Origin: Fimbriimonas sp.
GTDB lineage: Bacteria > Armatimonadota > Fimbriimonadia > Fimbriimonadales > Fimbriimonadaceae
DNA length: 64,000 nucleotides
Direction: 5' to 3'
NCBI GenBank assembly: GCA_029866005.1
Contig: JARXAE010000009.1
Span: 1 to 64,000 of the forward strand
Within the stretch, counting starts at the first letter, position 1. Each line of letters starts with the position of its first letter. Of the stretch, positions 1-64,000 are shown one piece after another. The translations under genes were made by a program, and so were the position numbers. The notes below the pieces were generated by a model. That model was not told where the DNA came from. It was given only the letters and a program-made list of their open reading frames with translations, and did no database searches.

Positions 1-46
1 AAAATTTGAGTTCATAAAATTGGATCGTCGCGGTAACATCCGTTAC

Positions 47-871
47 ATGCCATTATCTCGCCGAGACCTTCTTGCCAAACTCTCCGCCGCTGGAGCCGGA
101 ACGATTTTGGGTGGCCTCTTTGCCACCAAATCTCAGGGCCAAGGGTACGACGATACTCCGATGTTGCCGGGTGGGCACTGGCGCGTTCACGACAGCAAGC
201 GACCGCAGCCTAAGGTAGTCACTCCGGGAGCCGCTTACGGTCAGGCACCATCCGACGCGAAAGTGCTGTTCAGCGGCGGCGACATGAAAGAGTGGAAGGG
301 CGGACCTTGGACGGTGACCCAAGACTACTTCGAAGTCAAGCGCGGTACGGGTTCAGTTCAAACCATTGGAGAGTTTGGAGATTGCCAACTCCACCTCGAA
401 TTCTGCGAGCCTGCAGAAGTGAAGAACAGCGGCCAAGGACGCGGAAACTCGGGAATCTTCTTCATGGGCCAGTACGAGGTTCAGGTGCTTGATGCCTACA
501 ATAATCTGACTTATGCCGACGGAACGACCGGTTGTGTGTACGGTCAGACAGCTCCGCTGGTCAACGCCTGCCGCAAGCCCGGCGAGTGGCAGACCTACGA
601 CATCATCTTTGTTGCTCCTCGGTTCAAGGACGGCAAACTGGACACGCCTGCTTACGTGACAGTGTTCCTTAACGGAATTCTGGTTCAGCACTCAACACCG
701 CTGATCGGCGAGACTGCGCACCGACAGGTTGGGACCTACACTCCACACGGACCGAAGGGACCAATCACCCTGCAGGATCACGGAGATCCCGTTCGATTCC
801 GCAACATCTGGATCCGCGAAGTTGGCCCCCACGACGAGCTAAGGCACCGACAGATGTGGGAGATCGGTTAG
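47..871 (+). CDS. DUF1080 (3-keto-disaccharide hydrolase-like) exported protein
   Basis: About 274 residues. The N-terminus holds a twin-arginine-like signal (SRRDLLAKLS followed by an Ala/Gly-rich hydrophobic stretch), so export by Tat is likely. The mature part matches the DUF1080 jelly-roll family: FSGGDMKEWKGG near the start, NSGIFFMGQYEVQVLD in the middle, and a W-x-TYDIIFVAPRF plus VTVFLNGILVQ segment, which are characteristic of this family. Members act on 3-keto-glycosides or bind sugars; substrate unknown here. An in-frame TTG lies at 20, but the ATG at 47 puts the RR motif right at the N-terminus and is preferred. The gene converges on trmFO, overlapping it by 4 bases. Confidence 0.88.
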   Translation: MPLSRRDLLAKLSAAGAGTILGGLFATKSQGQGYDDTPMLPGGHWRVHDSKRPQPKVVTPGAAYGQAPSDAKVLFSGGDMKEWKGGPWTVTQDYFEVKRGTGSVQTIGEFGDCQLHLEFCEPAEVKNSGQGRGNSGIFFMGQYEVQVLDAYNNLTYADGTTGCVYGQTAPLVNACRKPGEWQTYDIIFVAPRFKDGKLDTPAYVTVFLNGILVQHSTPLIGETAHRQVGTYTPHGPKGPITLQDHGDPVRFRNIWIREVGPHDELRHRQMWEIG

Positions 872-2247
872 GCCAACTCTTCCAGCCATTTCGAGAGGCC
901 GCTTTGCGCGGCCTCAATTTTTTTGGCTCGCTTGATTCCCTTGTCTCTCGTCGGTTCTTCGGGGTCGGGCAGGATGCCCCAGTTGATGTTCATCGGGGCG
1001 AACTCTCGCTCAGTTTGATCCTGCAGGTGAGCCAGAAGGGCGCCGTATGCGGTCTCGCGCGGCGGGGCAACGTAGCCCTGACCGTCCAGTTTTCGGGCAA
1101 TGTTGAGGCCGACCAGGATTCCCATCGCGGCTGATTCGACATAGCCTTCGACGCCGGTGAGTTGACCAGCGACATAAACGTTCGGCGCCGAGCGAAGTTG
1201 GAGTTGCTCGTCAAGGGCGGTTGGAGCCTCCAGATAGGTGTTTCTGTGGATCACTCCGTACCGAATGAACTCGGCATTCTGGAGACCCGGCACCATTTGA
1301 AACACGCGCTTCTGCTCACCGAACCGCAAGCGGTTTTGGCAGGCAACCAACGAGTAAAGCGTCTTCTCCCGGTTCTCGGGGCGGAGTTGAAGGGCGGCAT
1401 AGGGGCGGCGATCGGTGCGCGGATCGGTCAACCCGATTGGCTTGAAGTTTCCAAATGCGAGCGAGCGCTCACCCTTCTCCGCGATGGCTTCGATCGGGGT
1501 GCAACCTGCGAAGTATTTGATCTTTTCGAGGAGGGCCTGCTCGGGGAGCGCGTAATCTCCAAGTTCCGCCTCGCCTCGAACACCGCCAGCCTCGAAGGCG
1601 TGGAATGGAGCCCGCTCGGCAGACACCAGAGCCTCAACGAACGCATAATACTCCTCTTTGTTGAAGGGGCAGTTCAGGTAATCGTTCCCTTCGCCCTTGT
1701 CGTAACGGGATTGGGCGAAAACGACCGACATGTCCAGCGATGACGCTTCGACGGTTGGAGAGACCGCGTCGTAAAAGTAGAGGTGCTTGCGTCCAGTTTT
1801 GGCGGCAAGCCATTCCGAGAGTTCGGGAGATGTGAGCGGACCCGTGGCAAGTACCAGCGGTCCCTCGCACGACTCGGCCATGGTGGGTGTGAATTCGTCT
1901 CGAACTACCTCGATCAGCGGATGCTCCTCCATCGCCTGGGTCACCGCTTTTCCAAAGTTATCGCGGTCAACACACAGAGCTTCTCCACCCGGAACAGAGT
2001 GTTCTTCGGCAAGCCGCAGAACCAAGGATCCCAGGGCGTTCATCTCCGCCTTGAGTTGCCCCGCTGGCGAGGTCGGAGATTTTGATTTGAGCGAGTTAGA
2101 ACAGACAAGCTCAGCAAAGTAGTCGGTCGTGTGAGCTGGAGTGCGCTTGACAGGGCGCATCTCGTAAAGCCGAACCGAAACTCCCCGAGACGCCAAAGCC
2201 CAGGCTGTCTCCACACCCGCAAACCCGGCACCAACAACGGTCACCAT
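868..2247 (-). CDS. trmFO: Methylenetetrahydrofolate--tRNA-(uracil-54-C5)-methyltransferase TrmFO
   Basis: 459 residues, normal for TrmFO. It makes ribothymidine at U54 in the T-loop of tRNA using methylene-THF and FAD. The N-terminal FAD-binding motif is VVGAGFAGVE (residues 4-13), followed by the family-typical LYEMRP and AELVCSNSLKS segments. GQLTGVEGYVESAAMG in the C-terminal half and PMNINWGILP are also family hallmarks. The ATG overlaps the stop of the upstream histidine-phosphatase gene as TGATG, so the two are probably translationally coupled. The last 24-57 bases of the gene also encode the opposing terminator of the DUF1080 gene. Confidence 0.96.
   Translation of the reverse strand: MVTVVGAGFAGVETAWALASRGVSVRLYEMRPVKRTPAHTTDYFAELVCSNSLKSKSPTSPAGQLKAEMNALGSLVLRLAEEHSVPGGEALCVDRDNFGKAVTQAMEEHPLIEVVRDEFTPTMAESCEGPLVLATGPLTSPELSEWLAAKTGRKHLYFYDAVSPTVEASSLDMSVVFAQSRYDKGEGNDYLNCPFNKEEYYAFVEALVSAERAPFHAFEAGGVRGEAELGDYALPEQALLEKIKYFAGCTPIEAIAEKGERSLAFGNFKPIGLTDPRTDRRPYAALQLRPENREKTLYSLVACQNRLRFGEQKRVFQMVPGLQNAEFIRYGVIHRNTYLEAPTALDEQLQLRSAPNVYVAGQLTGVEGYVESAAMGILVGLNIARKLDGQGYVAPPRETAYGALLAHLQDQTEREFAPMNINWGILPDPEEPTRDKGIKRAKKIEAAQSGLSKWLEELA
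895..924 (+). terminator. Rho-independent terminator of the DUF1080 gene, inside trmFO
   Basis: GAGGCCGC, loop TTTG, then CGCGGCCTC, followed by AA and seven T on the + strand. It starts 24 bases after the DUF1080 stop and lies wholly within the 3' coding part of the convergent trmFO gene. Confidence 0.8.
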
Positions 2248-2867
2248 CAGCTTAAGACTCCGTGGGCTGATTTCTCACCGGCCATCACCAAATGCGACGT
2301 ATCGTCGTAACGAATCAATCGAAAGCGCCCATCCGCCATCCGTTCAAACTCCGTCACTCCAGCGTTGGAGAATTTGAACGACGCTGCCATCTCCACCGTC
2401 CCACCCAGAAGGCGGGCACAGAGCATTGAGGAGGTTCCGCCGTGTGAAACCACTGCCGTATCAAACAGGGTCTCTGAGAGACGCTGATGAATCTGCGCAA
2501 GGCGGTTCCAAACATCGCGTTTGGATTCTCCGCCCGGAGGGGTGACATCGGGGTGGTCACCAGCAGTGATAAACCGACGTCGAACTTCACGGTAATCCTC
2601 TCCTTCCCATTCGCCGAAACCTTGTTCGCGCAGAAGCGCATCGGCTTTGACGGAGGTGCCAATCGCAAGGGCAGTTTGGTGGGCTCGCTTGAGATCAGAC
2701 GCGAGAACTAAGCCGACCGAAGCAGCCGAAAATGCTCGACCAACTGCCTCAGCTTGAGCGAGACCGACTTCGTCCAGCGGGATATCAGTATGACCCTGAG
2801 CTCGTTTGTCGAGGTTCCAAGCGGTCTGTCCGTGGCGGACGAGGTAGACGCGAATGGAGGGGAGCAC
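2247..2867 (-). CDS. Histidine phosphatase (phosphoglycerate mutase-like) family protein
   Basis: 206 residues with the classic N-terminal YLVRHGQTAWN motif (phosphohistidine at about residue 11) and the second catalytic histidine in VVSHGGT. DIPLDEVGLAQA and the LASDLKRAHQTA and EQGFGEWEG segments are typical of the GpmB/CobC branch. The substrate cannot be told from sequence: broad-specificity phosphatase and cobalamin-pathway phosphatase are both possible, and no cobalamin genes are nearby. It lies upstream of trmFO with a one-base overlap. Confidence 0.9.
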   Translation of the reverse strand: MLPSIRVYLVRHGQTAWNLDKRAQGHTDIPLDEVGLAQAEAVGRAFSAASVGLVLASDLKRAHQTALAIGTSVKADALLREQGFGEWEGEDYREVRRRFITAGDHPDVTPPGGESKRDVWNRLAQIHQRLSETLFDTAVVSHGGTSSMLCARLLGGTVEMAASFKFSNAGVTEFERMADGRFRLIRYDDTSHLVMAGEKSAHGVLS

Positions 2868-2880
2868 GGTTAGAGTTTAC

Positions 2881-2903
2881 TCTGCCCCCTTTGCGGGGGC
2901 AGA
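2881..2903 (-). terminator. Perfect hairpin after msrA (probable terminator, no T-run)
   Basis: TCTGCCCCC, a 5-base loop, then GGGGGCAGA: a perfect 9-bp GC-rich stem, 8 bases past the msrA stop and 13 bases before the start of the phosphatase gene. No T-tract follows on either strand, so it may be a weak terminator, an mRNA-stabilising end or a processing site. Confidence 0.5.
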
Positions 2904-2911
2904 ACGTTGAA

Positions 2912-3583
2912 TCAGCCCTTCTTGAGCTTTGAGGCATACTTCTGGCGGAACTTCGTCACCTTGGGCGAGACGACGTAGGCGCAATAACCGGTGTTCATCT
3001 TTGCCTTCTCAGCTTCCGATGCTTTCTCGTACTTGGCGAAATAGTTCTGGTGGTACTCCTCGGCCCGCTGGTAGTTCGTTAGCGGCTCCAAAGTCGTCAC
3101 GATCTTGTTCGCGTACAGCTTTTCGGTCGTGATGTCCTTGATCACATTCTGCGCAAGTTCCTTCTCTTCATTGGTCGTGTAGAAGATTACAGAGCGGTAC
3201 TGCGTTCCCGAATCCGGACCTTGACGATTGAGCGTGGTGGGATCATGAGAGACGAAGAACATCTTCAGGATATCGGCTGACGAGATCTGGTCTGAGTGGT
3301 AGAAGACTTTGACAACTTCAGCAACACCCGTCCGCCCGGTACAGACTTCTTCGTATGTGACAGGGAAAACGTGTCCACCGGCATAGCCGCTTTCTACTTT
3401 CTCGACACCCTTCAGGTCCTCGAGCACTGCCTCGACGCACCAGAAGCAACCGCCACCAATCACTAACTCTTTCAAATCCATCCGTTTCTTTACTCCGCTT
3501 TGACCAAAACTAGCTCCGGCGACCGCGAGGGTAAGTCCGAGACCAATTGCCTTCATCATTCGACGACCCATGATTATATTCAT
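2912..3583 (-). CDS. msrA: Peptide-methionine (S)-S-oxide reductase MsrA, exported
   Basis: 223 residues. It reduces methionine-S-sulfoxide in proteins. The catalytic motif GGGCFWCVE is at about residues 43-51, then GVEKVESGYAGG and the C-terminal NTGYCAYV segment with a candidate resolving cysteine. The N-terminus (MMKAIGLGLTLAVAGASFG) is a signal peptide, so this copy probably acts in the periplasm. Several in-frame Met codons (3583, 3571, 3559) leave the exact start uncertain. It is divergent from dapD, with an 80-base shared promoter region. Confidence 0.95.
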   Translation of the reverse strand: MNIIMGRRMMKAIGLGLTLAVAGASFGQSGVKKRMDLKELVIGGGCFWCVEAVLEDLKGVEKVESGYAGGHVFPVTYEEVCTGRTGVAEVVKVFYHSDQISSADILKMFFVSHDPTTLNRQGPDSGTQYRSVIFYTTNEEKELAQNVIKDITTEKLYANKIVTTLEPLTNYQRAEEYHQNYFAKYEKASEAEKAKMNTGYCAYVVSPKVTKFRQKYASKLKKG

Positions 3584-3663
3584 ACGATGAGAATAGGTGC
3601 GAAAGTTCGATAAAGTTCCGTGTTCGGTGAATGGTGTGAAGCAAGCGGTTAAACTATTCCATC

Positions 3664-4482
3664 ATGCAAAATTATCAGCCTGCCATCGACGCAGCTTGGG
3701 ATGAACGGGACGGCATCTCGACGTCGAGTTACCCCGATGGCCTCAAAGATGCGATCGGTAGCGTTTTGCATCTGCTCGACTCGGGACGCCTTCGGGTCTG
3801 CGAAAGAATTGATGGCGAGTGGACCACTCATCAGTGGATCAAGAAGGCCGTTTTGCTTTCTTTCAAGCTCTCAAACAACCACGTCTCCGCAGCGGGACCG
3901 ATGCACTTTTACGACAAAGTGCCGCTGAAGTTTGAGAACTACACTCCGGCGGAGTTTGCGACAAATGGCTTTCGGGTCGTTCCTCCGGCGACAGTTCGCA
4001 AGGGGGCTTTTATCGGACGGAATGCGGTTTTGATGCCGTCCTATGTGAACGTCGGCGCTTATATCGACGAGGGCACGATGGTTGACACTTGGGCGACGGT
4101 TGGGTCTTGTGCTCAGATCGGAAAGAATGTTCACCTGAGCGGCGGAGTTGGGATTGGCGGGGTGCTGGAACCTCTTCAGGCGAATCCGGTGATTATTGAG
4201 GACAACTGCTTCATTGGTGCACGATCCGAAGTGGTTGAAGGCGTGATTGTGGAGGAGAATTCCGTGCTTTCGATGGGCGTTTTCTTGGGAATGAGCACGA
4301 AGATTTTGAACCGCGCGACAGGGGAGATCACCTACGGTCGAATTCCGGCAGGTTCCGTCGTGGTACCGGGGTCGTTGCCGTCCAAGGATGGTTCGCATTC
4401 GTTGTACTGTGCGGTAATTGTAAAGACGGTGGACGCTCAGACCCGCGCGAAGACCGCTTTGAATGAGCTTTTGCGCGACTAA
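3664..4482 (+). CDS. dapD: 2,3,4,5-tetrahydropyridine-2,6-dicarboxylate N-succinyltransferase DapD
   Basis: 272 residues, the usual DapD length. It adds a succinyl group to tetrahydrodipicolinate on the way to meso-diaminopimelate and lysine. The left-handed beta-helix hexapeptide repeats run through the middle and C-terminal part (for example [39 protein letters not shown]). The stop overlaps the dapE start by one base (TAATG), so the two pathway steps are coupled. Confidence 0.97.
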
Positions 4483-5615
4483 TGGATGTCGTTCAGCTCG
4501 CCTGCGATCTTATCCGTTGCCCTTCGGTCACCCCTGACCAGGCGGGTTGCCTAGATTTGCTCGCATCGCAATTGAGTGCGGCGGGGTTTGCTTGTGAGTT
4601 CATCAACGAGAATGGTACAGAAAACCTCTATGCCGTTTTTTGCGGTGGGGAAGGAGTTTCTTTCCTGTTCAATGGACATTGCGATGTGGTCCCGCCGGGT
4701 CCTCCGGATTCCTGGTTGAGCCCTCCGTTTGAGCCGACGATTCGGGATGGCATCCTCTATGGACGGGGTGCAGCGGACATGAAAGGTCCACTGGCGGCAA
4801 TGGTTTGTGCCGCAATCTCATTTGTTAAAGAAAATCCTTCTTTTCCTGGACAAATTGCTTTACTGATTACCTCCGACGAAGAAGGGGTGGGAACCTACGG
4901 GACGGGCTTCGCCCTTGAGAATCTTCTCGAGAGAGGAGAGCATTTTGACTACGCCGTCGTCGGCGAGCCGACGAGTGAAGAGGCGTTCGGGGATACGATC
5001 AAAATTGGTCGACGTGGATCACTCAGCGGGCGAGCCAAAGTCTTCGGTCAGCAAGGGCATGTGGCCTATCCGCACCTTGCTTCTAACCCAATCCACAATG
5101 CGCTTTCCTTTCTGAATGAACTGATCGGTCATCACTGGGATGAAGCCACCTCTGAGTTCGATCCAAGTTGCTTGCAGATTGCAAACATCAACGCCGGAAC
5201 CGGGGCGAATAACGTGATTCCTGGCATGTTGGAGTTTGACTTCAACATCCGCTACCAACCCACCCAAACCCCGGGCTCTATCCAAAAGGTCTTCAACGAC
5301 CTCGCCGCCAAGCACTCGCTCAACCACGAGATCACCTGGACAGACGGAGCCCGCCCTTTCATCACCCACAACCCAAAACTGATCGAAGCGATCTCGCGAG
5401 CCGTCGAACAAACGACGGGAATAGGGCCCAAACTCAGCACCAGCGGCGGCACCTCCGACGCCCGCGTCATCGCCGCCGCCGGTATCCCGGTCTGCGAATT
5501 CGGCCCCATCAACAAGACCATTCATGCGGTAAATGAATGTGTGGAAGTGCAAAGTCTCGAAACGTCGGAGCGAGTGTTCCACAGCTTTCTAAAGTCACTT
5601 CTCACCGTTCCGTGA
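4482..5615 (+). CDS. dapE: Succinyl-diaminopimelate desuccinylase DapE
   Basis: 377 residues, M20 metallopeptidase family. It removes succinate from N-succinyl-LL-diaminopimelate. Metal ligands and catalytic residues are visible in NGHCDVVPPG, GRGAADMKG, TSDEEG, GEPTSEE and the C-terminal NKTIHAVNECV. Third positions change style inside the gene: from about 5240 to 5520 they become strongly C/A-ending and then revert (see findings). The gene is directly coupled to dapD. Confidence 0.96.
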   Translation: MDVVQLACDLIRCPSVTPDQAGCLDLLASQLSAAGFACEFINENGTENLYAVFCGGEGVSFLFNGHCDVVPPGPPDSWLSPPFEPTIRDGILYGRGAADMKGPLAAMVCAAISFVKENPSFPGQIALLITSDEEGVGTYGTGFALENLLERGEHFDYAVVGEPTSEEAFGDTIKIGRRGSLSGRAKVFGQQGHVAYPHLASNPIHNALSFLNELIGHHWDEATSEFDPSCLQIANINAGTGANNVIPGMLEFDFNIRYQPTQTPGSIQKVFNDLAAKHSLNHEITWTDGARPFITHNPKLIEAISRAVEQTTGIGPKLSTSGGTSDARVIAAAGIPVCEFGPINKTIHAVNECVEVQSLETSERVFHSFLKSLLTVP

Positions 5616-5646
5616 ACTTTCACCCGCTCCACACGTCCGAACTCAC

Positions 5647-6594
5647 ATGAGGCACTTCGTCGCGCTTTGCACAGTCACTCTCACTTCCAGCCGGGCACTT
5701 CCCTGTTGCGGCGTGGGTTTCGCACTGGGCGAAAACGGCCGCGTTCCCGCAAAAGTCGTATTCAGTGGCCAGTCGGACTTGGTGATATGGAACCAATCCA
5801 CAAAGACAGAACACTTTGTTAGAACGGCGTCCTTTGCCACTGATGCCGAGTCATTCGACTTTATTGCCCCAACTCCTACCAAACCCGATATTGAACAAGT
5901 TGACCGCAAAGTCTTTCGCATCCTGGAAGCTTACATCCCAAAACCTTCCCTTGGAGTATCTATGGGTGGAGGTGCCGGCTCTGGTGGTCCACCGACGAAA
6001 TCTATGCCGCCGCCTGTCACCGTCGTTCAAGTAAAGTCAGTTGGCTCTTTCGAAGCGACCACCCTAAAAGCTACTGATAGTCGCGCGCTCCAGTCATGGC
6101 TGAAACAGCGTGGGTACCAGTTCTCTCCCGACCAGTCCGTTTGGCTGTCTCATTACGTAAAAAAAGGTTGGTTCCTAACTGCGTTCAAATATGTCGCCGA
6201 GGCTGAGCCGCTCAATTCGGAAGCAATCCGAATGAGTTTCAAAACTCCAGTTCCGTTTTGCCCTTACTATGTCCCCGCCTCAAATTTGCAGGGAAATTAC
6301 TCTCCGCTTCGAGTCTTTGTGATTACGGAAGGGATCATTGAAGCGACGGTAGGAAAGTCGAAAGCGTGGCAGTACGACCACAATTTTGTCGCACCGTTTC
6401 GAAACTCCGATCGAGCACCATTGGTGAGATCGTTGAATCTCAAGTTACAGGATCTGCCCCAAAAAGGAGTCGTAACCATTTACGATCGCGGAAGGTTTGA
6501 CCCGACCCAAAGAGACGACCTGTTCTTTCGACCCCTGACCAAGCCAATCGACCAACTGTTTAGCTTTTTCGCACCACCCCCCCCCGAGTGGTAA
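5647..6594 (+). CDS. DUF2330 domain exported protein
   Basis: 315 residues. It begins with a signal peptide followed by a Cys pair (ALPCCGVGFA). The body resembles DUF2330 proteins of planctomycetes and relatives: VIWNQSTKTEHFVRTASF, FDFIAPTPTKPD, a short glycine-rich linker, LQSWLKQRGYQFSPDQ and KKGWFLTAFKY. The biochemical role of this family is unknown. The last codons contain a run of nine C (6577-6585, encoding Pro-Pro-Pro), where length change would alter the extreme C-terminus. It starts 31 bases after dapE, but a shared function is not implied. Confidence 0.75.
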   Translation: MRHFVALCTVTLTSSRALPCCGVGFALGENGRVPAKVVFSGQSDLVIWNQSTKTEHFVRTASFATDAESFDFIAPTPTKPDIEQVDRKVFRILEAYIPKPSLGVSMGGGAGSGGPPTKSMPPPVTVVQVKSVGSFEATTLKATDSRALQSWLKQRGYQFSPDQSVWLSHYVKKGWFLTAFKYVAEAEPLNSEAIRMSFKTPVPFCPYYVPASNLQGNYSPLRVFVITEGIIEATVGKSKAWQYDHNFVAPFRNSDRAPLVRSLNLKLQDLPQKGVVTIYDRGRFDPTQRDDLFFRPLTKPIDQLFSFFAPPPPEW

Positions 6595-6621
6595 GATTCT
6601 TGTTAACATTTAGGTTTACGG

Positions 6622-7935
6622 ATGAACGAGCAGGTAATCACAATTGCAACCGACCGCGCGGTCATCGAGGATCGCCCATCGCACTTGACCGGGGCATATC
6701 AGGACTACACGACTGCCGATATTAACTGGGTCATTCAGCAGTTCGCTGTCGATGGAGACCTCCAGATCGCCCCGTTCCCGGGCCGAGGAAACATCAACCT
6801 CCACACCTACGAGGTGATCGCAGGAGAGCGGGAGTACTTGCTGCAGAAGGTTAACTCGGATGTTTTTGCTATGCCCTACCGGGTGATGAATGGAATGATC
6901 AGCTCCATTACTGCTCAGCGGGAGAGTCTCGCAGTAAATCCGATAGACGGTTGGGAAGCGATCGAACTGGTCCCTACGCTTCAGGGCAAGGCATTTCTGG
7001 ATCTCACCGACGAGCATGGCTGGTCGGTGTGGCGGCTGATGGTTCGCATCCCTAAATCACGTTCTTACAAGAGTCTTTCCGAAGTCGAGAGTCGCGAAGA
7101 ACAGTTGAGGCTCGCGAGCGAAATGGGACGCGGGCTCGCGATTTACTCTGACCTAACATCCTGTATCAAACCGGCGGGAGTTGAAGGATCTCTTCCTGGC
7201 TACCGAGATACGGGACTCTACTACCGTCAATTCCACTCAGTGATGGCGGGAAACCGGACGATGGGCGATGCGGCCGCGCTGCTGCCAGACGATCCGATTT
7301 TGCGCACGTCCACTGGACCCCACTTTCTCGTCGGATGCTCTCCTCAAGAGGCGAAGGAGCGAAAGAATGATCCCGAGCTTGCACCGTTTATCGCTCTGGT
7401 AGAGGAGCAGGAGCCGTTTGCAATGGGGCTTTGGACAGCGATTGCACAAGGGCGTATTCGTCAGACCTTGATCCATGGCGATACAAAGATCGAAAACTTC
7501 CTTTTCGATTCTGAGACTGGGAATGTCAAAGCACTAGTCGATCTCGACACGATCATGTCGTTCACTTGGCTGGCCGACTGGGGCGATATGCTCCGCTCGC
7601 TTGTTAATGTTGCTGGTGAAAAAGAAACCGATCTAGGCAAGGTCAATGTCGACACCGAGGTGTATCGAGCCGTCACTGAAGGCTTCCTCTCGACGGCGAC
7701 CGAGGTCACGAGCCAGGAAGTATCGATGATGGTGTCTGCGGTTCAGGTGATTGCGCTCGAACTGGGCTTAAGATTCTTAACGGATTATCTGAAAGGTGAC
7801 ACCTACTTCCAACTCGGAGAGGGCGATCCTGCGGACCTGAACAAGACTCGGGCCATGGTTCAACTGACCCTTTACCGGCGGCTTGCTGAGTTCGGGCCTG
7901 AAGCCGAAGCGATTATTCGATCGCTCAAAAAGTAA
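6622..7935 (+). CDS. APH/ChoK-fold small-molecule kinase (N-acetylhexosamine kinase-like)
   Basis: 437 residues. Kinase-fold motifs are LIHGDTKIENFLFD (Brenner box, catalytic Asp and metal Asn) and ALVDLDTI (metal-binding Asp). The N-terminal half, with GRGNINLHTYEV and YLLQKVNSDVF, looks like the phosphotransferase group that includes NahK-type N-acetylhexosamine 1-kinases. The exact sugar or alcohol substrate is not determined. It is preceded by a short gap after the DUF2330 gene and followed by a bidirectional hairpin. Confidence 0.78.
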   Translation: MNEQVITIATDRAVIEDRPSHLTGAYQDYTTADINWVIQQFAVDGDLQIAPFPGRGNINLHTYEVIAGEREYLLQKVNSDVFAMPYRVMNGMISSITAQRESLAVNPIDGWEAIELVPTLQGKAFLDLTDEHGWSVWRLMVRIPKSRSYKSLSEVESREEQLRLASEMGRGLAIYSDLTSCIKPAGVEGSLPGYRDTGLYYRQFHSVMAGNRTMGDAAALLPDDPILRTSTGPHFLVGCSPQEAKERKNDPELAPFIALVEEQEPFAMGLWTAIAQGRIRQTLIHGDTKIENFLFDSETGNVKALVDLDTIMSFTWLADWGDMLRSLVNVAGEKETDLGKVNVDTEVYRAVTEGFLSTATEVTSQEVSMMVSAVQVIALELGLRFLTDYLKGDTYFQLGEGDPADLNKTRAMVQLTLYRRLAEFGPEAEAIIRSLKK

Positions 7936-7962
7936 AAGCCCCCTGCCAGAAGGCAGAGGGCT
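7934..7962 (-). terminator. Terminator between the kinase and subtilase genes
   Basis: On the minus strand AGCCCTCTGCC, loop TTCT, GGCAGGGGGCT, then TTTTACTTTTT. It sits 20 bases past the subtilase stop and can fold on both strands, so it may also end the kinase transcript. Confidence 0.72.
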
Positions 7963-7981
7963 CGATACTTATCGTCCCAAA

Positions 7982-9682
7982 CTAAGGGGTTGATGGGTTC
8001 TTAGTGTAGCGAACCCTGACTTGGCTGACCCGGAGGTTGGACAGGTTCTGCGAAAGTCGAGCCGGAGTAACCGCTCGGAACATCACGCTGACTTGTCCTG
8101 ATCCATTGACGTAACTTGCGACGTTATTGCGGATGGAGAAACTGATGGTGTTGTTCACTCCACCATAGGTCCCTCGAGAACCTTGCAGGTCCCACGCAGA
8201 GGTCGCGGTGTTCCAGGCGTACACAAACACGGTCGTTGCCGCCAAGGACTCTGAGTTGAATGCAGCTGTCACCGAGACTGATCGAAGGGCTGACGGCGCC
8301 TCCGGAATCGTTCCGGTTACCGAGGCAGAGGCGACTGGTCCAACTCCGCTCTGGATTCTGCTCTTGACGTTATACGAACTTACCAAGCTTGAATCCTTCA
8401 CGTCGCCCAGTCCGCCACCAACGTGGTTGCCATAAACCGAGGCGACTCCAGTTACTTCAGCATCCTTTGCCAGTGTTGCGAGGGCGAGGTTCACACCCTT
8501 GTAAACATTCACTCGACCGTAGCCAAAGGTCGCTGATGGTCCGATGTTATCGCAGGTCGAGAAGAAGATATCGCTCACCTCGTTTGGAGTGAGGTCAGGA
8601 TTCACGGACCAGATCGTGGCCAAAACTCCGTTTGCCACTGGGGCCGCCATCGAGGTACCGCTGGCTCCGCCGTAGCCACCATCCATCGTGGTACTGAGGA
8701 TGTTGGTGCCGGGGGCGAACAAGGTGCAACCTCGGCCGTATGCTGAGAAGCCGGCTTTGCCGTCGGCCTCATTCGACGCGCCAACTACGATCGTGTCTGC
8801 ATGTCTGAATCCGGTTAGATCCCGATTGTCGTTGCCTGCCGCATAGAGCATCAATCCGCCGATCGACTTGATATAAGTGCCAGTTGTACCAATTACGGGC
8901 GAATCGACTCCCGAGTATGAAACACTTGCAGTCTTTGCCCCGTTCTCAATCGCCCAACGCGCTCCGTCCATCAGATCAGACACCGCTGCCCCACCACCAG
9001 GTGAGTTGGAAACTCGGCAGTGCATCACCTTAAAGTTCCAGCCAACTCCTGAGACGCCAACGCCATTATTGCCGTGGGCTGCGCCGCATCCGGAGACGTG
9101 GGTTCCGTGTCCGTTGATATCTTCAATCTGCCCTCCAGCCGACTCTGTGATTTTATCGACCGCGTTGTAACCAGGAACTCGAAGATCTTTCAGGTCCTCG
9201 TGGGAGGTCTTAATTCCCGTGTCGCAGAAGGCGATCGTTCGTGTGGAACTGCCAGTCCAAAGGTTCCAAGCCAGCGGTGAGCCGATTACCGGATGATGCC
9301 ACTGCTGAGCGTAGCGCGGATCATTAGGAACTCGGTTCGGGAAGACTCGCCAGTTAGGCTCAACATACTGATAGTCACCAGTGGCCATGAGCGACTTAGC
9401 GTATAGCGTCTCGGTCAGACCGATAGGAACCTTGACGATGTACTCATCCGTTTGAGAAACGTAGTTGACGATCATCGAGGCAACTCGGCTTCGCGAACGT
9501 TGTCGTCTCAGTCGGATTTCATCGAACCTGGTGCCCGCATCCATCAGACTGGATACCTGTTTGGGTCTTACGATAAGTTGACCTGTGAACTCACGAACTC
9601 CGGGAACTTGGGTGAACTGACCAAAGCTGACCGAGGCAAGCCCAAGTACACATAGCGATATGGAAGCAGATTTCTTCAACAT
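7982..9682 (-). CDS. S8 family serine peptidase (subtilase), secreted
   Basis: 566 residues. Signal peptide at residues 1-22, then a propeptide-like segment (about 23-115) as in fervidolysin-type subtilases. The catalytic triad is clear: Asp154 in FCDTGI, His192 in NGHGTHVSG, Ser344 in SGTSMAAP, with oxyanion Asn284 in AAGND. About 170 residues after the catalytic domain form a beta-rich C-terminal extension. The gene has its own strong Shine-Dalgarno (GGAGGAG, 8 bases before ATG) and a promoter whose -10 lies inside a perfect palindrome, suggesting regulated expression. Confidence 0.93.
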   Translation of the reverse strand: MLKKSASISLCVLGLASVSFGQFTQVPGVREFTGQLIVRPKQVSSLMDAGTRFDEIRLRRQRSRSRVASMIVNYVSQTDEYIVKVPIGLTETLYAKSLMATGDYQYVEPNWRVFPNRVPNDPRYAQQWHHPVIGSPLAWNLWTGSSTRTIAFCDTGIKTSHEDLKDLRVPGYNAVDKITESAGGQIEDINGHGTHVSGCGAAHGNNGVGVSGVGWNFKVMHCRVSNSPGGGAAVSDLMDGARWAIENGAKTASVSYSGVDSPVIGTTGTYIKSIGGLMLYAAGNDNRDLTGFRHADTIVVGASNEADGKAGFSAYGRGCTLFAPGTNILSTTMDGGYGGASGTSMAAPVANGVLATIWSVNPDLTPNEVSDIFFSTCDNIGPSATFGYGRVNVYKGVNLALATLAKDAEVTGVASVYGNHVGGGLGDVKDSSLVSSYNVKSRIQSGVGPVASASVTGTIPEAPSALRSVSVTAAFNSESLAATTVFVYAWNTATSAWDLQGSRGTYGGVNNTISFSIRNNVASYVNGSGQVSVMFRAVTPARLSQNLSNLRVSQVRVRYTKNPSTP

Positions 9683-9690
9683 GGAAACGA

Positions 9691-9734
9691 CTCCTCCCGA
9701 AGGAGACTAACTTGCATTATATCGCAAGTTAGTC
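9691..9734 (-). promoter_or_regulatory. Subtilase promoter: TATAAT enclosed in a perfect 11-bp inverted repeat, plus strong RBS
   Basis: GACTAACTTGC (9705-9715) and GCAAGTTAGTC (9724-9734) are perfect inverted repeats separated by 8 bases. On the minus strand that centre reads GATATAAT, giving a TATAAT box at 9721-9716. The start codon is 34 bases further on, with GGAGGAG at 9697-9691. No good -35 is obvious. The palindrome could be an operator over the -10, or a terminator-like end of rtcB (no T-run supports that). Confidence 0.55.
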
Positions 9735-9750
9735 CCTAGTTCGATTCAAT

Positions 9751-10908
9751 TCAGTCCTTAAAGGGATCTTTTACGTCAGCCCCGGCCATCGCTACTCCAA
9801 TCGGCTTGAGCGTATGGATCACTTTAACGGTCGCGGAGTGATGTTCAAGCACTCGATGGAGCCGCTTGTACACGTGGGGAGCTTCGTCCACATCGCCCCC
9901 TCGCACAACAACCCCGCGATCCTTGACCCACTTTGACATCATCTCCTTGGTCACCCTTCCCGCCTCGCCTCGCTTGCCCTTGGCGGCAGTTCGAGACATC
10001 ACTCGACCTGCACCGTGAACCGTCGAGTAGAGGGCTTCCCGTGATTCCGGTGAATCCACACCTTCGAGGATGACTGAGTCATCGCCCATCGAGCCTCCCA
10101 CGAAACCAAGCTGACCCGGGAACGCTGGCGTAGCGCCCTTTCGGACAACCCAATACTCCTCGCCTCCGTGAGTCTCGCGCCAAGCAAAGTTGTGGTGGTT
10201 GTGAACCTCCTCAACAATCGTTCCACCAAGGATCTTGGCGACCCTTGCGCAGACCCAGTCTCGACCAGCGTAGGCATACCTTCCAGCGAGTTCCATCGCC
10301 TCGATGTATTCCCTCCCCGAATCTTTTTCGGTAGAGAGCCAGCTGATGCCACTGCTCACTTGACCCTCGCCTGCTGCGAGGTCCATGTAGTACTGAGCAA
10401 TTCCATGACCGAGACCACGTGATCCGAAGTGAACTCCGACCCAGATACGATCGAGTTCGTCGACGAAGATGTCCACATAGTGGTTTCCGCCGCCGATGGT
10501 TCCCAACTGATTTTGAGCCTTCTGCCTTCGGCTCTTCAGCGGCGGTAACCGCCAAGCCTTGTCATCGAAGAGTTCATGCTCAACGACCTCATTATTGTTC
10601 AGTCCCATTCCGAACGAAAGCTTCTTGAAGATCTCGTCCATGAGAGGATTGATTTTGGCTTTGACCTTTCGTGCGTCGCAATCAAGGCGAACCGCCTTAT
10701 TTCCGCAGGCAATGTCGTAGCCGACACCACTCGGAGATATCCGGTGACGGTAAGCGACAACGCCACCAATGGGGACGCCGTAGCCGACATGGTGGTCGGC
10801 CATCAAAGCAAGTCGTTCCGCTCCTGTCTCGCGGGCATTTTCGAGCTGTGTTAATGCTTCAGGGAAGACAGGATCTCCCCAGCATGGGATGTTTTCCAAA
10901 TACTGCAT
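9751..10908 (-). CDS. rtcB: RtcB family RNA ligase
   Basis: 385 residues, on the short side for RtcB. It joins RNA 2',3'-cyclic phosphate or 3'-phosphate ends to 5'-OH ends using GTP and Mn. Visible motifs: GYDIACGNK (metal-binding Cys), IGGGNHYVD, GVHFGSRGLGHG, VHNHHNFAW, FPGQLGFVGGSMGDDS and the guanylylated His in STVHGAGRVMSR. No archease or RtcA/RtcR gene is next to it. The downstream palindrome at 9705-9734 separates it from the subtilase. Confidence 0.93.
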   Translation of the reverse strand: MQYLENIPCWGDPVFPEALTQLENARETGAERLALMADHHVGYGVPIGGVVAYRHRISPSGVGYDIACGNKAVRLDCDARKVKAKINPLMDEIFKKLSFGMGLNNNEVVEHELFDDKAWRLPPLKSRRQKAQNQLGTIGGGNHYVDIFVDELDRIWVGVHFGSRGLGHGIAQYYMDLAAGEGQVSSGISWLSTEKDSGREYIEAMELAGRYAYAGRDWVCARVAKILGGTIVEEVHNHHNFAWRETHGGEEYWVVRKGATPAFPGQLGFVGGSMGDDSVILEGVDSPESREALYSTVHGAGRVMSRTAAKGKRGEAGRVTKEMMSKWVKDRGVVVRGGDVDEAPHVYKRLHRVLEHHSATVKVIHTLKPIGVAMAGADVKDPFKD

Positions 10909-10982
10909 GGGGGCACAAGGTTAAGTAGACGAAGCTAATAATGTTAAAGTTCACGACATTTTTCCTTACCGTTGAATCTCCG

Positions 10983-11011
10983 TTGAAATATCTCACAGAA
11001 AGTGTTAAATT
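10983..11011 (+). promoter_or_regulatory. Candidate sigma70 promoter of the PEP-CTERM gene
   Basis: TTGAAA (10983-10988), 17 bases, TAAATT (11006-11011), then ACGGAGGAG as ribosome site just before the ATG at 11029. The leader would be very short. Confidence 0.4.
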
Positions 11012-11028
11012 TGCACGGAGGAGTAAAC

Positions 11029-11925
11029 ATGACTCGACTTGCATTAACCTTAGGCACACTTTCAACCATGCTTGCGCTGCCCGCAATCTCGACAGCCGGG
11101 CTATTCTTCAACGGCACAAACGACTACTCGGCAGAAGCAGATTCGGCTCCATACGGGAGGATTGACGCAGAAACGGACCTGTTGACATCCGACCTCTACA
11201 TCAACTCCCTGTCCTTGACCGGAGGAACCTTTGCTTCCTCGGGCTTATCCCTTAACACGACCGGAGCCCAGTTCACGCAGCGCGACGGTGGAGACGGTTT
11301 TGTGGGGTACGTATACTACTCCTTTGGAGACGCCCTGGCATCTGGCTTCAGATACGAATCTACCGGTATATTCAGCGGCCTCTTCGGATTTACGGGACAA
11401 GGAACAACCGGGACGTATACAGGAAGCGTGGATATCTTAGGGGGTGCGAACTCAACAGCTGCCGACGTACTTGCCACAGTGAATTTCACTCTCGAAATCG
11501 TGTCTAGCTATGGGCTGACCATCACCTACCCTGTGAATACCTTCACCGTAGGACCTGGCCAACAGGCGGTGCTCCAAAACCGAGTCGTGAACTCGAGCAG
11601 CCGAGACTTTTTGGTTACCTCCCGTTATTACAGCCAATTTAATAGTCCGAGTGGATTTACACTCGACGTGGATGGGACTTACCCTTCCACCTTCGCGGCT
11701 AACTCGGACTTGACCGTCGACTCTTTGCGGTTCACCGGAGGCAATGGTGGGCCTGTATGGACCGGGGTAGACAATGGGGTGATAGGCGGGCTATTCGTTG
11801 ACGACTATAACGCCCTCCCCGGTGGCGGCCAGTTCACCGTCAATCCTGTCCCAGAACCAGCCTCCCTTGCCATCCTGGGCCTCGGCGGACTCGCCCTCGC
11901 CCGTAGACGACAGCGAAAGAACTAA
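11029..11925 (+). CDS. PEP-CTERM sorting domain protein
   Basis: 298 residues. The start at 11029 is chosen because ACGGAGGAG lies 5 bases upstream and the signal peptide (TRLALTLGTLSTMLALPAIS) follows directly; an upstream in-frame GTG at 11002 would add 9 residues. The C-terminus has the sorting signal PVPEPASLAILGLGG, a hydrophobic helix and RRRQRKN. The central region is Gly/Ser/Thr-rich without a recognised catalytic motif. PEP-CTERM proteins are processed by exosortase; none is in this window. It converges on the peroxidase gene with a 4-base overlap. Confidence 0.9.
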   Translation: MTRLALTLGTLSTMLALPAISTAGLFFNGTNDYSAEADSAPYGRIDAETDLLTSDLYINSLSLTGGTFASSGLSLNTTGAQFTQRDGGDGFVGYVYYSFGDALASGFRYESTGIFSGLFGFTGQGTTGTYTGSVDILGGANSTAADVLATVNFTLEIVSSYGLTITYPVNTFTVGPGQQAVLQNRVVNSSSRDFLVTSRYYSQFNSPSGFTLDVDGTYPSTFAANSDLTVDSLRFTGGNGGPVWTGVDNGVIGGLFVDDYNALPGGGQFTVNPVPEPASLAILGLGGLALARRRQRKN

Positions 11926-12902
11926 CCACCCGTCACGCCGTCCTGGAGGAACTCCACCAGGGCGGCTTTTTCTTGCTTCGTGAGCTTGAGTTTGGGCAAT
12001 GCGCCCTCATCTCCGCCACGATCGTAGAACTCCACAACGTCCTCGAGAGACTCAAGCGTTCCGTTGTGCATGTAGGGCGCGGTTCGCCCGATACCTCGTA
12101 ACGAAGGAATCCGCCAGAAGCCGTTGTCCTTTGGGTTCTTGGTCAGATCACCCCGACCATGATCTTCGCCGATGACGTACGACTGGGCAAGTCCTGTCTT
12201 AGCAAATGGATCGGCACCAGGAATCGTCGCCCGGGTGAAGTGCGGTCCCGAGTGGCAGGTGGTGCACTGCCCTTTGCCTTTGAAAACTGCCAAACCCTGC
12301 CGGGCGATCGGCGATAAAGCCTGCTTATCACCCTTCACAAACTTGTCGAACGGCGTTTCGTTGTCGGTGAGAGTTCTCACGTAGGTGGCAAGAGCCATGG
12401 CGACGCGCTCTTTTGTAATCTCTTGTGTTCCAAACGCTTGCTCAAAAAGCGGTTCGTACTTTGCCTTCTTCAATCTCTCGGGCACAGCTTTCAGAGAGAG
12501 ATTCATCTCCATCGGGTGCTCGATCGGCATCAGAACTTGTTCCTCAAGAGTCTTGACCCGCCCGTCCCAGAATAGTTGGGGCTGATACCCAGAGCCAATC
12601 AGCGTCGGGCTGTGGCGATTGAGCGCTTCCTTCGTATCGCCAATATTGACGGTACGACCGTCGCTGAATCCGGCTCCCTCGTTGTGACACCAGGTGCACG
12701 GCGTCTGGCGTGTATTGCTCAGGGCGCGCTCTTCAAAAAGCCTTCGCCCGAGTTCAGCTTTGGCTGCCGTGTATGGGTTGGACTTGGGATACGGAACCGG
12801 TCCCGGCGTCCCGAGCGCGTAGGGATCAGCCGTAATTCCGGCGATGCCGACAGAGGCGCAAGCGAGTACCAGAAGTCCGCGGAGCATAAGTTTATGATAC
12901 AC
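11922..12902 (-). CDS. Di-haem cytochrome c peroxidase (CcpA/MauG family)
   Basis: 326 residues with a signal peptide (LRGLLVLACASVGIAG), so periplasmic. Two c-type haem motifs: CTWCH at residues 69-73 and CTTCH at 213-217. The C-terminal APYMHNGTLESLEDVVEFYDRGG region is typical of bacterial di-haem peroxidases. It probably reduces hydrogen peroxide with electrons from a small cytochrome, but MauG-like oxidases share this architecture. Met codons at 12902 and 12887 are both possible starts. It lies 40 bases downstream of nuoF on the same strand. Confidence 0.93.
   Translation of the reverse strand: MYHKLMLRGLLVLACASVGIAGITADPYALGTPGPVPYPKSNPYTAAKAELGRRLFEERALSNTRQTPCTWCHNEGAGFSDGRTVNIGDTKEALNRHSPTLIGSGYQPQLFWDGRVKTLEEQVLMPIEHPMEMNLSLKAVPERLKKAKYEPLFEQAFGTQEITKERVAMALATYVRTLTDNETPFDKFVKGDKQALSPIARQGLAVFKGKGQCTTCHSGPHFTRATIPGADPFAKTGLAQSYVIGEDHGRGDLTKNPKDNGFWRIPSLRGIGRTAPYMHNGTLESLEDVVEFYDRGGDEGALPKLKLTKQEKAALVEFLQDGVTGG
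11937..11971 (+). terminator. Terminator of the PEP-CTERM gene, inside the peroxidase gene
   Basis: GCCGTCCTGGAGG, loop AACT, CCACCAGGGCGGC, then TTTTT on the + strand. It begins 11 bases after the PEP-CTERM stop and is wholly inside the coding 3' end of the convergent peroxidase gene. Confidence 0.78.
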
Positions 12903-12942
12903 CGAATCCGAGACTCCCTTACCCCGGCTGGAGCAAAGGGAC

Positions 12943-14247
12943 TTACGGAACTAGCGCCAAAGCTTCCTTCGAAGAAACCATGCTCTTTCCGTGCTCAATC
13001 CAGTACTCAAACTCTTCAGGGAACTGCCGAATGAAGGCTTTCATCGGCCAAGCGGCCGCGTCTCCGAGCGCACAGAACGAGCGACCCTCGACGTTGTTGG
13101 CAACCTCGGTCAACAGGTCCATGTCGCCTTTTTGCCCTCCACCGGCAACGATTCGATCCATGATCTGAACCATCCAGCGGGTGCCTTCGCGACAGGGCGT
13201 GCACTTACCGCACGACTCATTAGCATAGAAGTGCGCGGTGCGCCAAGCAAGCATCACGATGTCAGTGTGCTCATTGAAGAACATGCAACCGCCGGAGCCT
13301 ACCATCGACTTGACTTCGCCCATTTCCTCATAGCCGATGATCGCGACGTCAACGGCATCTGGCTTGATAACTGGCATCGACGAGCCACCAGGAATGCACG
13401 CTTTGAGCTTTCCGCCTTTCACTCCGCCAGCCATCTCCAGAAGCTCTTTGAGAGGAGTTCCAAACTCAATTTCGTAGTTACCTGGCTTGTTGACGTGCCC
13501 GCTAACCGAAAAAATCTTGGTTCCGCGCGAGTTCTTGGTTGAAGCTCCGAGAGTTGCATACCATTCGCCACCCTTGTCGACAATGTGCGGAACGCAGGAG
13601 AAGCTCTCGACATTATTGATCAGCGTCGGGCGCTCCCAGACTCCGCTGATTGTGGGCAGAGGCGCGTGAGGGAATTTGAGACGTGGCATACCGCGCTCAC
13701 CCATGAGTGAAGACATCAAAGCGGACTCTTCACCGCACTCGTAGGACCCCGCTCCAAGGTGGATGTGCAAATCGAAAGAGAAGTCCGTTCCGAGAATGTT
13801 TTTGCCGAGCAGGTTGTTTGCGTAGGCCTCATCAATCGCCTTTCGCAGAGCTTTTGCGGCATCGATGAACTCACCGCGGATGTAGATGTAACCGACATCG
13901 CCTTGAACAGCATATCCAGCGATCGTCATTCCTTCGACAAGCTGGAATGGGGCAGTCTCCATCAACATCTTGTCTTTGAAGGTTCCGGGCTCGCCCTCGT
14001 CCGCATTGCAGACAACATAATGCGGCTTCACTTTATCTTTTGGAAGACCGTTCCACTTGATCCAGCTCGGGAATCCTGCGCCGCCGCGTCCTCTCAGACC
14101 GGAAGTCTTGACCTCGTCAATGACGCCTTGGCGCTCCATCTTCAAAGCTTTTTCAAGCCCCGAGTAGCCTCCAGCTTTTTTGTATCCCGCCAAAGTTTGA
14201 GTTGCGGGATCGTCGGAGTGCTTCAACAGGAGCTTGTACTCTGCCAT
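12943..14247 (-). CDS. nuoF: NADH-quinone oxidoreductase subunit F (NuoF)
   Basis: 434 residues. It carries FMN, binds NADH and holds iron-sulfur centre N3 of complex I. GLRGRGGAGFPSWIKW binds FMN/NADH, ADEGEPGTFKDK follows, and ESCGKCTPCREGT supplies three of four cluster Cys; the fourth is in SFCALGDAAAWP. nuoE lies upstream on the same strand but is separated by a pseudopilin and a small lipoprotein gene. No other nuo genes are in the window. Confidence 0.96.
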   Translation of the reverse strand: MAEYKLLLKHSDDPATQTLAGYKKAGGYSGLEKALKMERQGVIDEVKTSGLRGRGGAGFPSWIKWNGLPKDKVKPHYVVCNADEGEPGTFKDKMLMETAPFQLVEGMTIAGYAVQGDVGYIYIRGEFIDAAKALRKAIDEAYANNLLGKNILGTDFSFDLHIHLGAGSYECGEESALMSSLMGERGMPRLKFPHAPLPTISGVWERPTLINNVESFSCVPHIVDKGGEWYATLGASTKNSRGTKIFSVSGHVNKPGNYEIEFGTPLKELLEMAGGVKGGKLKACIPGGSSMPVIKPDAVDVAIIGYEEMGEVKSMVGSGGCMFFNEHTDIVMLAWRTAHFYANESCGKCTPCREGTRWMVQIMDRIVAGGGQKGDMDLLTEVANNVEGRSFCALGDAAAWPMKAFIRQFPEEFEYWIEHGKSMVSSKEALALVP

Positions 14248-14434
14248 ATCCTTTAATTTACCTTGCGAGGATCGATTCCGTTAGCAAACCTGGGGCGGGA
14301 TAGCGTTCGAAGTGATCTTCGCCGCCCGGCTATTCCCGACTGTTTGCATAAGCCAAATAGCAACCTCGGCCGAGTTCTGCGACGGTCAAGGGTTGGACCT
14401 CGCGGTTCAGCTTCGATTAACAAGTGTTAAATGT

Positions 14435-14464
14435 AAAAAGGCTCCGGAACTACTCCCAGAGCCT
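14435..14464 (-). terminator. Terminator after the pseudopilin-lipoprotein pair
   Basis: On the minus strand AGGCTCTGG, loop GAGTAGTT, CCGGAGCCT, then TTTTT. It lies 21 bases past the small lipoprotein stop. Transcription from the pseudopilin should end here, so nuoF (start 14247) probably has its own promoter in the roughly 190 bases that follow. Confidence 0.8.
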
Positions 14465-14485
14465 ATTGCTATTCTGAGTGAGGGC

Positions 14486-14660
14486 TCAGCCTCCGCCGCG
14501 AGTCTGTGGAGCGTCGTCCGCACCTTTCGATCGGCCTTTACCAGCCTCCGCCGCGGTTTTCGTGGGCACGTCAGCTGGAGCTTCCGCCACTCCCGAGTCT
14601 CCGGAGCCTGAACATCCTAGACAACAGAGACTGGCCAACAACACAGCTGCAAGCGCGAAC

Positions 14661-14671
<11 letters not shown>
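14486..14671 (-). CDS. Small lipoprotein paired with pseudopilin
   Basis: 61 residues if it starts at the TTG at 14671. The first residues form a lipoprotein signal: SIKFALAAVLLASLCCLGC with the lipidated Cys in LGC, followed by a short Ser/Gly/Ala/Asp-rich tail ending in TRGGG. The start codon lies inside the last codons of the pseudopilin gene (11-base overlap), with a G-rich run (GGGGGGTACCGA) just upstream as a ribosome site. Short lipoproteins right after prepilin-like genes are common in planctomycete and armatimonad genomes. Function unknown. Confidence 0.7.
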
Positions 14672-15551
<880 letters not shown>

Positions 15552-15688
15552 AATAAATGCCTTCCAGAGACCCAAATGGGTGCCTGGCTCGGACATTTTA
15601 AGACTTCATTAAAAGAAATGTAAGTCCTCGGCGAAAAAACTTCTCATACCGGGAACTTTTGGCTGCTTCGACTAAAAATCGTTTGTGA

Positions 15689-16318
15689 TTAGCGTATCGA
15701 ACCTATACGTTCTTCGGCCTTGAGTTGAACCTGAACGATTTGATCAGCCATCTTGATGACCGTGCTTTCGGTACTCGCTCGAAGTTCGTCCAGAAATGCG
15801 TCGATTGCCTTCTCATCCACGGGGCCGATGTATCTGTCGCCAACCTGCACGACCGGAGCGCGATCGCATGCATTGAGGCATTCGACTTCTTCGAGCATGA
15901 ACATTCCGTCCGCTGTCGTCTCGCCATTCTTGATTCCCAGCTTCTTGGTCACGTAATCACGAATCCGGTAAGCCGAATTGAAGTGACACGAAAGGCAGGT
16001 GCAGACCTCGATCTTATGCTTGCCAGGATTGTGGACGGTGTTATACATCGAGTAGAACGTGGCGACACCCTGAACTTCGGCGTAGCTTCGTTGGAGGCGG
16101 TGAGCAACTTCGGCGATGGCGTCGCCATCCAGGAACCCGCCATACTCACGCTGGGCGATCCAGAGCCCGGGCAAGATACACGCTTTTTGATTCGGATAGT
16201 GAGTTTTCAGAGCGTCTAGCTCCTTGATCGCTTGTTCCGAGAATCGGAGGTTTAGCTCGTCTGCCTTCGGAGGCATTGGGCGCTCGTTATGGCTCCCAAG
16301 TTGGATCAATTCACTCAT
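15689..16318 (-). CDS. nuoE: NADH-quinone oxidoreductase subunit E (NuoE)
   Basis: 209 residues, thioredoxin-like 2Fe-2S protein (centre N1a) of complex I. Cluster ligands are in CTCLSC and CLNACDRAP; GVATFYSMYNTVHNPGKHKIEV is a typical family segment. It has an unusually long N-terminal lead of about 30 residues and a C-terminal tail of about 30 residues compared with many NuoE proteins. It is followed by the pseudopilin pair and then nuoF, and is divergent from the zinc-ribbon gene. Confidence 0.94.
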   Translation of the reverse strand: MSELIQLGSHNERPMPPKADELNLRFSEQAIKELDALKTHYPNQKACILPGLWIAQREYGGFLDGDAIAEVAHRLQRSYAEVQGVATFYSMYNTVHNPGKHKIEVCTCLSCHFNSAYRIRDYVTKKLGIKNGETTADGMFMLEEVECLNACDRAPVVQVGDRYIGPVDEKAIDAFLDELRASTESTVIKMADQIVQVQLKAEERIGSIR

Positions 16319-16385
16319 CCTTAAAGACTACCGTCCTTCCTCGCCTTTCGGCGGCAATCTCGGGCATAATCACCTTCAAAAGACG

Positions 16386-16820
16386 ATGCAAGTTTGCCCG
16401 CGATGCGCTCGCCAAAACGAAGATGACATCCGCTTCTGCGGTCGCTGCGGGCTCGACTTTGCCGAGTACGCCAAGCATCAACAGCGCCCCACCTCCACCG
16501 AGACGATGTACTGTTATCGGCATCCCAAGGAGGCAACGAACCTCAGCTGCGGGCGATGCGAAAAGCCTCTTTGCACAAACTGCGTTCAGATCGGCTCCGC
16601 TGGCCCACGTTGCCCCGAGTGTGCAAAGCATAACATTGAGTTTCGCCCAGGAGCTGTGATTCATCAAGCCAAGAGCAGTGTGAAGGGCATTGCCCGACTA
16701 GGTCCTTGGGGAATCTACATTCTCGTCATTTGCGCGGGAATGATCTTTAGCTTCTTCCGGGGCTGCGGAAATCAATCCACACAGCCCCCGGAGTCTGCTC
16801 CAATCGAGCGGGGGAATTAG
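16386..16820 (+). CDS. Zinc-ribbon / B-box-like membrane protein
   Basis: 144 residues from the ATG at 16386. The N-terminal zinc ribbon has [19 protein letters not shown] (two CxxC). A second cysteine/histidine module follows: [23 protein letters not shown] and CPEC, resembling the B-box-like finger placed before membrane domains in some bacterial proteins. One transmembrane helix ([17 protein letters not shown]) is near the C-terminus. Function unknown. An upstream in-frame start at 16224 would run into nuoE and is not used. Its stop overlaps that of the convergent TlpA-like gene. Confidence 0.8.
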
Positions 16821-17902
16821 CCTCCGAATTCTCGGAGTCGACCCTGCATCTCGCCTCGGGTTTGGTCATCAACTCGCTTATCGGTCTTGGCGAGTTCGAT
16901 GGCCTTCTTCTGGGTCGAAATTGCCTTGACCTTGTCTCCCGCTCGCCAGAGCGCGAGTGCGTACGTGTCCATATTCATGGCGTTCGTCGGATCGAGCTTC
17001 ATCATTTTCTCCCCCAATTTGACGGCGGCCTTGTAGCCAGCAGAATCGGTAACTCCTGGGTTTTCGACCACATCCCAAACGACTTGGTTGATCATCATCG
17101 GGTCGTTCATCTCCGGCAGTGCACTGATCTTCGCAAGCAATTTGTCGATTCCACCCAGCTTGCCCATCCGACGAGCCGTGAGCTCCATCCCTCCGAGGCC
17201 CATTCGCATCTTTGGCTCTTTCGCCCAGAGCTTTCCAATCTCGTCGACAGCTCCCTTATAGTCCTGCTTCTGGAACTTCGCCTGAATGGGAGCGAACTTC
17301 TTTTGCATCTCCATCTGCAGCGCCATCTCGGCCGCCTCCGCCTTTTTGGCTTCTTCGCGAGCTTTCTTCGCTTTAGCAAGGTCAAGTTTTCCGCTCAGTA
17401 CGCCGTCCACTGCCTCTTCAAGGCCCGCCATCGGGTGTCCAATCCATGCCACCTTTCCGGCTCCGTCGATGAGAAATGCGGTCGGAATTCCGTTCTCACC
17501 CGCCGCGGTCATCCAATTTTGGGCCATGTAGGTGCCAGGACCCTCTGTCGCGACGTTGTAGTCCATCTTTGCTCCGAACTCTTTCACAAACGCGGGAACC
17601 TTGGTTTTGTAGTCGCCCGGCTGGCTCTCCCAGATGGAGACCCCGACGAAATCGACCTTGCCGCTGTACTTCTTGGCTAATTCGGTTAAGTGGGGAATGG
17701 TCTGTCGGCAAGGCCCACACCAAGTTGCCCAGAATTCCACCACGACTGGCTTCCCTTTTCCAAGTTCCACCGGCGATCCTTTGACCCAGTCAGTGACTTT
17801 CAGCTCAGGGGCCTTGTCTCCAACCGTCAACGCAGCTTGGGCAGATACGGCAACGGAAAGGACGGCAAGAATTGGAAGGAACCGAAGAGGTTTCATAGTC
17901 AT
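16817..17902 (-). CDS. TlpA-like thioredoxin-domain protein with C-terminal helical region
   Basis: 361 residues from the ATG at 17902 (GAAGG 9 bases upstream; ATG at 17896 is an alternative). Signal peptide ([17 protein letters not shown]), then a TlpA/ResA-type thioredoxin fold with [11 protein letters not shown] as redox centre and [16 protein letters not shown]. The last roughly 190 residues are Lys/Ala/Met-rich helices that resemble TPR-like repeats. It probably acts in periplasmic thiol-disulfide exchange. Longer upstream reading in frame lacks a plausible signal and is ignored. Confidence 0.88.
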
Positions 17903-18053
17903 GTTATACAACCTTCGAAGGCTCGACGGTTCCTGACTCAGCCGACAAGAAACAATCGAAAACGTAAAACCAAAGAAAAATGAAACTCTTTTCCGTCCTG
18001 CGCATCTGATACATGGACGTAACTTTCTTGGATTCGTTCTCCCACAATAACAA

Positions 18054-18085
18054 AGCCCGACCTTGAACAAGTCGGGCTACTTTTT
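18054..18085 (+). terminator. Orphan terminator hairpin upstream of the DUF4832 gene
   Basis: AGCCCGAC, loop CTTGAACAA, GTCGGGCT, AC, TTTTT on the + strand. No + strand protein gene lies upstream before the opposing TlpA-like gene, so it either ends a small RNA started in 17903-18053 or acts as an attenuator in the leader of the gene at 18113. Confidence 0.6.
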
Positions 18086-18112
18086 GCCTGGCTGTAGCGT
18101 AAAGTAGAGCCA

Positions 18113-19462
18113 GTGCTCACGACAGTTCTCGCGATCCTGATGCTCGGGCAGGACATTACTTTGCGTCCGGCACCATCCCCCGTCGGAAATCCGTTGAAGG
18201 GTTTGGTCCCTTATGCCGGGAAGCACGAAGAGTTTCCTCATTCGATGGAGTTCAGCTATCTTGGGCTTAACAGAGTCATAACCGGGAAGAATCAGTACAA
18301 CTGGAAGGCATTTGAAGACCTCCTCAACGACATTGCGAGTCGCGGTCACCAGGGGATCGTGCGGTTTTTTCTCGAGTATCCCCAATCACCCACCGGGATT
18401 CCGCAGTACCTGCTCGATGGTGGTCTTAAGGTCACCAAGTGGAACTCAAACTCAGCCGGATCCGACCCTGCCCAGGGTCTCGGGGACAACATCACCCCCG
18501 ACTATTCGGATCCAAACCTGCGTCAATGCCTTATCAACTTTGTCGGTGCACTCGGGCGAAAGTACGACGGTGACCCTCGGTTAGCTTTCCTCACGATGGG
18601 AATTCTCGGAGCTTGGGGAGAGTGGCACACCTGGCCACGCGAAGAACTTTTCGCGTCGGTTGCCGTCCAGAACGAGGTGATGGACGCCTTTCAGAGAGCT
18701 TTCACAAAGACTCCAATCCTAATGCGCTACCCACAAGGGAAGCGGGATTCGACAGCCGAGAATGCCTCTCGCCCCGTCGGCTACCACGATGACTCATTTG
18801 CATGGGCAACTCTTGATACAGGTAAGCCGGAAGATGACTGGTACTTCATGCCCGCTATGAAGAAAGCCGGCACGATGGAAAAATGGAAGAAACACCCGAT
18901 CGGTGGCGAAATTCGACCTGAGGCTTGGGGAAAGTGCTTTGACCTCAAACCGGATCGACCCGAGATCCAGAACTTTGATCAATGCGTGCGAACAACGCAC
19001 GTGTCTTGGCTCATGGATAGCGGCATGTTCTCAGAAGATATTCCGCGCACTCCCGAGCGCATTCGGCGTGCCTCCGAGATGGTCCGACTCATGGGATACG
19101 ACTTTAGGGTCACCAAGTCTAGGATTCAAGCTGGAGTCGGGTTTCTTGTCGTTAGTGGAACGATTCGCAATCAGGGGGTGGCACCTTTCTATGCAAAGTG
19201 GCCCCTGCAGATGACTTTGCAAGACGTGAATGGCAAGTTTGTGCGGACCGCGAAAGCCGATCTTGGTCTCGATGGCATCCTCCCTGGTCAACCCGTCGAT
19301 CGCTTTTTCTCGTCATCCCTGGCTGGGTTGGAAAAAGGAAAGTACACCGTCCTCATTGGCTGCCCAAATCCATTGGCAAACGGGGCTGCGGTGGGTTTTG
19401 CCAACGAATCGTATGCAAAAGATGCCAAAGGCTGGCTCACCGTCGGCTCGATCAATCTCTGA
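18113..19462 (+). CDS. DUF4832 domain exported protein
   Basis: 449 residues starting at a GTG. A short signal-like N-terminus is followed by NPLKGLVPYAGK and PHSMEFSYLGLNRV, which match the DUF4874/DUF4832 pair; these proteins have a glycoside-hydrolase-like barrel. GILGAWGEWHTWPREE and MRYPQGKRDS are typical of the family. The C-terminal 120 residues are beta-rich. The family's substrate is not established; a role in exported carbohydrate processing is an inference. Confidence 0.82.
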   Translation: MLTTVLAILMLGQDITLRPAPSPVGNPLKGLVPYAGKHEEFPHSMEFSYLGLNRVITGKNQYNWKAFEDLLNDIASRGHQGIVRFFLEYPQSPTGIPQYLLDGGLKVTKWNSNSAGSDPAQGLGDNITPDYSDPNLRQCLINFVGALGRKYDGDPRLAFLTMGILGAWGEWHTWPREELFASVAVQNEVMDAFQRAFTKTPILMRYPQGKRDSTAENASRPVGYHDDSFAWATLDTGKPEDDWYFMPAMKKAGTMEKWKKHPIGGEIRPEAWGKCFDLKPDRPEIQNFDQCVRTTHVSWLMDSGMFSEDIPRTPERIRRASEMVRLMGYDFRVTKSRIQAGVGFLVVSGTIRNQGVAPFYAKWPLQMTLQDVNGKFVRTAKADLGLDGILPGQPVDRFFSSSLAGLEKGKYTVLIGCPNPLANGAAVGFANESYAKDAKGWLTVGSINL

Positions 19463-19506
19463 TGCAACAATCTGCCTCCAGGTAACTTAGAAGTACTGCG
19501 CCCTTC

Positions 19507-20694
19507 ATGAAGCAAGACTTTCCGCTTTTTACCCACAACCCAGATTTGGTGTATCTGGACTATGCGAATACCGCCCCGAAACCCCAATCGGTGATCTCCG
19601 CGGTATGCGAGTACTACACCCACTACTCTGGAAATGTCCACCGGGCGAATCACGACATTGGAAGCCGTGCAGACCACGCCTACGAAATGGCGCGAATGCG
19701 GATTGCCGAGTATCTGGGTGCTGAGCGAAATGAGATCGTGTTTCAAAAGAACACGACCGAGGCAATCAACCTTGTTGCTCAATCGTTCGTTGCCAAGCTG
19801 ATTGAGCCTGGCGACAAGATTCTTCTCACTGGACTCGAGCACCACGCAAATCTCGTTTCTTGGCAGTTGCTCGCCGCCCGGACTGGAGCAGAACTTGTGT
19901 TCTCTCAGGTCGACGAAGATGGGTGTTTTGACGAGCAGCACTGGCTGAAGCTATTGATTTCCGGAGTGCGCTTTGCTGCATTCACCGCAGTTTCGAACGT
20001 AACAGGCGAGCGCTTCCCGATCGAGCAGATGCTCGCCGCCGCTCGAGGTCTCGGGGTTCCAACCCTGATTGACGCCGCCCAGCTGATGCCGCATGAACGC
20101 ATCGATTTCGATAAGTTAGGAGCCGATTTCTTAGTCTTTTCGGGACACAAGGTTTACGGTCCAACTGGCGTCGGAATCCTTATTGGACGGTACGAACTCC
20201 TCAACCAAATGGACCCCTGGATTGGCGGAGGAGATATGATCGACACCGTTCACCTCTCGAGCTCAACGTTTCAAGAACCGCCCTTGCGGTTCGAAGCCGG
20301 AACTCCTCCGATTGCCAGCGTCATCGGTCTCGGAGCCGCCATCGACTATCTGGACGGACATTTGACAGAAACTCAACACGCACACGAGTCGTGCATGATG
20401 CAGGGTGTTCTCAACGCTCTCAACCAGATCGAGGGAACGAGATTTCTCGGAGATCCCACCTCAGATGCGCGCCTCGCCTCCTTCGTCATCGAAGGTGTTC
20501 ACTCGGCCGACTTAGGAGCCTATTTGAACGAGAAAAATGTCGCCGTCAGGGTTGGGAAAATGTGTGCGCACCCTCTGCTTGAGCAATGTGGCATCGACTC
20601 CGCCGTTCGCGCCTCCATCGGACTCTGTACCGACCAAACCGACATCGATAAATTTGCCGATGCCCTGACCAAAGCCGTCAAACGCCTCAGATGA
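19507..20694 (+). CDS. sufS: Cysteine desulfurase SufS
   Basis: 395 residues, PLP-dependent class-V aminotransferase fold. It takes sulfur from cysteine for Fe-S clusters. The PLP lysine is in FSGHKVYGPTG, the catalytic Cys is in RVGKMCAHPLL, and LDYANTAPKP and HHANLVSWQ are typical of SufS/CsdA. The stop overlaps the sufE start (ATGA). No sufBCD is in the window. Confidence 0.94.
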   Translation: MKQDFPLFTHNPDLVYLDYANTAPKPQSVISAVCEYYTHYSGNVHRANHDIGSRADHAYEMARMRIAEYLGAERNEIVFQKNTTEAINLVAQSFVAKLIEPGDKILLTGLEHHANLVSWQLLAARTGAELVFSQVDEDGCFDEQHWLKLLISGVRFAAFTAVSNVTGERFPIEQMLAAARGLGVPTLIDAAQLMPHERIDFDKLGADFLVFSGHKVYGPTGVGILIGRYELLNQMDPWIGGGDMIDTVHLSSSTFQEPPLRFEAGTPPIASVIGLGAAIDYLDGHLTETQHAHESCMMQGVLNALNQIEGTRFLGDPTSDARLASFVIEGVHSADLGAYLNEKNVAVRVGKMCAHPLLEQCGIDSAVRASIGLCTDQTDIDKFADALTKAVKRLR

Positions 20695-21074
20695 GTACCC
20701 TGCAACAACGCGCCGAAGAGATCGCTGAGGAACTGAGTTACCTCGACCGTGAGGAACGTTTCGAGTGGATCATCGACACCGGGAAGGAGCTCAAAACAGC
20801 CGACGACTTCCAGGATCACGAGCTCGTGAAAGGATGCCAAAGCAAAGTCTGGTTGAGAGTTTGGCAGGAGGAAAACAACCTGCGAATCATCGGGACCTCC
20901 GATGCGCTCCTCGTCAAGGGCATCGTTTCACTGCTCATCTCGATCTTCGACAATGCCACGATCGATGAGTCGAAATCATTCGATTTCATCGAATGGATGA
21001 ACAAGAATCAAATCAGCTTGTCGATGCAACGAATGCAGGGCCTTGAAGGCATGTTGCGCCGTATCCAAGGTTAG
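20691..21074 (+). CDS. sufE: Cysteine desulfuration protein SufE
   Basis: 127 residues. It accepts sulfur from SufS and boosts its activity. The acceptor Cys lies in VKGCQSKVWL (about residue 48), with EERFEWIIDTGKEL before it, as in SufE/CsdE. It is translated from an ATG overlapping the sufS stop by 4 bases, giving a dedicated SufSE operon. Confidence 0.95.
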   Translation: MSTLQQRAEEIAEELSYLDREERFEWIIDTGKELKTADDFQDHELVKGCQSKVWLRVWQEENNLRIIGTSDALLVKGIVSLLISIFDNATIDESKSFDFIEWMNKNQISLSMQRMQGLEGMLRRIQG

Positions 21075-21076
21075 CC

Positions 21077-21589
21077 TCAGCTTGCTTTGGGGAATCGACC
21101 ATGCTTGTCGACGAACATCACGATGTCGCTCAGCTTAAACCTTCGTTGTCCGCCGGTGGTTCGATGGTGGTTCAACCAGCCACGATTGGTGTAGCGGCGG
21201 ACGGTTGCTGGACAGACTCCGAGAATTCGACTGGTTTCTTCTAGGCTGAGTTGCGGATCGAGGAGCCGTTCAATCATCTCCTCGCGAGTCTCTTTGAAGT
21301 CGCCACGATAGTAATGAGCAGTGACTTCGTCATCGAACACTGAACTGAGGAAACTCACCGTTTTGGGGAGCTGCTCAAGAACTTGAGTGAGCCTTGGGTT
21401 GAGATTACTGTCGTGCTCAGCAACTCGAGGACGTGGCGCGCGCATCTCCGTCTTCTGATACTTGCCAGTTCGCTTCTTCTTCCCGCTCAGATACGAGGAG
21501 ATTCTCGGTAGCGCTTCTTCGTCATCCTTCGGACGATCAAGAAAGGCGTTCTCGATATATGCGTATGGATCTAGCGGCTTTTTTTTCAT
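21077..21589 (-). CDS. Helix-turn-helix (MerR/excisionase-like) DNA-binding protein
   Basis: 170 residues. A winged HTH occupies about residues 110-160: LSLEETSRILGVCPATVRRY, then GGQRRFKLSDIVMFVDKHG. The N-terminal 100 residues are Lys/Arg-rich and not recognised. A palindrome AAGTTA-N7-TAACTT lies 20 bases upstream of the start and may be its own operator. It is convergent with sufE with a 2-base gap. Confidence 0.75.
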   Translation of the reverse strand: MKKKPLDPYAYIENAFLDRPKDDEEALPRISSYLSGKKKRTGKYQKTEMRAPRPRVAEHDSNLNPRLTQVLEQLPKTVSFLSSVFDDEVTAHYYRGDFKETREEMIERLLDPQLSLEETSRILGVCPATVRRYTNRGWLNHHRTTGGQRRFKLSDIVMFVDKHGRFPKAS

Positions 21590-21608
21590 GTGCTACTCCG
21601 TTGCAGTC

Positions 21609-21627
21609 AAGTTACGTCCGTTAACTT
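21609..21627. promoter_or_regulatory. Candidate operator AAGTTA-N7-TAACTT upstream of the HTH gene
   Basis: A 6-bp perfect dyad separated by 7 bases, just upstream of the HTH protein start at 21589. Its position suggests autoregulation; this is an inference from position and symmetry only. Confidence 0.35.
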
Positions 21628-21753
21628 AACACATTACCGATAATTACACAAGGGGTTTCTTTGGACAAGAACATTAGCATAACTTTGCGAGTGAAATCGC
21701 AATAACCCGTCCAGAGCTAGGCTCCAAGCCCCTTTCGAAGAAGCACCCGGAGT

Positions 21754-22248
21754 CTAGCTGACCTCAACTTCGATCTTTGCGCGGGCTGCGATCTCTTCGA
21801 CGATCAGTAAGTAGGGCGCCTCGAGGCCATTGCGCTCCCAACCGATGGGAACCTTAAGGGGACCAGCCACGACGTGAGCAAAGGGCTTGATCGTGAACGT
21901 CCCCTTTTCCAGGGTGAGCGTCGCCTTATCCTTAACTAAAGAGATTTTCTTGATCGAAGCATATGGTATGGACTTGATCGAACTGCCGGAGACAACGTCC
22001 ATACGGTCGTCGAGAAGAACGAATTCGCTGGACGTTGAGCGGATGTGGGCGAGCTCGGCGTAGGCGGATTTGCCGAGGTTGAAAACCGCTCCCGCAACGT
22101 TTCGGACCGACTCGGTAAATCCGGCGAAGTCCCCCGACGCAGGTTCGGTGGCGGCGCGACCACTTGCTTTGGCGTCCTCCTTGAGGCGGTCTGCTTCCGT
22201 ATGAAGCCAGCGCATTGCTTGGCCAGGTTTGTAGCGAACAGTTTCCAC
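21754..22248 (-). CDS. Unrecognised protein with PH-like domain
   Basis: 164 residues. The N-terminus (RYKPGQAMRWLHTEADRLKE) is helical and charged. The C-terminal 95 residues are a beta-rich unit, FVLLDDRMDVVSGSSIKSIP then YASIKKISLVKDKATLTLEK, that resembles bacterial PH (YdbT/YvbH-like) domains. No signal or membrane segment. Function unknown. It is divergent from the C39-type peptidase gene. Confidence 0.6.
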   Translation of the reverse strand: METVRYKPGQAMRWLHTEADRLKEDAKASGRAATEPASGDFAGFTESVRNVAGAVFNLGKSAYAELAHIRSTSSEFVLLDDRMDVVSGSSIKSIPYASIKKISLVKDKATLTLEKGTFTIKPFAHVVAGPLKVPIGWERNGLEAPYLLIVEEIAARAKIEVEVS

Positions 22249-22307
22249 TTGTGGGTTATGTTACGCCGAAGAAACCCAGGGGGATTCAACAAGGGTAAAA
22301 GGAGAAT

Positions 22308-23348
22308 ATGATTTCGGCGATTGTTGCTTCAACACTTCTGTGGCAGCCCAGCCAGGCGAGGCTCATCAGGATTCCGTTAAGGGTGAACTTCGAGTCGGGA
22401 AAGACGGTGAGCCGGGTGTTTCAGGGGATCAAGCCAGGGTTTTCGTTTGACGAAGTCATCCCATCTTGGAACATCGACGGAGCTCCGGGTGGGGCGATCA
22501 AGATCGAGATTAAGACCGAGAAGAGCGGCTGGTTGTGCGTGGGTGAATGGTCTGGCGATCCAGGCTGGATGCCACGGGCGAGCGTCAAAGGCCAAAAGGA
22601 TGAGTTTGCCTCGGTGGCAACAGACACGTTTCGGTCGAAATCGCTCGTTGACAGAGTGGATCTTAAGGTGACTCTGACCCAGAATCCAGGTTATATGAAG
22701 CCGGTTCGACTGAAGCTCTTGACGCTGTGCTTCGCAAATACCATGTCGACCCAGGTGTCAACCGAATGGGTGGAGTCTCCGTTCTGGGGGAGCTTGGTTG
22801 ATGTACCACAGCGGGCGCAGGGAAACTATCCTAATGGTGGCGTGCTGTGTTCCGCGACATGCACTTCCATGCTGTTGTGGCACTGGTCGAAGGTTCTAGA
22901 TCGACCTTCCATGAACAAAGACGTACCCGAAGTTGAGGCGGCGGTTTGGGACCCCGTTTACGACGGAGCGGGAAATTGGCCGTTCAATGCTGCTTTTGTC
23001 GGCTCGATGGAAGGCATGAATGGATGTATCTCGCGTCTCACTTCGCTGGAGGATTTAGAGAGGTTGACCAAAGCGGGCATCCCCGTGGCCTGCTCGGTTA
23101 GTTTCGACTATCTGAGGGGACGGGAGCTAAGCAAAACGGAGAGTGGGCATCTGGTTCTTTGTGTTGGTTTCAAAGAGGATGGAACCCCGATCATCAACGA
23201 TCCGGCGTTTAAGGACGGAGTCCGGAAAACCTATCCTCGGGCGGATTTCGAGAAGGCTTGGTGCTACTCGAGCCGGACGGTTTATCTCATAGTTCCCGAC
23301 GGCGTCAAAACACCAGCTGATCCAAACCGCGTGTACACTTTCCGGTAG
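22308..23348 (+). CDS. C39-family-like cysteine peptidase, exported
   Basis: 346 residues with a short signal-like N-terminus. The catalytic region is in the C-terminal half: NGGVLCSATCTSMLLW (candidate nucleophile Cys), ESGHLVLCVGF (His) and IINDPAF (Asp/Asn), the pattern of peptidase_C39_2. The first 150 residues form a beta-rich domain. It stands alone, so it is not obviously linked to a bacteriocin exporter. Good Shine-Dalgarno (AAAGGAG) before the ATG. Confidence 0.82.
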   Translation: MISAIVASTLLWQPSQARLIRIPLRVNFESGKTVSRVFQGIKPGFSFDEVIPSWNIDGAPGGAIKIEIKTEKSGWLCVGEWSGDPGWMPRASVKGQKDEFASVATDTFRSKSLVDRVDLKVTLTQNPGYMKPVRLKLLTLCFANTMSTQVSTEWVESPFWGSLVDVPQRAQGNYPNGGVLCSATCTSMLLWHWSKVLDRPSMNKDVPEVEAAVWDPVYDGAGNWPFNAAFVGSMEGMNGCISRLTSLEDLERLTKAGIPVACSVSFDYLRGRELSKTESGHLVLCVGFKEDGTPIINDPAFKDGVRKTYPRADFEKAWCYSSRTVYLIVPDGVKTPADPNRVYTFR

Positions 23349-23419
23349 GCGTCCTTTTTATAGGACTTCAGTCTGATTGGCAACGGATTGCGTTAAATCG
23401 CAGTAGGGGAAGTGGGGAA

Positions 23420-25072
23420 ATGAAAAGAGTTCAGTTTGGTTCCATGGCGCTTGTCGCTATCGCGTTAGTCGGTTGTGGCAAACGCGAAGAAGTTGTTGCT
23501 GAAAAGCCTTACACCGTCACAAAGGGAGATGTGTCAGTTTCGATCATCGAGTCCGGAACTGTCGACGCGATTCGTTCGGTTGAAGTGAAGCCGCAGATCA
23601 CGGGGCGAATATCAAAGCTCCTCGTCGACGAGGGTGATCAAGTTGTTGAAGGTCAGCTTCTTGCGGTGATTGATCCTCAGGAAACGCGGCTGAGCTACGA
23701 TCAGACCAACTCCCAGTTGGTCGGTGCGGAAGCGGGAGTGGCACGATCAACAATCGAGATCGCTCAGCGCAAAAAGACGGCAGCCGTCGCCTTAGCCCAA
23801 GCCGAAGCGCGAGTGACCCAGCTGGAGCTTGAGGTGAAGAATACGCCTGCGTTACTCAAAGCAGAGATTGCTTCTGCGGAGGCTAACCTGCGATCGGCGG
23901 AGGCAGATCGAGATCGAATCAAGAACAGCACTCAGCCCACCCAAATCGCCGCAACCAAGGCGACCCTCCAGGAGGCTGAGCAAAACCTCCGGAACTCGAA
24001 GTTCGAATATGAGCGACAAGTAGAGCTCGAGAAACAGGGCTACTCAGCGCTCCGGAATGTGCAGAATGCTCAGCTGAACGTCCAGTTGGCTCAGACCCGG
24101 CTGGAGAACGCTCGTGTTGCAATGAACCGTCAAGAGGCTGGACTAGAGGCAGATATGAAGCGAGCCAACGAAGCAGTTGCGGCGGCAGAGACAACGGTTC
24201 GACGGGCGAAGACAAATCTGTACACCGTCGCTTCTAAGCGAGCAGAACTCGACTCGGCCCGGGCAGAAGTCCTAAGAGCAAGAGCAGGACTCTCGGATCC
24301 AGCCCTGCTCGAGAAGAGTCGGCAACAAGGAGAGGCCAGCGTTGCCCAGCTCCGATCGGCATTGCAGGAAAGTGCTCGAAAACTGAACGAAACGTCAATC
24401 AAATCCCCGCTCACCGGAACGATCTCCAAGAAGTTGCTCCAAATTGGAGAAATGGCAAGCGGACTTAGCTCCTTCTCGGCGGGTTCAACCATCTTCAAGA
24501 TCGAAGATCGGACAAAGATGCGTGTCAAGCTTGCCGTCAACGAGATTGACATTGCAAAGCTCAGTGTCGGGATGCCCGCTGAAGTTGCGGTAGACGCGGT
24601 GCCAAACGAGAAGATCTCTGGAAAGATCTCGAAAATGGCTCCGGCTCGGCAACTCGTCAACGGCGCCGAGGTTCAGGTCGGAACCGATGCGGTTGTTAAG
24701 TACGAGGTCGAAATCGTTCTCGACAAAACTGTCCCCGCTCTGCGCTCGGGAATGTCGGCCAAGTGCACCATGAACGTCGCAAGCAGTAAGAATGTTGTGT
24801 TCCTGCCAGTCGAGTACGTCGAGAAGAAGGAAGACGAATTCTTCGTTTACTTCCCAGGTGCTGCAGTTAAGAAGGGCGAGGTTGCCAAGCCAACCAAGCA
24901 GAAGATCAAAGTTGGTGTCATTTCAAACAGCCGCTACGAAGTTCTGAGCGGCGTCAAAGCTGGCGACAGCGTTGTCAAGCCAACTTTCAGTGGCCCGCCG
25001 CGTAAGGGCTTCATGCAAATGGGTCCCGATGACGGAGGCGATGACGCCGCCGCGAAGGACAGTAATAAATGA
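23420..25072 (+). CDS. HlyD/MacA-like efflux adaptor lipoprotein
   Basis: 550 residues. Lipoprotein signal with lipidated Cys in ALVGC. Order: N-terminal lipoyl/barrel-sandwich half-motif (VKPQITGRISKLLVDEGDQV), a long Ala/Glu/Arg-rich coiled-coil hairpin (about residues 90-330), second lipoyl half (SIKSPLTGTISKKLLQIGE), and beta-barrel plus C-terminal domain. The coiled coil is longer than in typical MacA. It overlaps the MacB-like permease start by 4 bases (ATGA), so they form one efflux complex. No ABC ATPase gene is adjacent. Confidence 0.88.
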   Translation: MKRVQFGSMALVAIALVGCGKREEVVAEKPYTVTKGDVSVSIIESGTVDAIRSVEVKPQITGRISKLLVDEGDQVVEGQLLAVIDPQETRLSYDQTNSQLVGAEAGVARSTIEIAQRKKTAAVALAQAEARVTQLELEVKNTPALLKAEIASAEANLRSAEADRDRIKNSTQPTQIAATKATLQEAEQNLRNSKFEYERQVELEKQGYSALRNVQNAQLNVQLAQTRLENARVAMNRQEAGLEADMKRANEAVAAAETTVRRAKTNLYTVASKRAELDSARAEVLRARAGLSDPALLEKSRQQGEASVAQLRSALQESARKLNETSIKSPLTGTISKKLLQIGEMASGLSSFSAGSTIFKIEDRTKMRVKLAVNEIDIAKLSVGMPAEVAVDAVPNEKISGKISKMAPARQLVNGAEVQVGTDAVVKYEVEIVLDKTVPALRSGMSAKCTMNVASSKNVVFLPVEYVEKKEDEFFVYFPGAAVKKGEVAKPTKQKIKVGVISNSRYEVLSGVKAGDSVVKPTFSGPPRKGFMQMGPDDGGDDAAAKDSNK

Positions 25073-26298
25073 GCCTAGTCCAGAGTTTCCTGGTCGCGCT
25101 CGACATGCTTCGGCTTCATAAGCTGCGAGCGTTCCTCACGATGTTTGGCGTCATCATCGGAGTCATGGCGGTCACGATGACCGTAATGATCTCTAACGGC
25201 TTCCAGTCGTACATGACCAACCAGTTCAGTAAGATCGGAGCCAAGACGATTACGGTGGTTTTCGATTCCGGTTTCAGACGCCGGGGTGAAGGAATGGGTG
25301 CCACTGGGAATCTCACCATGGCAGATGTTGATTACCTCAAAGCTCGCTGTACGAGCTTGGAATACGTGGTGCCAAGCGTCCAGGTTCCGGCTCAGAAGGT
25401 CATTTTTGGTGATAAAACTCTCGATAGTCCCCGGGTCTACGGCGGGACGGTCGATGCGTTGAAGCTCAACGCGACCGAGGTTGAGCAGGGGCGCGTCTTC
25501 ACCCAAGAAGAGGTCGATAATCGAGCCTCGGTAGCAATCATCGGAAAAGACATCCGAGATCAACTTTTTGCAAAGGGGCCAGTGATCGGACAACTGGTCA
25601 CCCTCGCTGGGGTGAATGTTGAGGTCATTGGCGTAGCCAAAGAGCAGACCGTTTTTGGTAACAGCAACGGAAAGGACATGATGATGCCGATTTCAACTGC
25701 ACAGAGCAAATGGGTCGGCGGAGACAAGATTGCTTACATCCAAGCAACGCCAAAGGCGGGAGTCAAGCCAGAAACGGCAATGGACGACATCTGGCAGGCG
25801 CTGATGTTGAAGAGCGGAAACAAGAAGGTCTACCGAGTTGACTCAGCGGAGTCAATCCTCGGCGTGTTCAACGGCCTGATCGCGGGTGCAGGCGCGATCC
25901 TTTCGGCGATTGCAGCGTTATCTCTTCTCGTTGGCGGCATCGGCATCATGAACATCATGCTCGTCTCAGTCACCGAGCGAACTCGCGAAATCGGACTCAG
26001 AAAAGCTCTCGGGGCAAAAAAAGGCGTGATTCTGTTCCAGTTCGTGGTCGAAGCGGCAACCTTGTCACTCGTTGGCGGACTGATCGGCATGGGCATTGCC
26101 TACGGACTTGGGTCGCTCGTGACCGTCGTTTCTGCTGCAAAAGCCTGGCCGAACGAGGGCGGACTCGCCACTCCATTCCCGATTTCAGCGGCCCTGTTCG
26201 CCTCCGGCTTCTCGGCGGTCATCGGAATGGTCTTTGGGTTCTATCCCGCAATGAGCGCAGCTCGGCTCGACCCAATCGTCGCTCTCCGCAGGGAGTAG
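25069..26298 (+). CDS. MacB-like/FtsX-type ABC transporter permease
   Basis: 409 residues, four predicted transmembrane helices: one at the N-terminus (LRAFLTMFGVIIGVMAVT), then a large MacB-type periplasmic domain, then three near the C-terminus. The FtsX motif is LVGGIGIMNIMLVSVTERTR followed by EIGLRKALGAKKG. Unlike E. coli MacB it has no fused ATPase domain, so a separate ATPase must be encoded elsewhere. It is coupled to the adaptor gene and 11 bases ahead of the antiporter gene. Confidence 0.9.
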   Translation: MSLVQSFLVALDMLRLHKLRAFLTMFGVIIGVMAVTMTVMISNGFQSYMTNQFSKIGAKTITVVFDSGFRRRGEGMGATGNLTMADVDYLKARCTSLEYVVPSVQVPAQKVIFGDKTLDSPRVYGGTVDALKLNATEVEQGRVFTQEEVDNRASVAIIGKDIRDQLFAKGPVIGQLVTLAGVNVEVIGVAKEQTVFGNSNGKDMMMPISTAQSKWVGGDKIAYIQATPKAGVKPETAMDDIWQALMLKSGNKKVYRVDSAESILGVFNGLIAGAGAILSAIAALSLLVGGIGIMNIMLVSVTERTREIGLRKALGAKKGVILFQFVVEAATLSLVGGLIGMGIAYGLGSLVTVVSAAKAWPNEGGLATPFPISAALFASGFSAVIGMVFGFYPAMSAARLDPIVALRRE

Positions 26299-26309
26299 GC
26301 TAATGGTCA

Positions 26310-27491
26310 GTGGAACACGCTTCCGACGGTTTGCTCGCCCTATTTGTGGTCTTCTTCGCCTCCATTGTTGGAGGCGAGGTGGCGATGCGACTGCGGATGC
26401 CCGCGGTCGTGGGACAGATTCTCGCAGGAGTTGCGGTCGGGGCATCGGGGCTGAACTGGATTCCCGCTGATTCCATGCCGGTTCTGAACGTGCTGGCCGA
26501 GCTTGGCGCGGTATTCCTACTCTTTTCCGTTGGCATCGAAACTCCCTTTGAAAAGATCGGACAGGTCGGAGCAGAAGCATTTCGGGTGGCTTTGCTCGGC
26601 GTCATTGTGCCGTTTGTGCTCGGTTTTGGCTGGTCATTCTGGAGCGGTTCGAAGGCTCCCGAGGCTGCATTTGTGGCTGCCGCCTTTGTTGCGACCAGCG
26701 CTGGAATCACCGCGAAAGTGTTGTCCGACCTCGAAGTCATTGATAAGCGGTTTGCTCAAGTCATCCTTGGCGCGGCAGTGATTGACGACGTTCTGGCGAT
26801 GCTCATCCTTACCGTTGTTTCATCATTAGCAAAGGGCGGTGGAGTTGATCTATGGGCAATCTTCTTGGTTCTCGCGCAAGCAATCGGATTCATCTTCATC
26901 CTGATGACCCTCGGTCGCAAAGCTGCTAAACGCGGCGGGAAACTTCTCGGCAAGCCGATGAGCCCTCTATCACCTTGGTCGCTCAGCATTGCAATGTGCA
27001 TCGGCGTCGCCGTGCTGGCGAGCTACATGGGATTGGCCGCGATCATAGGCGCGTTCCTTGTTGGCATGATCCTGGCGGAGACTGAGTATCAGGAGTGGCT
27101 TCACGAAAAGCTCATCGACCTCAATGAGTTCATCGTGCCCTTTTTCTTCGTCGTTGTTGGAATGAGCGTCGACATTCGGGCGTTCGGGTCATGGTCAATG
27201 ATCGGCACCTTGGTTCTGATTACGGTGCTTGCAACACTCGGAAAGCTTGCGGGTGGCTGGCTAGGAGCCAAAGAAGATCGAGCTATCATTGGGATCGGAA
27301 TGGTTCCGCGCGGAGAAGTTGGAGTGATCGTTGCGAGCCTCGGGAAGGCGTTTGGGGTGCTCAGCGCTTCGACCTATTCCCTTCTCGTAGGAATGTCCCT
27401 ACTGACCTCTGTGGTCGCGGCTCCAGTCTTGATGCGCCTCGTCAAGAATAAGAAGGATAACCCCACTCCGATCACAACACCTCAAGACTGA
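26310..27491 (+). CDS. Cation:proton antiporter (CPA2 family)
   Basis: 393 residues, about 12 hydrophobic segments. GEVAMRLRMPAVVGQILAGV, FVAAAFVATSAGITAKVLSD, GAAVIDDVLAMLIL (conserved Asp pair in the ion path) and RGEVGVIVAS are typical Na+/H+ exchanger-domain motifs. It lacks a C-terminal TrkA-N domain, so it is the short form. The start is a GTG at 26310; an ATG at 26303 is out of frame. It lies 11 bases after the permease and may be cotranscribed. Confidence 0.9.
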   Translation: MEHASDGLLALFVVFFASIVGGEVAMRLRMPAVVGQILAGVAVGASGLNWIPADSMPVLNVLAELGAVFLLFSVGIETPFEKIGQVGAEAFRVALLGVIVPFVLGFGWSFWSGSKAPEAAFVAAAFVATSAGITAKVLSDLEVIDKRFAQVILGAAVIDDVLAMLILTVVSSLAKGGGVDLWAIFLVLAQAIGFIFILMTLGRKAAKRGGKLLGKPMSPLSPWSLSIAMCIGVAVLASYMGLAAIIGAFLVGMILAETEYQEWLHEKLIDLNEFIVPFFFVVVGMSVDIRAFGSWSMIGTLVLITVLATLGKLAGGWLGAKEDRAIIGIGMVPRGEVGVIVASLGKAFGVLSASTYSLLVGMSLLTSVVAAPVLMRLVKNKKDNPTPITTPQD

Positions 27492-27504
27492 GGGATCGGG
27501 GAGA

Positions 27505-27581
27505 TGGTAGCGGCGAGCAGACTTGAACTGCTGACCTAACGGGTATGAACCGTTCGCTCTAACCAACTGAGCTACGCCGCC
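27505..27581 (-). tRNA. tRNA-Met(CAT), elongator type
   Basis: Full cloverleaf on the minus strand: acceptor GGCGGCG/CGCCGCT, D-arm GCTC/GAGC, anticodon arm AACGG-TTCATAC-CCGTT, T-arm AGCAG-TTCAAGT-CTGCT, discriminator A and encoded CCA. The first pair is G-U, not the C/A mismatch of initiator tRNA, so it is elongator Met; a lysidine-modified Ile tRNA is less likely from the body sequence. Confidence 0.93.
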
Positions 27582-27660
27582 ACGCGAGTCCATTAAGATA
27601 CCTCGCGGGGCAGAATTGACGCAACGGCGGAACTCGTGGCGCGTCCGCACGGTAGGATTG

Positions 27661-29829
27661 ATGGCAATGTTATCTTTGGCTCTCGCGCTTTACTTACAGG
27701 CTGGACCTTCATTGGACACCCTGAACGAGCTCGCGAAAAAGCGGGACGCAAAAGCATTGGCGTCCTTCTCGATCGGTGATGGGTCGGAATTCAAGATACT
27801 TCGTGGGGGAGCCTACGAGGTCGGAAGATTTGGGTGGAAGGTTGAAGCGTTCGAACCCAAGTTCACGAAGAGTAAATTCGTCGTCTTCACCACGCCCCTC
27901 ACATCTCAAGACACTGGCGAACTCCTTTTTGAAAGAGTCGGGGGCAAGCTCAAGTTCATCTCCGAACTGGATCCCGAGCCGATCCGGCTGGCGCACCACA
28001 AACTCAACATGACCCTTTCACCCGAAAGAAAGGAAGTTGGGATTGTGGACGAGGTCACGACAACTGTGCAGAGGCAAGTCAAAGCCGAAGTCGCCACATT
28101 CCGTTTCTCGCCCTGCTACAAAGTCTCATCAATCACCGATGGCACGAGTCCAGTTCCATTCCAGCAGGTGGGAGGCATCGTCATTATCCCGACTCCAAAG
28201 GTCGACACAAGGTTTGTCATCACCTACAATGGCACCGTCAACCTGCCGCAGTACGCAGGCTCCATCTTGCCGAACAACGTCTCTTTGACCAACGATTATT
28301 GGTACCCACTCGTTAACCGCTGGCCAACGACCTATGAACTCACCGTAGAGCATCCTGCCGAGTGGGAAGTGATCGCTCAAGGCAACCGCCTGGATTCCAA
28401 ACCCTCCAAAGGGGGGCTGCAAACCACCTACAAAATGGACCTACCCGCCATTTACTGGAGCTTCACAATAGGCAAGATGCGACACATCGAAACCGACCTT
28501 GATGGCCTCAAGCATCACGTCTGGAGCACGAATCTGAATGAAGAGAAGATGCGCTATCAGCCACGCTTCAACTCTCACATCCTCGGCTTCTTCTCTCGTT
28601 CGTTTGGCGCCTATCCCTTTAAGCAGTGGGGTTCCTTGGATTCACCGACCTACGGGGGCGGAGCTCTTGAAGCCTATTCCTTCGCTACCTATGGCGAAGG
28701 CTGGCTCCCTGACGCCGATCCCCATGAGCCATCGCATACTTGGTTCGGTGGAATTCTGCCTAACACCTACTTGAAATCCTTCTGGAACGAAGGTTTCGCC
28801 GTTTGGAGCGAAGGTCTTTACGAGCGTGAGTGCGCTCTCGGCTCCACCGAAGACCGGCGCGCCGCTTTCGTCAAGGTCTGCAATCCGGCCGAGGATCATA
28901 ACGACGCTCCCTTGATGGCAAGCGGAGTCTCCATTGGTGGTGCGGCGTCTTCGCTGGGCTACGGAAAGAGTGGCGACGTCCTATCAATGCTTGAGCAGCT
29001 GATCGGCACGTCCAACATGCTTGAGGCCATCAAAGAGTGGGTCCGAATCCACCCCAAAGGCACCCCTGCCGAGTGGGAGGAGTTCGAAGCGATCATTTTG
29101 CGTCGCAACCAATCACTCGCCCTCAAAGACTTCTTTGACGACTGGTTCCGAAGACCCGGGTACGCCCAAGTCTCTCTCACCGGGCTGAGCTACGCACCCG
29201 GCAAGCTCAGCGGGCGCCTCAAATGGACCAGCCCGAAGTTCCGGATGCCACTGGAAATCTGGATGGAGAACGCAACCGGTGCACGCCAGAGCGTGATGCT
29301 CGACACCAAAGAGTGCGCCGAAGATGGATCATTCACGATCAGCATTTTGGGCTTCACTCCGAAGAAAATCTTCTTCGACCCTTATCGACGTGCGCTGCGA
29401 GCAGGCCCAACCCCGCGTTTTGACTCTTATGGCGATCTGTCCCAGTCGATGAAGATCTATCGCGATCCCGCGACACCTTTGTACATGACATCCTACGAAT
29501 CGTCTGCAACGGAGCTGGGCGATCTGGACCGGGTTCTCATCATTGGTCACCCCGACTCGACTCCAAAAATGAAAGACCTGTGCGTAAAAGCTGGCTTCTC
29601 GGTCAAGGGACAAAACTTGACCTACCGGGGAACTACGATCGACCTTACCAAGACTGGCGCAGTGGCGATCGTTGACCTAGGCGAAGGAAAGCGTTGCGGC
29701 ATCGCCCTCGGAAAGTGTGACCTTGCTCCCAAGCTCGGAAAGGCTCATGTGGGGCTGGTGGACGACCTCGGGCGGATGCTCCGGGGAGCAACCCGCTTCC
29801 CGCTTAACGCAAGTTCACTTCCCTTGTGA
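27661..29829 (+). CDS. M1 aminopeptidase-like exported protein
   Basis: 722 residues from the ATG at 27661 (GGTAGGA upstream, signal peptide MLSLALALYLQA follows); an in-frame TTG at 27616 is less likely. Zinc motif HEPSH at residues 355-359 and a later NEGFAVWSEG with candidate zinc Glu377, as in gluzincins. The spacing between the second His and Glu is 17 residues instead of the usual 18, and the GAMEN-like motif reads GGALEAYS, so activity is uncertain. The C-terminal 150 residues are a further beta-rich region. The 3' end overlaps the convergent phosphodiesterase gene by 26 bases. Confidence 0.78.
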   Translation: MAMLSLALALYLQAGPSLDTLNELAKKRDAKALASFSIGDGSEFKILRGGAYEVGRFGWKVEAFEPKFTKSKFVVFTTPLTSQDTGELLFERVGGKLKFISELDPEPIRLAHHKLNMTLSPERKEVGIVDEVTTTVQRQVKAEVATFRFSPCYKVSSITDGTSPVPFQQVGGIVIIPTPKVDTRFVITYNGTVNLPQYAGSILPNNVSLTNDYWYPLVNRWPTTYELTVEHPAEWEVIAQGNRLDSKPSKGGLQTTYKMDLPAIYWSFTIGKMRHIETDLDGLKHHVWSTNLNEEKMRYQPRFNSHILGFFSRSFGAYPFKQWGSLDSPTYGGGALEAYSFATYGEGWLPDADPHEPSHTWFGGILPNTYLKSFWNEGFAVWSEGLYERECALGSTEDRRAAFVKVCNPAEDHNDAPLMASGVSIGGAASSLGYGKSGDVLSMLEQLIGTSNMLEAIKEWVRIHPKGTPAEWEEFEAIILRRNQSLALKDFFDDWFRRPGYAQVSLTGLSYAPGKLSGRLKWTSPKFRMPLEIWMENATGARQSVMLDTKECAEDGSFTISILGFTPKKIFFDPYRRALRAGPTPRFDSYGDLSQSMKIYRDPATPLYMTSYESSATELGDLDRVLIIGHPDSTPKMKDLCVKAGFSVKGQNLTYRGTTIDLTKTGAVAIVDLGEGKRCGIALGKCDLAPKLGKAHVGLVDDLGRMLRGATRFPLNASSLPL

Positions 29830-30601
29830 CCCGCCCAGATGTCCCAGCGGAACTGATCGTCTCTCGCAAGAAGCTTGCTAGCTCGACTTGACGATCAGTT
29901 CCAATGAGGTCAACCTTGTGCTTGAAAAGTTCAGACCACATGTCGCGAGAATCATAGGCCGCCCAGAAGCGTAGTTTTTGGCCAGCAGCCTTCGTTCGGC
30001 TCACCATCTCAGTGAGGCTTTGGGATTCTGCCTCAGACATCTTCTGACTTCCCCGGTACTTAAACAGCTTCGTGAAATCCTCGCTGATTAGGGGGAAGAG
30101 GTTGGAGTCTTGCCCGATGTTCTCGGGGCGGCCGTCAACAAATGCCCACCGCTTCTTCTCAGCCTTCAAGACATCAATGGGACGATCACCAGAAAGGATC
30201 ACAGTGATCGCACGGCGCTTGAGACCCTTGTCATCAAACTTCGTTAGGATGCTGTGGTAGGGCTGCAGGTCCTTCTTGAGTTGCTCATAAACCGCCGCTC
30301 CGTCAGCTTTGATATCCACCAGCAAAATGAGTTCGCCGGGCTTGCCATAGACGGTGCCTCCATTAGCTTTGACTTGGGCAGCGAGCGGCTCCAGATACAT
30401 CTTTTTGAGCGTTCGTTCCGGGGTCAGCTGAGGCCGATCATGACCGACCAGAAGTTCGCCGTTCACCAGGAACACATCGGCTTCAATGCTACCGAAGCCC
30501 TGTTCCAATGCTCCCAAAAGGGGACGCTTTTGAACATAGTCATTGTGGGCATGAGCCATCGGGAGCACCGTGACTGACATGAGCAGAGCAGTGGCAAACA
30601 T
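29804..30601 (-). CDS. Glycerophosphodiester phosphodiesterase / PI-PLC-like exported protein
   Basis: 265 residues with signal peptide (MFATALLMSVTVLPMAHA). The TIM-barrel active-site elements are AHNDYVQKRPLLGALEQGF, SIEADVFL and LLVGHDRPQL, the pattern of the phosphatidylinositol-specific phospholipase C/glycerophosphodiester phosphodiesterase family found in many Bacteroidetes and relatives. ILLVDIKADG is a further core strand. It probably cleaves a phosphodiester outside the cytoplasm; substrate unknown. Confidence 0.82.
   Translation of the reverse strand: MFATALLMSVTVLPMAHAHNDYVQKRPLLGALEQGFGSIEADVFLVNGELLVGHDRPQLTPERTLKKMYLEPLAAQVKANGGTVYGKPGELILLVDIKADGAAVYEQLKKDLQPYHSILTKFDDKGLKRRAITVILSGDRPIDVLKAEKKRWAFVDGRPENIGQDSNLFPLISEDFTKLFKYRGSQKMSEAESQSLTEMVSRTKAAGQKLRFWAAYDSRDMWSELFKHKVDLIGTDRQVELASFLRETISSAGTSGRVTREVNLR
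29849..29902. repeat. Perfect 13-bp inverted repeat with nested hairpin at convergent gene ends
   Basis: GGAACTGATCGTC (29849-29861) and GACGATCAGTTCC (29890-29902) are perfect complements. Inside the loop GCAAG-AAG-CTTGC forms a second stem. It lies 20 bases past the M1-like stop, inside the phosphodiesterase coding region. No T-tract follows, so a terminator role for the M1-like gene is possible but unproven. Confidence 0.6.
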
Positions 30602-30635
30602 GGGTGAAATCTACCCAGAAAGTGTTAAGGTTGGA

Positions 30636-31154
30636 TTACAACTTAAGCGCCATTCCCCATTCTGGGCTCTGGCTGGGGTCGTGGCAAAGTCTTTCTCCCA
30701 CCCTGATCGCTCCGCGCTTTTCGTACAAGCGATGAGCGTCTTCAAGAATCTTGTCACTCCAGATTTCCATGACCTGACACCCTCGCTCCCGAGCAACATC
30801 GATGGTCACTTGCCACAGGGCGATCCCGAGCCCCTTCCCCCTGGCTTCAGGAAGGACGTATAACCGTTCCAACGAGCAGTCCGCATTTGCCACTCGAATT
30901 ACTCCGTCATGCATCGTCGTTCCCTCACCATCCGGAAGTGCCGGCATGAAGTCAACCGCCACTGTCCCGACCACTTCTCCGTCCACCTCACCAACGTAAA
31001 AGTGATTGCCTCGGTCGAAATAGTGTTCTTGGATGTCGTAGAGATCGGCGTGGTATCCGTCGGGAAACCAGCCCCAGTCCAGAATTTCGTAACAGGTGCG
31101 AATGACGTGTTGAATAGCAGGCTCGTCGGCGCGAGTGGCGAGGCGGATTTGCAC
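30636..31154 (-). CDS. GNAT family N-acetyltransferase
   Basis: 172 residues. The acetyl-CoA binding motif is LERLYVLPEARGKGLGIALW (Q/RxxGxG/A type), preceded by FYVGEVDGEVVGTVAVDF. Acceptor substrate cannot be predicted. It stands alone between the phosphodiesterase gene and tRNA-Lys. Confidence 0.88.
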   Translation of the reverse strand: MQIRLATRADEPAIQHVIRTCYEILDWGWFPDGYHADLYDIQEHYFDRGNHFYVGEVDGEVVGTVAVDFMPALPDGEGTTMHDGVIRVANADCSLERLYVLPEARGKGLGIALWQVTIDVARERGCQVMEIWSDKILEDAHRLYEKRGAIRVGERLCHDPSQSPEWGMALKL

Positions 31155-31208
31155 CGACAGAGTTTACTGGCTTGACACCTTTTTCGGCTTGAGGTATCCT
31201 GATGGCTT

Positions 31209-31284
31209 GGATCGATAGCTCAGTTGGTAGAGCAAGTGACTCTTAATCACTTGGTCCTGGGTTCGAGTCCCAGTCGGTCCACCA
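31209..31284 (+). tRNA. tRNA-Lys(CTT)
   Basis: Cloverleaf: acceptor GGATCGA/TCGGTCC, D-arm GCTC/GAGC, anticodon arm AGTGA-CTCTTAA-TCACT, T-arm CTGGG-TTCGAGT-CCCAG, discriminator A and encoded CCA. The 3' part from CACTTGG (31248) through the trailer and terminator is repeated in decayed form at 33753-33830. Confidence 0.95.
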
Positions 31285-31297
31285 ACATTTTAGGTTC

Positions 31298-31325
31298 AAA
31301 AAGCTCCTTTCGAGGGGCTTTTTTG
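31298..31325 (+). terminator. Terminator after tRNA-Lys
   Basis: AAAAGCTCC, loop TTTCG, AGGGGCTTTT with further T. It begins about 14 bases after the CCA end. Confidence 0.75.
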
Positions 31326-31518
31326 TTGCCTGAACCCAGGTTCAACTTTCTTCGATTGCGTCCACGAGCCTTGAGACTCGTTATGCGGCAAAGCGAGCCG
31401 ATGTCTTTTCGAAGATGAACTGGTCGCGACGCCGACCCAACCCCGTCTCTGTACTACGAATAAGGGACATCCTTTCCCTGAAAACAGGTTTACACTGATG
31501 ATGTAGGCGGAGAAAAAG

Positions 31519-32304
31519 ATGAGTTCTCAACAAGCAGGTAGTGTCAGTTTCGACTTTTCTGGCCAGGTTGCGTTTGTGACTGGTGCCGCGACAGGGATTG
31601 GCCGGGCGACGGCGGTTGCTTTTGCCAAGAGTGGGGCTAAGGTTGTAGCCGTCGACGTGAACCAGGCAGATGCAGAAGAAACGGTTAGCATGGCGCAGGA
31701 GTTCGGGGCTGATGCGAAGTTTGTGAAGTGCGATGTATCCAAACCAGATGAGGTCCTGGCGGCTGTGGAGGCCGCAGTAACGGCGTTTGGGACCATCGAT
31801 CATGCCTTTAACAATGCTGGCGTAGAGGGTGCTCAGGCGATGACTGGAGATTCGGATGAGGCCAACTGGGACCGAGTGATTGACATCAACTTGAAAGGAG
31901 TTTGGGCTTGCATGAAGTACCAGATACCCGTGATGCTGAAGAACGGTCGGGGAAGCATCGTGAACTGTTCCTCGATTGCGGGTGTGATTGGCTTTCCTGG
32001 GATTCCGGCTTACGATGCGAGCAAGCATGGAGTCATCGGTCTGACTCAGACAGCAGCTTTGGAGTATGCCACGCAGAACATTCGGGTGAACGCGGTGTGC
32101 CCAGGCGTGATCCAGACTCCGATGATTGATCGATTTGTGCATGGTGAAGCACAGATTCAACAGCAGTTGGTGGCTGGGGAGCCTTTGGGTCGCGTTGGTC
32201 ACCCAGACGAAGTTGCTTCGGCAGTGCTGTGGCTCTGTTCGAGTGGCGCTTCGTTTGTGACCGGACATCCGCTCGTTGTAGACGGCGGTTGGGTTGCCCG
32301 CTAG
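31519..32304 (+). CDS. SDR family NAD(P)-dependent oxidoreductase
   Basis: 261 residues, classical short-chain dehydrogenase. Cofactor motif TGAATGIGRA, then NNAG, catalytic Ser in VNCSSIAG and YxxxK in YDASKHGVIG. An acidic residue after the second strand (VVAVDVNQ) suggests NAD preference. GGCGGAG precedes the ATG by 6 bases. It is the first gene inside the block bounded by tRNA-Lys and its decayed 3' copy. Confidence 0.93.
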   Translation: MSSQQAGSVSFDFSGQVAFVTGAATGIGRATAVAFAKSGAKVVAVDVNQADAEETVSMAQEFGADAKFVKCDVSKPDEVLAAVEAAVTAFGTIDHAFNNAGVEGAQAMTGDSDEANWDRVIDINLKGVWACMKYQIPVMLKNGRGSIVNCSSIAGVIGFPGIPAYDASKHGVIGLTQTAALEYATQNIRVNAVCPGVIQTPMIDRFVHGEAQIQQQLVAGEPLGRVGHPDEVASAVLWLCSSGASFVTGHPLVVDGGWVAR

Positions 32305-32813
32305 GCATTCCTTGTGGCATTGGGGCTGGTTGTTTTGGTGGGTTGTTTTGAGTGCTTCCTGCAGATGAAGGTGATGGCTTTGTCTAATGGTTCCCATCTC
32401 CTGGCGCTCTACGGGAAAGAGCAACCCGGTCTTGACTCCTTTCCGCAATTCATTCGCTTTAGCGTACGAATTCCCATAGCTGAAGCTCGACCGATTCTTT
32501 CAGAGAAGGGGGTGAGTTCGACCTCAGAAGATAAAGATGCATGGTCTACCTTGATGAGTTGGAATACCTGATGCTTGGTTACGCCTTTGAAACAGGCTCG
32601 GGACCTTAGCGATGAATACATGGATGAAAACTCTGCCATATTCGCATTCTAGACTGTTATAAATGCTAGCTTTTATCTTAAAACCATAAAATAAACCTAT
32701 TTAGACTTAGTGATTAACGTATCCTTCTACTGGTATTAGTGCTAAAGCAACGGACTGGTTTAGTTCGTTCTTGACGGCTAATGAATCCAAACTATTGATT
32801 TAATGTTGGTGCA
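32305..32813. other. Non-coding stretch of about 500 bases, 3' part AT-rich
   Basis: Only short open frames without ribosome sites or recognisable motifs are present. From about 32640 to 32800 the sequence becomes clearly AT-rich compared with the surroundings. It may hold the promoter of the PEP-CTERM gene and remnants of older sequence. No RNA gene is recognised. Confidence 0.4.
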
Positions 32814-33614
32814 ATGATGAAAGGCTTTTTAAAACTATTGTGTGTTTCTTCAGCGTTCAGCTGCGCTCTCTCTGCGCAGGCACAGGTGCTATTGGATAGT
32901 AGCTTTGAAGTTCAAGCTCAGGTCCAAAGCACTCCTTTCTACTCGCAACCTTCTGGGGCTAAATGGGGCGCCGGATGGAACAACTGGGGTTGGAGTTCAT
33001 GGCAAGCAATTCAACCTGGAGGAGCTTGGACAGGTGGTGCTTTGGCCCGGACGGAGGAGTATGCAACTGGTTGGAAGTGGGCTCATTCTGGCGATGTGTT
33101 TGGAATCATCAAGGATCGTCAGACCATGTCTCAAACCTTTACCGCCACAGGTGACTCTGTAGGAACACTTAACTGGTTCGATGCTAACAGATCCTCTTGG
33201 CGTGAACACACCTGGTATGGACGTCCAAATGATTACAGTGTCACGCTGACAGATTCCTTAGGAAACGTTCAGACGATTGGCAACTTCACGAGTCAGGTCT
33301 TTCTAGGAAGTGAAGCCAATAGCTGGACCAATACTGGTGATGATCGTTTTTCTTTGGCTGGCAAGAAGGGTTGGTACTCTCGAACTGGGAATCCGGTTAA
33401 CTTAGTGAGCGGTGTCACCTATACGTTGAGTTTCAACAGTCTGAGTCCCTATAATTACGACTCATCTGGCAATGTCCAGGGGATAGACGACCGAACCACG
33501 CTGCTGGATGATGTTCAGTTCTCAGTGACCCCAGTTCCAGAGCCCGCGACTGTCACCGTCCTTGGTCTTGGATTGTTGGGTAGTTCGTTGGCTCGACGTT
33601 CTCGGAAACGCTGA
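32814..33614 (+). CDS. PEP-CTERM sorting domain protein
   Basis: 266 residues (ATG at 32814 or 32817). Signal peptide (LLCVSSAFSCALSAQAQ) and C-terminal sorting signal TPVPEPATVTVLGLGLLGSS then RRSRKR. The middle is rich in Trp, Tyr, Ser and Gly (for example GWNNWGWSSW) and looks like a carbohydrate-binding or structural beta-sandwich, without catalytic residues. It lies in the tRNA-Lys-bounded block, and its DNA is less GC-rich than most neighbours. Confidence 0.88.
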   Translation: MMKGFLKLLCVSSAFSCALSAQAQVLLDSSFEVQAQVQSTPFYSQPSGAKWGAGWNNWGWSSWQAIQPGGAWTGGALARTEEYATGWKWAHSGDVFGIIKDRQTMSQTFTATGDSVGTLNWFDANRSSWREHTWYGRPNDYSVTLTDSLGNVQTIGNFTSQVFLGSEANSWTNTGDDRFSLAGKKGWYSRTGNPVNLVSGVTYTLSFNSLSPYNYDSSGNVQGIDDRTTLLDDVQFSVTPVPEPATVTVLGLGLLGSSLARRSRKR

Positions 33615-33624
33615 TGCAAGTCTG

Positions 33625-33657
33625 GTTGCTGAAGCGCAAGTATTGCACTTCAGCAAC
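33625..33657 (+). terminator. Long hairpin after the PEP-CTERM gene
   Basis: GTTGCTGAAG-C-GCAA, loop GTA, TTGC-A-CTTCAGCAAC: 14 pairs with one mismatch, 10 bases past the stop. No T-tract follows, so termination is inferred from position. Confidence 0.5.
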
Positions 33658-33752
33658 TAGATCAAGGGAGACACCTCAGGTTGATCATCTGCTGAGGGAT
33701 GCGCCGCCTCACTCAAGCTAGGTTCAAACACGCGCCACCTCAAATTTTTTGG

Positions 33753-33830
33753 CACTTGGCCCAGGGTTCTACTCCCAGTCGGTCCAACAACATCCTAAGT
33801 TCTAAGAACCCCGCTTCCGGGGCTCTTTTG
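33753..33830 (+). repeat. Decayed copy of the tRNA-Lys 3' half, trailer and terminator (possible att remnant)
   Basis: From CACTTGG onward the sequence aligns with tRNA-Lys from its anticodon stem through T-arm (GGGTTC-TAC-TCCCAG), acceptor (TCGGTCCA), the CAACAT trailer and a downstream hairpin (CCCCG-CTTC-CGGGG then TCTTTT). Changes in the T-loop and CCA make it non-functional. No 5' half is present, so it is a fragment and not a second gene. Confidence 0.75.
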
Positions 33831-33931
33831 GATAAGCCGATGGCAAAAAGCCCGTCACATTAGGTTTCGATCAACACTCATCCTTCGTTCAATGCCCCGG
33901 CAACTGCAACTCAATGTAAACTACCCCTACG

Positions 33932-35152
33932 ATGCCCGAAAGCTCAGCACCTAAGAGAGCCCTTCGGATCGCGATGTTTTCTGAGTCCGTCTTGCCGGTT
34001 CTGAACGGAGTCAGCATCAGTGTTGACACCTTAGTCCAGGAGCTCAGAAACCGTGGACACAGTGTCCACATCTTTGCGCCGAACTTCATCCGGCATCACG
34101 AGAAGGATCCGAATACGCACCGGTTCCGCGCTATCGAGACTCCATGGGCAAAGGGATATCCATTCGCCTATCCCCCGTTCTGGCGAATGCTCCTGACGTT
34201 TCGAAAGTTTGAGTTTGATGTCATCCACACCCACACCCCCTGGATCGTCGGATTTGTGGGAATGCGTTGGGCTGAGAGCCACGAGATTCCCTTGGTCAGC
34301 ACCTATCACACCTTGTACGACCGGTACGCACACTACCTTTGGATGTTTCCGCGACGCTACATCCGATTCCGAATCGCGAAGCACACCAATTTCTATTACA
34401 ACTCTTGCGAGCAGGTGATCGCGCCTACGGCGGCGGCAAAACGGTGGCTTGAGCGACACGGTATCGTTCGCCCGGTTCATGTGATCCCGACAGGAATCCC
34501 AACCCCTCCGAAAATCGATAAAGCAGAAGCGCGCGCCGCCTTGGGAATTCCTCCCGATCTTCAAGTGTTGCTATACGTAGGCAGACTAGCCAAGGAGAAA
34601 AATCTGGAAACTCTGATTCAAATGGTGACAATTGTTTCGCCGGCGCATCCGAGAGCTAGGCTTTGGTTGGTTGGCGACGGTCCCTACCGAGACGACTTGC
34701 GGGCACTGGCCGCCAAACTTGGAGTCGGTGATCGGGTGAAATTTGTCGGCGCCGTGCCCCGAAACGAGGTTGACCAATACTACGCAAGTGCCGATCTTTT
34801 CACTTTTGCAAGCGTCACCGAAACTCAGGGTTTGGTAGTCCAAGAAGCCATGCAGTACGGCCTTCCCGCAGTAGCCATCTCCGGCGGTGGAGCAAGCGAC
34901 TCGATTGAGGACGGCGTCAACGGCTTAGTGACCAAAAATGTTATCGAAGAGTTCAGTAGTTCAGTGGCCCGACTGCTCGCCTCCCCCCAAGAACTCAACA
35001 AACTCGCAGAAGGCGCGCATCAAAAGGCATCCGAAAGCAGTATTGAACTGATGGTTGATCGGATTCTCGAAGTTTACGAACTAGCGATCGCCGGACATCA
35101 CCGCGAAGCAGAAGTTGGAGAGAAAGCAGTTGGAACCCGAAATCTCCTATAA
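33932..35152 (+). CDS. Family 4 glycosyltransferase
   Basis: 406 residues, GT-B fold. The N-terminal domain has SVLPVLNGVSISVDTLVQEL and DVIHTHTPWIVG; the C-terminal domain has LLYVGRLAKEKNLETLI, LVGDGPYRDDL and the donor-binding E-x7-E motif in ASVTETQGLVVQEAMQ. The HTHTPW and NGV features are typical of 1,2-diacylglycerol or mannosyl transferases. It probably acts in glycolipid synthesis at the membrane. Its 3' end overlaps the next gene. Confidence 0.9.
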   Translation: MPESSAPKRALRIAMFSESVLPVLNGVSISVDTLVQELRNRGHSVHIFAPNFIRHHEKDPNTHRFRAIETPWAKGYPFAYPPFWRMLLTFRKFEFDVIHTHTPWIVGFVGMRWAESHEIPLVSTYHTLYDRYAHYLWMFPRRYIRFRIAKHTNFYYNSCEQVIAPTAAAKRWLERHGIVRPVHVIPTGIPTPPKIDKAEARAALGIPPDLQVLLYVGRLAKEKNLETLIQMVTIVSPAHPRARLWLVGDGPYRDDLRALAAKLGVGDRVKFVGAVPRNEVDQYYASADLFTFASVTETQGLVVQEAMQYGLPAVAISGGGASDSIEDGVNGLVTKNVIEEFSSSVARLLASPQELNKLAEGAHQKASESSIELMVDRILEVYELAIAGHHREAEVGEKAVGTRNLL

Positions 35153-36119
35153 ACGCTCCGGCTATGCCGACTTCGCCTTGATCCTGGGAGTCTTAGCTCT
35201 CATTCGGTTCCTATTGCCGCGTATTCCCGTGCCTTTCTCGATCAAGCCGGTGATAGACGTCCTGCTGACCGTCGTTTTCTTGGCCTTCCCGCTGATCGCC
35301 ATCTACCGCGCCATGTCGGAGCAGCCGAAACCCAAGCATGCTCTGTACATTTTTCTCGCTGGGGTCATGATTCACGGGGGACTCGTTGCTTTGGATCTCC
35401 TTGTCTTTAAGGGCCAGGGAGTTGCTTCGTCCTTGTTGGCGCCACTAAAGCCAGCCGGATTACAGGTTTGGTGCATCGGTCTCGGAGCTCTCGTTGCGGC
35501 TCTCATCTCAGACCGAAACATCTTGATCCCGATTGGGATTTTCTTGATTGGATACGACATCTTTCTCGTTCTCACCCCGCTGGGCTTTACACAAAAGCTG
35601 ATGCAAGCGGCTCCGGACATTCTCAAGCAAGGCGGGATGTCGATTCCGGCTTCGTCAACTGTCCTGCCCACGAGCGGAAAAGCCGAAATCTCGGGAATCG
35701 TTGGACCAGCCGATCTCGTTTTCTTGGGAACCTTCTTTTTGGCGATGTTCCGGTTCGACATGAAGCCGTATACGACGCTTCGAGTCATGATTCCTGTCCT
35801 GCTTTGCTACCTGCTGTTTGTTATGCTGACGGGGATCGCGTTGCCCGCATTGGTACCGATCGGAGTCGTGACGCTGCTGGTGAACTGGCGGATGTTCAAC
35901 ATGACCAAGGACGAGAAGGTTTCAACCCTGGTCGTTGCGGTCATTGTTGCGCTGATTCTTGGCTACTCCGCCACTCGGCCAAGGCGGCCAGTTGGACCTT
36001 TGCCGTCGGCGGGCGGCCCAGAATTTCGAAAATCGGCAAGGTCGCCTGACTCAGCTTCAGAAGGTCAACGCCCGTTGTCAGCCCCTCGCGATGGGCAAAG
36101 TACACAAGGTCCTCGGTAG
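35130..36119 (+). CDS. Unrecognised polytopic membrane protein
   Basis: About 329 residues from a TTG at 35130, with GGAG 9 bases upstream; a TTG at 35115 is an alternative. Either start lies inside the glycosyltransferase gene, suggesting coupling. About eight hydrophobic helices, then a non-membrane tail of some 45 residues rich in Pro, Arg and Ser. That tail overlaps the convergent HMG-CoA lyase gene for 179 bases and looks unlike a conserved domain, so the original stop may have been lost. Function unknown. Confidence 0.65.
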   Translation: MEPEISYKRSGYADFALILGVLALIRFLLPRIPVPFSIKPVIDVLLTVVFLAFPLIAIYRAMSEQPKPKHALYIFLAGVMIHGGLVALDLLVFKGQGVASSLLAPLKPAGLQVWCIGLGALVAALISDRNILIPIGIFLIGYDIFLVLTPLGFTQKLMQAAPDILKQGGMSIPASSTVLPTSGKAEISGIVGPADLVFLGTFFLAMFRFDMKPYTTLRVMIPVLLCYLLFVMLTGIALPALVPIGVVTLLVNWRMFNMTKDEKVSTLVVAVIVALILGYSATRPRRPVGPLPSAGGPEFRKSARSPDSASEGQRPLSAPRDGQSTQGPR

Positions 36120-36846
36120 CCAGATTTCCGCCTGCGCCCTTGGCGTACGGACACCCTCCTAAACCGCCAGCGCTGGCATCGAAGCTACGGTAGCCGAGTT
36201 CTAGGGCTTTTGCAACGTTTGCTATCGCGGTCCCCCTCGTATCATGGAAGTGCCAAACGATTTTCTGGTGATCAAGGTGCCGTATTGCCTCGTGAAGCTG
36301 AGTGACTTCTGACGGCGTTCCGACGCCGATGGTATCACCGAGCGAAATCTCATCGGCTCCGATCTCAAACAGTTCCTCGGCCAGTTTGGCAACTGCTGCA
36401 GGCTCGATTCTGCCAGCATACGGGCACTCAAAAATCGTCGAAACGTAGGCCCTCTTGAATCCTTCATGCTCTTTCAGGATCGGTCGGAATCCGTCGAGAG
36501 ACTCAGCAACCGTCATGTTGATGTTCTTAAGAGTGAATGCCGAACTAGCCGCGGTAAAAACAGAAATTCTTGATACTCCGAGGGCTCTTGCATTCTCGTA
36601 TCCTCGAGCATTTGGCACCAGAGCTGAGTAGAGTCCACCGTCTGGCAGTAGTGGCCACAACTCAGAAACATCCCCAAGCTGGGGAACCCACTTGGGAGAC
36701 ACGAAGCTGCTCACCTCAATCTCTTCCAATCCCGCCTCTCGAAGACTGACGATGAGACTTGCCTTAGCAGAGGTTGGAACAGGCACCTTCTCGTTTTGGA
36801 GCCCGTCTCGAGGCGAAACTTCGATGATTCTGATCTGATCCATCAA
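35941..36846 (-). CDS. Hydroxymethylglutaryl-CoA lyase
   Basis: 301 residues, DRE-TIM metallolyase family. It splits HMG-CoA to acetoacetate and acetyl-CoA, the last step of leucine degradation. EVSPRDGLQNEKVPV holds catalytic Arg/Asp, EVSSFVSPKWVPQLGD is typical, and GGLGGCPYAKGAGGN carries the active-site Cys. The start overlaps the biotin-carrier gene by 4 bases. Confidence 0.94.
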   Translation of the reverse strand: MMDQIRIIEVSPRDGLQNEKVPVPTSAKASLIVSLREAGLEEIEVSSFVSPKWVPQLGDVSELWPLLPDGGLYSALVPNARGYENARALGVSRISVFTAASSAFTLKNINMTVAESLDGFRPILKEHEGFKRAYVSTIFECPYAGRIEPAAVAKLAEELFEIGADEISLGDTIGVGTPSEVTQLHEAIRHLDHQKIVWHFHDTRGTAIANVAKALELGYRSFDASAGGLGGCPYAKGAGGNLATEDLVYFAHREGLTTGVDLLKLSQATLPIFEILGRPPTAKVQLAALAEWRSSQESAQQ

Positions 36847-37277
36847 TCCTCTTCGACAACGACCAATAGCTCACCATCATTGACCTGGGCACCCTTAACT
36901 GCGTTCAGCGCCTGGACAGTTCCATCAAACGGAGCGTTGAACGGTTGCTGGGTCTTCATGGCCTCAAGCACGATCAGTTTCTGTCCCTTGGTGACCTTGT
37001 CGCCAACCGCAACAAGCACGTCGACAATCTGACCAGGCATCGGTGCGCGATACTCGCCACTGGCGGTCGCACCCTGAGCTCCGACGCGTGGTCGGCGAGT
37101 CTCTAATCGATATTGGTGACCCTGATAGGAAACAAGGATGGCGTCGCCATCCCTTACGGCTATCGCAGAGAACGTTCCGATCGGGGTACGAACCATGATG
37201 CGATCAGTGCCTTCGACCAGTTCGACCCCTGTTTTAGGAGCTGCTTCGATTTCCGTTCCGTTCAGATACAGTCTCAT
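36843..37277 (-). CDS. Biotinyl carrier protein (acyl-CoA carboxylase type)
   Basis: 144 residues. The C-terminal 70 residues are a biotinyl domain with the biotin lysine in VLEAMKTQQPF; MPGQIVDVLVAVGDKVTKGQ precedes it. The N-terminal part resembles the linker domain found before the biotinyl domain in carboxylase alpha chains. Next to HMG-CoA lyase it is most likely the carrier of methylcrotonyl- or propionyl-CoA carboxylase; no carboxylase subunit is in the window. It overlaps both neighbours by 4 bases. Confidence 0.86.
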   Translation of the reverse strand: MRLYLNGTEIEAAPKTGVELVEGTDRIMVRTPIGTFSAIAVRDGDAILVSYQGHQYRLETRRPRVGAQGATASGEYRAPMPGQIVDVLVAVGDKVTKGQKLIVLEAMKTQQPFNAPFDGTVQALNAVKGAQVNDGELLVVVEED

Positions 37278-37963
37278 TGCTTACTTTCCCGATACTCTGT
37301 TGCCGCCTTAATAAACGCCTTGAAAAGATTCTGGGTTGCCACGTCATCTGGTGTCCGTTCCGGGTGCCACTGAACTCCGAGCCAAAATGGCTTCAAAGGA
37401 TCCTCGATCGCCTCTACGATTCCATCCTCAGCTCGCGCAGTCACCACAAGTCCCTCACCGACCGCATCCACCGCCTGATGGTGGTAGCTTTTCCCTTCAA
37501 TACAAGCGACTTTGGAAGACTGAGCCAGCAATGTTGATTCGGAAACCGAATATTTTTGCATCGTTCCTCCAGAATGCCCTTCGTGACCCGTAACATCGGG
37601 AACGTGCTGAATCAAAGTTCCCCCTCGCTTTACGTTGAGAAATTGACATCCGTAGCAGATGCCAAAAATCGGCAAATTAGAGGGCAATCGCTCGTAAAGC
37701 CTAGACTCGTTCTCCCACCTTGCAGGGTGCTGAAGCTGAGCTTTTGGATGGAGCTCTTGACCGAAGTGTGAAGAATCGATGTCGTCGCCCCCAGGAATCA
37801 ACCAGCCGTCGATCAGTCCCACCAGCGGTTCCAAATCCGTCAAGGGCGATATCAAGAGTGGGTTGCCACCGGCAAGTGCGACTTGCTCTGCGTAGTTCCA
37901 TCGGAGCGAAAACCGCAGTGGCTCTGGGTCCACGTCTACGGAAATCGCGATCAATGGCTTCAC
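37274..37963 (-). CDS. Class I glutamine amidotransferase-like (gamma-glutamyl-GABA hydrolase family)
   Basis: 229 residues, peptidase C26 family. The nucleophile Cys is in GICYGCQFLNV (most relatives have Arg where this has Tyr), LIPGGDDID precedes it, and the His/Glu pair is in VQWHPERTPDD. Family members cleave gamma-glutamyl bonds, for example in putrescine breakdown; here it sits in an operon with acyltransferase and biotin-carrier genes, so its substrate may differ. Confidence 0.85.
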   Translation of the reverse strand: MKPLIAISVDVDPEPLRFSLRWNYAEQVALAGGNPLLISPLTDLEPLVGLIDGWLIPGGDDIDSSHFGQELHPKAQLQHPARWENESRLYERLPSNLPIFGICYGCQFLNVKRGGTLIQHVPDVTGHEGHSGGTMQKYSVSESTLLAQSSKVACIEGKSYHHQAVDAVGEGLVVTARAEDGIVEAIEDPLKPFWLGVQWHPERTPDDVATQNLFKAFIKAATEYRESKQ

Positions 37964-39432
37964 CCCAACACGTCCGATATAGACTCAACGTTTTCTCGAA
38001 TCTTGTTGATAAACAGCGAGGCTCCCACCCCGTTTGCGATTCGGTGATCAAAAGTCATCGATACATTGACAAGCCTCTTCACTCGAATCATGTTCGGTGT
38101 CGAATCGAGTCCGTTGAAAACTTCACCTAAGAAGATCGTTGCCATCGATGGAGCCACGACCACCGGTACCGCATCTCGAAGCCCAAAGGCCTGCATATTC
38201 GTCAGCGATACAGTGACTCCTGCATGCGCCTGGTCCTTTCCACCGCGAGCAAGCTCAATCTGAGCCCGAGCCGCCGCTGCAAATTCGGCCCAACTTAGTG
38301 TATCGGCCTTATCGACAACCGCTGTCACGAGTTCATCCCCAGGAAGCGAAACCGCAATCCCTAGCGAAACGTGATCGTACGTTCGCAACTTATCATCTCC
38401 AGCGAGAGCCGAGCGGAAGGTTGGGAATTCAGCCATCGCCCTGACAACTGCATATGCGAACATGGTGAAGGCGGAGGGCTGGAATCCGCGCATCTCTTGC
38501 TTTGCAAGTGTACGCTCGGTCTCAATCGCGCTCCAATCGGTAACCACGGTAATCGTTCCCGGAACAACCAGGGAGTTCGACCGGACCATGCGCGAGTTAA
38601 GCACTCGCTGTTTCGAAGGCAGAGCCGATTCCGAGTACCCTGCGCCGGTTCTAATCGACTGCGAGCCCCCTGTTTGAAACGCATCAATGTCGGTGGGCAT
38701 CAATTTGGACCCACTAAACGGGATTGTCACCAAAACGTCGTCAGAAATGCCTTTTTCTTTCGCATAAGCTCGGGTTCGCGGAGGAATACCTCGAACGTCT
38801 CCCGAAGCCTTCGACGCAACGGGCGCAGACTTAGCAGCAGGTGCTACGGCTGGAGCTCCATGTGAAGGAGCGGCAGCAACTTCGACACCCTCAGAGACGG
38901 ACATTCGGCCGACCTCAAATCCGATTGGTACGACGTCGTCAACCGCTGCAAACCATTCGACTAATGCTCCTTCAGAAGGAGACTCCACATCCATGACCGC
39001 CTTGTCGGTTTCCATCTGGTAGATCGGCTCGTCTCGCTTAACAAGATCTCCAGCCTGCTTCAAGAACGCCACGATTCGAGCCTCCTGAAGGCCCTCACCG
39101 ATCTGGGGAATATAGAGGGGCGCAGTTCCAGATGCAGCGACTGGCGCAGTAGGAGCGCCGTGCGAAGGAGCGGTCGGGGCTTCCACGCCATCACTCACCT
39201 CTACAATTCCAATCGCCGAGCCAATTGGAACAATATCATCAACCGCCGCTGCCCACGAAGCGAGCACCCCATCCACCGGAGATTCGACATCCATGACCGC
39301 CTTATCGGTCTCCATCTGATAGATCGGCTCATCTCGCCGAATCACGTCGCCAGGCTTCTTCAGGAACGCCACAACCCGGGCTTCCTGGAGCCCTTCGCCA
39401 ATCTGAGGAATAAAAATTGAGACGTTTGGCAT
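37960..39432 (-). CDS. 2-oxoacid dehydrogenase dihydrolipoamide acyltransferase (E2), two lipoyl domains
   Basis: 490 residues. Two N-terminal lipoyl domains (about 2-77 and 105-180), each with the lipoylated Lys in METDKAVMDVESP, linked by Ala/Pro-rich stretches. A peripheral-subunit-binding domain (PPRTRAYAKEKGIS) is at about 215-255, then the acyltransferase core. The catalytic motif reads DHRIANG at residues 462-468, with Asn where most E2 have Asp. E1 and E3 genes are not adjacent. With the downstream HMG-CoA lyase it may belong to branched-chain 2-oxoacid catabolism. Confidence 0.93.
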   Translation of the reverse strand: MPNVSIFIPQIGEGLQEARVVAFLKKPGDVIRRDEPIYQMETDKAVMDVESPVDGVLASWAAAVDDIVPIGSAIGIVEVSDGVEAPTAPSHGAPTAPVAASGTAPLYIPQIGEGLQEARIVAFLKQAGDLVKRDEPIYQMETDKAVMDVESPSEGALVEWFAAVDDVVPIGFEVGRMSVSEGVEVAAAPSHGAPAVAPAAKSAPVASKASGDVRGIPPRTRAYAKEKGISDDVLVTIPFSGSKLMPTDIDAFQTGGSQSIRTGAGYSESALPSKQRVLNSRMVRSNSLVVPGTITVVTDWSAIETERTLAKQEMRGFQPSAFTMFAYAVVRAMAEFPTFRSALAGDDKLRTYDHVSLGIAVSLPGDELVTAVVDKADTLSWAEFAAAARAQIELARGGKDQAHAGVTVSLTNMQAFGLRDAVPVVVAPSMATIFLGEVFNGLDSTPNMIRVKRLVNVSMTFDHRIANGVGASLFINKIRENVESISDVLG

Positions 39433-39575
39433 AGCTAGCTTTGCGCTTCTTCGCGCTACCTTTGTAGTTTGACATAGCGAATGGTTTCACAGTTGCTTGC
39501 TTGCGGAGTTACGCAGAATTGCTACCGACTTTGATGCAACCCGCGCCACCCCCCAACGTAAGTACAATCACACGA

Positions 39576-40328
39576 ATGGCGACTGAAAAGATCTTCTCGG
39601 AATCGGAGGTGGCGGAAATCATCCGGCGAGCCGGAGAGCTTCAGGAGGAGAAATCTGAGCACGGCTACGTGCCAGGTGTCAACGCCAACGAGCTGGCGCA
39701 ACTCGCCCAAGAAGTTGGCATTCAACGCGAATTCCTCGAACTTGCACTGAGGGAGCAGAGCTCCCAGCCGATCAAAGGAGCGAAGAAGAAGACCTCACGA
39801 ATCGAGAGTATCGAGCGTGTTGTACCGATTGAAGTTAACCCAGAGGATTTTGACGTGATCACCGAAGGGCTCAAAGTGATTCCCTTGATGTCGATCGGCG
39901 GACCTACTTCCAAAGGACTTTCGCAATTTGGCCGCACCGTCACCGGGCAAGTCCATGAGGCGTGGGACAACCCTCATTTCAAGCTTAGTTCTCGAGGCGG
40001 ACGAACGAAGATCGAAGTCTGGACCGACAAGTCAGCCGCCCTCGCGCTCTCGTTCCTCTGGACACTCCCACTGATTTTTTCGGTAGCTGCGTTCAAGATC
40101 GGCGGACCGATCGCCGGGCTTGCCGCAATGTTCCTCGTGATTGCCTGCGCCGTCGCAACCTATAAGGCGGTACTTCACAAGTCGTCACTCGCCGTCCAGA
40201 AGGTGGCGGAAAAACTGGAGAATGCCATAGTCGACTACGGACAATCCAACGCTATACAACAGAACCTAAACTCGAACATCACGAAGTCAGGGGAATCCAC
40301 TGATTCGCGACTATCGACAAACGACTAA
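39576..40328 (+). CDS. Unrecognised protein with two central transmembrane helices
   Basis: About 250 residues from the ATG at 39576, chosen because the upstream in-frame part (from 39501) is low in plausible structure; the ribosome site is weak. The N-terminal 60 residues (FSESEVAEIIRRAGELQEEK) resemble the short helical module found in some SHOCT-like membrane proteins. Two hydrophobic helices lie at about residues 150-195, then a charged tail. Function unknown. It is divergent from the E2 operon. Confidence 0.6.
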   Translation: MATEKIFSESEVAEIIRRAGELQEEKSEHGYVPGVNANELAQLAQEVGIQREFLELALREQSSQPIKGAKKKTSRIESIERVVPIEVNPEDFDVITEGLKVIPLMSIGGPTSKGLSQFGRTVTGQVHEAWDNPHFKLSSRGGRTKIEVWTDKSAALALSFLWTLPLIFSVAAFKIGGPIAGLAAMFLVIACAVATYKAVLHKSSLAVQKVAEKLENAIVDYGQSNAIQQNLNSNITKSGESTDSRLSTND

Positions 40329-40334
40329 CGACAC

Positions 40335-40368
40335 AAAAAAGAGCCCCACGCAACGATACGTGGGGCCC
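40335..40368 (-). terminator. ftsZ terminator
   Basis: On the minus strand GGCCCCACG, loop TATCGTTG, CGTGGGGCT, C, TTTTTT. It lies about 27 bases past the ftsZ stop. Confidence 0.85.
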
Positions 40369-40394
40369 AATGGCTGGAGAATGGTAACTTTTTG

Positions 40395-41630
40395 TTACTC
40401 GCCAAGTCGTTGTCGTCTCAGGAACGACGGGATGTCAAGATCGATGTCATCCAGATCGGGTTCCACGAGCATGGGAGCCGAGCTGACGGGCTTGGCTTGG
40501 GCATAGATCGACTCTGAAGTGATCGGCTCAACTGCCCTAGGTTGAACAAAGATTCGCTCGGGTTGCTTTGGCGCCTCGTAAGTTTCTTGCACTCCAGCCA
40601 CCGGCTCTTCCATCACGGGCTGAATGAATACCGCCTTGTCGAAAGCTCGGTTGACGGTCGGAGTAGTAACATCCATTCCCGCTGCAAGCAAGGTGATCTG
40701 GACTTCATGATCCGGAGTCTCGCGAAGAACATGGCCCATGATAATATCTGCGTTTTGAAGGTCTGTGAAGCCAAGGATGTACTCCATCGCCTCGTGCGCC
40801 TCGCCAATTGTGAAGTCACTTCCGGCGGTGATGTTGACCAAAACCCGTCGCGCACCTTGGATATTGGTTTCCAAAAGCGGCGAGTGGGCTGCGGCTTCGG
40901 CAGCGAGCCTCGCTCGTTGTTCACCGACGCCTCGTCCAAGCCCCATAAGAGCAACGCCTGCGTCTTTCATGATTGACCGAACGTCGGCGAAGTCAACATT
41001 GATCATTCCTGGAAGAAGAATGATGTCGCTAATCCCTTGAACGCCCTGCCGAAGCACGTCATCGGCAGCCGCGAAGGCCTGGGACATCGATGTCCTTTTC
41101 TCAACAACCTCAAGCAACCTGTCGTTTGGAACCGTAATTAAGGTGTCGACGACTTCACGAAGTCGCTCGGCTCCCTCGTTCGCGAGCTTGCGTCGCTTTG
41201 GCCCTTCGAAACCGAAGGGCTTCGTGACAACACCGACGGTGAGAATTCCCATCCGTCGGGCAATGTCCGCGATCATCGGTGCCGCGCCAGTTCCGGTTCC
41301 CCCACCCATACCAGCGGTGATGAAAACCATATCCACATCCTGCAACTCTTCTTCGATGATCGCTTGCGACTCTTTAGCCGAAGCCTGGCCGACCTCGGGG
41401 TCTCCCCCTGCCCCAAGGCCACGAGTAATGTCGTTTCCGAGCTGGATCTTCTTCGGAGCCAAGGAGCTTTGGAGGGCTTGGGCATCGGTGTTCATCGCGA
41501 TGAAATGAACACCCATGACACCTTCTCGGATCATTCGGTTGACGGCGTTGCTACCTGCTCCGCCGACCCCAATCACTTTGATCGTCGCCTGGTTCTCAAA
41601 CAAATTTTCCGGTCGCATCGTATCTTCCAT
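40395..41630 (-). CDS. ftsZ: Cell division protein FtsZ
   Basis: 411 residues, tubulin-like GTPase that forms the division ring. [14 protein letters not shown] (residues 21-34) and the tubulin signature GGGTGTG (109-115) bind [14 protein letters not shown] is the T7 region. A linker of about 70 residues leads to the conserved C-terminal peptide ([10 protein letters not shown]) that binds FtsA/ZipA-type partners. Starts at 41630 and 41618 are possible. No ftsA, ftsQ or mur genes flank it, so it is outside a standard dcw cluster. Confidence 0.97.
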
Positions 41631-41919
41631 TTTTCAGACGTCCATTTCCGCATGCAATCGGGCAATCCCGCGCAAGACATTCCTTTGTTGGGAGTAGGGA
41701 CGGAGGGGCGATTCAAAAAGATTCGCAGCAAGAAACTCAACTTCCAAAATGTGGATAAGTAGCCAGTTTAGAGGTGTGAATAAACAGTAATCAAAGTCGG
41801 TCTTGAGCGAAAACTAGTCATCAGATCGGGTTCAGCTCAGCCTGCTTCAGACGGGGCATTTCCTTCAAAACTCTTACGCTTCACACGAGGACTCGGGTCG
41901 ATCTGCCAAAATGTGAAGG

Positions 41920-42456
41920 ATGGAAATCGTGGTACCGGAGGAGTTCAAGCACCTTTACGTTAAGTCCGTAGAGCGCCCGGTCGTCAAAATCCCTGATCCA
42001 GTTCTCCGGAAAATTGCTGCAGAAGTGACTGGTCTGACAAAAAAGACGAACTTCCTCATCGACGAAATGATGCGGATTATGCGAAAAGCTAACGGCGTCG
42101 GACTGGCTGCCCCTCAAGTTGGGATCAGCCAACGCTTATTCGTCATGGCCCCCCTGGACTTCCGACCCACCGCCCTCATCAACCCAAAAATAATCAAAGC
42201 CGAGGGTGAGCAAATTGGACAGGAAGGTTGCCTCAGCATCCCTGGTCTTTACGGCGACGTCAAGCGATACGACTACATTGAAGTTGAAGCGATGGACCGA
42301 AAGGGTCGCGAGCTCATTTTTGAGCTTGAGGGTATGCCCGCCCGGGTCGCTCAACACGAAATCGACCACCTCGATGGAGTCCTCTTCATCGACAAAGTCA
42401 ACCTCGCAACCCTCCACTGGGAAGACCCCGAACTTCACTCCCGGGACGAGGATTAA
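41920..42456 (+). CDS. def: Peptide deformylase
   Basis: 178 residues. It removes the formyl group from new proteins. All three motifs are present: GVGLAAPQVG, EGCLSIPG (metal Cys) and QHEIDHLDG (metal His pair with catalytic Glu). It is followed after 3 bases by fmt, the usual pairing of formylation and deformylation. The 289 bases upstream (to ftsZ) hold no recognised gene. Confidence 0.96.
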   Translation: MEIVVPEEFKHLYVKSVERPVVKIPDPVLRKIAAEVTGLTKKTNFLIDEMMRIMRKANGVGLAAPQVGISQRLFVMAPLDFRPTALINPKIIKAEGEQIGQEGCLSIPGLYGDVKRYDYIEVEAMDRKGRELIFELEGMPARVAQHEIDHLDGVLFIDKVNLATLHWEDPELHSRDED

Positions 42457-42459
42457 CGC

Positions 42460-43347
42460 TTGAAAATCGTCTACTTCGGCACGAGCGACTTCGCCGTGCC
42501 GGCGCTCGAAAAACTGCAACAGCACGTCATACTCGTCGTCACCCAACCGGACCGCCCCTCCGGACGAGGGATGAATCTCAAAGCCTCGCCCGTCAAGCTC
42601 AAAGCCCAAGAGCTCGGCCTCCCTGTCGAAACCCCCGAGAAGGCTCGCGACCCCGAGTTCGTCCAAAAGATCCAAGAACTGGAAGCCGATGTCCACGTCG
42701 TCGCTGCCTACGGCCAAATCCTTTCCACCAAACTGCTAGAAACTGCCAAGCGCGGCGGAATCAACCTCCACGGCTCCATCCTCCCCGAATACCGCGGCGC
42801 CGCCCCCATCCAGCGCGCCATCATGGACGGGAAAACCGAAACCGGCGTTACCCTGATGCAGATGGATAAAGGCATGGACACCGGCGATATCATCGACATT
42901 GTCCACACCCCCATCGGTCCCGACGAAACCTACGGCGAACTCCACGCCCGCCTCGCCCAACTCGCAGCCGATCAAATCGAAGAGTGGATCGAAAGAATCG
43001 AGGCAGGCGACTACCCGCGACAGCCGCAGACCCACGACAGAGCCACCTACGCCGCAAAGATTTCCAACGAAGAAAGAGAACTCCACTTAGACTGCGATGC
43101 CCAGTCAGAATACGACCGATACCGGGCCCTAAGTCCTAGTCCAGGTGCTTTCATCCATACGAAGACTGGGCGTCTAAAGATTCTTAAAGCGAACCTCGGC
43201 ACCGAGAACGGAAACGGATTCTTTGAACACGATCAAGAGGCTTCGTGTAAATTCGAATCTGGAAATCTTATTCTCAAGATGGTGCAACCCGAGGGCCGTC
43301 GACCGATGAGGGGCCTTGATTGGCTGAGAGGCGCACGAGCAACTTGA
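42460..43347 (+). CDS. fmt: Methionyl-tRNA formyltransferase
   Basis: 295 residues starting at a TTG that gives MKIVYFGTSDFAVPAL, a family-typical N-terminus. It formylates initiator Met-tRNA. The catalytic segment is INLHGSILPEYRGAAPIQRA, with GVTLMQMDKGMDTGDI after it. The C-terminal OB-fold-like domain is a little short. Third positions in roughly the first 600 bases are strongly C/A-ending and change abruptly near 43100. It forms an operon with def. Confidence 0.95.
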   Translation: MKIVYFGTSDFAVPALEKLQQHVILVVTQPDRPSGRGMNLKASPVKLKAQELGLPVETPEKARDPEFVQKIQELEADVHVVAAYGQILSTKLLETAKRGGINLHGSILPEYRGAAPIQRAIMDGKTETGVTLMQMDKGMDTGDIIDIVHTPIGPDETYGELHARLAQLAADQIEEWIERIEAGDYPRQPQTHDRATYAAKISNEERELHLDCDAQSEYDRYRALSPSPGAFIHTKTGRLKILKANLGTENGNGFFEHDQEASCKFESGNLILKMVQPEGRRPMRGLDWLRGARAT

Positions 43348-43450
43348 AGCGAGATATTAAGAAATTGCTAAATTTGCCTTAACTGTTTTTTTTACCAGTG
43401 GAAATCTAAAGCCGTTTGGATATCATGAGGGTGTCTGTTAGGTTTTGACT

Positions 43451-44494
43451 ATGAAACGCTTACTTGCATTATCAACTTTGGCTTTGGGTACCTCACTATC
43501 TGTTGCTCAGAACGCAACATTTACGCCTGGCACAGCCTCAAACACCACGACCTTTGGTTCCCCCAGCTTCTCTGCATCGGGTAACTCGATCGGGGTCAGT
43601 GGTGCGGCTGGCGCTGGCACAGTTGGAGGCTCAACGGTTCGCCCCTTCGTACTCAACAACGTAGTTTCCGGAGTCAACAACCGGTTCGACGTTTCGGTCA
43701 CGTCGACGTTTGTTCTGAACGGGAACGGCATAAATCCCCAAACAGCTTCCTCTGCTGTTAGTGGCGCTGGGACTGCTACGAACAGCACCACTTCGTCGGG
43801 TGCAAGTTCGCCAGCAGCCACCGTTAATCGATTCGCCGCCCAGTCAGGAAGCTCGTTTACTCTCACGGCAGGCATCGATGGGCGCAAAGGAACTTCGTCC
43901 TCGACGGTTGGCATCAGCGGAGTGACGGCACCTTTGGCAACTGGTTCAATCACGACTGGTTCGGTCGCGACTGCTGGATCTCCCACTGATCCGCACCTTT
44001 CATCTCCAACTCTGTGGGTTTTTCACTTCCCAGGCGACCCTGCTACTGGCAACGCAACCATTAACCTTAGCAATACTGCTGCGAGCTTCTCACGAGCCCT
44101 GAGCAGTTCAACTTTCGCTAGCCTCCACCGCGACAATGTCCGGCTGGAAGTCAGAGCATTCCTCAACGGAGTACAGGTTGGGACGACTCAAACGTCGGCG
44201 GTGAATACGACTCTCGCTCCGAATGCTGGTGCGGGCTCAAATGCGATGTCCTTCAATTCGATCCCTTCACTCACGCTCGGGGTTGCGGACATCTATGGCC
44301 AAACGAAGCAACTCACCGTCGTAACGAAGCTCATTGGAACCGCATATTTCGGCAACTCCACAATGCTCGGCGACTACGAGATTGCTTCAAGCACGTTCAG
44401 TGGGGTCACTGTTCAAGGAGTCCCCGAGCCAGCATCAATTGCGGGTCTGAGCCTGGGACTTCTTGCCTTCGCAAGACGACGAAAGAACAAGTAG
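43451..44494 (+). CDS. PEP-CTERM sorting domain protein, Ser/Thr/Ala-rich (copy 1)
   Basis: 347 residues from the ATG at 43451; an in-frame TTG at 43445 is an alternative. Signal peptide (RLLALSTLALGTSLSVAQ), a Ser/Thr/Gly/Ala-rich body, and C-terminal VPEPASIAGLSLGLLAFA then RRRKNK. It is a paralogue of the gene at 44940: WVFHFPGDPATGNATINL here, WIFDFPGDPATGTATINL there. A 68-base stretch (44333-44400) is identical to 45786-45853, far above the similarity elsewhere. Confidence 0.88.
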   Translation: MKRLLALSTLALGTSLSVAQNATFTPGTASNTTTFGSPSFSASGNSIGVSGAAGAGTVGGSTVRPFVLNNVVSGVNNRFDVSVTSTFVLNGNGINPQTASSAVSGAGTATNSTTSSGASSPAATVNRFAAQSGSSFTLTAGIDGRKGTSSSTVGISGVTAPLATGSITTGSVATAGSPTDPHLSSPTLWVFHFPGDPATGNATINLSNTAASFSRALSSSTFASLHRDNVRLEVRAFLNGVQVGTTQTSAVNTTLAPNAGAGSNAMSFNSIPSLTLGVADIYGQTKQLTVVTKLIGTAYFGNSTMLGDYEIASSTFSGVTVQGVPEPASIAGLSLGLLAFARRRKNK

Positions 44495-44507
44495 AACGAA
44501 TGATTGT

Positions 44508-44542
44508 ACGTAACGGCACTGCTGACAGCAGTTCCGTTACGT
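44508..44542 (+). terminator. Hairpin after PEP-CTERM copy 1
   Basis: ACGTAACGG-C-ACTGCTG then CAGCAGT-T-CCGTTACGT: a 35-base near-perfect palindrome, 14 bases past the stop. The core AACGGCACTGCT matches the terminator after copy 2, but the T-tract is missing here, so termination may be weakened. Confidence 0.55.
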
Positions 44543-44939
44543 GCTCAGGGACGGCCAAGTCATCCGACCACCCCCAACAATAGCAAGCAAGGTAGCGTCG
44601 GTCCGTCCTGAAAGGTGGCTGCAAATGCGTACAACCTGCTGCGGGCCTAAAGTCCGATTCCGTCTGTTAAAACATTACGCTAGACAGGGTGGGGAAAACT
44701 GAGCGATCTTCATGTTGCTGAGAATCGCATTTCATAGGCTTATACGCACTGTTCTTACCGAGGAGCCAACCGCGCAGTCTGTGTGGTTCAAATCCTAGAC
44801 TCACGCCCTAAGGAGGGCTCTTTGCAACAATTCCAACTAATTGTTAAGGGAAATCTAAGAATTAGAATTTTTGCGAATTGACCATGGTTTGCCAGCTTTT
44901 CAACGGGGTATACTTTCAATGGTATTTTGAGGTTCTTAA
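44543..44939. other. Non-coding stretch before PEP-CTERM copy 2
   Basis: No supported gene. At 44785-44795 GGTTCAAATCC resembles a tRNA T-loop, and GCCCT-AAGG-AGGGC with TCTTT (44805-44823) is a small terminator-like hairpin, but the rest of a tRNA cloverleaf cannot be built. The last 100 bases are AT-rich and probably hold the promoter of the next gene. Confidence 0.4.
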
Positions 44940-45947
44940 ATGAGACAGTTTTTTACGGCAGCAACATTGGCAGCGTTTTCGGCAACGGTCCTAGGACAAT
45001 CGTTCACAACGAGCGGCATCACCGGTAGCGGAGTCACGGCGGCTGGTGTTTCCGTGTCAGCGATAGCGCAGTTTACGTCTCAAACTGTTTCGGGCAGTGC
45101 AACCTACACGCTTCAGCCAGCAGGGAGCGGATTCGACCGCTACGATGTCCGAATCGCTCAAACTCGAACGATCGGAAATCCCCCGTTTCATGGTTTCATC
45201 CCGCCTTCCGCTTTCACCTCAGTTGCTGGAGTTGTTACCAACTCCACGACTCTTGGCGAAAACATCAGCACCAGCGCGACGTCAGCCCGCCAGGCAGGCT
45301 ATTCAGTCGTCCTTGGAGCAAGCGCCACATCTGGCGAACTGGCTGGTGATGCTTCCGCATCGACTCTGATTTCCGTCAGCCAAGCTCGGCAGGCAACAAA
45401 AAAAGATCTCGGGCGCTCAGTAGCAGCTGCGGGGTCTGCCACCGTCACGGGATCAACCTCATCGCTCTGGATTTTTGATTTCCCAGGTGACCCAGCAACC
45501 GGAACGGCAACGATTAATCTTGGCGACGCAACCGCAACGTTTAAGCGATCACCCAACTCTCTTGGTGAAACGAGTGGTCACCGAGACAATGTGCGACTTG
45601 AAGTCAAGACTTTCCTTGACGGAGTTCAAGTTGGATTCACGGCGATCTCAGCGGTAAATACATCACTTGCTCCTGGTGTCGGAGCGGCTAACCAGGACAT
45701 TGTGTTCTCGTCCGTTCCAAGCGTGACGCTCAATCCTGCCGATGTCTACGGAACAACGAAATCGCTGACCGTCGTCACGACCTTGATTGGAACCGCATAT
45801 TTCGGCAACTCCACAATGCTCGGCGACTACGAGATTGCTTCAAGCACGTTCAGCGGTGTCCAAGTTCAGGGCGTTCCTGAGCCAGCAAGCATTGCAGGTC
45901 TCAGCCTCGGACTCCTCGCTTTTGCCCGACGACGCAAGAGCAAGTAA
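44940..45947 (+). CDS. PEP-CTERM sorting domain protein, Ser/Thr/Ala-rich (copy 2)
   Basis: 335 residues. Signal peptide (FFTAATLAAFSATVLGQ), a Ser/Thr/Ala-rich body, then GTAYFGNSTMLGDYEIAS, VPEPASIAGLSLGLLAFA and RRRKSK. It is a diverged paralogue of copy 1: only the region encoding GTAYFGNSTMLGDYEIAS is identical at DNA level, the flanking sequence differing at many silent sites. It is followed by a strong terminator of the same core sequence. Confidence 0.88.
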   Translation: MRQFFTAATLAAFSATVLGQSFTTSGITGSGVTAAGVSVSAIAQFTSQTVSGSATYTLQPAGSGFDRYDVRIAQTRTIGNPPFHGFIPPSAFTSVAGVVTNSTTLGENISTSATSARQAGYSVVLGASATSGELAGDASASTLISVSQARQATKKDLGRSVAAAGSATVTGSTSSLWIFDFPGDPATGTATINLGDATATFKRSPNSLGETSGHRDNVRLEVKTFLDGVQVGFTAISAVNTSLAPGVGAANQDIVFSSVPSVTLNPADVYGTTKSLTVVTTLIGTAYFGNSTMLGDYEIASSTFSGVQVQGVPEPASIAGLSLGLLAFARRRKSK

Positions 45948-45963
45948 ACCAAAAACCAAAAGG

Positions 45964-46000
45964 AAAACGGCACTGCTAGAAGCAGTGCCGTTTTCTTTTT
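45964..46000 (+). terminator. Terminator after PEP-CTERM copy 2
   Basis: AAAACGGCACTGCT, loop AGA, AGCAGTGCCGTTTT, then CTTTTT: a perfect 14-bp stem with T-tract. Confidence 0.88.
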
Positions 46001-46044
46001 GGGAACCGCTTCGCCGAGAAGTGACATAATTCTAGAAGAGTAAT

Positions 46045-47274
46045 ATGCGTTCCCGTTCTGCCCGCCGGCTCGTCGTCTTTGTCGTCTCCCTCGGAGTGGT
46101 CGGCTGGCTTTTTGTCTGGCTAGTAGGCAAGAAAGGTGATATTCAACTCGGTTCGGATACAAGCGGAATGATCGCCGCGATGTTGCTCACCGAAGACGGC
46201 TCGCATGCCGTTACGATCGACAGCAAAGGGGCGGTCACAAAGTCTGCAGGTTATCCCGCAGGTCGAACTGACCGAGATCTCGCCTGGAGCCCCGACGGAA
46301 ACCGACTCTTCTTCATAAGTAACCGCAAAGAGGACTCCTTCCACATCTTCCGCTGGGACCCTCAGCGCAATACTGATCCCGAGCAAAGGTCTATCGACAA
46401 AGCGGGAAGAAGCAATCTCATTTTCGACGAGAAGCCTGCAACCGATACTGAACTCGCTGGCCTACTCACCGTTCGCGGCACAGTCCAAGAATTCTTCCCT
46501 GTGAACGGAAAAAGTAGCCAAATCCTCCCTCCGAGCAAACAACGAGTTGAGGCCGAAGAGGGTGGCGGAGCCGGAAACACCTTTGAGCTGCTTTACAACC
46601 GATTCGGAAAGAGTTTCCGAGTCGCGCGTTGGCTCAAATCTAAACGATTCATCGCCGCAGTCATGCGCCGCGAGGAACGCGGAGAGACGCTGATCATCCA
46701 AGATTTCGAACCCGACAAAGACGGCAAGATCAAGCCTCCAATGCAAATCTTCACCGCCGAGCGAATCGAAATCGATGTCGATCAAACTTCGCAGGTCCTC
46801 GTCGCAAACATCTTAGAGGTCACCCCGCCCGAAGGACCGGATGGTAAACCGATCAAAACCGGATTCATCCACGGCATCTTCATGATTGACCCAAGCAAAT
46901 CCTCCGATGAAGCAGTCGCCCCGATTCTCTTGTCGCCGGATATCAAGCAGTGCACAACCGAAATTAAGTGCAGTCCTGATGGAAGCACCCTGATGTTCAT
47001 CCCTGCGTCCTACTCCGGAGATGGCAACGGAACCAGTTTGGGTCTTGGATCCTGCCCGCTCAAACCGCAAGGCGCTTCCAGTGGCTCAGCGATCGCCAGT
47101 GGCTCTATCACAAGCCCATCGTTTAGCCCCGACGGAACGAAGATCACCTATATTAAACGAGAGGGTCTCAATCGCGCAGTATTTATCGCTGATTCCAACG
47201 GATCAAACGCGCGGAATCTCACCGGAACCAGTGGAAACTACTCTAGACCCTTGTTCTCACCCCAGTACAAATAA
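46045..47274 (+). CDS. TolB/WD40-like beta-propeller protein, membrane-anchored
   Basis: 409 residues. One N-terminal transmembrane helix (LVVFVVSLGVVGWLFVWLVG) and then propeller-type repeats: DLAWSPDGNRLFFISNRKE, IKCSPDGSTLMFIPAS and SPSFSPDGTKITYIKREG carry the PD40 pattern. Such domains are protein-interaction modules outside the cytoplasm. No catalytic site is seen, and its partner is not evident from the neighbours. Confidence 0.75.
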   Translation: MRSRSARRLVVFVVSLGVVGWLFVWLVGKKGDIQLGSDTSGMIAAMLLTEDGSHAVTIDSKGAVTKSAGYPAGRTDRDLAWSPDGNRLFFISNRKEDSFHIFRWDPQRNTDPEQRSIDKAGRSNLIFDEKPATDTELAGLLTVRGTVQEFFPVNGKSSQILPPSKQRVEAEEGGGAGNTFELLYNRFGKSFRVARWLKSKRFIAAVMRREERGETLIIQDFEPDKDGKIKPPMQIFTAERIEIDVDQTSQVLVANILEVTPPEGPDGKPIKTGFIHGIFMIDPSKSSDEAVAPILLSPDIKQCTTEIKCSPDGSTLMFIPASYSGDGNGTSLGLGSCPLKPQGASSGSAIASGSITSPSFSPDGTKITYIKREGLNRAVFIADSNGSNARNLTGTSGNYSRPLFSPQYK

Positions 47275-47326
47275 GGTTCGAGTATCCTATTGTTAAGAAA
47301 GTGTCAGCATTGACGCTTGTAGGACT

Positions 47327-48004
47327 ATGCGTACCCACTTCAATGAACGGCTCCAAGGACTGCGAACTCAAGTCGTCTCAATGGGAATGTCCGCAAACGA
47401 CATGGTGCAACAATCTGTCGATTCAATCGTTAACGCCGATCCATCACTGGCTAACGAAGTAGTCAAGGCAGACGACACGCTCGATCGACTCGAAAGAGAA
47501 CTTCTTCTCGAGACAGCCCTCATCATCGCTCAGGAAGGGCCGGTTGCCAGCGATCTCAAACTCCTAGTCTCAACCCTCGGCATTGTCAGTGAAATCGAAT
47601 CGGTGGCGGACCACGCCGTTAAGCTTGCCCGGCGTGGAACGAAGCTTGGAACACTTTTCCCATCGGAGCTCAAAGGCACCCTTCGAGAACTCTGCGATGC
47701 CGCCAAACACCAATTCACCAGTTCACTCAAGCTGTACATGGAATACGACGTCGAGCTCGCCCGAAGCATTGTGAGCGACGATGATCTCATCGATGGCAGA
47801 TACGCAATCGCGCGCAACGGAGTCCTAGAACTGATTAAGGCAGATCCCGCGAACGCGAGAGCGATGCTGAGAACTATCGAAATCTTCCATGCGCTTGAGC
47901 ATGTCGCAGATCACGCGGTCGCAATCTCCAAGCGGATGCAGGTCATCCACGAACCGCCAGTTCAACCTTCAGAACCAGAGCCAAGTAGCGAAGGCTTAAG
48001 CTGA
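47327..48004 (+). CDS. phoU: Phosphate-signalling protein PhoU
   Basis: 225 residues, two three-helix bundles. The metal-binding repeats show as EIESVADHAVKLARR in the first half and ALEHVADHAVAISKR in the second. PhoU restrains the phosphate transporter and PhoR signalling; pst and phoBR genes are not in the window. Its 3' end overlaps the convergent CNNM-type gene by 43 bases. Confidence 0.93.
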   Translation: MRTHFNERLQGLRTQVVSMGMSANDMVQQSVDSIVNADPSLANEVVKADDTLDRLERELLLETALIIAQEGPVASDLKLLVSTLGIVSEIESVADHAVKLARRGTKLGTLFPSELKGTLRELCDAAKHQFTSSLKLYMEYDVELARSIVSDDDLIDGRYAIARNGVLELIKADPANARAMLRTIEIFHALEHVADHAVAISKRMQVIHEPPVQPSEPEPSSEGLS

Positions 48005-49278
48005 ATTCCAACGCGGGTGATCCGTCTCCGTGCCATATTCTCCACCCGCATCAATCCAATGCTCGACTCGATAGTATCGCCAGGACGGGGAATCCGTTCC
48101 AAGCCATTGACGATCATATTCGCCAGCGTTTCCGTCGATTCGTCCAACTGAGGATCAAGCCCAAGCCTCGAAATGAGCTCGTCCAGCCTTAGCTCCGCCT
48201 TTGCCGAAACTCGTCCCGAAGCGTGAACCTCAACCGGTTGCCTCTCGCTTTCTGGGCCGTCCTCCATTTCGCCAAACACTTCCTCAACAACATCCTCCAG
48301 GCTGATGAGGCCGCTCGTCCCGCCATACTCATCCATCACGATCAGGATCTGAGTCTTCTCATCTCGCATGGTGGTGATAATCCTCTCAATCGGCAAATTC
48401 TCGGGAATCGCGATGAATGGGCGAACGATTTTGTCAAGTTTGAATTCGTTGGTTTGCACTAATCGAAGAACATCAACGAGATAGACGATTCCAACAATAT
48501 CATCAACATCCCCCCGGCAAACCGGAATCCGAGTGTGTCGAATCTTATTGATCCGAGTCAGCAACTCGCTTCCTGCCAAATCAATATCAAGCCACTGGAT
48601 ATCCAGGCGGTGGACCATCACGTCCCGCGCTGCCAACATATCAAGCCGCAGGGCCCGGGTCACCATGTTCGCGTGCTCCTTCTCCAGCACTCCGTCCGTG
48701 GAGGTCATCTGAAGAATCGTGAGCAGCTCGTCCCGTTCAATCGTCTCCTTACCCGTGTCCTTTACGTTGATACCCATCGGCTTCAAGATAAGTTGAGAGG
48801 TGAAAGTCGCGAGGGAAATAATCGGTTTGCAAACCGAGATAAAGACATCCAATGGTCGATACGCCATGAACATAAACTGCTCTGGTTTCTTCAGCGCTAT
48901 GTACTTTGGAACCAATTCCCCGAGGACAACCAACGCAAAGAGAACGATGATAAACGAGCAGAAGCTCACTAATGCAGGGTCGAGGAAGGAGAATAGCTGA
49001 CCAAGATGGTAAGCCACAAACGGCTCCGTGATCGTTCCCATCGCGATTCCCACGATGGTGATTCCCACCTGAGTCCCCGCAATAAACGGAGACATATCGT
49101 CAAGGATCCGCAGAAGCCTCTTTGCCGACTTGTTCCCTTTTCGGGCCAAAGGCTCAATCCGCCCCCGGCGCATCGCAACGAGTGCGTACTCACCGCCCAC
49201 AAAAAGCGCACTCGCCACAACCAAGGCAATGCTGATACCGATGTTTACGGCCGGATGGCCAGAAGGTGCTTCGCTCAT
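47962..49278 (-). CDS. CNNM/CorC-type transporter (DUF21-CBS-CorC_HlyC)
   Basis: 438 residues. Order: DUF21 membrane domain (about 1-200, three to four helices, with PFVAYHLGQLF and VLGELVPKYIAL), a CBS pair (about 215-340, MVHRLDIQWLDIDL and LIVMDEYGGTSGLISLEDVV), and a C-terminal CorC_HlyC domain. These proteins are linked to magnesium or other divalent ion efflux, though often called hemolysin homologues. A start at 49278 is favoured because the N-terminal helix follows. Confidence 0.92.
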   Translation of the reverse strand: MSEAPSGHPAVNIGISIALVVASALFVGGEYALVAMRRGRIEPLARKGNKSAKRLLRILDDMSPFIAGTQVGITIVGIAMGTITEPFVAYHLGQLFSFLDPALVSFCSFIIVLFALVVLGELVPKYIALKKPEQFMFMAYRPLDVFISVCKPIISLATFTSQLILKPMGINVKDTGKETIERDELLTILQMTSTDGVLEKEHANMVTRALRLDMLAARDVMVHRLDIQWLDIDLAGSELLTRINKIRHTRIPVCRGDVDDIVGIVYLVDVLRLVQTNEFKLDKIVRPFIAIPENLPIERIITTMRDEKTQILIVMDEYGGTSGLISLEDVVEEVFGEMEDGPESERQPVEVHASGRVSAKAELRLDELISRLGLDPQLDESTETLANMIVNGLERIPRPGDTIESSIGLMRVENMARRRITRVGIQLKPSLLGSGSEG

Positions 49279-49294
49279 TCAGATAGCCCTAAAC

Positions 49295-50161
49295 TCAAGG
49301 GGCTTTGTATACTTTACACCTTCCGGCAGCCACTTCGTTGAGCCACCAGTCGATGCCGTACATGCGCCCGTTGCCGTGGAGTCGCAAGAGCGAGTATTTC
49401 GTGAAGTTCTTCTTGTCGTTAGGAGAATACGCCGGACACCAACCGGCTTGGCAGGCCGATGAATGCGAAATCGTCTGCCCTTTGTAGGTGAAGGACTTCA
49501 TCAGAGCCTTGTTTTTTGGAAACGACCCATAGGGTGGGCAAAATGGCATGTTGGCTGGAACCCCGAGCTTTCGCAACTTCAGGTTCATCTGAGCAATCTC
49601 GTTCATCACCGTCCCGTCGCTCATCTTCCGCAGGTCGCCATGATGCACGGTATGGTTCCCAATCTCCGAACCCCACCCTTGCAACATCTCAATCTTCTTC
49701 CGTTGCAACTTCTCCTGACCCCAAAGGTTTGGCAAAACGTACCAAGTTCCCACCACCGGAAAATCGGGATGTTCCTCCGCAAACGCTCTCCATATCCCAA
49801 CCGCCGACTTGGGGTCAATCGAACCATCTTTTAAGATATGAAACTGGTCATCGTGCGCGTCATCGAACGTAATGACAACCGGGGTCTTTCCGCTCGGAAC
49901 CCGCATCTTGTTGTTGACGTAATCCGTCACCGTCACCGGCCGGAATCCCATCTTGTACATCCGATTCAGGTCCGCACGAAACTTAGTCGCTGACCGAAAC
50001 ATCAAATTCTTACCGTCTTTGATGTGGTGGTACATCACCACGAAAACCTTCCCGTTGCGGTTCCCCTTTTGGCTCACCGCCGGAGGCTTTGATTGATTCT
50101 TCGGGACTTGAAAGCCAGGAAGCCCAACAAGATTGAACAACAGTGCTAACGGAATCAACAT
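49295..50161 (-). CDS. Polysaccharide deacetylase family protein, exported
   Basis: 288 residues from the ATG at 50161, which places the signal peptide (MLIPLALLFNLVGLPGFQ) at the N-terminus. The NodB-domain motif 1 is VVITFDDAHDD, and motif 2 is GNHTVHHGDL with two metal His. CPPYGSFPKN resembles motif 3. It probably deacetylates N-acetyl sugars in a wall or exopolysaccharide. The C-terminal part is short of the usual final motif. It is 17 bases downstream of the CNNM-type gene start, on the same strand. Confidence 0.87.
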   Translation of the reverse strand: MLIPLALLFNLVGLPGFQVPKNQSKPPAVSQKGNRNGKVFVVMYHHIKDGKNLMFRSATKFRADLNRMYKMGFRPVTVTDYVNNKMRVPSGKTPVVITFDDAHDDQFHILKDGSIDPKSAVGIWRAFAEEHPDFPVVGTWYVLPNLWGQEKLQRKKIEMLQGWGSEIGNHTVHHGDLRKMSDGTVMNEIAQMNLKLRKLGVPANMPFCPPYGSFPKNKALMKSFTYKGQTISHSSACQAGWCPAYSPNDKKNFTKYSLLRLHGNGRMYGIDWWLNEVAAGRCKVYKAP

Positions 50162-50281
50162 TTTATGGGCAACGTACTTGCAGTGTACTGGCAAGAAAGG
50201 AGTTAAGTGGCCATCCTGGCCCTTATTGCGCCCGCCAATCCGTTGGCTGAAGATAGGGACGCGAGGTTTGACACAAAAGAT

Positions 50282-51088
50282 TCAAATTTCGATGACCATG
50301 CCGTCAAAACCCGGCACGATGTCATAGGGCCTCAGAATCTCTTCGAGTTCCGCGTGAGTCAAGTCTCCACCTGCCGTATGGTGCGTCGTCACCACCTGAG
50401 CCCCCGTCCGCAAAGCTCCCGAAGACCGCAAGCGCCCCACAACCTCGACGCACTGCGCCAAATCCATGTGCCCGACGTAAGGAGTCTTGTACTTCCCATC
50501 TGAGCACTCAATCACCAGCGCATCTAATTGACGCCCCGCGAGCACCTCAAACGTCGCCTCCGAATAAACCCCCGTATCTGTTCCGTACAGGAACGACACC
50601 CCATCCTTAGCAAAAATCAGGTTGTGGCACTCCTCCCCAACCGTGTGCGTCGCCTCCACCGGCGTGATCTCGTACCCCTCGTGCAAGTAAGTCGTATTCT
50701 TGTAAGTCCGCACCAAATCGATTGGCCACTTCGGATACCGTTGATTGATCAGCCCACAAACCGTCTCGTTTGCGTAAATCGTAAACTCCAAATCCTCGCA
50801 CTCAACAAACGGAAAAAGCCCGTACTGAAGCTCCGAGAGGCAAAGATGATCTCCGTCTGAATGGGTAAAAAAAGCCGCCGTCCAATCCCGCGCCTCTAAC
50901 CCGTGAGCATTCAGCTGACAAAGAGTATCCGGTCCCAGATCGATTTTCAGCGTCCCATCGACCAACGCCGCCGACCGGGTCCGCATCTCCTTCCCCCGAA
51001 CCTTTCGCGCATGAGCACTCACCCGGTCATTCCCGTAAAACGCCGGGATGCCGTCGGAGCCACCAGTGCCAAGGAGTCGAACCTGCAT
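50282..51088 (-). CDS. MBL-fold metallo-hydrolase
   Basis: 268 residues from the ATG at 51088. The metal motif reads THSDGDHL (His76, Asp78, Asp80, His81), where most family members have HxHxDH, so the second His is replaced by Asp. Other ligands appear in EATHTVGEECHN and the GTDTGVYS and GHMDLAQC segments. N-terminal VRLLGTGGSDGIPAF is typical of PhnP-like and PqqB-like phosphodiesterases. The start is 5 bases after the upstream unrecognised gene, suggesting one operon. Confidence 0.8.
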   Translation of the reverse strand: MQVRLLGTGGSDGIPAFYGNDRVSAHARKVRGKEMRTRSAALVDGTLKIDLGPDTLCQLNAHGLEARDWTAAFFTHSDGDHLCLSELQYGLFPFVECEDLEFTIYANETVCGLINQRYPKWPIDLVRTYKNTTYLHEGYEITPVEATHTVGEECHNLIFAKDGVSFLYGTDTGVYSEATFEVLAGRQLDALVIECSDGKYKTPYVGHMDLAQCVEVVGRLRSSGALRTGAQVVTTHHTAGGDLTHAELEEILRPYDIVPGFDGMVIEI

Positions 51089-51092
51089 CGTA

Positions 51093-51620
51093 CTAAAAGT
51101 CCTTAAGACTCCACATATTAACCCCGATTTTCGGAACAAGATGCGAACTACCCGCGTCTAAGTCCTCCGAATTGAGGCTTTTGGCGACCAAGCAGAAGTC
51201 GCTGGCCCGTTCCTTCCCTGGCCTCGCAAGCTCATCGCGCAACGCAATCGCCGCCGCGAACAGCTCAAAACCCGCCAAAACCTCACCAGAAGCAGAAACC
51301 ACCACTGGCGAAAAGTAGATCTGAGTCGCCTCCAAAATCCGCTGATCCTCCTCCTTATCCCGCGGAGCAACCTCCACCGAACAAGTCAAATCCGAAAGCC
51401 GAGCAACCCCGTACTCAAACCCATCAACCACCGGCGATGCCAAAGCCGTAGACCGTTTATTCGTCCCATCCCGGTCCCAAGCCGCCATCTGCGCCGCAAT
51501 CCGCGCATACCGAACAAACTGGCTCCGATCCCCCGGCTCCCGCTCCGGCTGAAGCAGCTCCATCAGGGCATCGATCGATCCGTGGTACTCAAGAACCCGA
51601 TATGGGCGAAGCTCCAGCAT
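51093..51620 (-). CDS. Unrecognised protein upstream of the MBL-fold gene
   Basis: 175 residues, soluble, no signal peptide. Charged helical segments (RSQFVRYARIAAQMAAWDRD, FAAAIALRDELARPGKERAS) and a beta-rich centre. No family is recognised. It stops 5 bases before the MBL-fold hydrolase start, so the two are probably cotranscribed. It is divergent from ispA. Confidence 0.6.
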   Translation of the reverse strand: MLELRPYRVLEYHGSIDALMELLQPEREPGDRSQFVRYARIAAQMAAWDRDGTNKRSTALASPVVDGFEYGVARLSDLTCSVEVAPRDKEEDQRILEATQIYFSPVVVSASGEVLAGFELFAAAIALRDELARPGKERASDFCLVAKSLNSEDLDAGSSHLVPKIGVNMWSLKDF

Positions 51621-51654
51621 TGAACCTAGGTTACCCCTTGGTATCCTTATTCCG

Positions 51655-52569
51655 ATGTCCCCAGAAGTCGCCCCAGAAGTCGCAACGGAAACTGCTCAAC
51701 TGATGACCCTTCTGGGCGAAATCTCCGCAAAAGTCGACCAACGACTAAGAGAACTCCTGCCCCCAACCACCGAAGCCCCCGCCGAGCTCCACGAGGCCAT
51801 GCGCTACTCCGCCCTCGCTCCCGGAAAGCGTCTCCGCCCCGCCCTCGTCCTCCTCGCCGCCCAAGCCGTCGGAGGCAACGAACAAGCCGCCCTCGACGCC
51901 GGTTGCGCGCTCGAGATGATCCACGCCTTCTCCCTCATCCACGACGACCTTCCCGCCCTCGACAACGACGACCTCCGCCGAGGACTCCCCACCTGCCACA
52001 TCAAGTTCGGCGAAGCCGTAGCACTGTTGGCCGGAGACGCCCTCTTCGCCCTCGCCTTCGAAGTCCTCGCCTCCCTTCCTCTTCCGGCACAACAAGTCGT
52101 CGATATCCTTAAAATCACCGCCAAATGCGTCGGCTCCGAAGGCCTCGTCGGCGGAGAAACCATCGACATCCTCAGCGAAGGCAAGGAGGTCTCCAAAGAA
52201 ACTCTCGACCAAATCCACCTCCGCAAAACCGCCGCCCTCATTGCTGCCGCCTGCGAGATCGGAGCCCTCACCGCACCTGACCCCACTTCCTCCCCGTCCA
52301 CCCTTCGCACCTACGGCGAATCCATCGGCCTCGCCTTCCAAATCGCCGACGACGTCCTCAACGAAACCGCCACCGCCGAACAACTCGGCAAAGCCGTCGG
52401 CTCCGACCGCGAACGAGGAAAAGCCACCTACCCCGCCCTCTACGGCCTCGAAGAATCCCGCACCAAAGCCCTCGACCTCGCCGCCCAAGCCTCCGAACTC
52501 ATCCAAAACTTCCCCAACGCCCCCTCCCTCCGCGCCATCGCCCAATACTCTGTCCTGCGGATGAACTAA
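51655..52569 (+). CDS. ispA: Polyprenyl synthetase (farnesyl/geranyl diphosphate synthase)
   Basis: 304 residues. It condenses isopentenyl diphosphate with allylic diphosphates. First Asp-rich motif HDDLPALDNDDLRRG, then PTCHIKFGEAVALLAGDALF, GLVGGETIDI and second Asp-rich motif in FQIADDVLNE (Asn replaces the final Asp). KAVGSDRERGKATYPALYG is typical of IspA. The gene has very strong C/A third positions. A REP-like palindrome follows its stop at once. Confidence 0.93.
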   Translation: MSPEVAPEVATETAQLMTLLGEISAKVDQRLRELLPPTTEAPAELHEAMRYSALAPGKRLRPALVLLAAQAVGGNEQAALDAGCALEMIHAFSLIHDDLPALDNDDLRRGLPTCHIKFGEAVALLAGDALFALAFEVLASLPLPAQQVVDILKITAKCVGSEGLVGGETIDILSEGKEVSKETLDQIHLRKTAALIAAACEIGALTAPDPTSSPSTLRTYGESIGLAFQIADDVLNETATAEQLGKAVGSDRERGKATYPALYGLEESRTKALDLAAQASELIQNFPNAPSLRAIAQYSVLRMN

Positions 52570-52570
52570 C

Positions 52571-52616
52571 CTCCCCCTGGAACGCGAACGCCCCCGTCCG
52601 CACACTAAGCAAAAGC
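52571..52616. repeat. REP-like palindrome, copy A
   Basis: Contains CGCGAACGCCCCCGTCCGC with flanks CTCCCCCTGGAA and CACACTAAGCAAAAGC. The core folds as CGCG-x-ACG, CCCC, CGT-x-CGC. Matches copies at 53484 and 54081. Starts 2 bases after the ispA stop. Confidence 0.7.
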
Positions 52617-52680
52617 GAGGCTACATTTGATTGAAACTTCTAGAACAAAATCCTAGTATCCTGTCCGAAGAGCCTCAAAA

Positions 52681-53151
52681 ATGCGAGTTCAATGGCCCCT
52701 CTCCGATACGGTCGCCCGGCGAGCAGTAATGGTCTCAACTCTCATATCATTGGTCTCGGGGCTGACGCTCGCATGGAGCATCTTTAGTCTCGACTATAAG
52801 ACACTGACCGGTGCCCTTCCGTGGTTTATAAGTTCCCTGATCACGAGCTCACTGATTAGCTTTATTGTCTTTATCTCCTATGCCGGCCACATAAAAGAGG
52901 TGGTCAAAGAACAGGGTCCACGTCGAGTACCAAAGGAGCTAAAGCAGGCAGCTTTCATCGCGACGCTCCCGTTCTACATTCCTCACATCTTCCTGCTCGT
53001 CTCGGGCTTGTGGTTCGAAACCGTCGGTCGAGAACGCCTCGAACAGCGTAGCAAAAGAGCCTCCTCCGAATACAATCAAAATCTTCTAATCAGAAAAGCT
53101 TCTCGGGAACCGGGGAGCAAAGCACCTCCCTTAGACAAAAGGACTCGGTGA
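52681..53151 (+). CDS. Unrecognised membrane protein
   Basis: 156 residues. Three hydrophobic segments (LISLVSGLTLAWSIFSL; SSLITSSLISFIVFISYAG; FIATLPFYIPHIFLLVSGLW) and a basic C-terminal tail. No family recognised. It begins 64 bases after repeat copy A and is followed 28 bases later by another small membrane protein gene. Confidence 0.55.
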   Translation: MRVQWPLSDTVARRAVMVSTLISLVSGLTLAWSIFSLDYKTLTGALPWFISSLITSSLISFIVFISYAGHIKEVVKEQGPRRVPKELKQAAFIATLPFYIPHIFLLVSGLWFETVGRERLEQRSKRASSEYNQNLLIRKASREPGSKAPPLDKRTR

Positions 53152-53179
53152 GCTACGACGAACCGGGAGAGTTGAACCA

Positions 53180-53482
53180 TTGACACCAAACCCCGAGCTA
53201 AAAGACCTGCAACCCGTCACATCGAACCCCAAACCGGATATGTCCTGGTGGTCCGAAGGACTCTTCATCATCTCCATCTTCCCTCCGCTCATCCCGACGA
53301 AACTCCAAGACGGCTACGGCATCGCATTCTTTCTCAGCCTAATCCTATTGGCTGCTCTCTTCGCCACAACCCTGGCCATCATTCTTGCGAACCCATCCAA
53401 GATTAGAAGCCGTGCCAAGGCCATCACTGGCGGCACTGCCGTCGGCACCCTACTCCTCATTGGCTGGCTGATGCTCAACTAA
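53180..53482 (+). CDS. Unrecognised small membrane protein
   Basis: 100 residues from a TTG, with GGGAGAG as ribosome site 9 bases upstream. Two or three hydrophobic segments (LFIISIFPPLIPT, IAFFLSLILLAALFATTLA, GTAVGTLLLIGWLML). Pro-rich cytoplasmic N-terminus. Function unknown. Repeat copy B starts right after the stop. Confidence 0.5.
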   Translation: MTPNPELKDLQPVTSNPKPDMSWWSEGLFIISIFPPLIPTKLQDGYGIAFFLSLILLAALFATTLAIILANPSKIRSRAKAITGGTAVGTLLLIGWLMLN

Positions 53483-53483
53483 C

Positions 53484-53535
53484 CCTCACCCTGGACCGCG
53501 CACGCCCCCGTCCGCGCACCGAGCAAAAGCAAAGC
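53484..53535. repeat. REP-like palindrome, copy B
   Basis: CCCTCACCCTGGACCGCG then CACGCCCCCGTCCGCGCACC and GAGCAAAAGC. The core CGCG-C-ACG-CCCC-CGT-C-CGCG is the most complete palindrome of the three copies. Just past the stop at 53482. Confidence 0.72.
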
Positions 53536-53571
53536 TCTTCCCGAGCCACTGATCGCAGAAGCCCGGGCAAC

Positions 53572-54048
53572 TCAGGATCGAGACCGAATTTTTGCCTTGA
53601 AACCGACCTTCACGGCCTTTTCCAGCTCGTCAAGATACTTTCGATTAGCCTTCAGAAGCTCTGCATATGCCTTGTCCGTCTCCTTGAGCGTAGCCTTATC
53701 CATCTCAGTGTTAAATGCTGACGCGTTACCCACCCCGCTGTAGTAGTGGGGAAGCTGCTTGCTGCGGATGAACTTTAGTGGAACTTCACCATCAAGAATC
53801 TGCGAACGTGGATCGCCATCAAAGTACAGCTTCGAAACGACGAAAAACTGCTCTGCAGAGCCGAAGTCCTTGCGCTCTCGAATGGCGGCATCATCATCCT
53901 TCGGGTCAACCTGATACCACCGCCTCCACAATTCCTTAACGTGATATTCCGCCAAGTCGACTTTCAAATCCGGCGCCTTTTCCTTAGGCAGCTGCTGAAT
54001 CACAGTCACCACAACTATTCCGCAAACTGCACCCATCAAAAATCGCAT
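53572..54048 (-). CDS. Unrecognised protein with N-terminal membrane anchor
   Basis: 158 residues from the ATG at 54048. One N-terminal helix (RFLMGAVCGIVVVTVIQQ), then a soluble, charged region (EYHVKELWRRWYQVDPKDDD, LHYYSG-like middle, and a Lys-rich coiled C-terminus). No family recognised. The upstream in-frame extension to 54144 would run through repeat copy C and is rejected. Confidence 0.5.
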   Translation of the reverse strand: MRFLMGAVCGIVVVTVIQQLPKEKAPDLKVDLAEYHVKELWRRWYQVDPKDDDAAIRERKDFGSAEQFFVVSKLYFDGDPRSQILDGEVPLKFIRSKQLPHYYSGVGNASAFNTEMDKATLKETDKAYAELLKANRKYLDELEKAVKVGFKAKIRSRS

Positions 54049-54080
54049 ACCAACTAAACGTACATGTCTCCACCACGTTA

Positions 54081-54116
54081 CTCCCGCTGAACCGCGAACG
54101 CCCTCGTCCGCACTCG
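54081..54116. repeat. REP-like palindrome, copy C
   Basis: CTCCCGCTGAACCGCGAACG then CCCTCGTCCGCACTCGG. Same core as copies A and B with one changed base in the loop and without the AGCAAAAGC end. It lies between two divergent genes (starts at 54048 and about 54150). Confidence 0.65.
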
Positions 54117-54149
54117 GATCCAGATCGCGTCTCCGAACCCCCAACCAGA

Positions 54150-55247
54150 GTGGTTGACAAACCCGTTGAAACTTCGCCTAGTAAGTGCATGTACGAATAC
54201 AACGAATTCGAAGACGAAACCCTTGCGCCCGACTTCTGGACCAAAGACCACTACGATGACGAACCAGACCACCCCCTAACCGGCAAAGCCAACAAAAACT
54301 ACGACCCCGTCTGCTACCTGCGAACCGGCCCCCCGCTCCCCGTCCCCGACGCCTTCCATCAAGTCAAAGCCGAACGCCTCCAATCCTACGGCCGCGCCAA
54401 CGGACACCAAAAGCTCTGGATACAAAACAGCCTCGTCCTCCTTGCCGGACCCCCGAAGATCGGAAAAACCACCATCGCCGTCGCCCTCGGAAAAGCCATC
54501 GCCCAAGGCAAGCCCTTCGGTGGATTCCAACTGGAGAAACAAGCCGTCGGCTACCTCAGCTTCGACGACTCCCCCGGCGAAATCCTCGCCACCATCGACC
54601 GCCACCCGGACATCACCGCAAACACCAACTTCTATCTCAACATCGAAGCCCAGCCCATCGACACTCCTCAAGGACTCGAAGCCATCGAAAACTTCCTCAT
54701 CAAACAGCGCGGCAACGGAATCGTCATCATCGACTCCTTCCACGCCGCAATCCGCAAAAGCCAAACCCGCGATGCCCGAGCCATCCGAAAACTCATCACC
54801 CCCCTCAAATACGTCGCCGAACGCGCCGGAACCATCATCTTGCTCCACCATACTGACGCCCGAGGAAACCAAATCGCCGACCACACCCAACTCCAAGCCG
54901 CCGTCAGCCAAACCATCCAGATGAAGCTAGAGCAACGCGAGAAAGGCCGAATCATCCACTGGAAAAGCCAAGGCCGTGGAACCGGTATCTGCCGCAACGC
55001 CTACTTCCGCAGCGAAAGCGAAACCCACTACGCCCCCCACAACCCAAACCCCCTTGCCAACCTCAACCCCCGAGACCGCTCCACCAAACCCATCCTCGAA
55101 GCACTCCAAAAGAAGCCAATGAATGTTCACGATCTGAGCTCGAAAACCGGGCTAACCGTAAGGAGAGTCCAGAAACGAATAAAGCACCTACTCGAATCTG
55201 CAATCGTAACCCGAACCAACACCGGTCACTTCACATGCCCCGCCTAA
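54150..55247 (+). CDS. RecA-fold AAA ATPase (RepA/AAA_25-like) with C-terminal winged helix
   Basis: 365 residues from a GTG at 54150 (an ATG at 54189 is the alternative). Walker A GPPKIGKTT at residues 100-108, Walker B IVIIDS at 191-196, and IILLHHTDARG, as in the RepA/RegA-type hexameric helicase group of plasmids and prophages. A C-terminal helix-turn-helix (NVHDLSSKTGLTVRRVQKRI) may bind DNA. No other replication, primase or phage gene is beside it. Neighbouring repeats suggest an accessory region. Confidence 0.8.
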   Translation: MVDKPVETSPSKCMYEYNEFEDETLAPDFWTKDHYDDEPDHPLTGKANKNYDPVCYLRTGPPLPVPDAFHQVKAERLQSYGRANGHQKLWIQNSLVLLAGPPKIGKTTIAVALGKAIAQGKPFGGFQLEKQAVGYLSFDDSPGEILATIDRHPDITANTNFYLNIEAQPIDTPQGLEAIENFLIKQRGNGIVIIDSFHAAIRKSQTRDARAIRKLITPLKYVAERAGTIILLHHTDARGNQIADHTQLQAAVSQTIQMKLEQREKGRIIHWKSQGRGTGICRNAYFRSESETHYAPHNPNPLANLNPRDRSTKPILEALQKKPMNVHDLSSKTGLTVRRVQKRIKHLLESAIVTRTNTGHFTCPA

Positions 55248-55292
55248 CTACATACCGCCCAAGCACCGCCTACCACCAACCCAAAAAAGGCG

Positions 55293-55399
55293 GTCACCCC
55301 GCCTTGGGGCACGGGTCCCAAGGCAGTTTCATTCCCAGAGCGAATGCGTCGGGAATGGAACTGTCTTGGGTGGGGTGTGGCATTGGGCCGGCGGGTGAC
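55293..55399. repeat. 107-bp imperfect palindrome (MITE-like or structured RNA)
   Basis: Outer arms GTCACCCCGCC and GGCGGGTGAC, and inner arms CCCAAGGCAGTTTCATTCCC (55317-55336) and GGGAATGGAACTGTCTTGGG (55351-55370), which match at 18 of 20 positions. The arms are separated by only 14 bases. It lies between the RecA-fold ATPase and prmC and encodes nothing recognisable. A non-autonomous element or a long RNA hairpin are both possible. Confidence 0.7.
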
Positions 55400-55472
55400 A
55401 ATTTCGACGCCCTTTCGCGCCCATCCTTTTCAAGAATAAACAACTCTTTGAACCTGGCGCGCCCCTCAAACT

Positions 55473-56270
55473 CTACACACGCCCAACCACAACCCGGTCA
55501 TTCCCCGAAAGATCCTTCAAAACTTCCCCACCAAACAACCCCGCCACCGCTTCCCCCTGCGTCTGACCAATCTCCAAAACCATCGACCCGCCCGGCGTCA
55601 AGTAGTCCCGATAAACCTCCGAAATCAACTCGTAAATCCGCAGCCCCCGATTCTCCGCAAACAACGCCGTCCCCGGCTCAAAACTCCGAACCTCCACCGG
55701 CAATTCTTCCTCAACCCCAATATAAGGCGGATTCGAAACAATGAGATCAAACCGCTCGCCAGCTAAACCCGAGAACAGATCCGAGTGCCGAAAAGTGATC
55801 TCTGCCCCCAACGTCTCCGCATTCTCCCGGGCAACCTGCAACGCCGCCCCGCTAATGTCAACCGCCCAAACATCCCAGTCCGGGCGTTCAAGTTTGAGGG
55901 TGGTCGCAATACAACCGGAGCCGGTGCCGATATCCAGGACGCGCTTAACTGGAACCATAAGTTCGAGCGCAGTTTCGATCAACAACTCCGTCTCCTGCCG
56001 AGGAATCAGCACCGAAGGCGTCACCCGAAACCGCCGACCAAAAAACTCACGATGTCCCAAAATGTAAGCCAACGGCTCCTGAGACTCCCGCCGCTGAAGA
56101 AGCCCCTCCGCCGCCAACTCATTCAACTCGACTTCAGGATGAGTGAGCACATAAGTTCGGTCGACGAGCAGAACATGAGCCGCAAGCAACTGCGCCTCCA
56201 GTCGCGACGAAGTGACCCCAGCTTGAGTAAGCCGTTCGGTTGCCGCAGGAATCCACTCGCCAAGGGTCAT
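55473..56270 (-). CDS. prmC: Peptide chain release factor N(5)-glutamine methyltransferase PrmC
   Basis: 265 residues. It methylates the glutamine of the GGQ motif in release factors. N-terminal helical domain, then SAM-binding VLDIGTGSGCIATTL and the signature LIVSNPPYIG; YILGHREFFGRRF and LIPRQETELLIE are also typical. prfA is not adjacent. It is divergent from the small membrane gene at 56319. Confidence 0.95.
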   Translation of the reverse strand: MTLGEWIPAATERLTQAGVTSSRLEAQLLAAHVLLVDRTYVLTHPEVELNELAAEGLLQRRESQEPLAYILGHREFFGRRFRVTPSVLIPRQETELLIETALELMVPVKRVLDIGTGSGCIATTLKLERPDWDVWAVDISGAALQVARENAETLGAEITFRHSDLFSGLAGERFDLIVSNPPYIGVEEELPVEVRSFEPGTALFAENRGLRIYELISEVYRDYLTPGGSMVLEIGQTQGEAVAGLFGGEVLKDLSGNDRVVVGRV

Positions 56271-56318
56271 GCGCCACTATTCTACGCATCCTCTGCCCCC
56301 GGAAAACCGTATTCACTT

Positions 56319-56579
56319 ATGTCAGTGAGAATCATTCTCGAAACGATTCTAGGAATCATGCTCCTTGGGGGCATCGCGGCGGCGGTCATCGCAATCGCTT
56401 TCAAAGAGCAGTGGCGTCGCCTGATCAAATACCTAAAGCTGTGGCAAGCCGACGATGCGCGTCGGGAAGCTATTCAGCAGCGTCTCGATGACGAGATGCG
56501 CGAACGCCTGGCAAATGAAGAGCTACAGGCATCTCTTGCTCGCGAGAAAGCCGAAGCAGAGATCGAAAAAACTCTATGA
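56319..56579 (+). CDS. Small membrane protein with coiled-coil tail, first gene of SPFH operon
   Basis: 86 residues. One N-terminal transmembrane helix (LGIMLLGGIAAAVIAIAF) and a highly charged helical tail (DDARREAIQQRLDDEMRERL). No known family. It overlaps the first SPFH gene by 4 bases (ATGA), so it is probably translated with it and may be a partner or assembly factor of the SPFH complex (inference from position). Confidence 0.65.
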   Translation: MSVRIILETILGIMLLGGIAAAVIAIAFKEQWRRLIKYLKLWQADDARREAIQQRLDDEMRERLANEELQASLAREKAEAEIEKTL

Positions 56580-57478
56580 GACTAAAACGACCATCTTTTA
56601 AGGGCGTGTTGCGAGGAGTGATCCTCGCCATCGTCCTTCCCCTTTTCGCGCTGATGATCTACCTTTGGCGCACCGACTGGGTTCCCGCAGGCTACGTCGG
56701 GGTCATTTATGACGCCAACAGCGGCTTGCAGACCAACTACTACAAGCCGGGAGCGGTTTGGATTGGGTGGCGACAGCAAATGTACGTTTATCCGACGCGG
56801 CTCCAGGCGGCAATCTACACAGAAGATCCCACTGCCGGCGAGTCGAAGACCGCCGACGGAATCATGATCACAACCAATGACAACGCAAACACGATGTTTG
56901 ATGTCGCGGTCATGTATCGAGTCGCCCCGGAGAATGTGGTGAGCGTATTCAACGCCTTCGGCGGAGTACCGATTGAAGAGATTCAGCGAACCTTCATTCG
57001 GCGGGCCGTGAAGGAGGTGGCCAACGAAGTTGGAACTCAGTACGACCTGTTCGCATTGATGGGCGTGAAGCGGCAAGAGGCTTCGGCGAATATCGCGGAA
57101 AACCTACGAAAGAAACTCATTGCAAAGGGAATTACGGTCGATACGGCATTCCTTGGTGGGTGCTATCCGTCGCAGGACATTCAGCAGAAGATTACGAGCC
57201 GGGTGAACAGTTACGTCGAGCTTGAGATTTCGAGGTTGAAGCGGCAGATTGCCGAGATCGAGAGTCAGGTGGCGGTGGTCAAAGGTAGCGCGAGCGCAAA
57301 GGCGAGCGAGTTGACGGCGACCCAAGCAGTAGGACGATCTGTAGAGATCTTGAAGCTTGAGGCAGCCGAGGCCGCCCTCGAAAAATGGGATGGAAACCTA
57401 CCGCCATTCAATACGAAGCCAGGACAAACGGTGGTGATTACTCAAGACATGATGCGCGCACTGGGAGGTGTGAAATGA
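56576..57478 (+). CDS. SPFH/prohibitin-like membrane protein 1
   Basis: 300 residues. N-terminal transmembrane helix (VILAIVLPLFALMIYLW), then an SPFH domain beginning VPAGYVGVIYDANSGLQTNY with YKPGAVWIGWRQQMYVYPTR; a helical region follows, ending in KLEAAEAALEKWDGNLPPF. SPFH proteins form large membrane rings or microdomains that scaffold proteases or secreted complexes. It overlaps both neighbours by 4 bases. Confidence 0.85.
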   Translation: MRLKRPSFKGVLRGVILAIVLPLFALMIYLWRTDWVPAGYVGVIYDANSGLQTNYYKPGAVWIGWRQQMYVYPTRLQAAIYTEDPTAGESKTADGIMITTNDNANTMFDVAVMYRVAPENVVSVFNAFGGVPIEEIQRTFIRRAVKEVANEVGTQYDLFALMGVKRQEASANIAENLRKKLIAKGITVDTAFLGGCYPSQDIQQKITSRVNSYVELEISRLKRQIAEIESQVAVVKGSASAKASELTATQAVGRSVEILKLEAAEAALEKWDGNLPPFNTKPGQTVVITQDMMRALGGVK

Positions 57479-58302
57479 AGAAGTTGATTCCGTTGATATT
57501 GATTCTGGGAGCGACTCAGTGGGGCTGCATGAAACAAATTCCGCCGGCTTCGGTGGGAGTCAGGTTCAATGCTCGGACCGGGATCAGTGAGCATCTCGTG
57601 AAGCCGCAGGTTGTGTGGCTTGGGTTCGCGGAAAAGTTGATCGTGTATCCGACTTCGATCAGGAATGCGACTTATACCAAGAACTCAACCGAGGGTGAGC
57701 GGCAAGGGGATGACAGCATAAAGGCGAGCACCAGCGAGGGAAGCATTCTGCCGGTCGACATTACCGTCTCTTACCACGTTGAATCGGTCGATGTTCTGAA
57801 GGCGTTCCAAAACTTCGGAACTGAGGATCTGGAACAGGTTCAGCGGGATTTCATCCGGTGGACAACAATCTATGGGCTGAACGTCGTGGCGGGGCAGAAG
57901 TCGATTTTTGACTTGACTTCAAAGGACCGCGCGGCATTATCGACTCAGGTGAAGGCGGTGATCAAGCCGATCATGAGTGCCTGGGGGCTGACGGTTGACG
58001 ACATTTACGTCGGTGAGGTCTATCCAAACGAGCAGGTTCGAGCGAAGGTGGATGAACGGATTGCAAACGTAAATGCCCTGGAGCTGGCCAAGGTCTCGCT
58101 GGAGCGGGCGAGAATCGATGCTGACACAACGCTGACGAATGCGAAGAAGCAGGCGGAACTGAACCGACTTCTCGCGCTTCAAGGCGACAAAGTGATCGAA
58201 CTCAAGCGACTTGAGGTGCTCAAGAAGGCAATTGAGAAGTGGAACGGAAAGACCCCGATTATTGGATCGGGAACGATTCCGTTCACGAATCTCAGTCTTT
58301 AG
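57475..58302 (+). CDS. SPFH/prohibitin-like protein 2, possibly lipid-anchored
   Basis: 275 residues from the ATG at 57475, which overlaps the stop of SPFH gene 1. The N-terminus has a short signal (KKLIPLILILGATQWGC) with a Cys at residue 18 that could be lipidated, although the residues before it are not a perfect lipobox. The SPFH domain (PASVGVRFNARTGISEHL, VVWLGFAEKLIVYPTS) parallels protein 1, and the C-terminus again ends with a KAIEKWNGKTP segment. The two paralogues probably form a mixed assembly. Confidence 0.82.
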   Translation: MKKLIPLILILGATQWGCMKQIPPASVGVRFNARTGISEHLVKPQVVWLGFAEKLIVYPTSIRNATYTKNSTEGERQGDDSIKASTSEGSILPVDITVSYHVESVDVLKAFQNFGTEDLEQVQRDFIRWTTIYGLNVVAGQKSIFDLTSKDRAALSTQVKAVIKPIMSAWGLTVDDIYVGEVYPNEQVRAKVDERIANVNALELAKVSLERARIDADTTLTNAKKQAELNRLLALQGDKVIELKRLEVLKKAIEKWNGKTPIIGSGTIPFTNLSL

Positions 58303-59383
58303 CCACGGGTATCAGGTGTTCAGCCGTCGGAACGACCTCTGGCGTTTCGACGGCTTCGGTTTGTTGAACAGGCGGGTTCAGCTTGGAATCAACGTATTTG
58401 TAGAGTTCGGCGACGACGGCCATGCTTACCGGGCCGAGGATAAGACCGACGCTGCCCATCACCGCGACTCCACCAAGCACGGAGATGAAGATGACCAACG
58501 GATGCTGGTGACCAATCAGGAACGACTTCAAAATGTTGTCGATCTGGCTAATGATGAGCACGCCGACGCTGAGGACGATCAGAGCACTGGTGACATCGCC
58601 TTGGGCAAGGAAAAGGAGTCCAACGGGGACGTAGAGTACAGGTGCGCCGAGGATCGGGATAAGGCACATCAGCACGGCGACAACACCGAGAAGGATGGAG
58701 TTCGGAACCCCAAGCAGTGCGAATGTAATGCCCATCAAAGCACCCTGAATCATTGCCACGAGAACGGAACCTCGGAAGACGGCGTGGGTGGTTTTCTCAA
58801 CAGTTGACAGGATTCGCTCGCCCCATTCACGTTCGAGACCGCAGTAGCGCAGGAAGGGTTCGCGCAGGGACTTTCCATCCTTGAGGAAAAAAAACATCGA
58901 TAGGATGAGGACAACCGCCATGAAGAGGCTATTGCCAATGCTTTTGGCGAACTTGGTGGCGGGAGCTCGGAGATTTTGCGTGATCTCGGCGCCGTTCTCT
59001 TCCCACCAACCCTTGAGGTGGAAGTCGTGCATGCCAACCTTTTCGAGGATCGGGTTCAGTGCCCTGTCGATCCGGTCGGCCGTTTCCCATCCAGTGGTTC
59101 CCTCCATAGCGTTGAGAGCGGGGGAGATTTGGCGGTAAGCAAGGGTTGCGATCAGAAGGAGCGGAAGGCAGACAAGGAGGGTCGCCACGATAGTCGAAAG
59201 GGCAGCGGCAAGCCCTGGAGACCAACGCCTGGCCCACACGCGATTCAAGGGAAGCATGAGGATTGCCAAAACCGCGGCCCACAACAGAGGCGTTAGGAAA
59301 GGCGTTGCCATTGCCAAACCAAGGAAAACGAGGCCCAGGCTACTGACGATGAGGAAGACTCTTGGCAAAGTTTGTACCTTCAT
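58292..59383 (-). CDS. AI-2E family transporter (PerM-like)
   Basis: 363 residues, about eight transmembrane helices in the typical pattern with a central amphipathic region. ALLGVPNSILLGVVAVLMCL, PILGAPVLYVPVGL and LGGVAVMGSVGLILGPV are characteristic of this family. Members include the autoinducer-2 exporter TqsA and Na+/H+ antiporters, so the substrate is open. It converges on SPFH gene 2 with an 11-base overlap. Confidence 0.9.
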   Translation of the reverse strand: MKVQTLPRVFLIVSSLGLVFLGLAMATPFLTPLLWAAVLAILMLPLNRVWARRWSPGLAAALSTIVATLLVCLPLLLIATLAYRQISPALNAMEGTTGWETADRIDRALNPILEKVGMHDFHLKGWWEENGAEITQNLRAPATKFAKSIGNSLFMAVVLILSMFFFLKDGKSLREPFLRYCGLEREWGERILSTVEKTTHAVFRGSVLVAMIQGALMGITFALLGVPNSILLGVVAVLMCLIPILGAPVLYVPVGLLFLAQGDVTSALIVLSVGVLIISQIDNILKSFLIGHQHPLVIFISVLGGVAVMGSVGLILGPVSMAVVAELYKYVDSKLNPPVQQTEAVETPEVVPTAEHLIPVAKD

Positions 59384-59455
59384 GAACTTTAGGCTTACTG
59401 TACTCTGGCGTTGACGATTGGGTTGCGGGGTTGCCGGGTATTCTGTTCGTTAATA

Positions 59456-59785
59456 ATGAAGTTCAACGAAGGCGATCGCGTGCGGGTTTTGAGCCGCGAG
59501 GTTACAGCGCAGGATCGGGAGACGAACCGATATTTCGAGCACATGGGCGGGCTTACCGGCACGATTCAAAACGTCTATGAAGGTTCGGAGTATGCCGTTC
59601 GGGTTGATGAGCCTTCTCTTTCTAAGCCATCCAAGGCGATCCATAAGGAAGCCACCGTTCGAATGCGAGCGAAGCTCTTAGACGGTCTCTCAGAGATCCA
59701 AAAGAAGGAGCTCACGAAGGAAGAATTGGACTTTGATGTTCACTTTATGTTGCTGATTCACGGCGACGACATGGAGAAGGCGTAA
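59456..59785 (+). CDS. Unrecognised small protein with SH3/KOW-like N-terminus
   Basis: 109 residues from the ATG at 59456. The first 60 residues (FNEGDRVRVLSREV, GGLTGTIQNVYEGSEYAVRV) form a small barrel of the KOW/SH3-like kind; the rest is helical. It ends 3 bases before yajQ and is probably cotranscribed. Function unknown. The in-frame extension to 59411 has no support. Confidence 0.6.
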   Translation: MKFNEGDRVRVLSREVTAQDRETNRYFEHMGGLTGTIQNVYEGSEYAVRVDEPSLSKPSKAIHKEATVRMRAKLLDGLSEIQKKELTKEELDFDVHFMLLIHGDDMEKA

Positions 59786-59788
59786 GAC

Positions 59789-60283
59789 ATGGCAGCTGCA
59801 GATTTTTCATTTGACATCGTTTCAAAGGTCGACGAGATGGAGGTTAAGAACGCCATCGACCAAGCTGAAAAGGAGCTGATGAACCGGTATGACTTTAAGG
59901 GCTCTAAGGCCGAGATCATCCACAACAAAGAAGGCATTAAGCTCATCGCGGACGACGAGTTCCGGATGGATCAACTGAAGGATATCGTTTTTAGCAAGAT
60001 GCTCAAGCGTGGGATTGACGCTCGTTCGTTGGAATGGGGCAAGCTGGAGCAGACTGGCGCGATGAGCGTTTTTTGTAAGCTCGAAATGACATCAGGGATT
60101 GCGCAGGACAAGGCGAAGCCGTTGATCAAACAGATCAAGGACAAGGGTCTGAAGGTCAACGCTCAGATCCAGGGTGACGAGATTCGGGTTTCTGGGAAGT
60201 CAAAGGACGATTTGCAGAAGACGATGGCTTTCGTCAAAGGTTTGGACTTGGACTTTCCGGTTGACTTCGTGAACTTCCGCTAA
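59789..60283 (+). CDS. yajQ: YajQ family cyclic-di-GMP-binding protein
   Basis: 164 residues, the usual YajQ length. FDIVSKVDEMEVKNAIDQA at the N-terminus and NRYDFKGSKAEI are family hallmarks, with EIRVSGKSKDDLQKTMAFVK at the end. YajQ homologues bind cyclic di-GMP and nucleic acid in some proteobacteria; the role here is inferred. Followed by a good terminator. Confidence 0.95.
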   Translation: MAAADFSFDIVSKVDEMEVKNAIDQAEKELMNRYDFKGSKAEIIHNKEGIKLIADDEFRMDQLKDIVFSKMLKRGIDARSLEWGKLEQTGAMSVFCKLEMTSGIAQDKAKPLIKQIKDKGLKVNAQIQGDEIRVSGKSKDDLQKTMAFVKGLDLDFPVDFVNFR

Positions 60284-60325
60284 GGACCGGTTCCCCGCGG
60301 CAACTTCTCTAACGGTTCGCCGTGG

Positions 60326-60356
60326 CTCCCCAACTCTCAGAGAGTGGGGAGTTTTA
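60326..60356 (+). terminator. yajQ terminator, overlapping the VOC gene stop
   Basis: CTCCCCAACTCT, loop CAG, AGAGTGGGGAG with one bulged A, then TTTT. It also spans the last bases of the convergent VOC gene. Confidence 0.75.
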
Positions 60357-60758
60357 GATTCTCGTCAAGAACTCGAGCAGGATTCCGTCGGGGTCACTGA
60401 TGAAGCAATATCGGACACCCAGGTCGTCATTCGTCTTCGGTTCGGAAACTTGGGTTAATCCCTTTTGAACCAAATCGGCCCAGTAGGCATCAACATCTTC
60501 AACTTCGAAGGCAAAATGCTTGTAACCCTGCACGGCAAAACTTGTTCCGACTTCGCGGTCCACTCCGGGAAGTGGCTGAGAATTGGGCTGTTCAAAGACT
60601 TCGATTTCGAATGTGCCGTTGCTGATGTAGACAATTTTCAGCCCAGATTCTAGGACTGTTCGTGATCGCTCCACGAATCCGAAGTTCTTGCCGTACCAAT
60701 CAAGTGAGCGGTCAAGATTCGATACTGAGATTCCAATGTGGTGCGGACGAAGCGTCAT
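60354..60758 (-). CDS. VOC family (glyoxalase-like) protein
   Basis: 134 residues from the ATG at 60758, which gives the family start TLRPHHIGISVSNLDRSLDWY. Metal-ligand candidates are His in HHIG, Glu in FEIEVFE, His in YKHFAFEV and Glu in ILLEF. Single-domain VOC proteins include lactoylglutathione lyase and dioxygenases; the reaction is not determined. The longer in-frame extension to 61058 overlaps the divergent epimerase gene and is rejected. Confidence 0.85.
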   Translation of the reverse strand: MTLRPHHIGISVSNLDRSLDWYGKNFGFVERSRTVLESGLKIVYISNGTFEIEVFEQPNSQPLPGVDREVGTSFAVQGYKHFAFEVEDVDAYWADLVQKGLTQVSEPKTNDDLGVRYCFISDPDGILLEFLTRI

Positions 60759-60788
60759 GAGTGATAGGATGTTACCGGGAGATTGATA

Positions 60789-62003
60789 ATGCTCGCCGCC
60801 CTTGTTGTGTCGTCCATGCTGTTTCAAATTCCCTCGCGAGCCGAGATCAAACGCCATCTTCAGACCGAAATCGTCGGTCAGTGGATTCCCCGGGCGATCG
60901 ATCCGGAAGGTGGATTTTTTCAGAATTTTGACGAGGCTTGGCATCCGTTGGCGGATGATGCTCGCGGAGTGGTCTACCAGGCTCGGCTTACTTGGCTTGC
61001 GTCGATTGGGGGGAATCAACCAGTCGCTGAGCATGGAGTGAAGTTTTTGATGGAGCACTTATGGGACCAGAAGAACGGCGGATTTTGGTGGACGGTTGGT
61101 CTTGATGGAAAGCCTTCTTCGGAGAAGCACACCTATGGAAATGCCTTTGCCTTGTACGCCCTGGCCCGGCATGCGAACATGACTAAAAGGGCGGAAGATA
61201 AGGCTCGAGCGATGATAGCGTTTAGTTGGTTGGATCGAAACGCATACGACACCAAATTGAAGGGGTGGTTCGAAACTTTGGATGGCTCTAACCAGCCCAT
61301 ATTGATTTCTGATCCAGGATCAGCAGACTCAATTGGGACGCCGTTTGGTATTCGCTCGATGAATACGACGATCCACATCTTGGAGGCGCTGGTTGAACTT
61401 TATGTCCTCACCAAAGATCCCCAAGTAAAGGGGCGGTTGGAGCAGGCATTCTTGATTGTCCGGGATCGCTACACGACAGAAAGGGGCGAGCTCCATTATT
61501 ACCTCTCCGCAGATTATGTGTCGTCGCGCTCAGACATCGACTCGTACGGGCATGAGCTGGAGACTGCGTACCTTCTCCTGGAAGCCGCAGATGTGCTGGG
61601 CAAACCGAATGACAAAGCAACTTGGCGCAAGGCGAAGCTGCTGGTGGATCACTGTTTGAAGGTGGCTTGGGACGAGAAGAACGGCGGGTTCTTCTATGAA
61701 GGGCACATTGGTCGAGCACCGAGCGACAAGCACAAAGTGTGGTGGACAACGGCCGAGGGACTGAATGTGCTTCGAATCTTCTCGAAAAACTTTGGCGGAA
61801 TCTATCAGACTCGACACAAGCAGTTATGGAAGTTTGTTTTGGAGAAGCAGCTCGATAGGGTGAACGGCGGATGGCACCCAAAGCTAGACGAAAACAACGA
61901 TCCAATCCCGTCCCAAAAGAGCGATGCGTGGACCGAGGGTTACCACCAAGGACGAGCGATCTTCCTGGCTTCTGGACAAGCCATGTATTCTAAGCATAAA
62001 TGA
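60789..62003 (+). CDS. AGE family epimerase/isomerase, exported
   Basis: 404 residues from the ATG at 60789 (GGGAGA 6 bases before). A short signal-like N-terminus (MLAALVVSSMLFQIPSRA) is followed by an (alpha/alpha)6-barrel with the AGE-family segments GGFFQNFDEAWHP, GVVYQARLTWLAS, WDEKNGGFFYEG and KVWWTTAEGLNVL. Members isomerise N-acetylglucosamine, cellobiose or mannose; secretion suggests action on free or bound sugars outside the cytoplasm. Confidence 0.88.
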   Translation: MLAALVVSSMLFQIPSRAEIKRHLQTEIVGQWIPRAIDPEGGFFQNFDEAWHPLADDARGVVYQARLTWLASIGGNQPVAEHGVKFLMEHLWDQKNGGFWWTVGLDGKPSSEKHTYGNAFALYALARHANMTKRAEDKARAMIAFSWLDRNAYDTKLKGWFETLDGSNQPILISDPGSADSIGTPFGIRSMNTTIHILEALVELYVLTKDPQVKGRLEQAFLIVRDRYTTERGELHYYLSADYVSSRSDIDSYGHELETAYLLLEAADVLGKPNDKATWRKAKLLVDHCLKVAWDEKNGGFFYEGHIGRAPSDKHKVWWTTAEGLNVLRIFSKNFGGIYQTRHKQLWKFVLEKQLDRVNGGWHPKLDENNDPIPSQKSDAWTEGYHQGRAIFLASGQAMYSKHK

Positions 62004-62090
62004 ATTCACTTTTTCGATAATTCATCTCGATTGGTCGGGGTTTTGTCGGATAATTGAGTTGGGGCGAAGTAGCGTCCGTAGAAGCTAAAA

Positions 62091-64000
62091 ATGGGGACTG
62101 CAAATAAGACATGGATTGGGTTAATCGCCGGAGCAAGTTTCCTCGGCGGGGTGCTCGTTCTGCCTACCCAGATTACGGCTCAAAAGAAGCCAGCAACGAA
62201 AACTTCCCAGACCGCTGCTCCGACATTTGAGAAGGATGTCGCACCGATGGTGACCAAGTTTTGTGCGAGTTGCCACTCAGGCAAGGAGCCCAGCGGTGGG
62301 GTCTTACTCACGGCGGGAATGACTTCGGCTGCCGTCGCCAAGAATCCAACGGCATGGTCTCGGGTTGCCGCTAGAGTTGGAAACGGGACAATGCCTCCCA
62401 AGGGAATGCCCATGCCAACCGATGCTCAGCGGAAGCAGATGGTGGCTTGGATTGATAAGAACCTAGCGGGTGACTGCAATCTGGCAGATCCAGGCAAGGT
62501 TACGCTGCGAAGGCTGAATAAGGAAGAGTACAACAACACCGTCCGAGACCTGATGGGCGTATCGATCCGCCCTGCGGACGACTTCCCTTCCGATGACGTT
62601 GGCTACGGATTCGACAATATCGGAGATGTTTTGTCCATGTCACCCCTGTTGATGGAGAAGTATCTGGCGGCTTCCGAGAAGGTGGTCAAGGCGGCGATCA
62701 GGATTCCGAAGACGAAGGTGCAGTCAGTGGATGGGGCTTCTCTCTCTGCGACTCCTGGTGCAGTTCCCCGTGACGGAACAATGTTCTTCGTTTCCAACGG
62801 GACAGCGAGCCAAAAATTCAAGGTCACTACTTCTGGTTGGTACCGAATTCGACTGAAAATGGGCGAGCAGCATGCTGGCGATCAGTACGCACTGATGGAG
62901 TTGAGGATGGGGCGGGACAAGCTCACCTCGTTCGAAGTTCGCGATCCCATCGGGGCGCCAGGCAACTATGACTTTCCGACCAAACTTTTGGCGGGCGAAT
63001 ACAATTTTGGCGTTACGTTTGCTAACGATTACTACCGACCAGCTGGCAATGGGCAAAAACAGGAGGATCGTAACGCTGCTCTGTTCTCGATAGAGCTGAT
63101 CGGGCCGATAGAAGATGGGCAGGTCAAAACGACGTTCCAACAGAAACTAGTTCCCTCGGTGCCTCCCAAAGAAGGTTGGGATTTGGCAGCCCGTACGGCT
63201 TTGTCGAGCTTTGCAACCCGGGCGTATCGGCGACCAGTTAGCACTGAAGAACTGGACCGTTTGGTGACTGTTTTTAAGTACGGCGCTCGAAGTGCGGATA
63301 GCTTTGAAACTGGGATACAGTTGGCTTGCCAGGCTGTGCTCTGCAACCCCAATTTTCTGTTCAGAGTCGAGTTGGACGGGGCATCTGCATCGGCTTCTCG
63401 CTCGCTCAACGGATACGAAGTCGCATCTCGACTCAGCTACTTCCTTTGGAGTTCGATGCCAGATGACACCCTCTTCGCATACGCGAAGAGCGGCGAGATT
63501 GTGAAGCCAGAAGTATTGGCGGAGCAGGTAAAGCGAATGCTACAGGACCCGAAGAGTGATGCTTTGGTGGAGAACTTTGCTACCCAATGGCTCCAGCTCC
63601 GAAAACTGAATAACTTCGAACCAGACGCGAAGCAGTATCCGGCGTTCAATACCGATCTTCGCGAAGCAATGCTGACCGAGACACGAATGTACTTCACCGA
63701 AGTCATGCGCGGGAACAAGCCGATCACTGAGTTCTTGGACAGCAAGTACACCTATGTGAACGAGCCGCTTGCGAAGCTGTACGGGATTACCGGAGTGTCC
63801 GGCAAGGACTTCAAGAGAGTTTCGACCGAGGGAACCGGTCGTGGTGGAGTGATCACACAAGCGTCAGTTTTGGCGATTACGAGTAACCCAACGAGAACCA
63901 GCCCAACAAAGCGTGGGCGGTGGATTTTGGAACAGATTCTCGGAACGCCGCCGCCACCACCTCCCCCCGGAGTGCCGGATTTGGCGGATAAGCACATCAC
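62091..64000 (+). CDS. Planctomycete-type cytochrome c / DUF1592 protein, 3' end cut by window
   Basis: At least 636 residues; the frame is open to the window end. A signal-like helix (IGLIAGASFLGGVLVL) precedes a c-type haem site FCASCH (Cys58, Cys61, His62). TLRRLNKEEYNNTVRDLMGV marks DUF1587; DUF1595/1592-type regions follow (TRAYRRPV-like ATRAYRRPVS, RLSYFLWSSMPDDTLF), then DUF1588 (GGVITQASVLAITSNPTRTS, GRWILEQILGTPPPPPPPG). Expected next is DUF1585 beyond the window. These exported proteins are abundant in planctomycetes; their function is not established, although oxidation of sugars is suspected. Confidence 0.9.
   Translation, partial: MGTANKTWIGLIAGASFLGGVLVLPTQITAQKKPATKTSQTAAPTFEKDVAPMVTKFCASCHSGKEPSGGVLLTAGMTSAAVAKNPTAWSRVAARVGNGTMPPKGMPMPTDAQRKQMVAWIDKNLAGDCNLADPGKVTLRRLNKEEYNNTVRDLMGVSIRPADDFPSDDVGYGFDNIGDVLSMSPLLMEKYLAASEKVVKAAIRIPKTKVQSVDGASLSATPGAVPRDGTMFFVSNGTASQKFKVTTSGWYRIRLKMGEQHAGDQYALMELRMGRDKLTSFEVRDPIGAPGNYDFPTKLLAGEYNFGVTFANDYYRPAGNGQKQEDRNAALFSIELIGPIEDGQVKTTFQQKLVPSVPPKEGWDLAARTALSSFATRAYRRPVSTEELDRLVTVFKYGARSADSFETGIQLACQAVLCNPNFLFRVELDGASASASRSLNGYEVASRLSYFLWSSMPDDTLFAYAKSGEIVKPEVLAEQVKRMLQDPKSDALVENFATQWLQLRKLNNFEPDAKQYPAFNTDLREAMLTETRMYFTEVMRGNKPITEFLDSKYTYVNEPLAKLYGITGVSGKDFKRVSTEGTGRGGVITQASVLAITSNPTRTSPTKRGRWILEQILGTPPPPPPPGVPDLADKHI

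Follow-up and report, generated by a model that had tools for sequence, protein, structure and literature searches.

The window, that is, the whole stretch of 64,000 nucleotides that was analysed, contains an intact tRNA-Lys(CTT) gene at positions 31209–31284 of the plus strand (ARAGORN; 73 bits with the Rfam tRNA model), which is followed by a trailer, here called type A, with an intrinsic-terminator hairpin (31285–31330, plus strand; -17.4 kcal/mol, z -3.75). Matches to Rfam families besides tRNA fell short of the gathering score and were disregarded. Downstream, on the same strand, lie the gene of an SDR-family oxidoreductase of 261 residues (31519–32304; Pfam adh_short_C2, 4e-73), a non-coding gap (32305–32813) whose composition is AT-rich near its right end (33% G+C at 32640–32813 vs. 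54% for the window), and the gene of a PEP-CTERM protein of 266 residues (32814–33614; Pfam PF07589, 2e-6). A very stable hairpin with no clear T run lies right after the PEP-CTERM stop (33618–33665; -28.3 kcal/mol, z -8.15). The block ends, at 33743–33830 of the plus strand, with a decayed copy of the 3' half of tRNA-Lys together with its trailer and terminator, located by a repeat finder, an att HMM and hairpin folding. In what follows this copy is called copy 2 and is proposed to be a relic attR, the intact tRNA-Lys being the regenerated target on the attL side. The SDR gene, the AT-rich gap and the PEP-CTERM gene are as the sequence-only reading had described them, and so is the lack of an integrase: neither an integrase domain nor any other mobility gene is present among the annotated genes of the block, and a search for an integrase remnant in 31000–34100 (tblastn with eight related integrases) returned only chance-level matches (best E 0.02).

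The repeat finder pairs 31248–31325 with 33753–33830, an ungapped match of 78 nt at 77% identity that comprises the 3' side of the anticodon stem, the T-arm, the acceptor stem, the trailer and the terminator, and that passes the position of the CCA. Counted by hand from the alignment, there are 5 mismatches in approximately 37 nt of the tRNA part and approximately 13 in the 41 nt of trailer and terminator. The repeat is far above chance (local score of 42, vs. a maximum of 18 and a mean of 14.4 in 60 randomised 64-kb windows, both strands), and in a genome-wide search the site of copy 2 is recovered with E = 1.6e-10. The att HMM, which starts in the anticodon arm and ends at the terminator, matches 33743–33830 over model positions 3–90 with an E-value of 3.4e-16, somewhat flattered by the fact that copy 2 is among the ten rows of the model. 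Since this match spans almost the whole model, an eroded anticodon loop is probably present in copy 2. The 5' half of a tRNA was not found at this site, and the hairpin of copy 2 still folds (-14.1 kcal/mol, z -1.87). The alignment of the two copies, with its footprint from the anticodon arm to the terminator, thus bears out the earlier claim of a second, partial tRNA-Lys copy with substitutions and without a 5' half.

Of the two main classes into which the tRNA island sites of the Islander database fall, one is centred on the anticodon (PMC4383910), and tRNA fragments that originate from mobile elements are widespread (PMC9897764). In the genus studied here (a sample of 20 genomes, of which G001 and G018 are the nearest to the window), phage-type tyrosine integrases are located approximately 145–250 bp from 3' fragments of tRNA-Lys or tRNA-Asn that start at the anticodon loop and sometimes extend through the terminator. 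Approximately 145 bp separate the start of the G001 integrase (contig C55, 9171–10331, minus strand; Pfam Phage_integrase 1.3e-29, PHROG integrase 5.5e-67) from a tRNA-Lys fragment whose beginning is in the anticodon arm. The island of this integrase resembles the block in its tRNA, in the near-identical trailer of its tRNA-Lys and in having a PEP-CTERM homologue close to the fragment; it differs in that it carries integrase and primase-like genes, its PEP-CTERM gene is outside attR, its attR has a different trailer (type B) and its two ends are on different contigs (C35 and C55). On C35 (locus L081), the sequence downstream of tRNA-Lys, at 76–4361, contains the gene of a large RHS-repeat protein, preceded by a short ORF.

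Searches with the G001 integrase led to further islands. The one on contig C6 of G002 uses the same tRNA and the same footprint, terminator included, as the block (tRNA-Lys at 1031426, fragment at 1052712–1052806). Unlike the block, it is approximately 21 kb long, contains type I restriction-modification genes (L116–L117) and an integrase (1051421–1052521) that adjoins the fragment, and has 95-nt repeats that begin at the anticodon stem, extend through the terminator and are 94% identical. On contig C31 of G012 an island lies between tRNA-Asn (4169) and a fragment at 21944–22033, with a repeat of 88%, an integrase at 20616–21731 and type I restriction-modification genes as well (L112–L113). 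The repeat spans the anticodon arm through the terminator in these two islands and in the window. Lys-type fragments were also found approximately 245 and 150 bp from the integrase start in G003 (contig C22) and G011 (contig C5), where the complete tRNA-Lys is on another contig than the fragment. In G001, G002 (C6), G012, G003 and G011 the integrase is at most approximately 250 bp from the fragment, with its start codon facing it; at two other sites (tRNA-Asn on contig C2 of G002, tRNA-Leu on contig C113 of G005) the integrase lies closer to the complete tRNA, with the fragment some 4.5–6 kb farther on. The genome that contains the window has an integrase of the same group on contig C26 (L120–L121; 14034–15032), 14 kb from a tRNA-Asn at 29237–29312; no tRNA-Asn attR was found on that contig. 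Larger, integrase-bearing islands at the same tRNA, which had been anticipated, therefore exist in G002 and G001, and since members of the same genus combine an integrase with a matching 3' fragment at tRNA-Asn and at tRNA-Lys itself, the earlier interpretation of the repeat pair as attL and attR is supported.

In comparison with the islands of the Islander database (PMC4383910), the block likewise has an intact tRNA, a 3' fragment downstream of it in the same orientation, genes between the two, and a fragment that extends to the tRNA 3' end and begins at one of the established crossover subsites (anticodon or T-arm), in this case in the anticodon arm. It differs from them in its decayed fragment, in a far flank altered by inversion and in the lack of a tyrosine integrase inside the interval, for which Islander's integrase filter would reject the block. 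Nor is there a related integrase within approximately 250 bp of copy 2 with its start codon facing it; the neighbour of copy 2, where the islands of the genus carry the integrase, is the PEP-CTERM gene. As the interval contains no integrase, the block is classed only as a relic and not as an intact island, and neither excision nor re-integration would be expected of it. The tRNA gene fragments described in PMC9897764 are similar in that a partial tRNA copy is explained by integration, but in the worked example the whole island is still present, while here most of it is gone. Most likely, the block is a new but degraded instance of a familiar type, the tRNA-targeted island.

The two genes enclosed by the repeat have different distributions. 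The SDR protein, a member of a broad oxidoreductase family, is found within the genus only in the window; its best match among the relatives searched is 50% identical, and elsewhere a search with short peptide patterns, not an exhaustive one, gave 62% for a Bdellovibrionales MAG. It is probably of outside origin and foreign cargo. The PEP-CTERM protein, by contrast, has homologues in just two of the 113 genomes that represent the order, G001 (80%) and G065 (63%). That of G065 was considered as a possible second association with tRNA-Lys and was rejected, the only tRNA nearby being tRNA-Glu. That of G001 is situated approximately 430 bp beyond the integrase-adjacent fragment, just outside the attR of the island, and no equivalent of copy 2 was found past it; no similarity was found between the gap at 32305–32813 and the region upstream of this G001 gene. 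Because the two genes are 79% identical at the nucleotide level, a divergence like that of core genes, the PEP-CTERM gene was probably near tRNA-Lys already in the common ancestor and was lost in G018, where no homologue is present, rather than being a recent arrival. The proposal that the block could be a cargo cassette consequently does not hold as a whole: it suits the SDR gene, whereas the PEP-CTERM gene, being outside attR in G001 and inside the repeat pair here, shows that the cargo boundaries are not common to both genomes.

The right flank of the block requires separate consideration. In most of the genus members that were compared (G018, G009, G002, G010, G003, G011, G006, G007, G013 and G014) the MerR-like gene (21077–21589 in the window) is directly upstream of the glycosyltransferase gene (33932–35152), and G001 agrees except that several hundred bases separate the two genes. 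In the window, the end of the MerR-like gene is 3 bp from the stop of the SufE-like gene and it is the tRNA-Lys end of the segment that faces the glycosyltransferase gene; in G018 and G001, the stretch that runs from the MerR-like gene to tRNA-Lys is turned the other way with respect to the glycosyltransferase side. Since the order common to the relatives makes that of the window the derived one, gene order in draft assemblies (a single one for this genome) indicates that an inversion of 10–13 kb put tRNA-Lys beside the glycosyltransferase gene. From the gene order of G018, the left breakpoint would be at 21075–21076, with the SufE-like stop (21074) on one side and the MerR-like gene, which ends at 21077, on the other, and the right one in the zone 33831–33931, before the glycosyltransferase gene, where homology with G001 and G018 starts at approximately 33916. 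No inverted repeats above chance that could mediate the event were found at the breakpoints. That several members of the genus retain the GNAT gene next to tRNA-Lys also speaks for the inversion. The protein encoded at 29804–30601 is only 57–60% identical to those of G001 and G018, the latter two being 79% identical to each other, a pattern from which its neighbours differ.

The sequence-only reading had predicted an empty site with the glycosyltransferase gene immediately after tRNA-Lys. No relative in the genus has this order, which is specific to the genome studied and was made by the inversion. The arrangement that does resemble an empty site is that of G018, with tRNA-Lys, a DUF5009 gene and SufE in succession (and the MerR-like gene followed by the glycosyltransferase gene), so that a close relative has an unoccupied or differently occupied site, as in islands of the Islander type. 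In the older order, as reconstructed from these genomes, tRNA-Lys, the SDR gene, the PEP-CTERM gene and copy 2 would have faced the SufE-like gene, a place that is taken in G018 by the DUF5009 gene and in G001 by the fragment of tRNA-Lys together with the PEP-CTERM gene and others.

The trailers provide an additional record of events at the tRNA. The tRNA-Lys of the window and its trailer are 97.5% identical over 120 nt to those of G001, while aligned stretches of the window and relative genomes are otherwise approximately 20–25% divergent; the tRNA-Lys trailer of G018, the closest relative, is different. The type B trailer is common to the uninterrupted tRNA-Lys of G018 and to the fragment of G001, whose complete tRNA-Lys has type A, and this split is the one predicted by integration of an element with a trailer-bearing attP. 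In a tree of concatenated proteins the window groups with G018, with G001 outside (support of 97). Considered with the trailer types, this tree favours type B as the ancestral trailer of the three genomes, in which case the type A trailer of the window is a replacement. The near-identity of the type A trailers was also considered as proof of horizontal exchange, an argument weakened by the finding that the core of the trailer, TTTAGGTTCAAAA, is also present 3' of tRNA-Lys in G006, G008, G011 and G012; for this reason it is not the private mark of one element. This 13-mer (31289–31301 in the window) has 62 exact sites in the 20 genomes of the genus (loci including L204, L213, L215, L216, L223 and L225), vs. 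6 for the reversed control. It lies directly after tRNA-Lys or tRNA-Asn at several of them and elsewhere at others, and in locus L213 it is one arm of an inverted repeat, the other being TTGAACCTAA.

Taken together, the block is best explained, with a probability of roughly three in four that includes the serial version discussed below, as the relic of integration at tRNA-Lys by one or more elements, whose integrase is gone and which was overprinted by an inversion. A phage-type tyrosine integrase would have recombined the attP of an element with the anticodon loop of tRNA-Lys, and the tRNA 3' half, trailer and terminator brought by the element would have rebuilt the tRNA gene (31209–31330), leaving the displaced 3' half and its trailer at the far end as attR (33743–33830). 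The integrase and most of the element would have been lost later, and attR, no longer under selection, would have decayed, so that an SDR gene of outside origin and the PEP-CTERM gene remain between the ends. A separate, later inversion, from 21075 to approximately 33830–33916, would have set the attR end beside the glycosyltransferase gene.

One observation does not fit the simplest form of this proposal. A single integration predicts a type B trailer in copy 2, but the trailer of copy 2 is nearer type A (score of 16, reached in 0 of 500 shuffles) than the inferred ancestral type B (scores of 7 and 9; shuffle p of 0.25 and 0.02). The misfit would be explained by serial integration, by an earlier change of trailer in the lineage or by duplication. 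In the first case, which is a form of the preferred explanation, a later element would have entered at tRNA-Lys and copy 2 would be the junction of two elements, the older one and the true attR having been lost, perhaps with the inversion. Elements use tRNA-Lys repeatedly in the genus and a single tRNA gene can carry islands in tandem (PMC4383910), which together with the type-A-like trailer makes this version a credible minority view, even though neither a second fragment nor a second element is seen and more events are needed than in the simple case.

Duplication is unlikely. It would have the 3' half of tRNA-Lys and its terminator copied locally without an integrase, or a second tRNA-Lys deprived of its 5' half, followed by decay of the copy and the arrival of the two genes by other routes. 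The trailers of both copies are indeed of the same type and no integrase was found in the block, but copy 2 shares its footprint, orientation and distal position with the fragments that adjoin integrases at this tRNA in related genomes, the trailer of the window differs from the inferred ancestral one, and a second complete tRNA-Lys(CTT) was not seen in the loci inspected. It is very improbable that copy 2 was kept mainly as a terminator of the PEP-CTERM gene, recruited from the tRNA trailer: it is approximately 140 bp past the stop, on the same strand, and its hairpin survives despite many mismatches, but that hairpin is only modestly better than shuffled sequences, a far stronger one directly follows the stop, and the tRNA part would be useless in a terminator, so that such a function could be a later use and not the origin.

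What the sequences show directly is the repeat with its footprint, the intact islands of relatives, the inverted order of genes and the difference between the trailers; the past integration at this site, the loss of the integrase and the assignment of genes to cargo are reconstructions. An island can be recognised after it has lost its integrase when the footprints of att sites and the trailers are compared across a genus, with the caution that a later inversion may have created what looks like the flank of the relic. In this lineage, tRNA-Lys and tRNA-Asn are island sites, and type I restriction-modification genes are found in two of the islands. A more tentative suggestion, which we consider doubtful, is that a group of anticodon-loop integrases in the genus uses att sites that include the trailer and terminator, so that tRNA-Lys or tRNA-Asn would exchange its terminator at each insertion and the elements would have carried near-identical trailers from one of these loci to another. 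If this were true, the tRNA-Lys of the window would be one that kept the terminator of an element after the element itself was lost.
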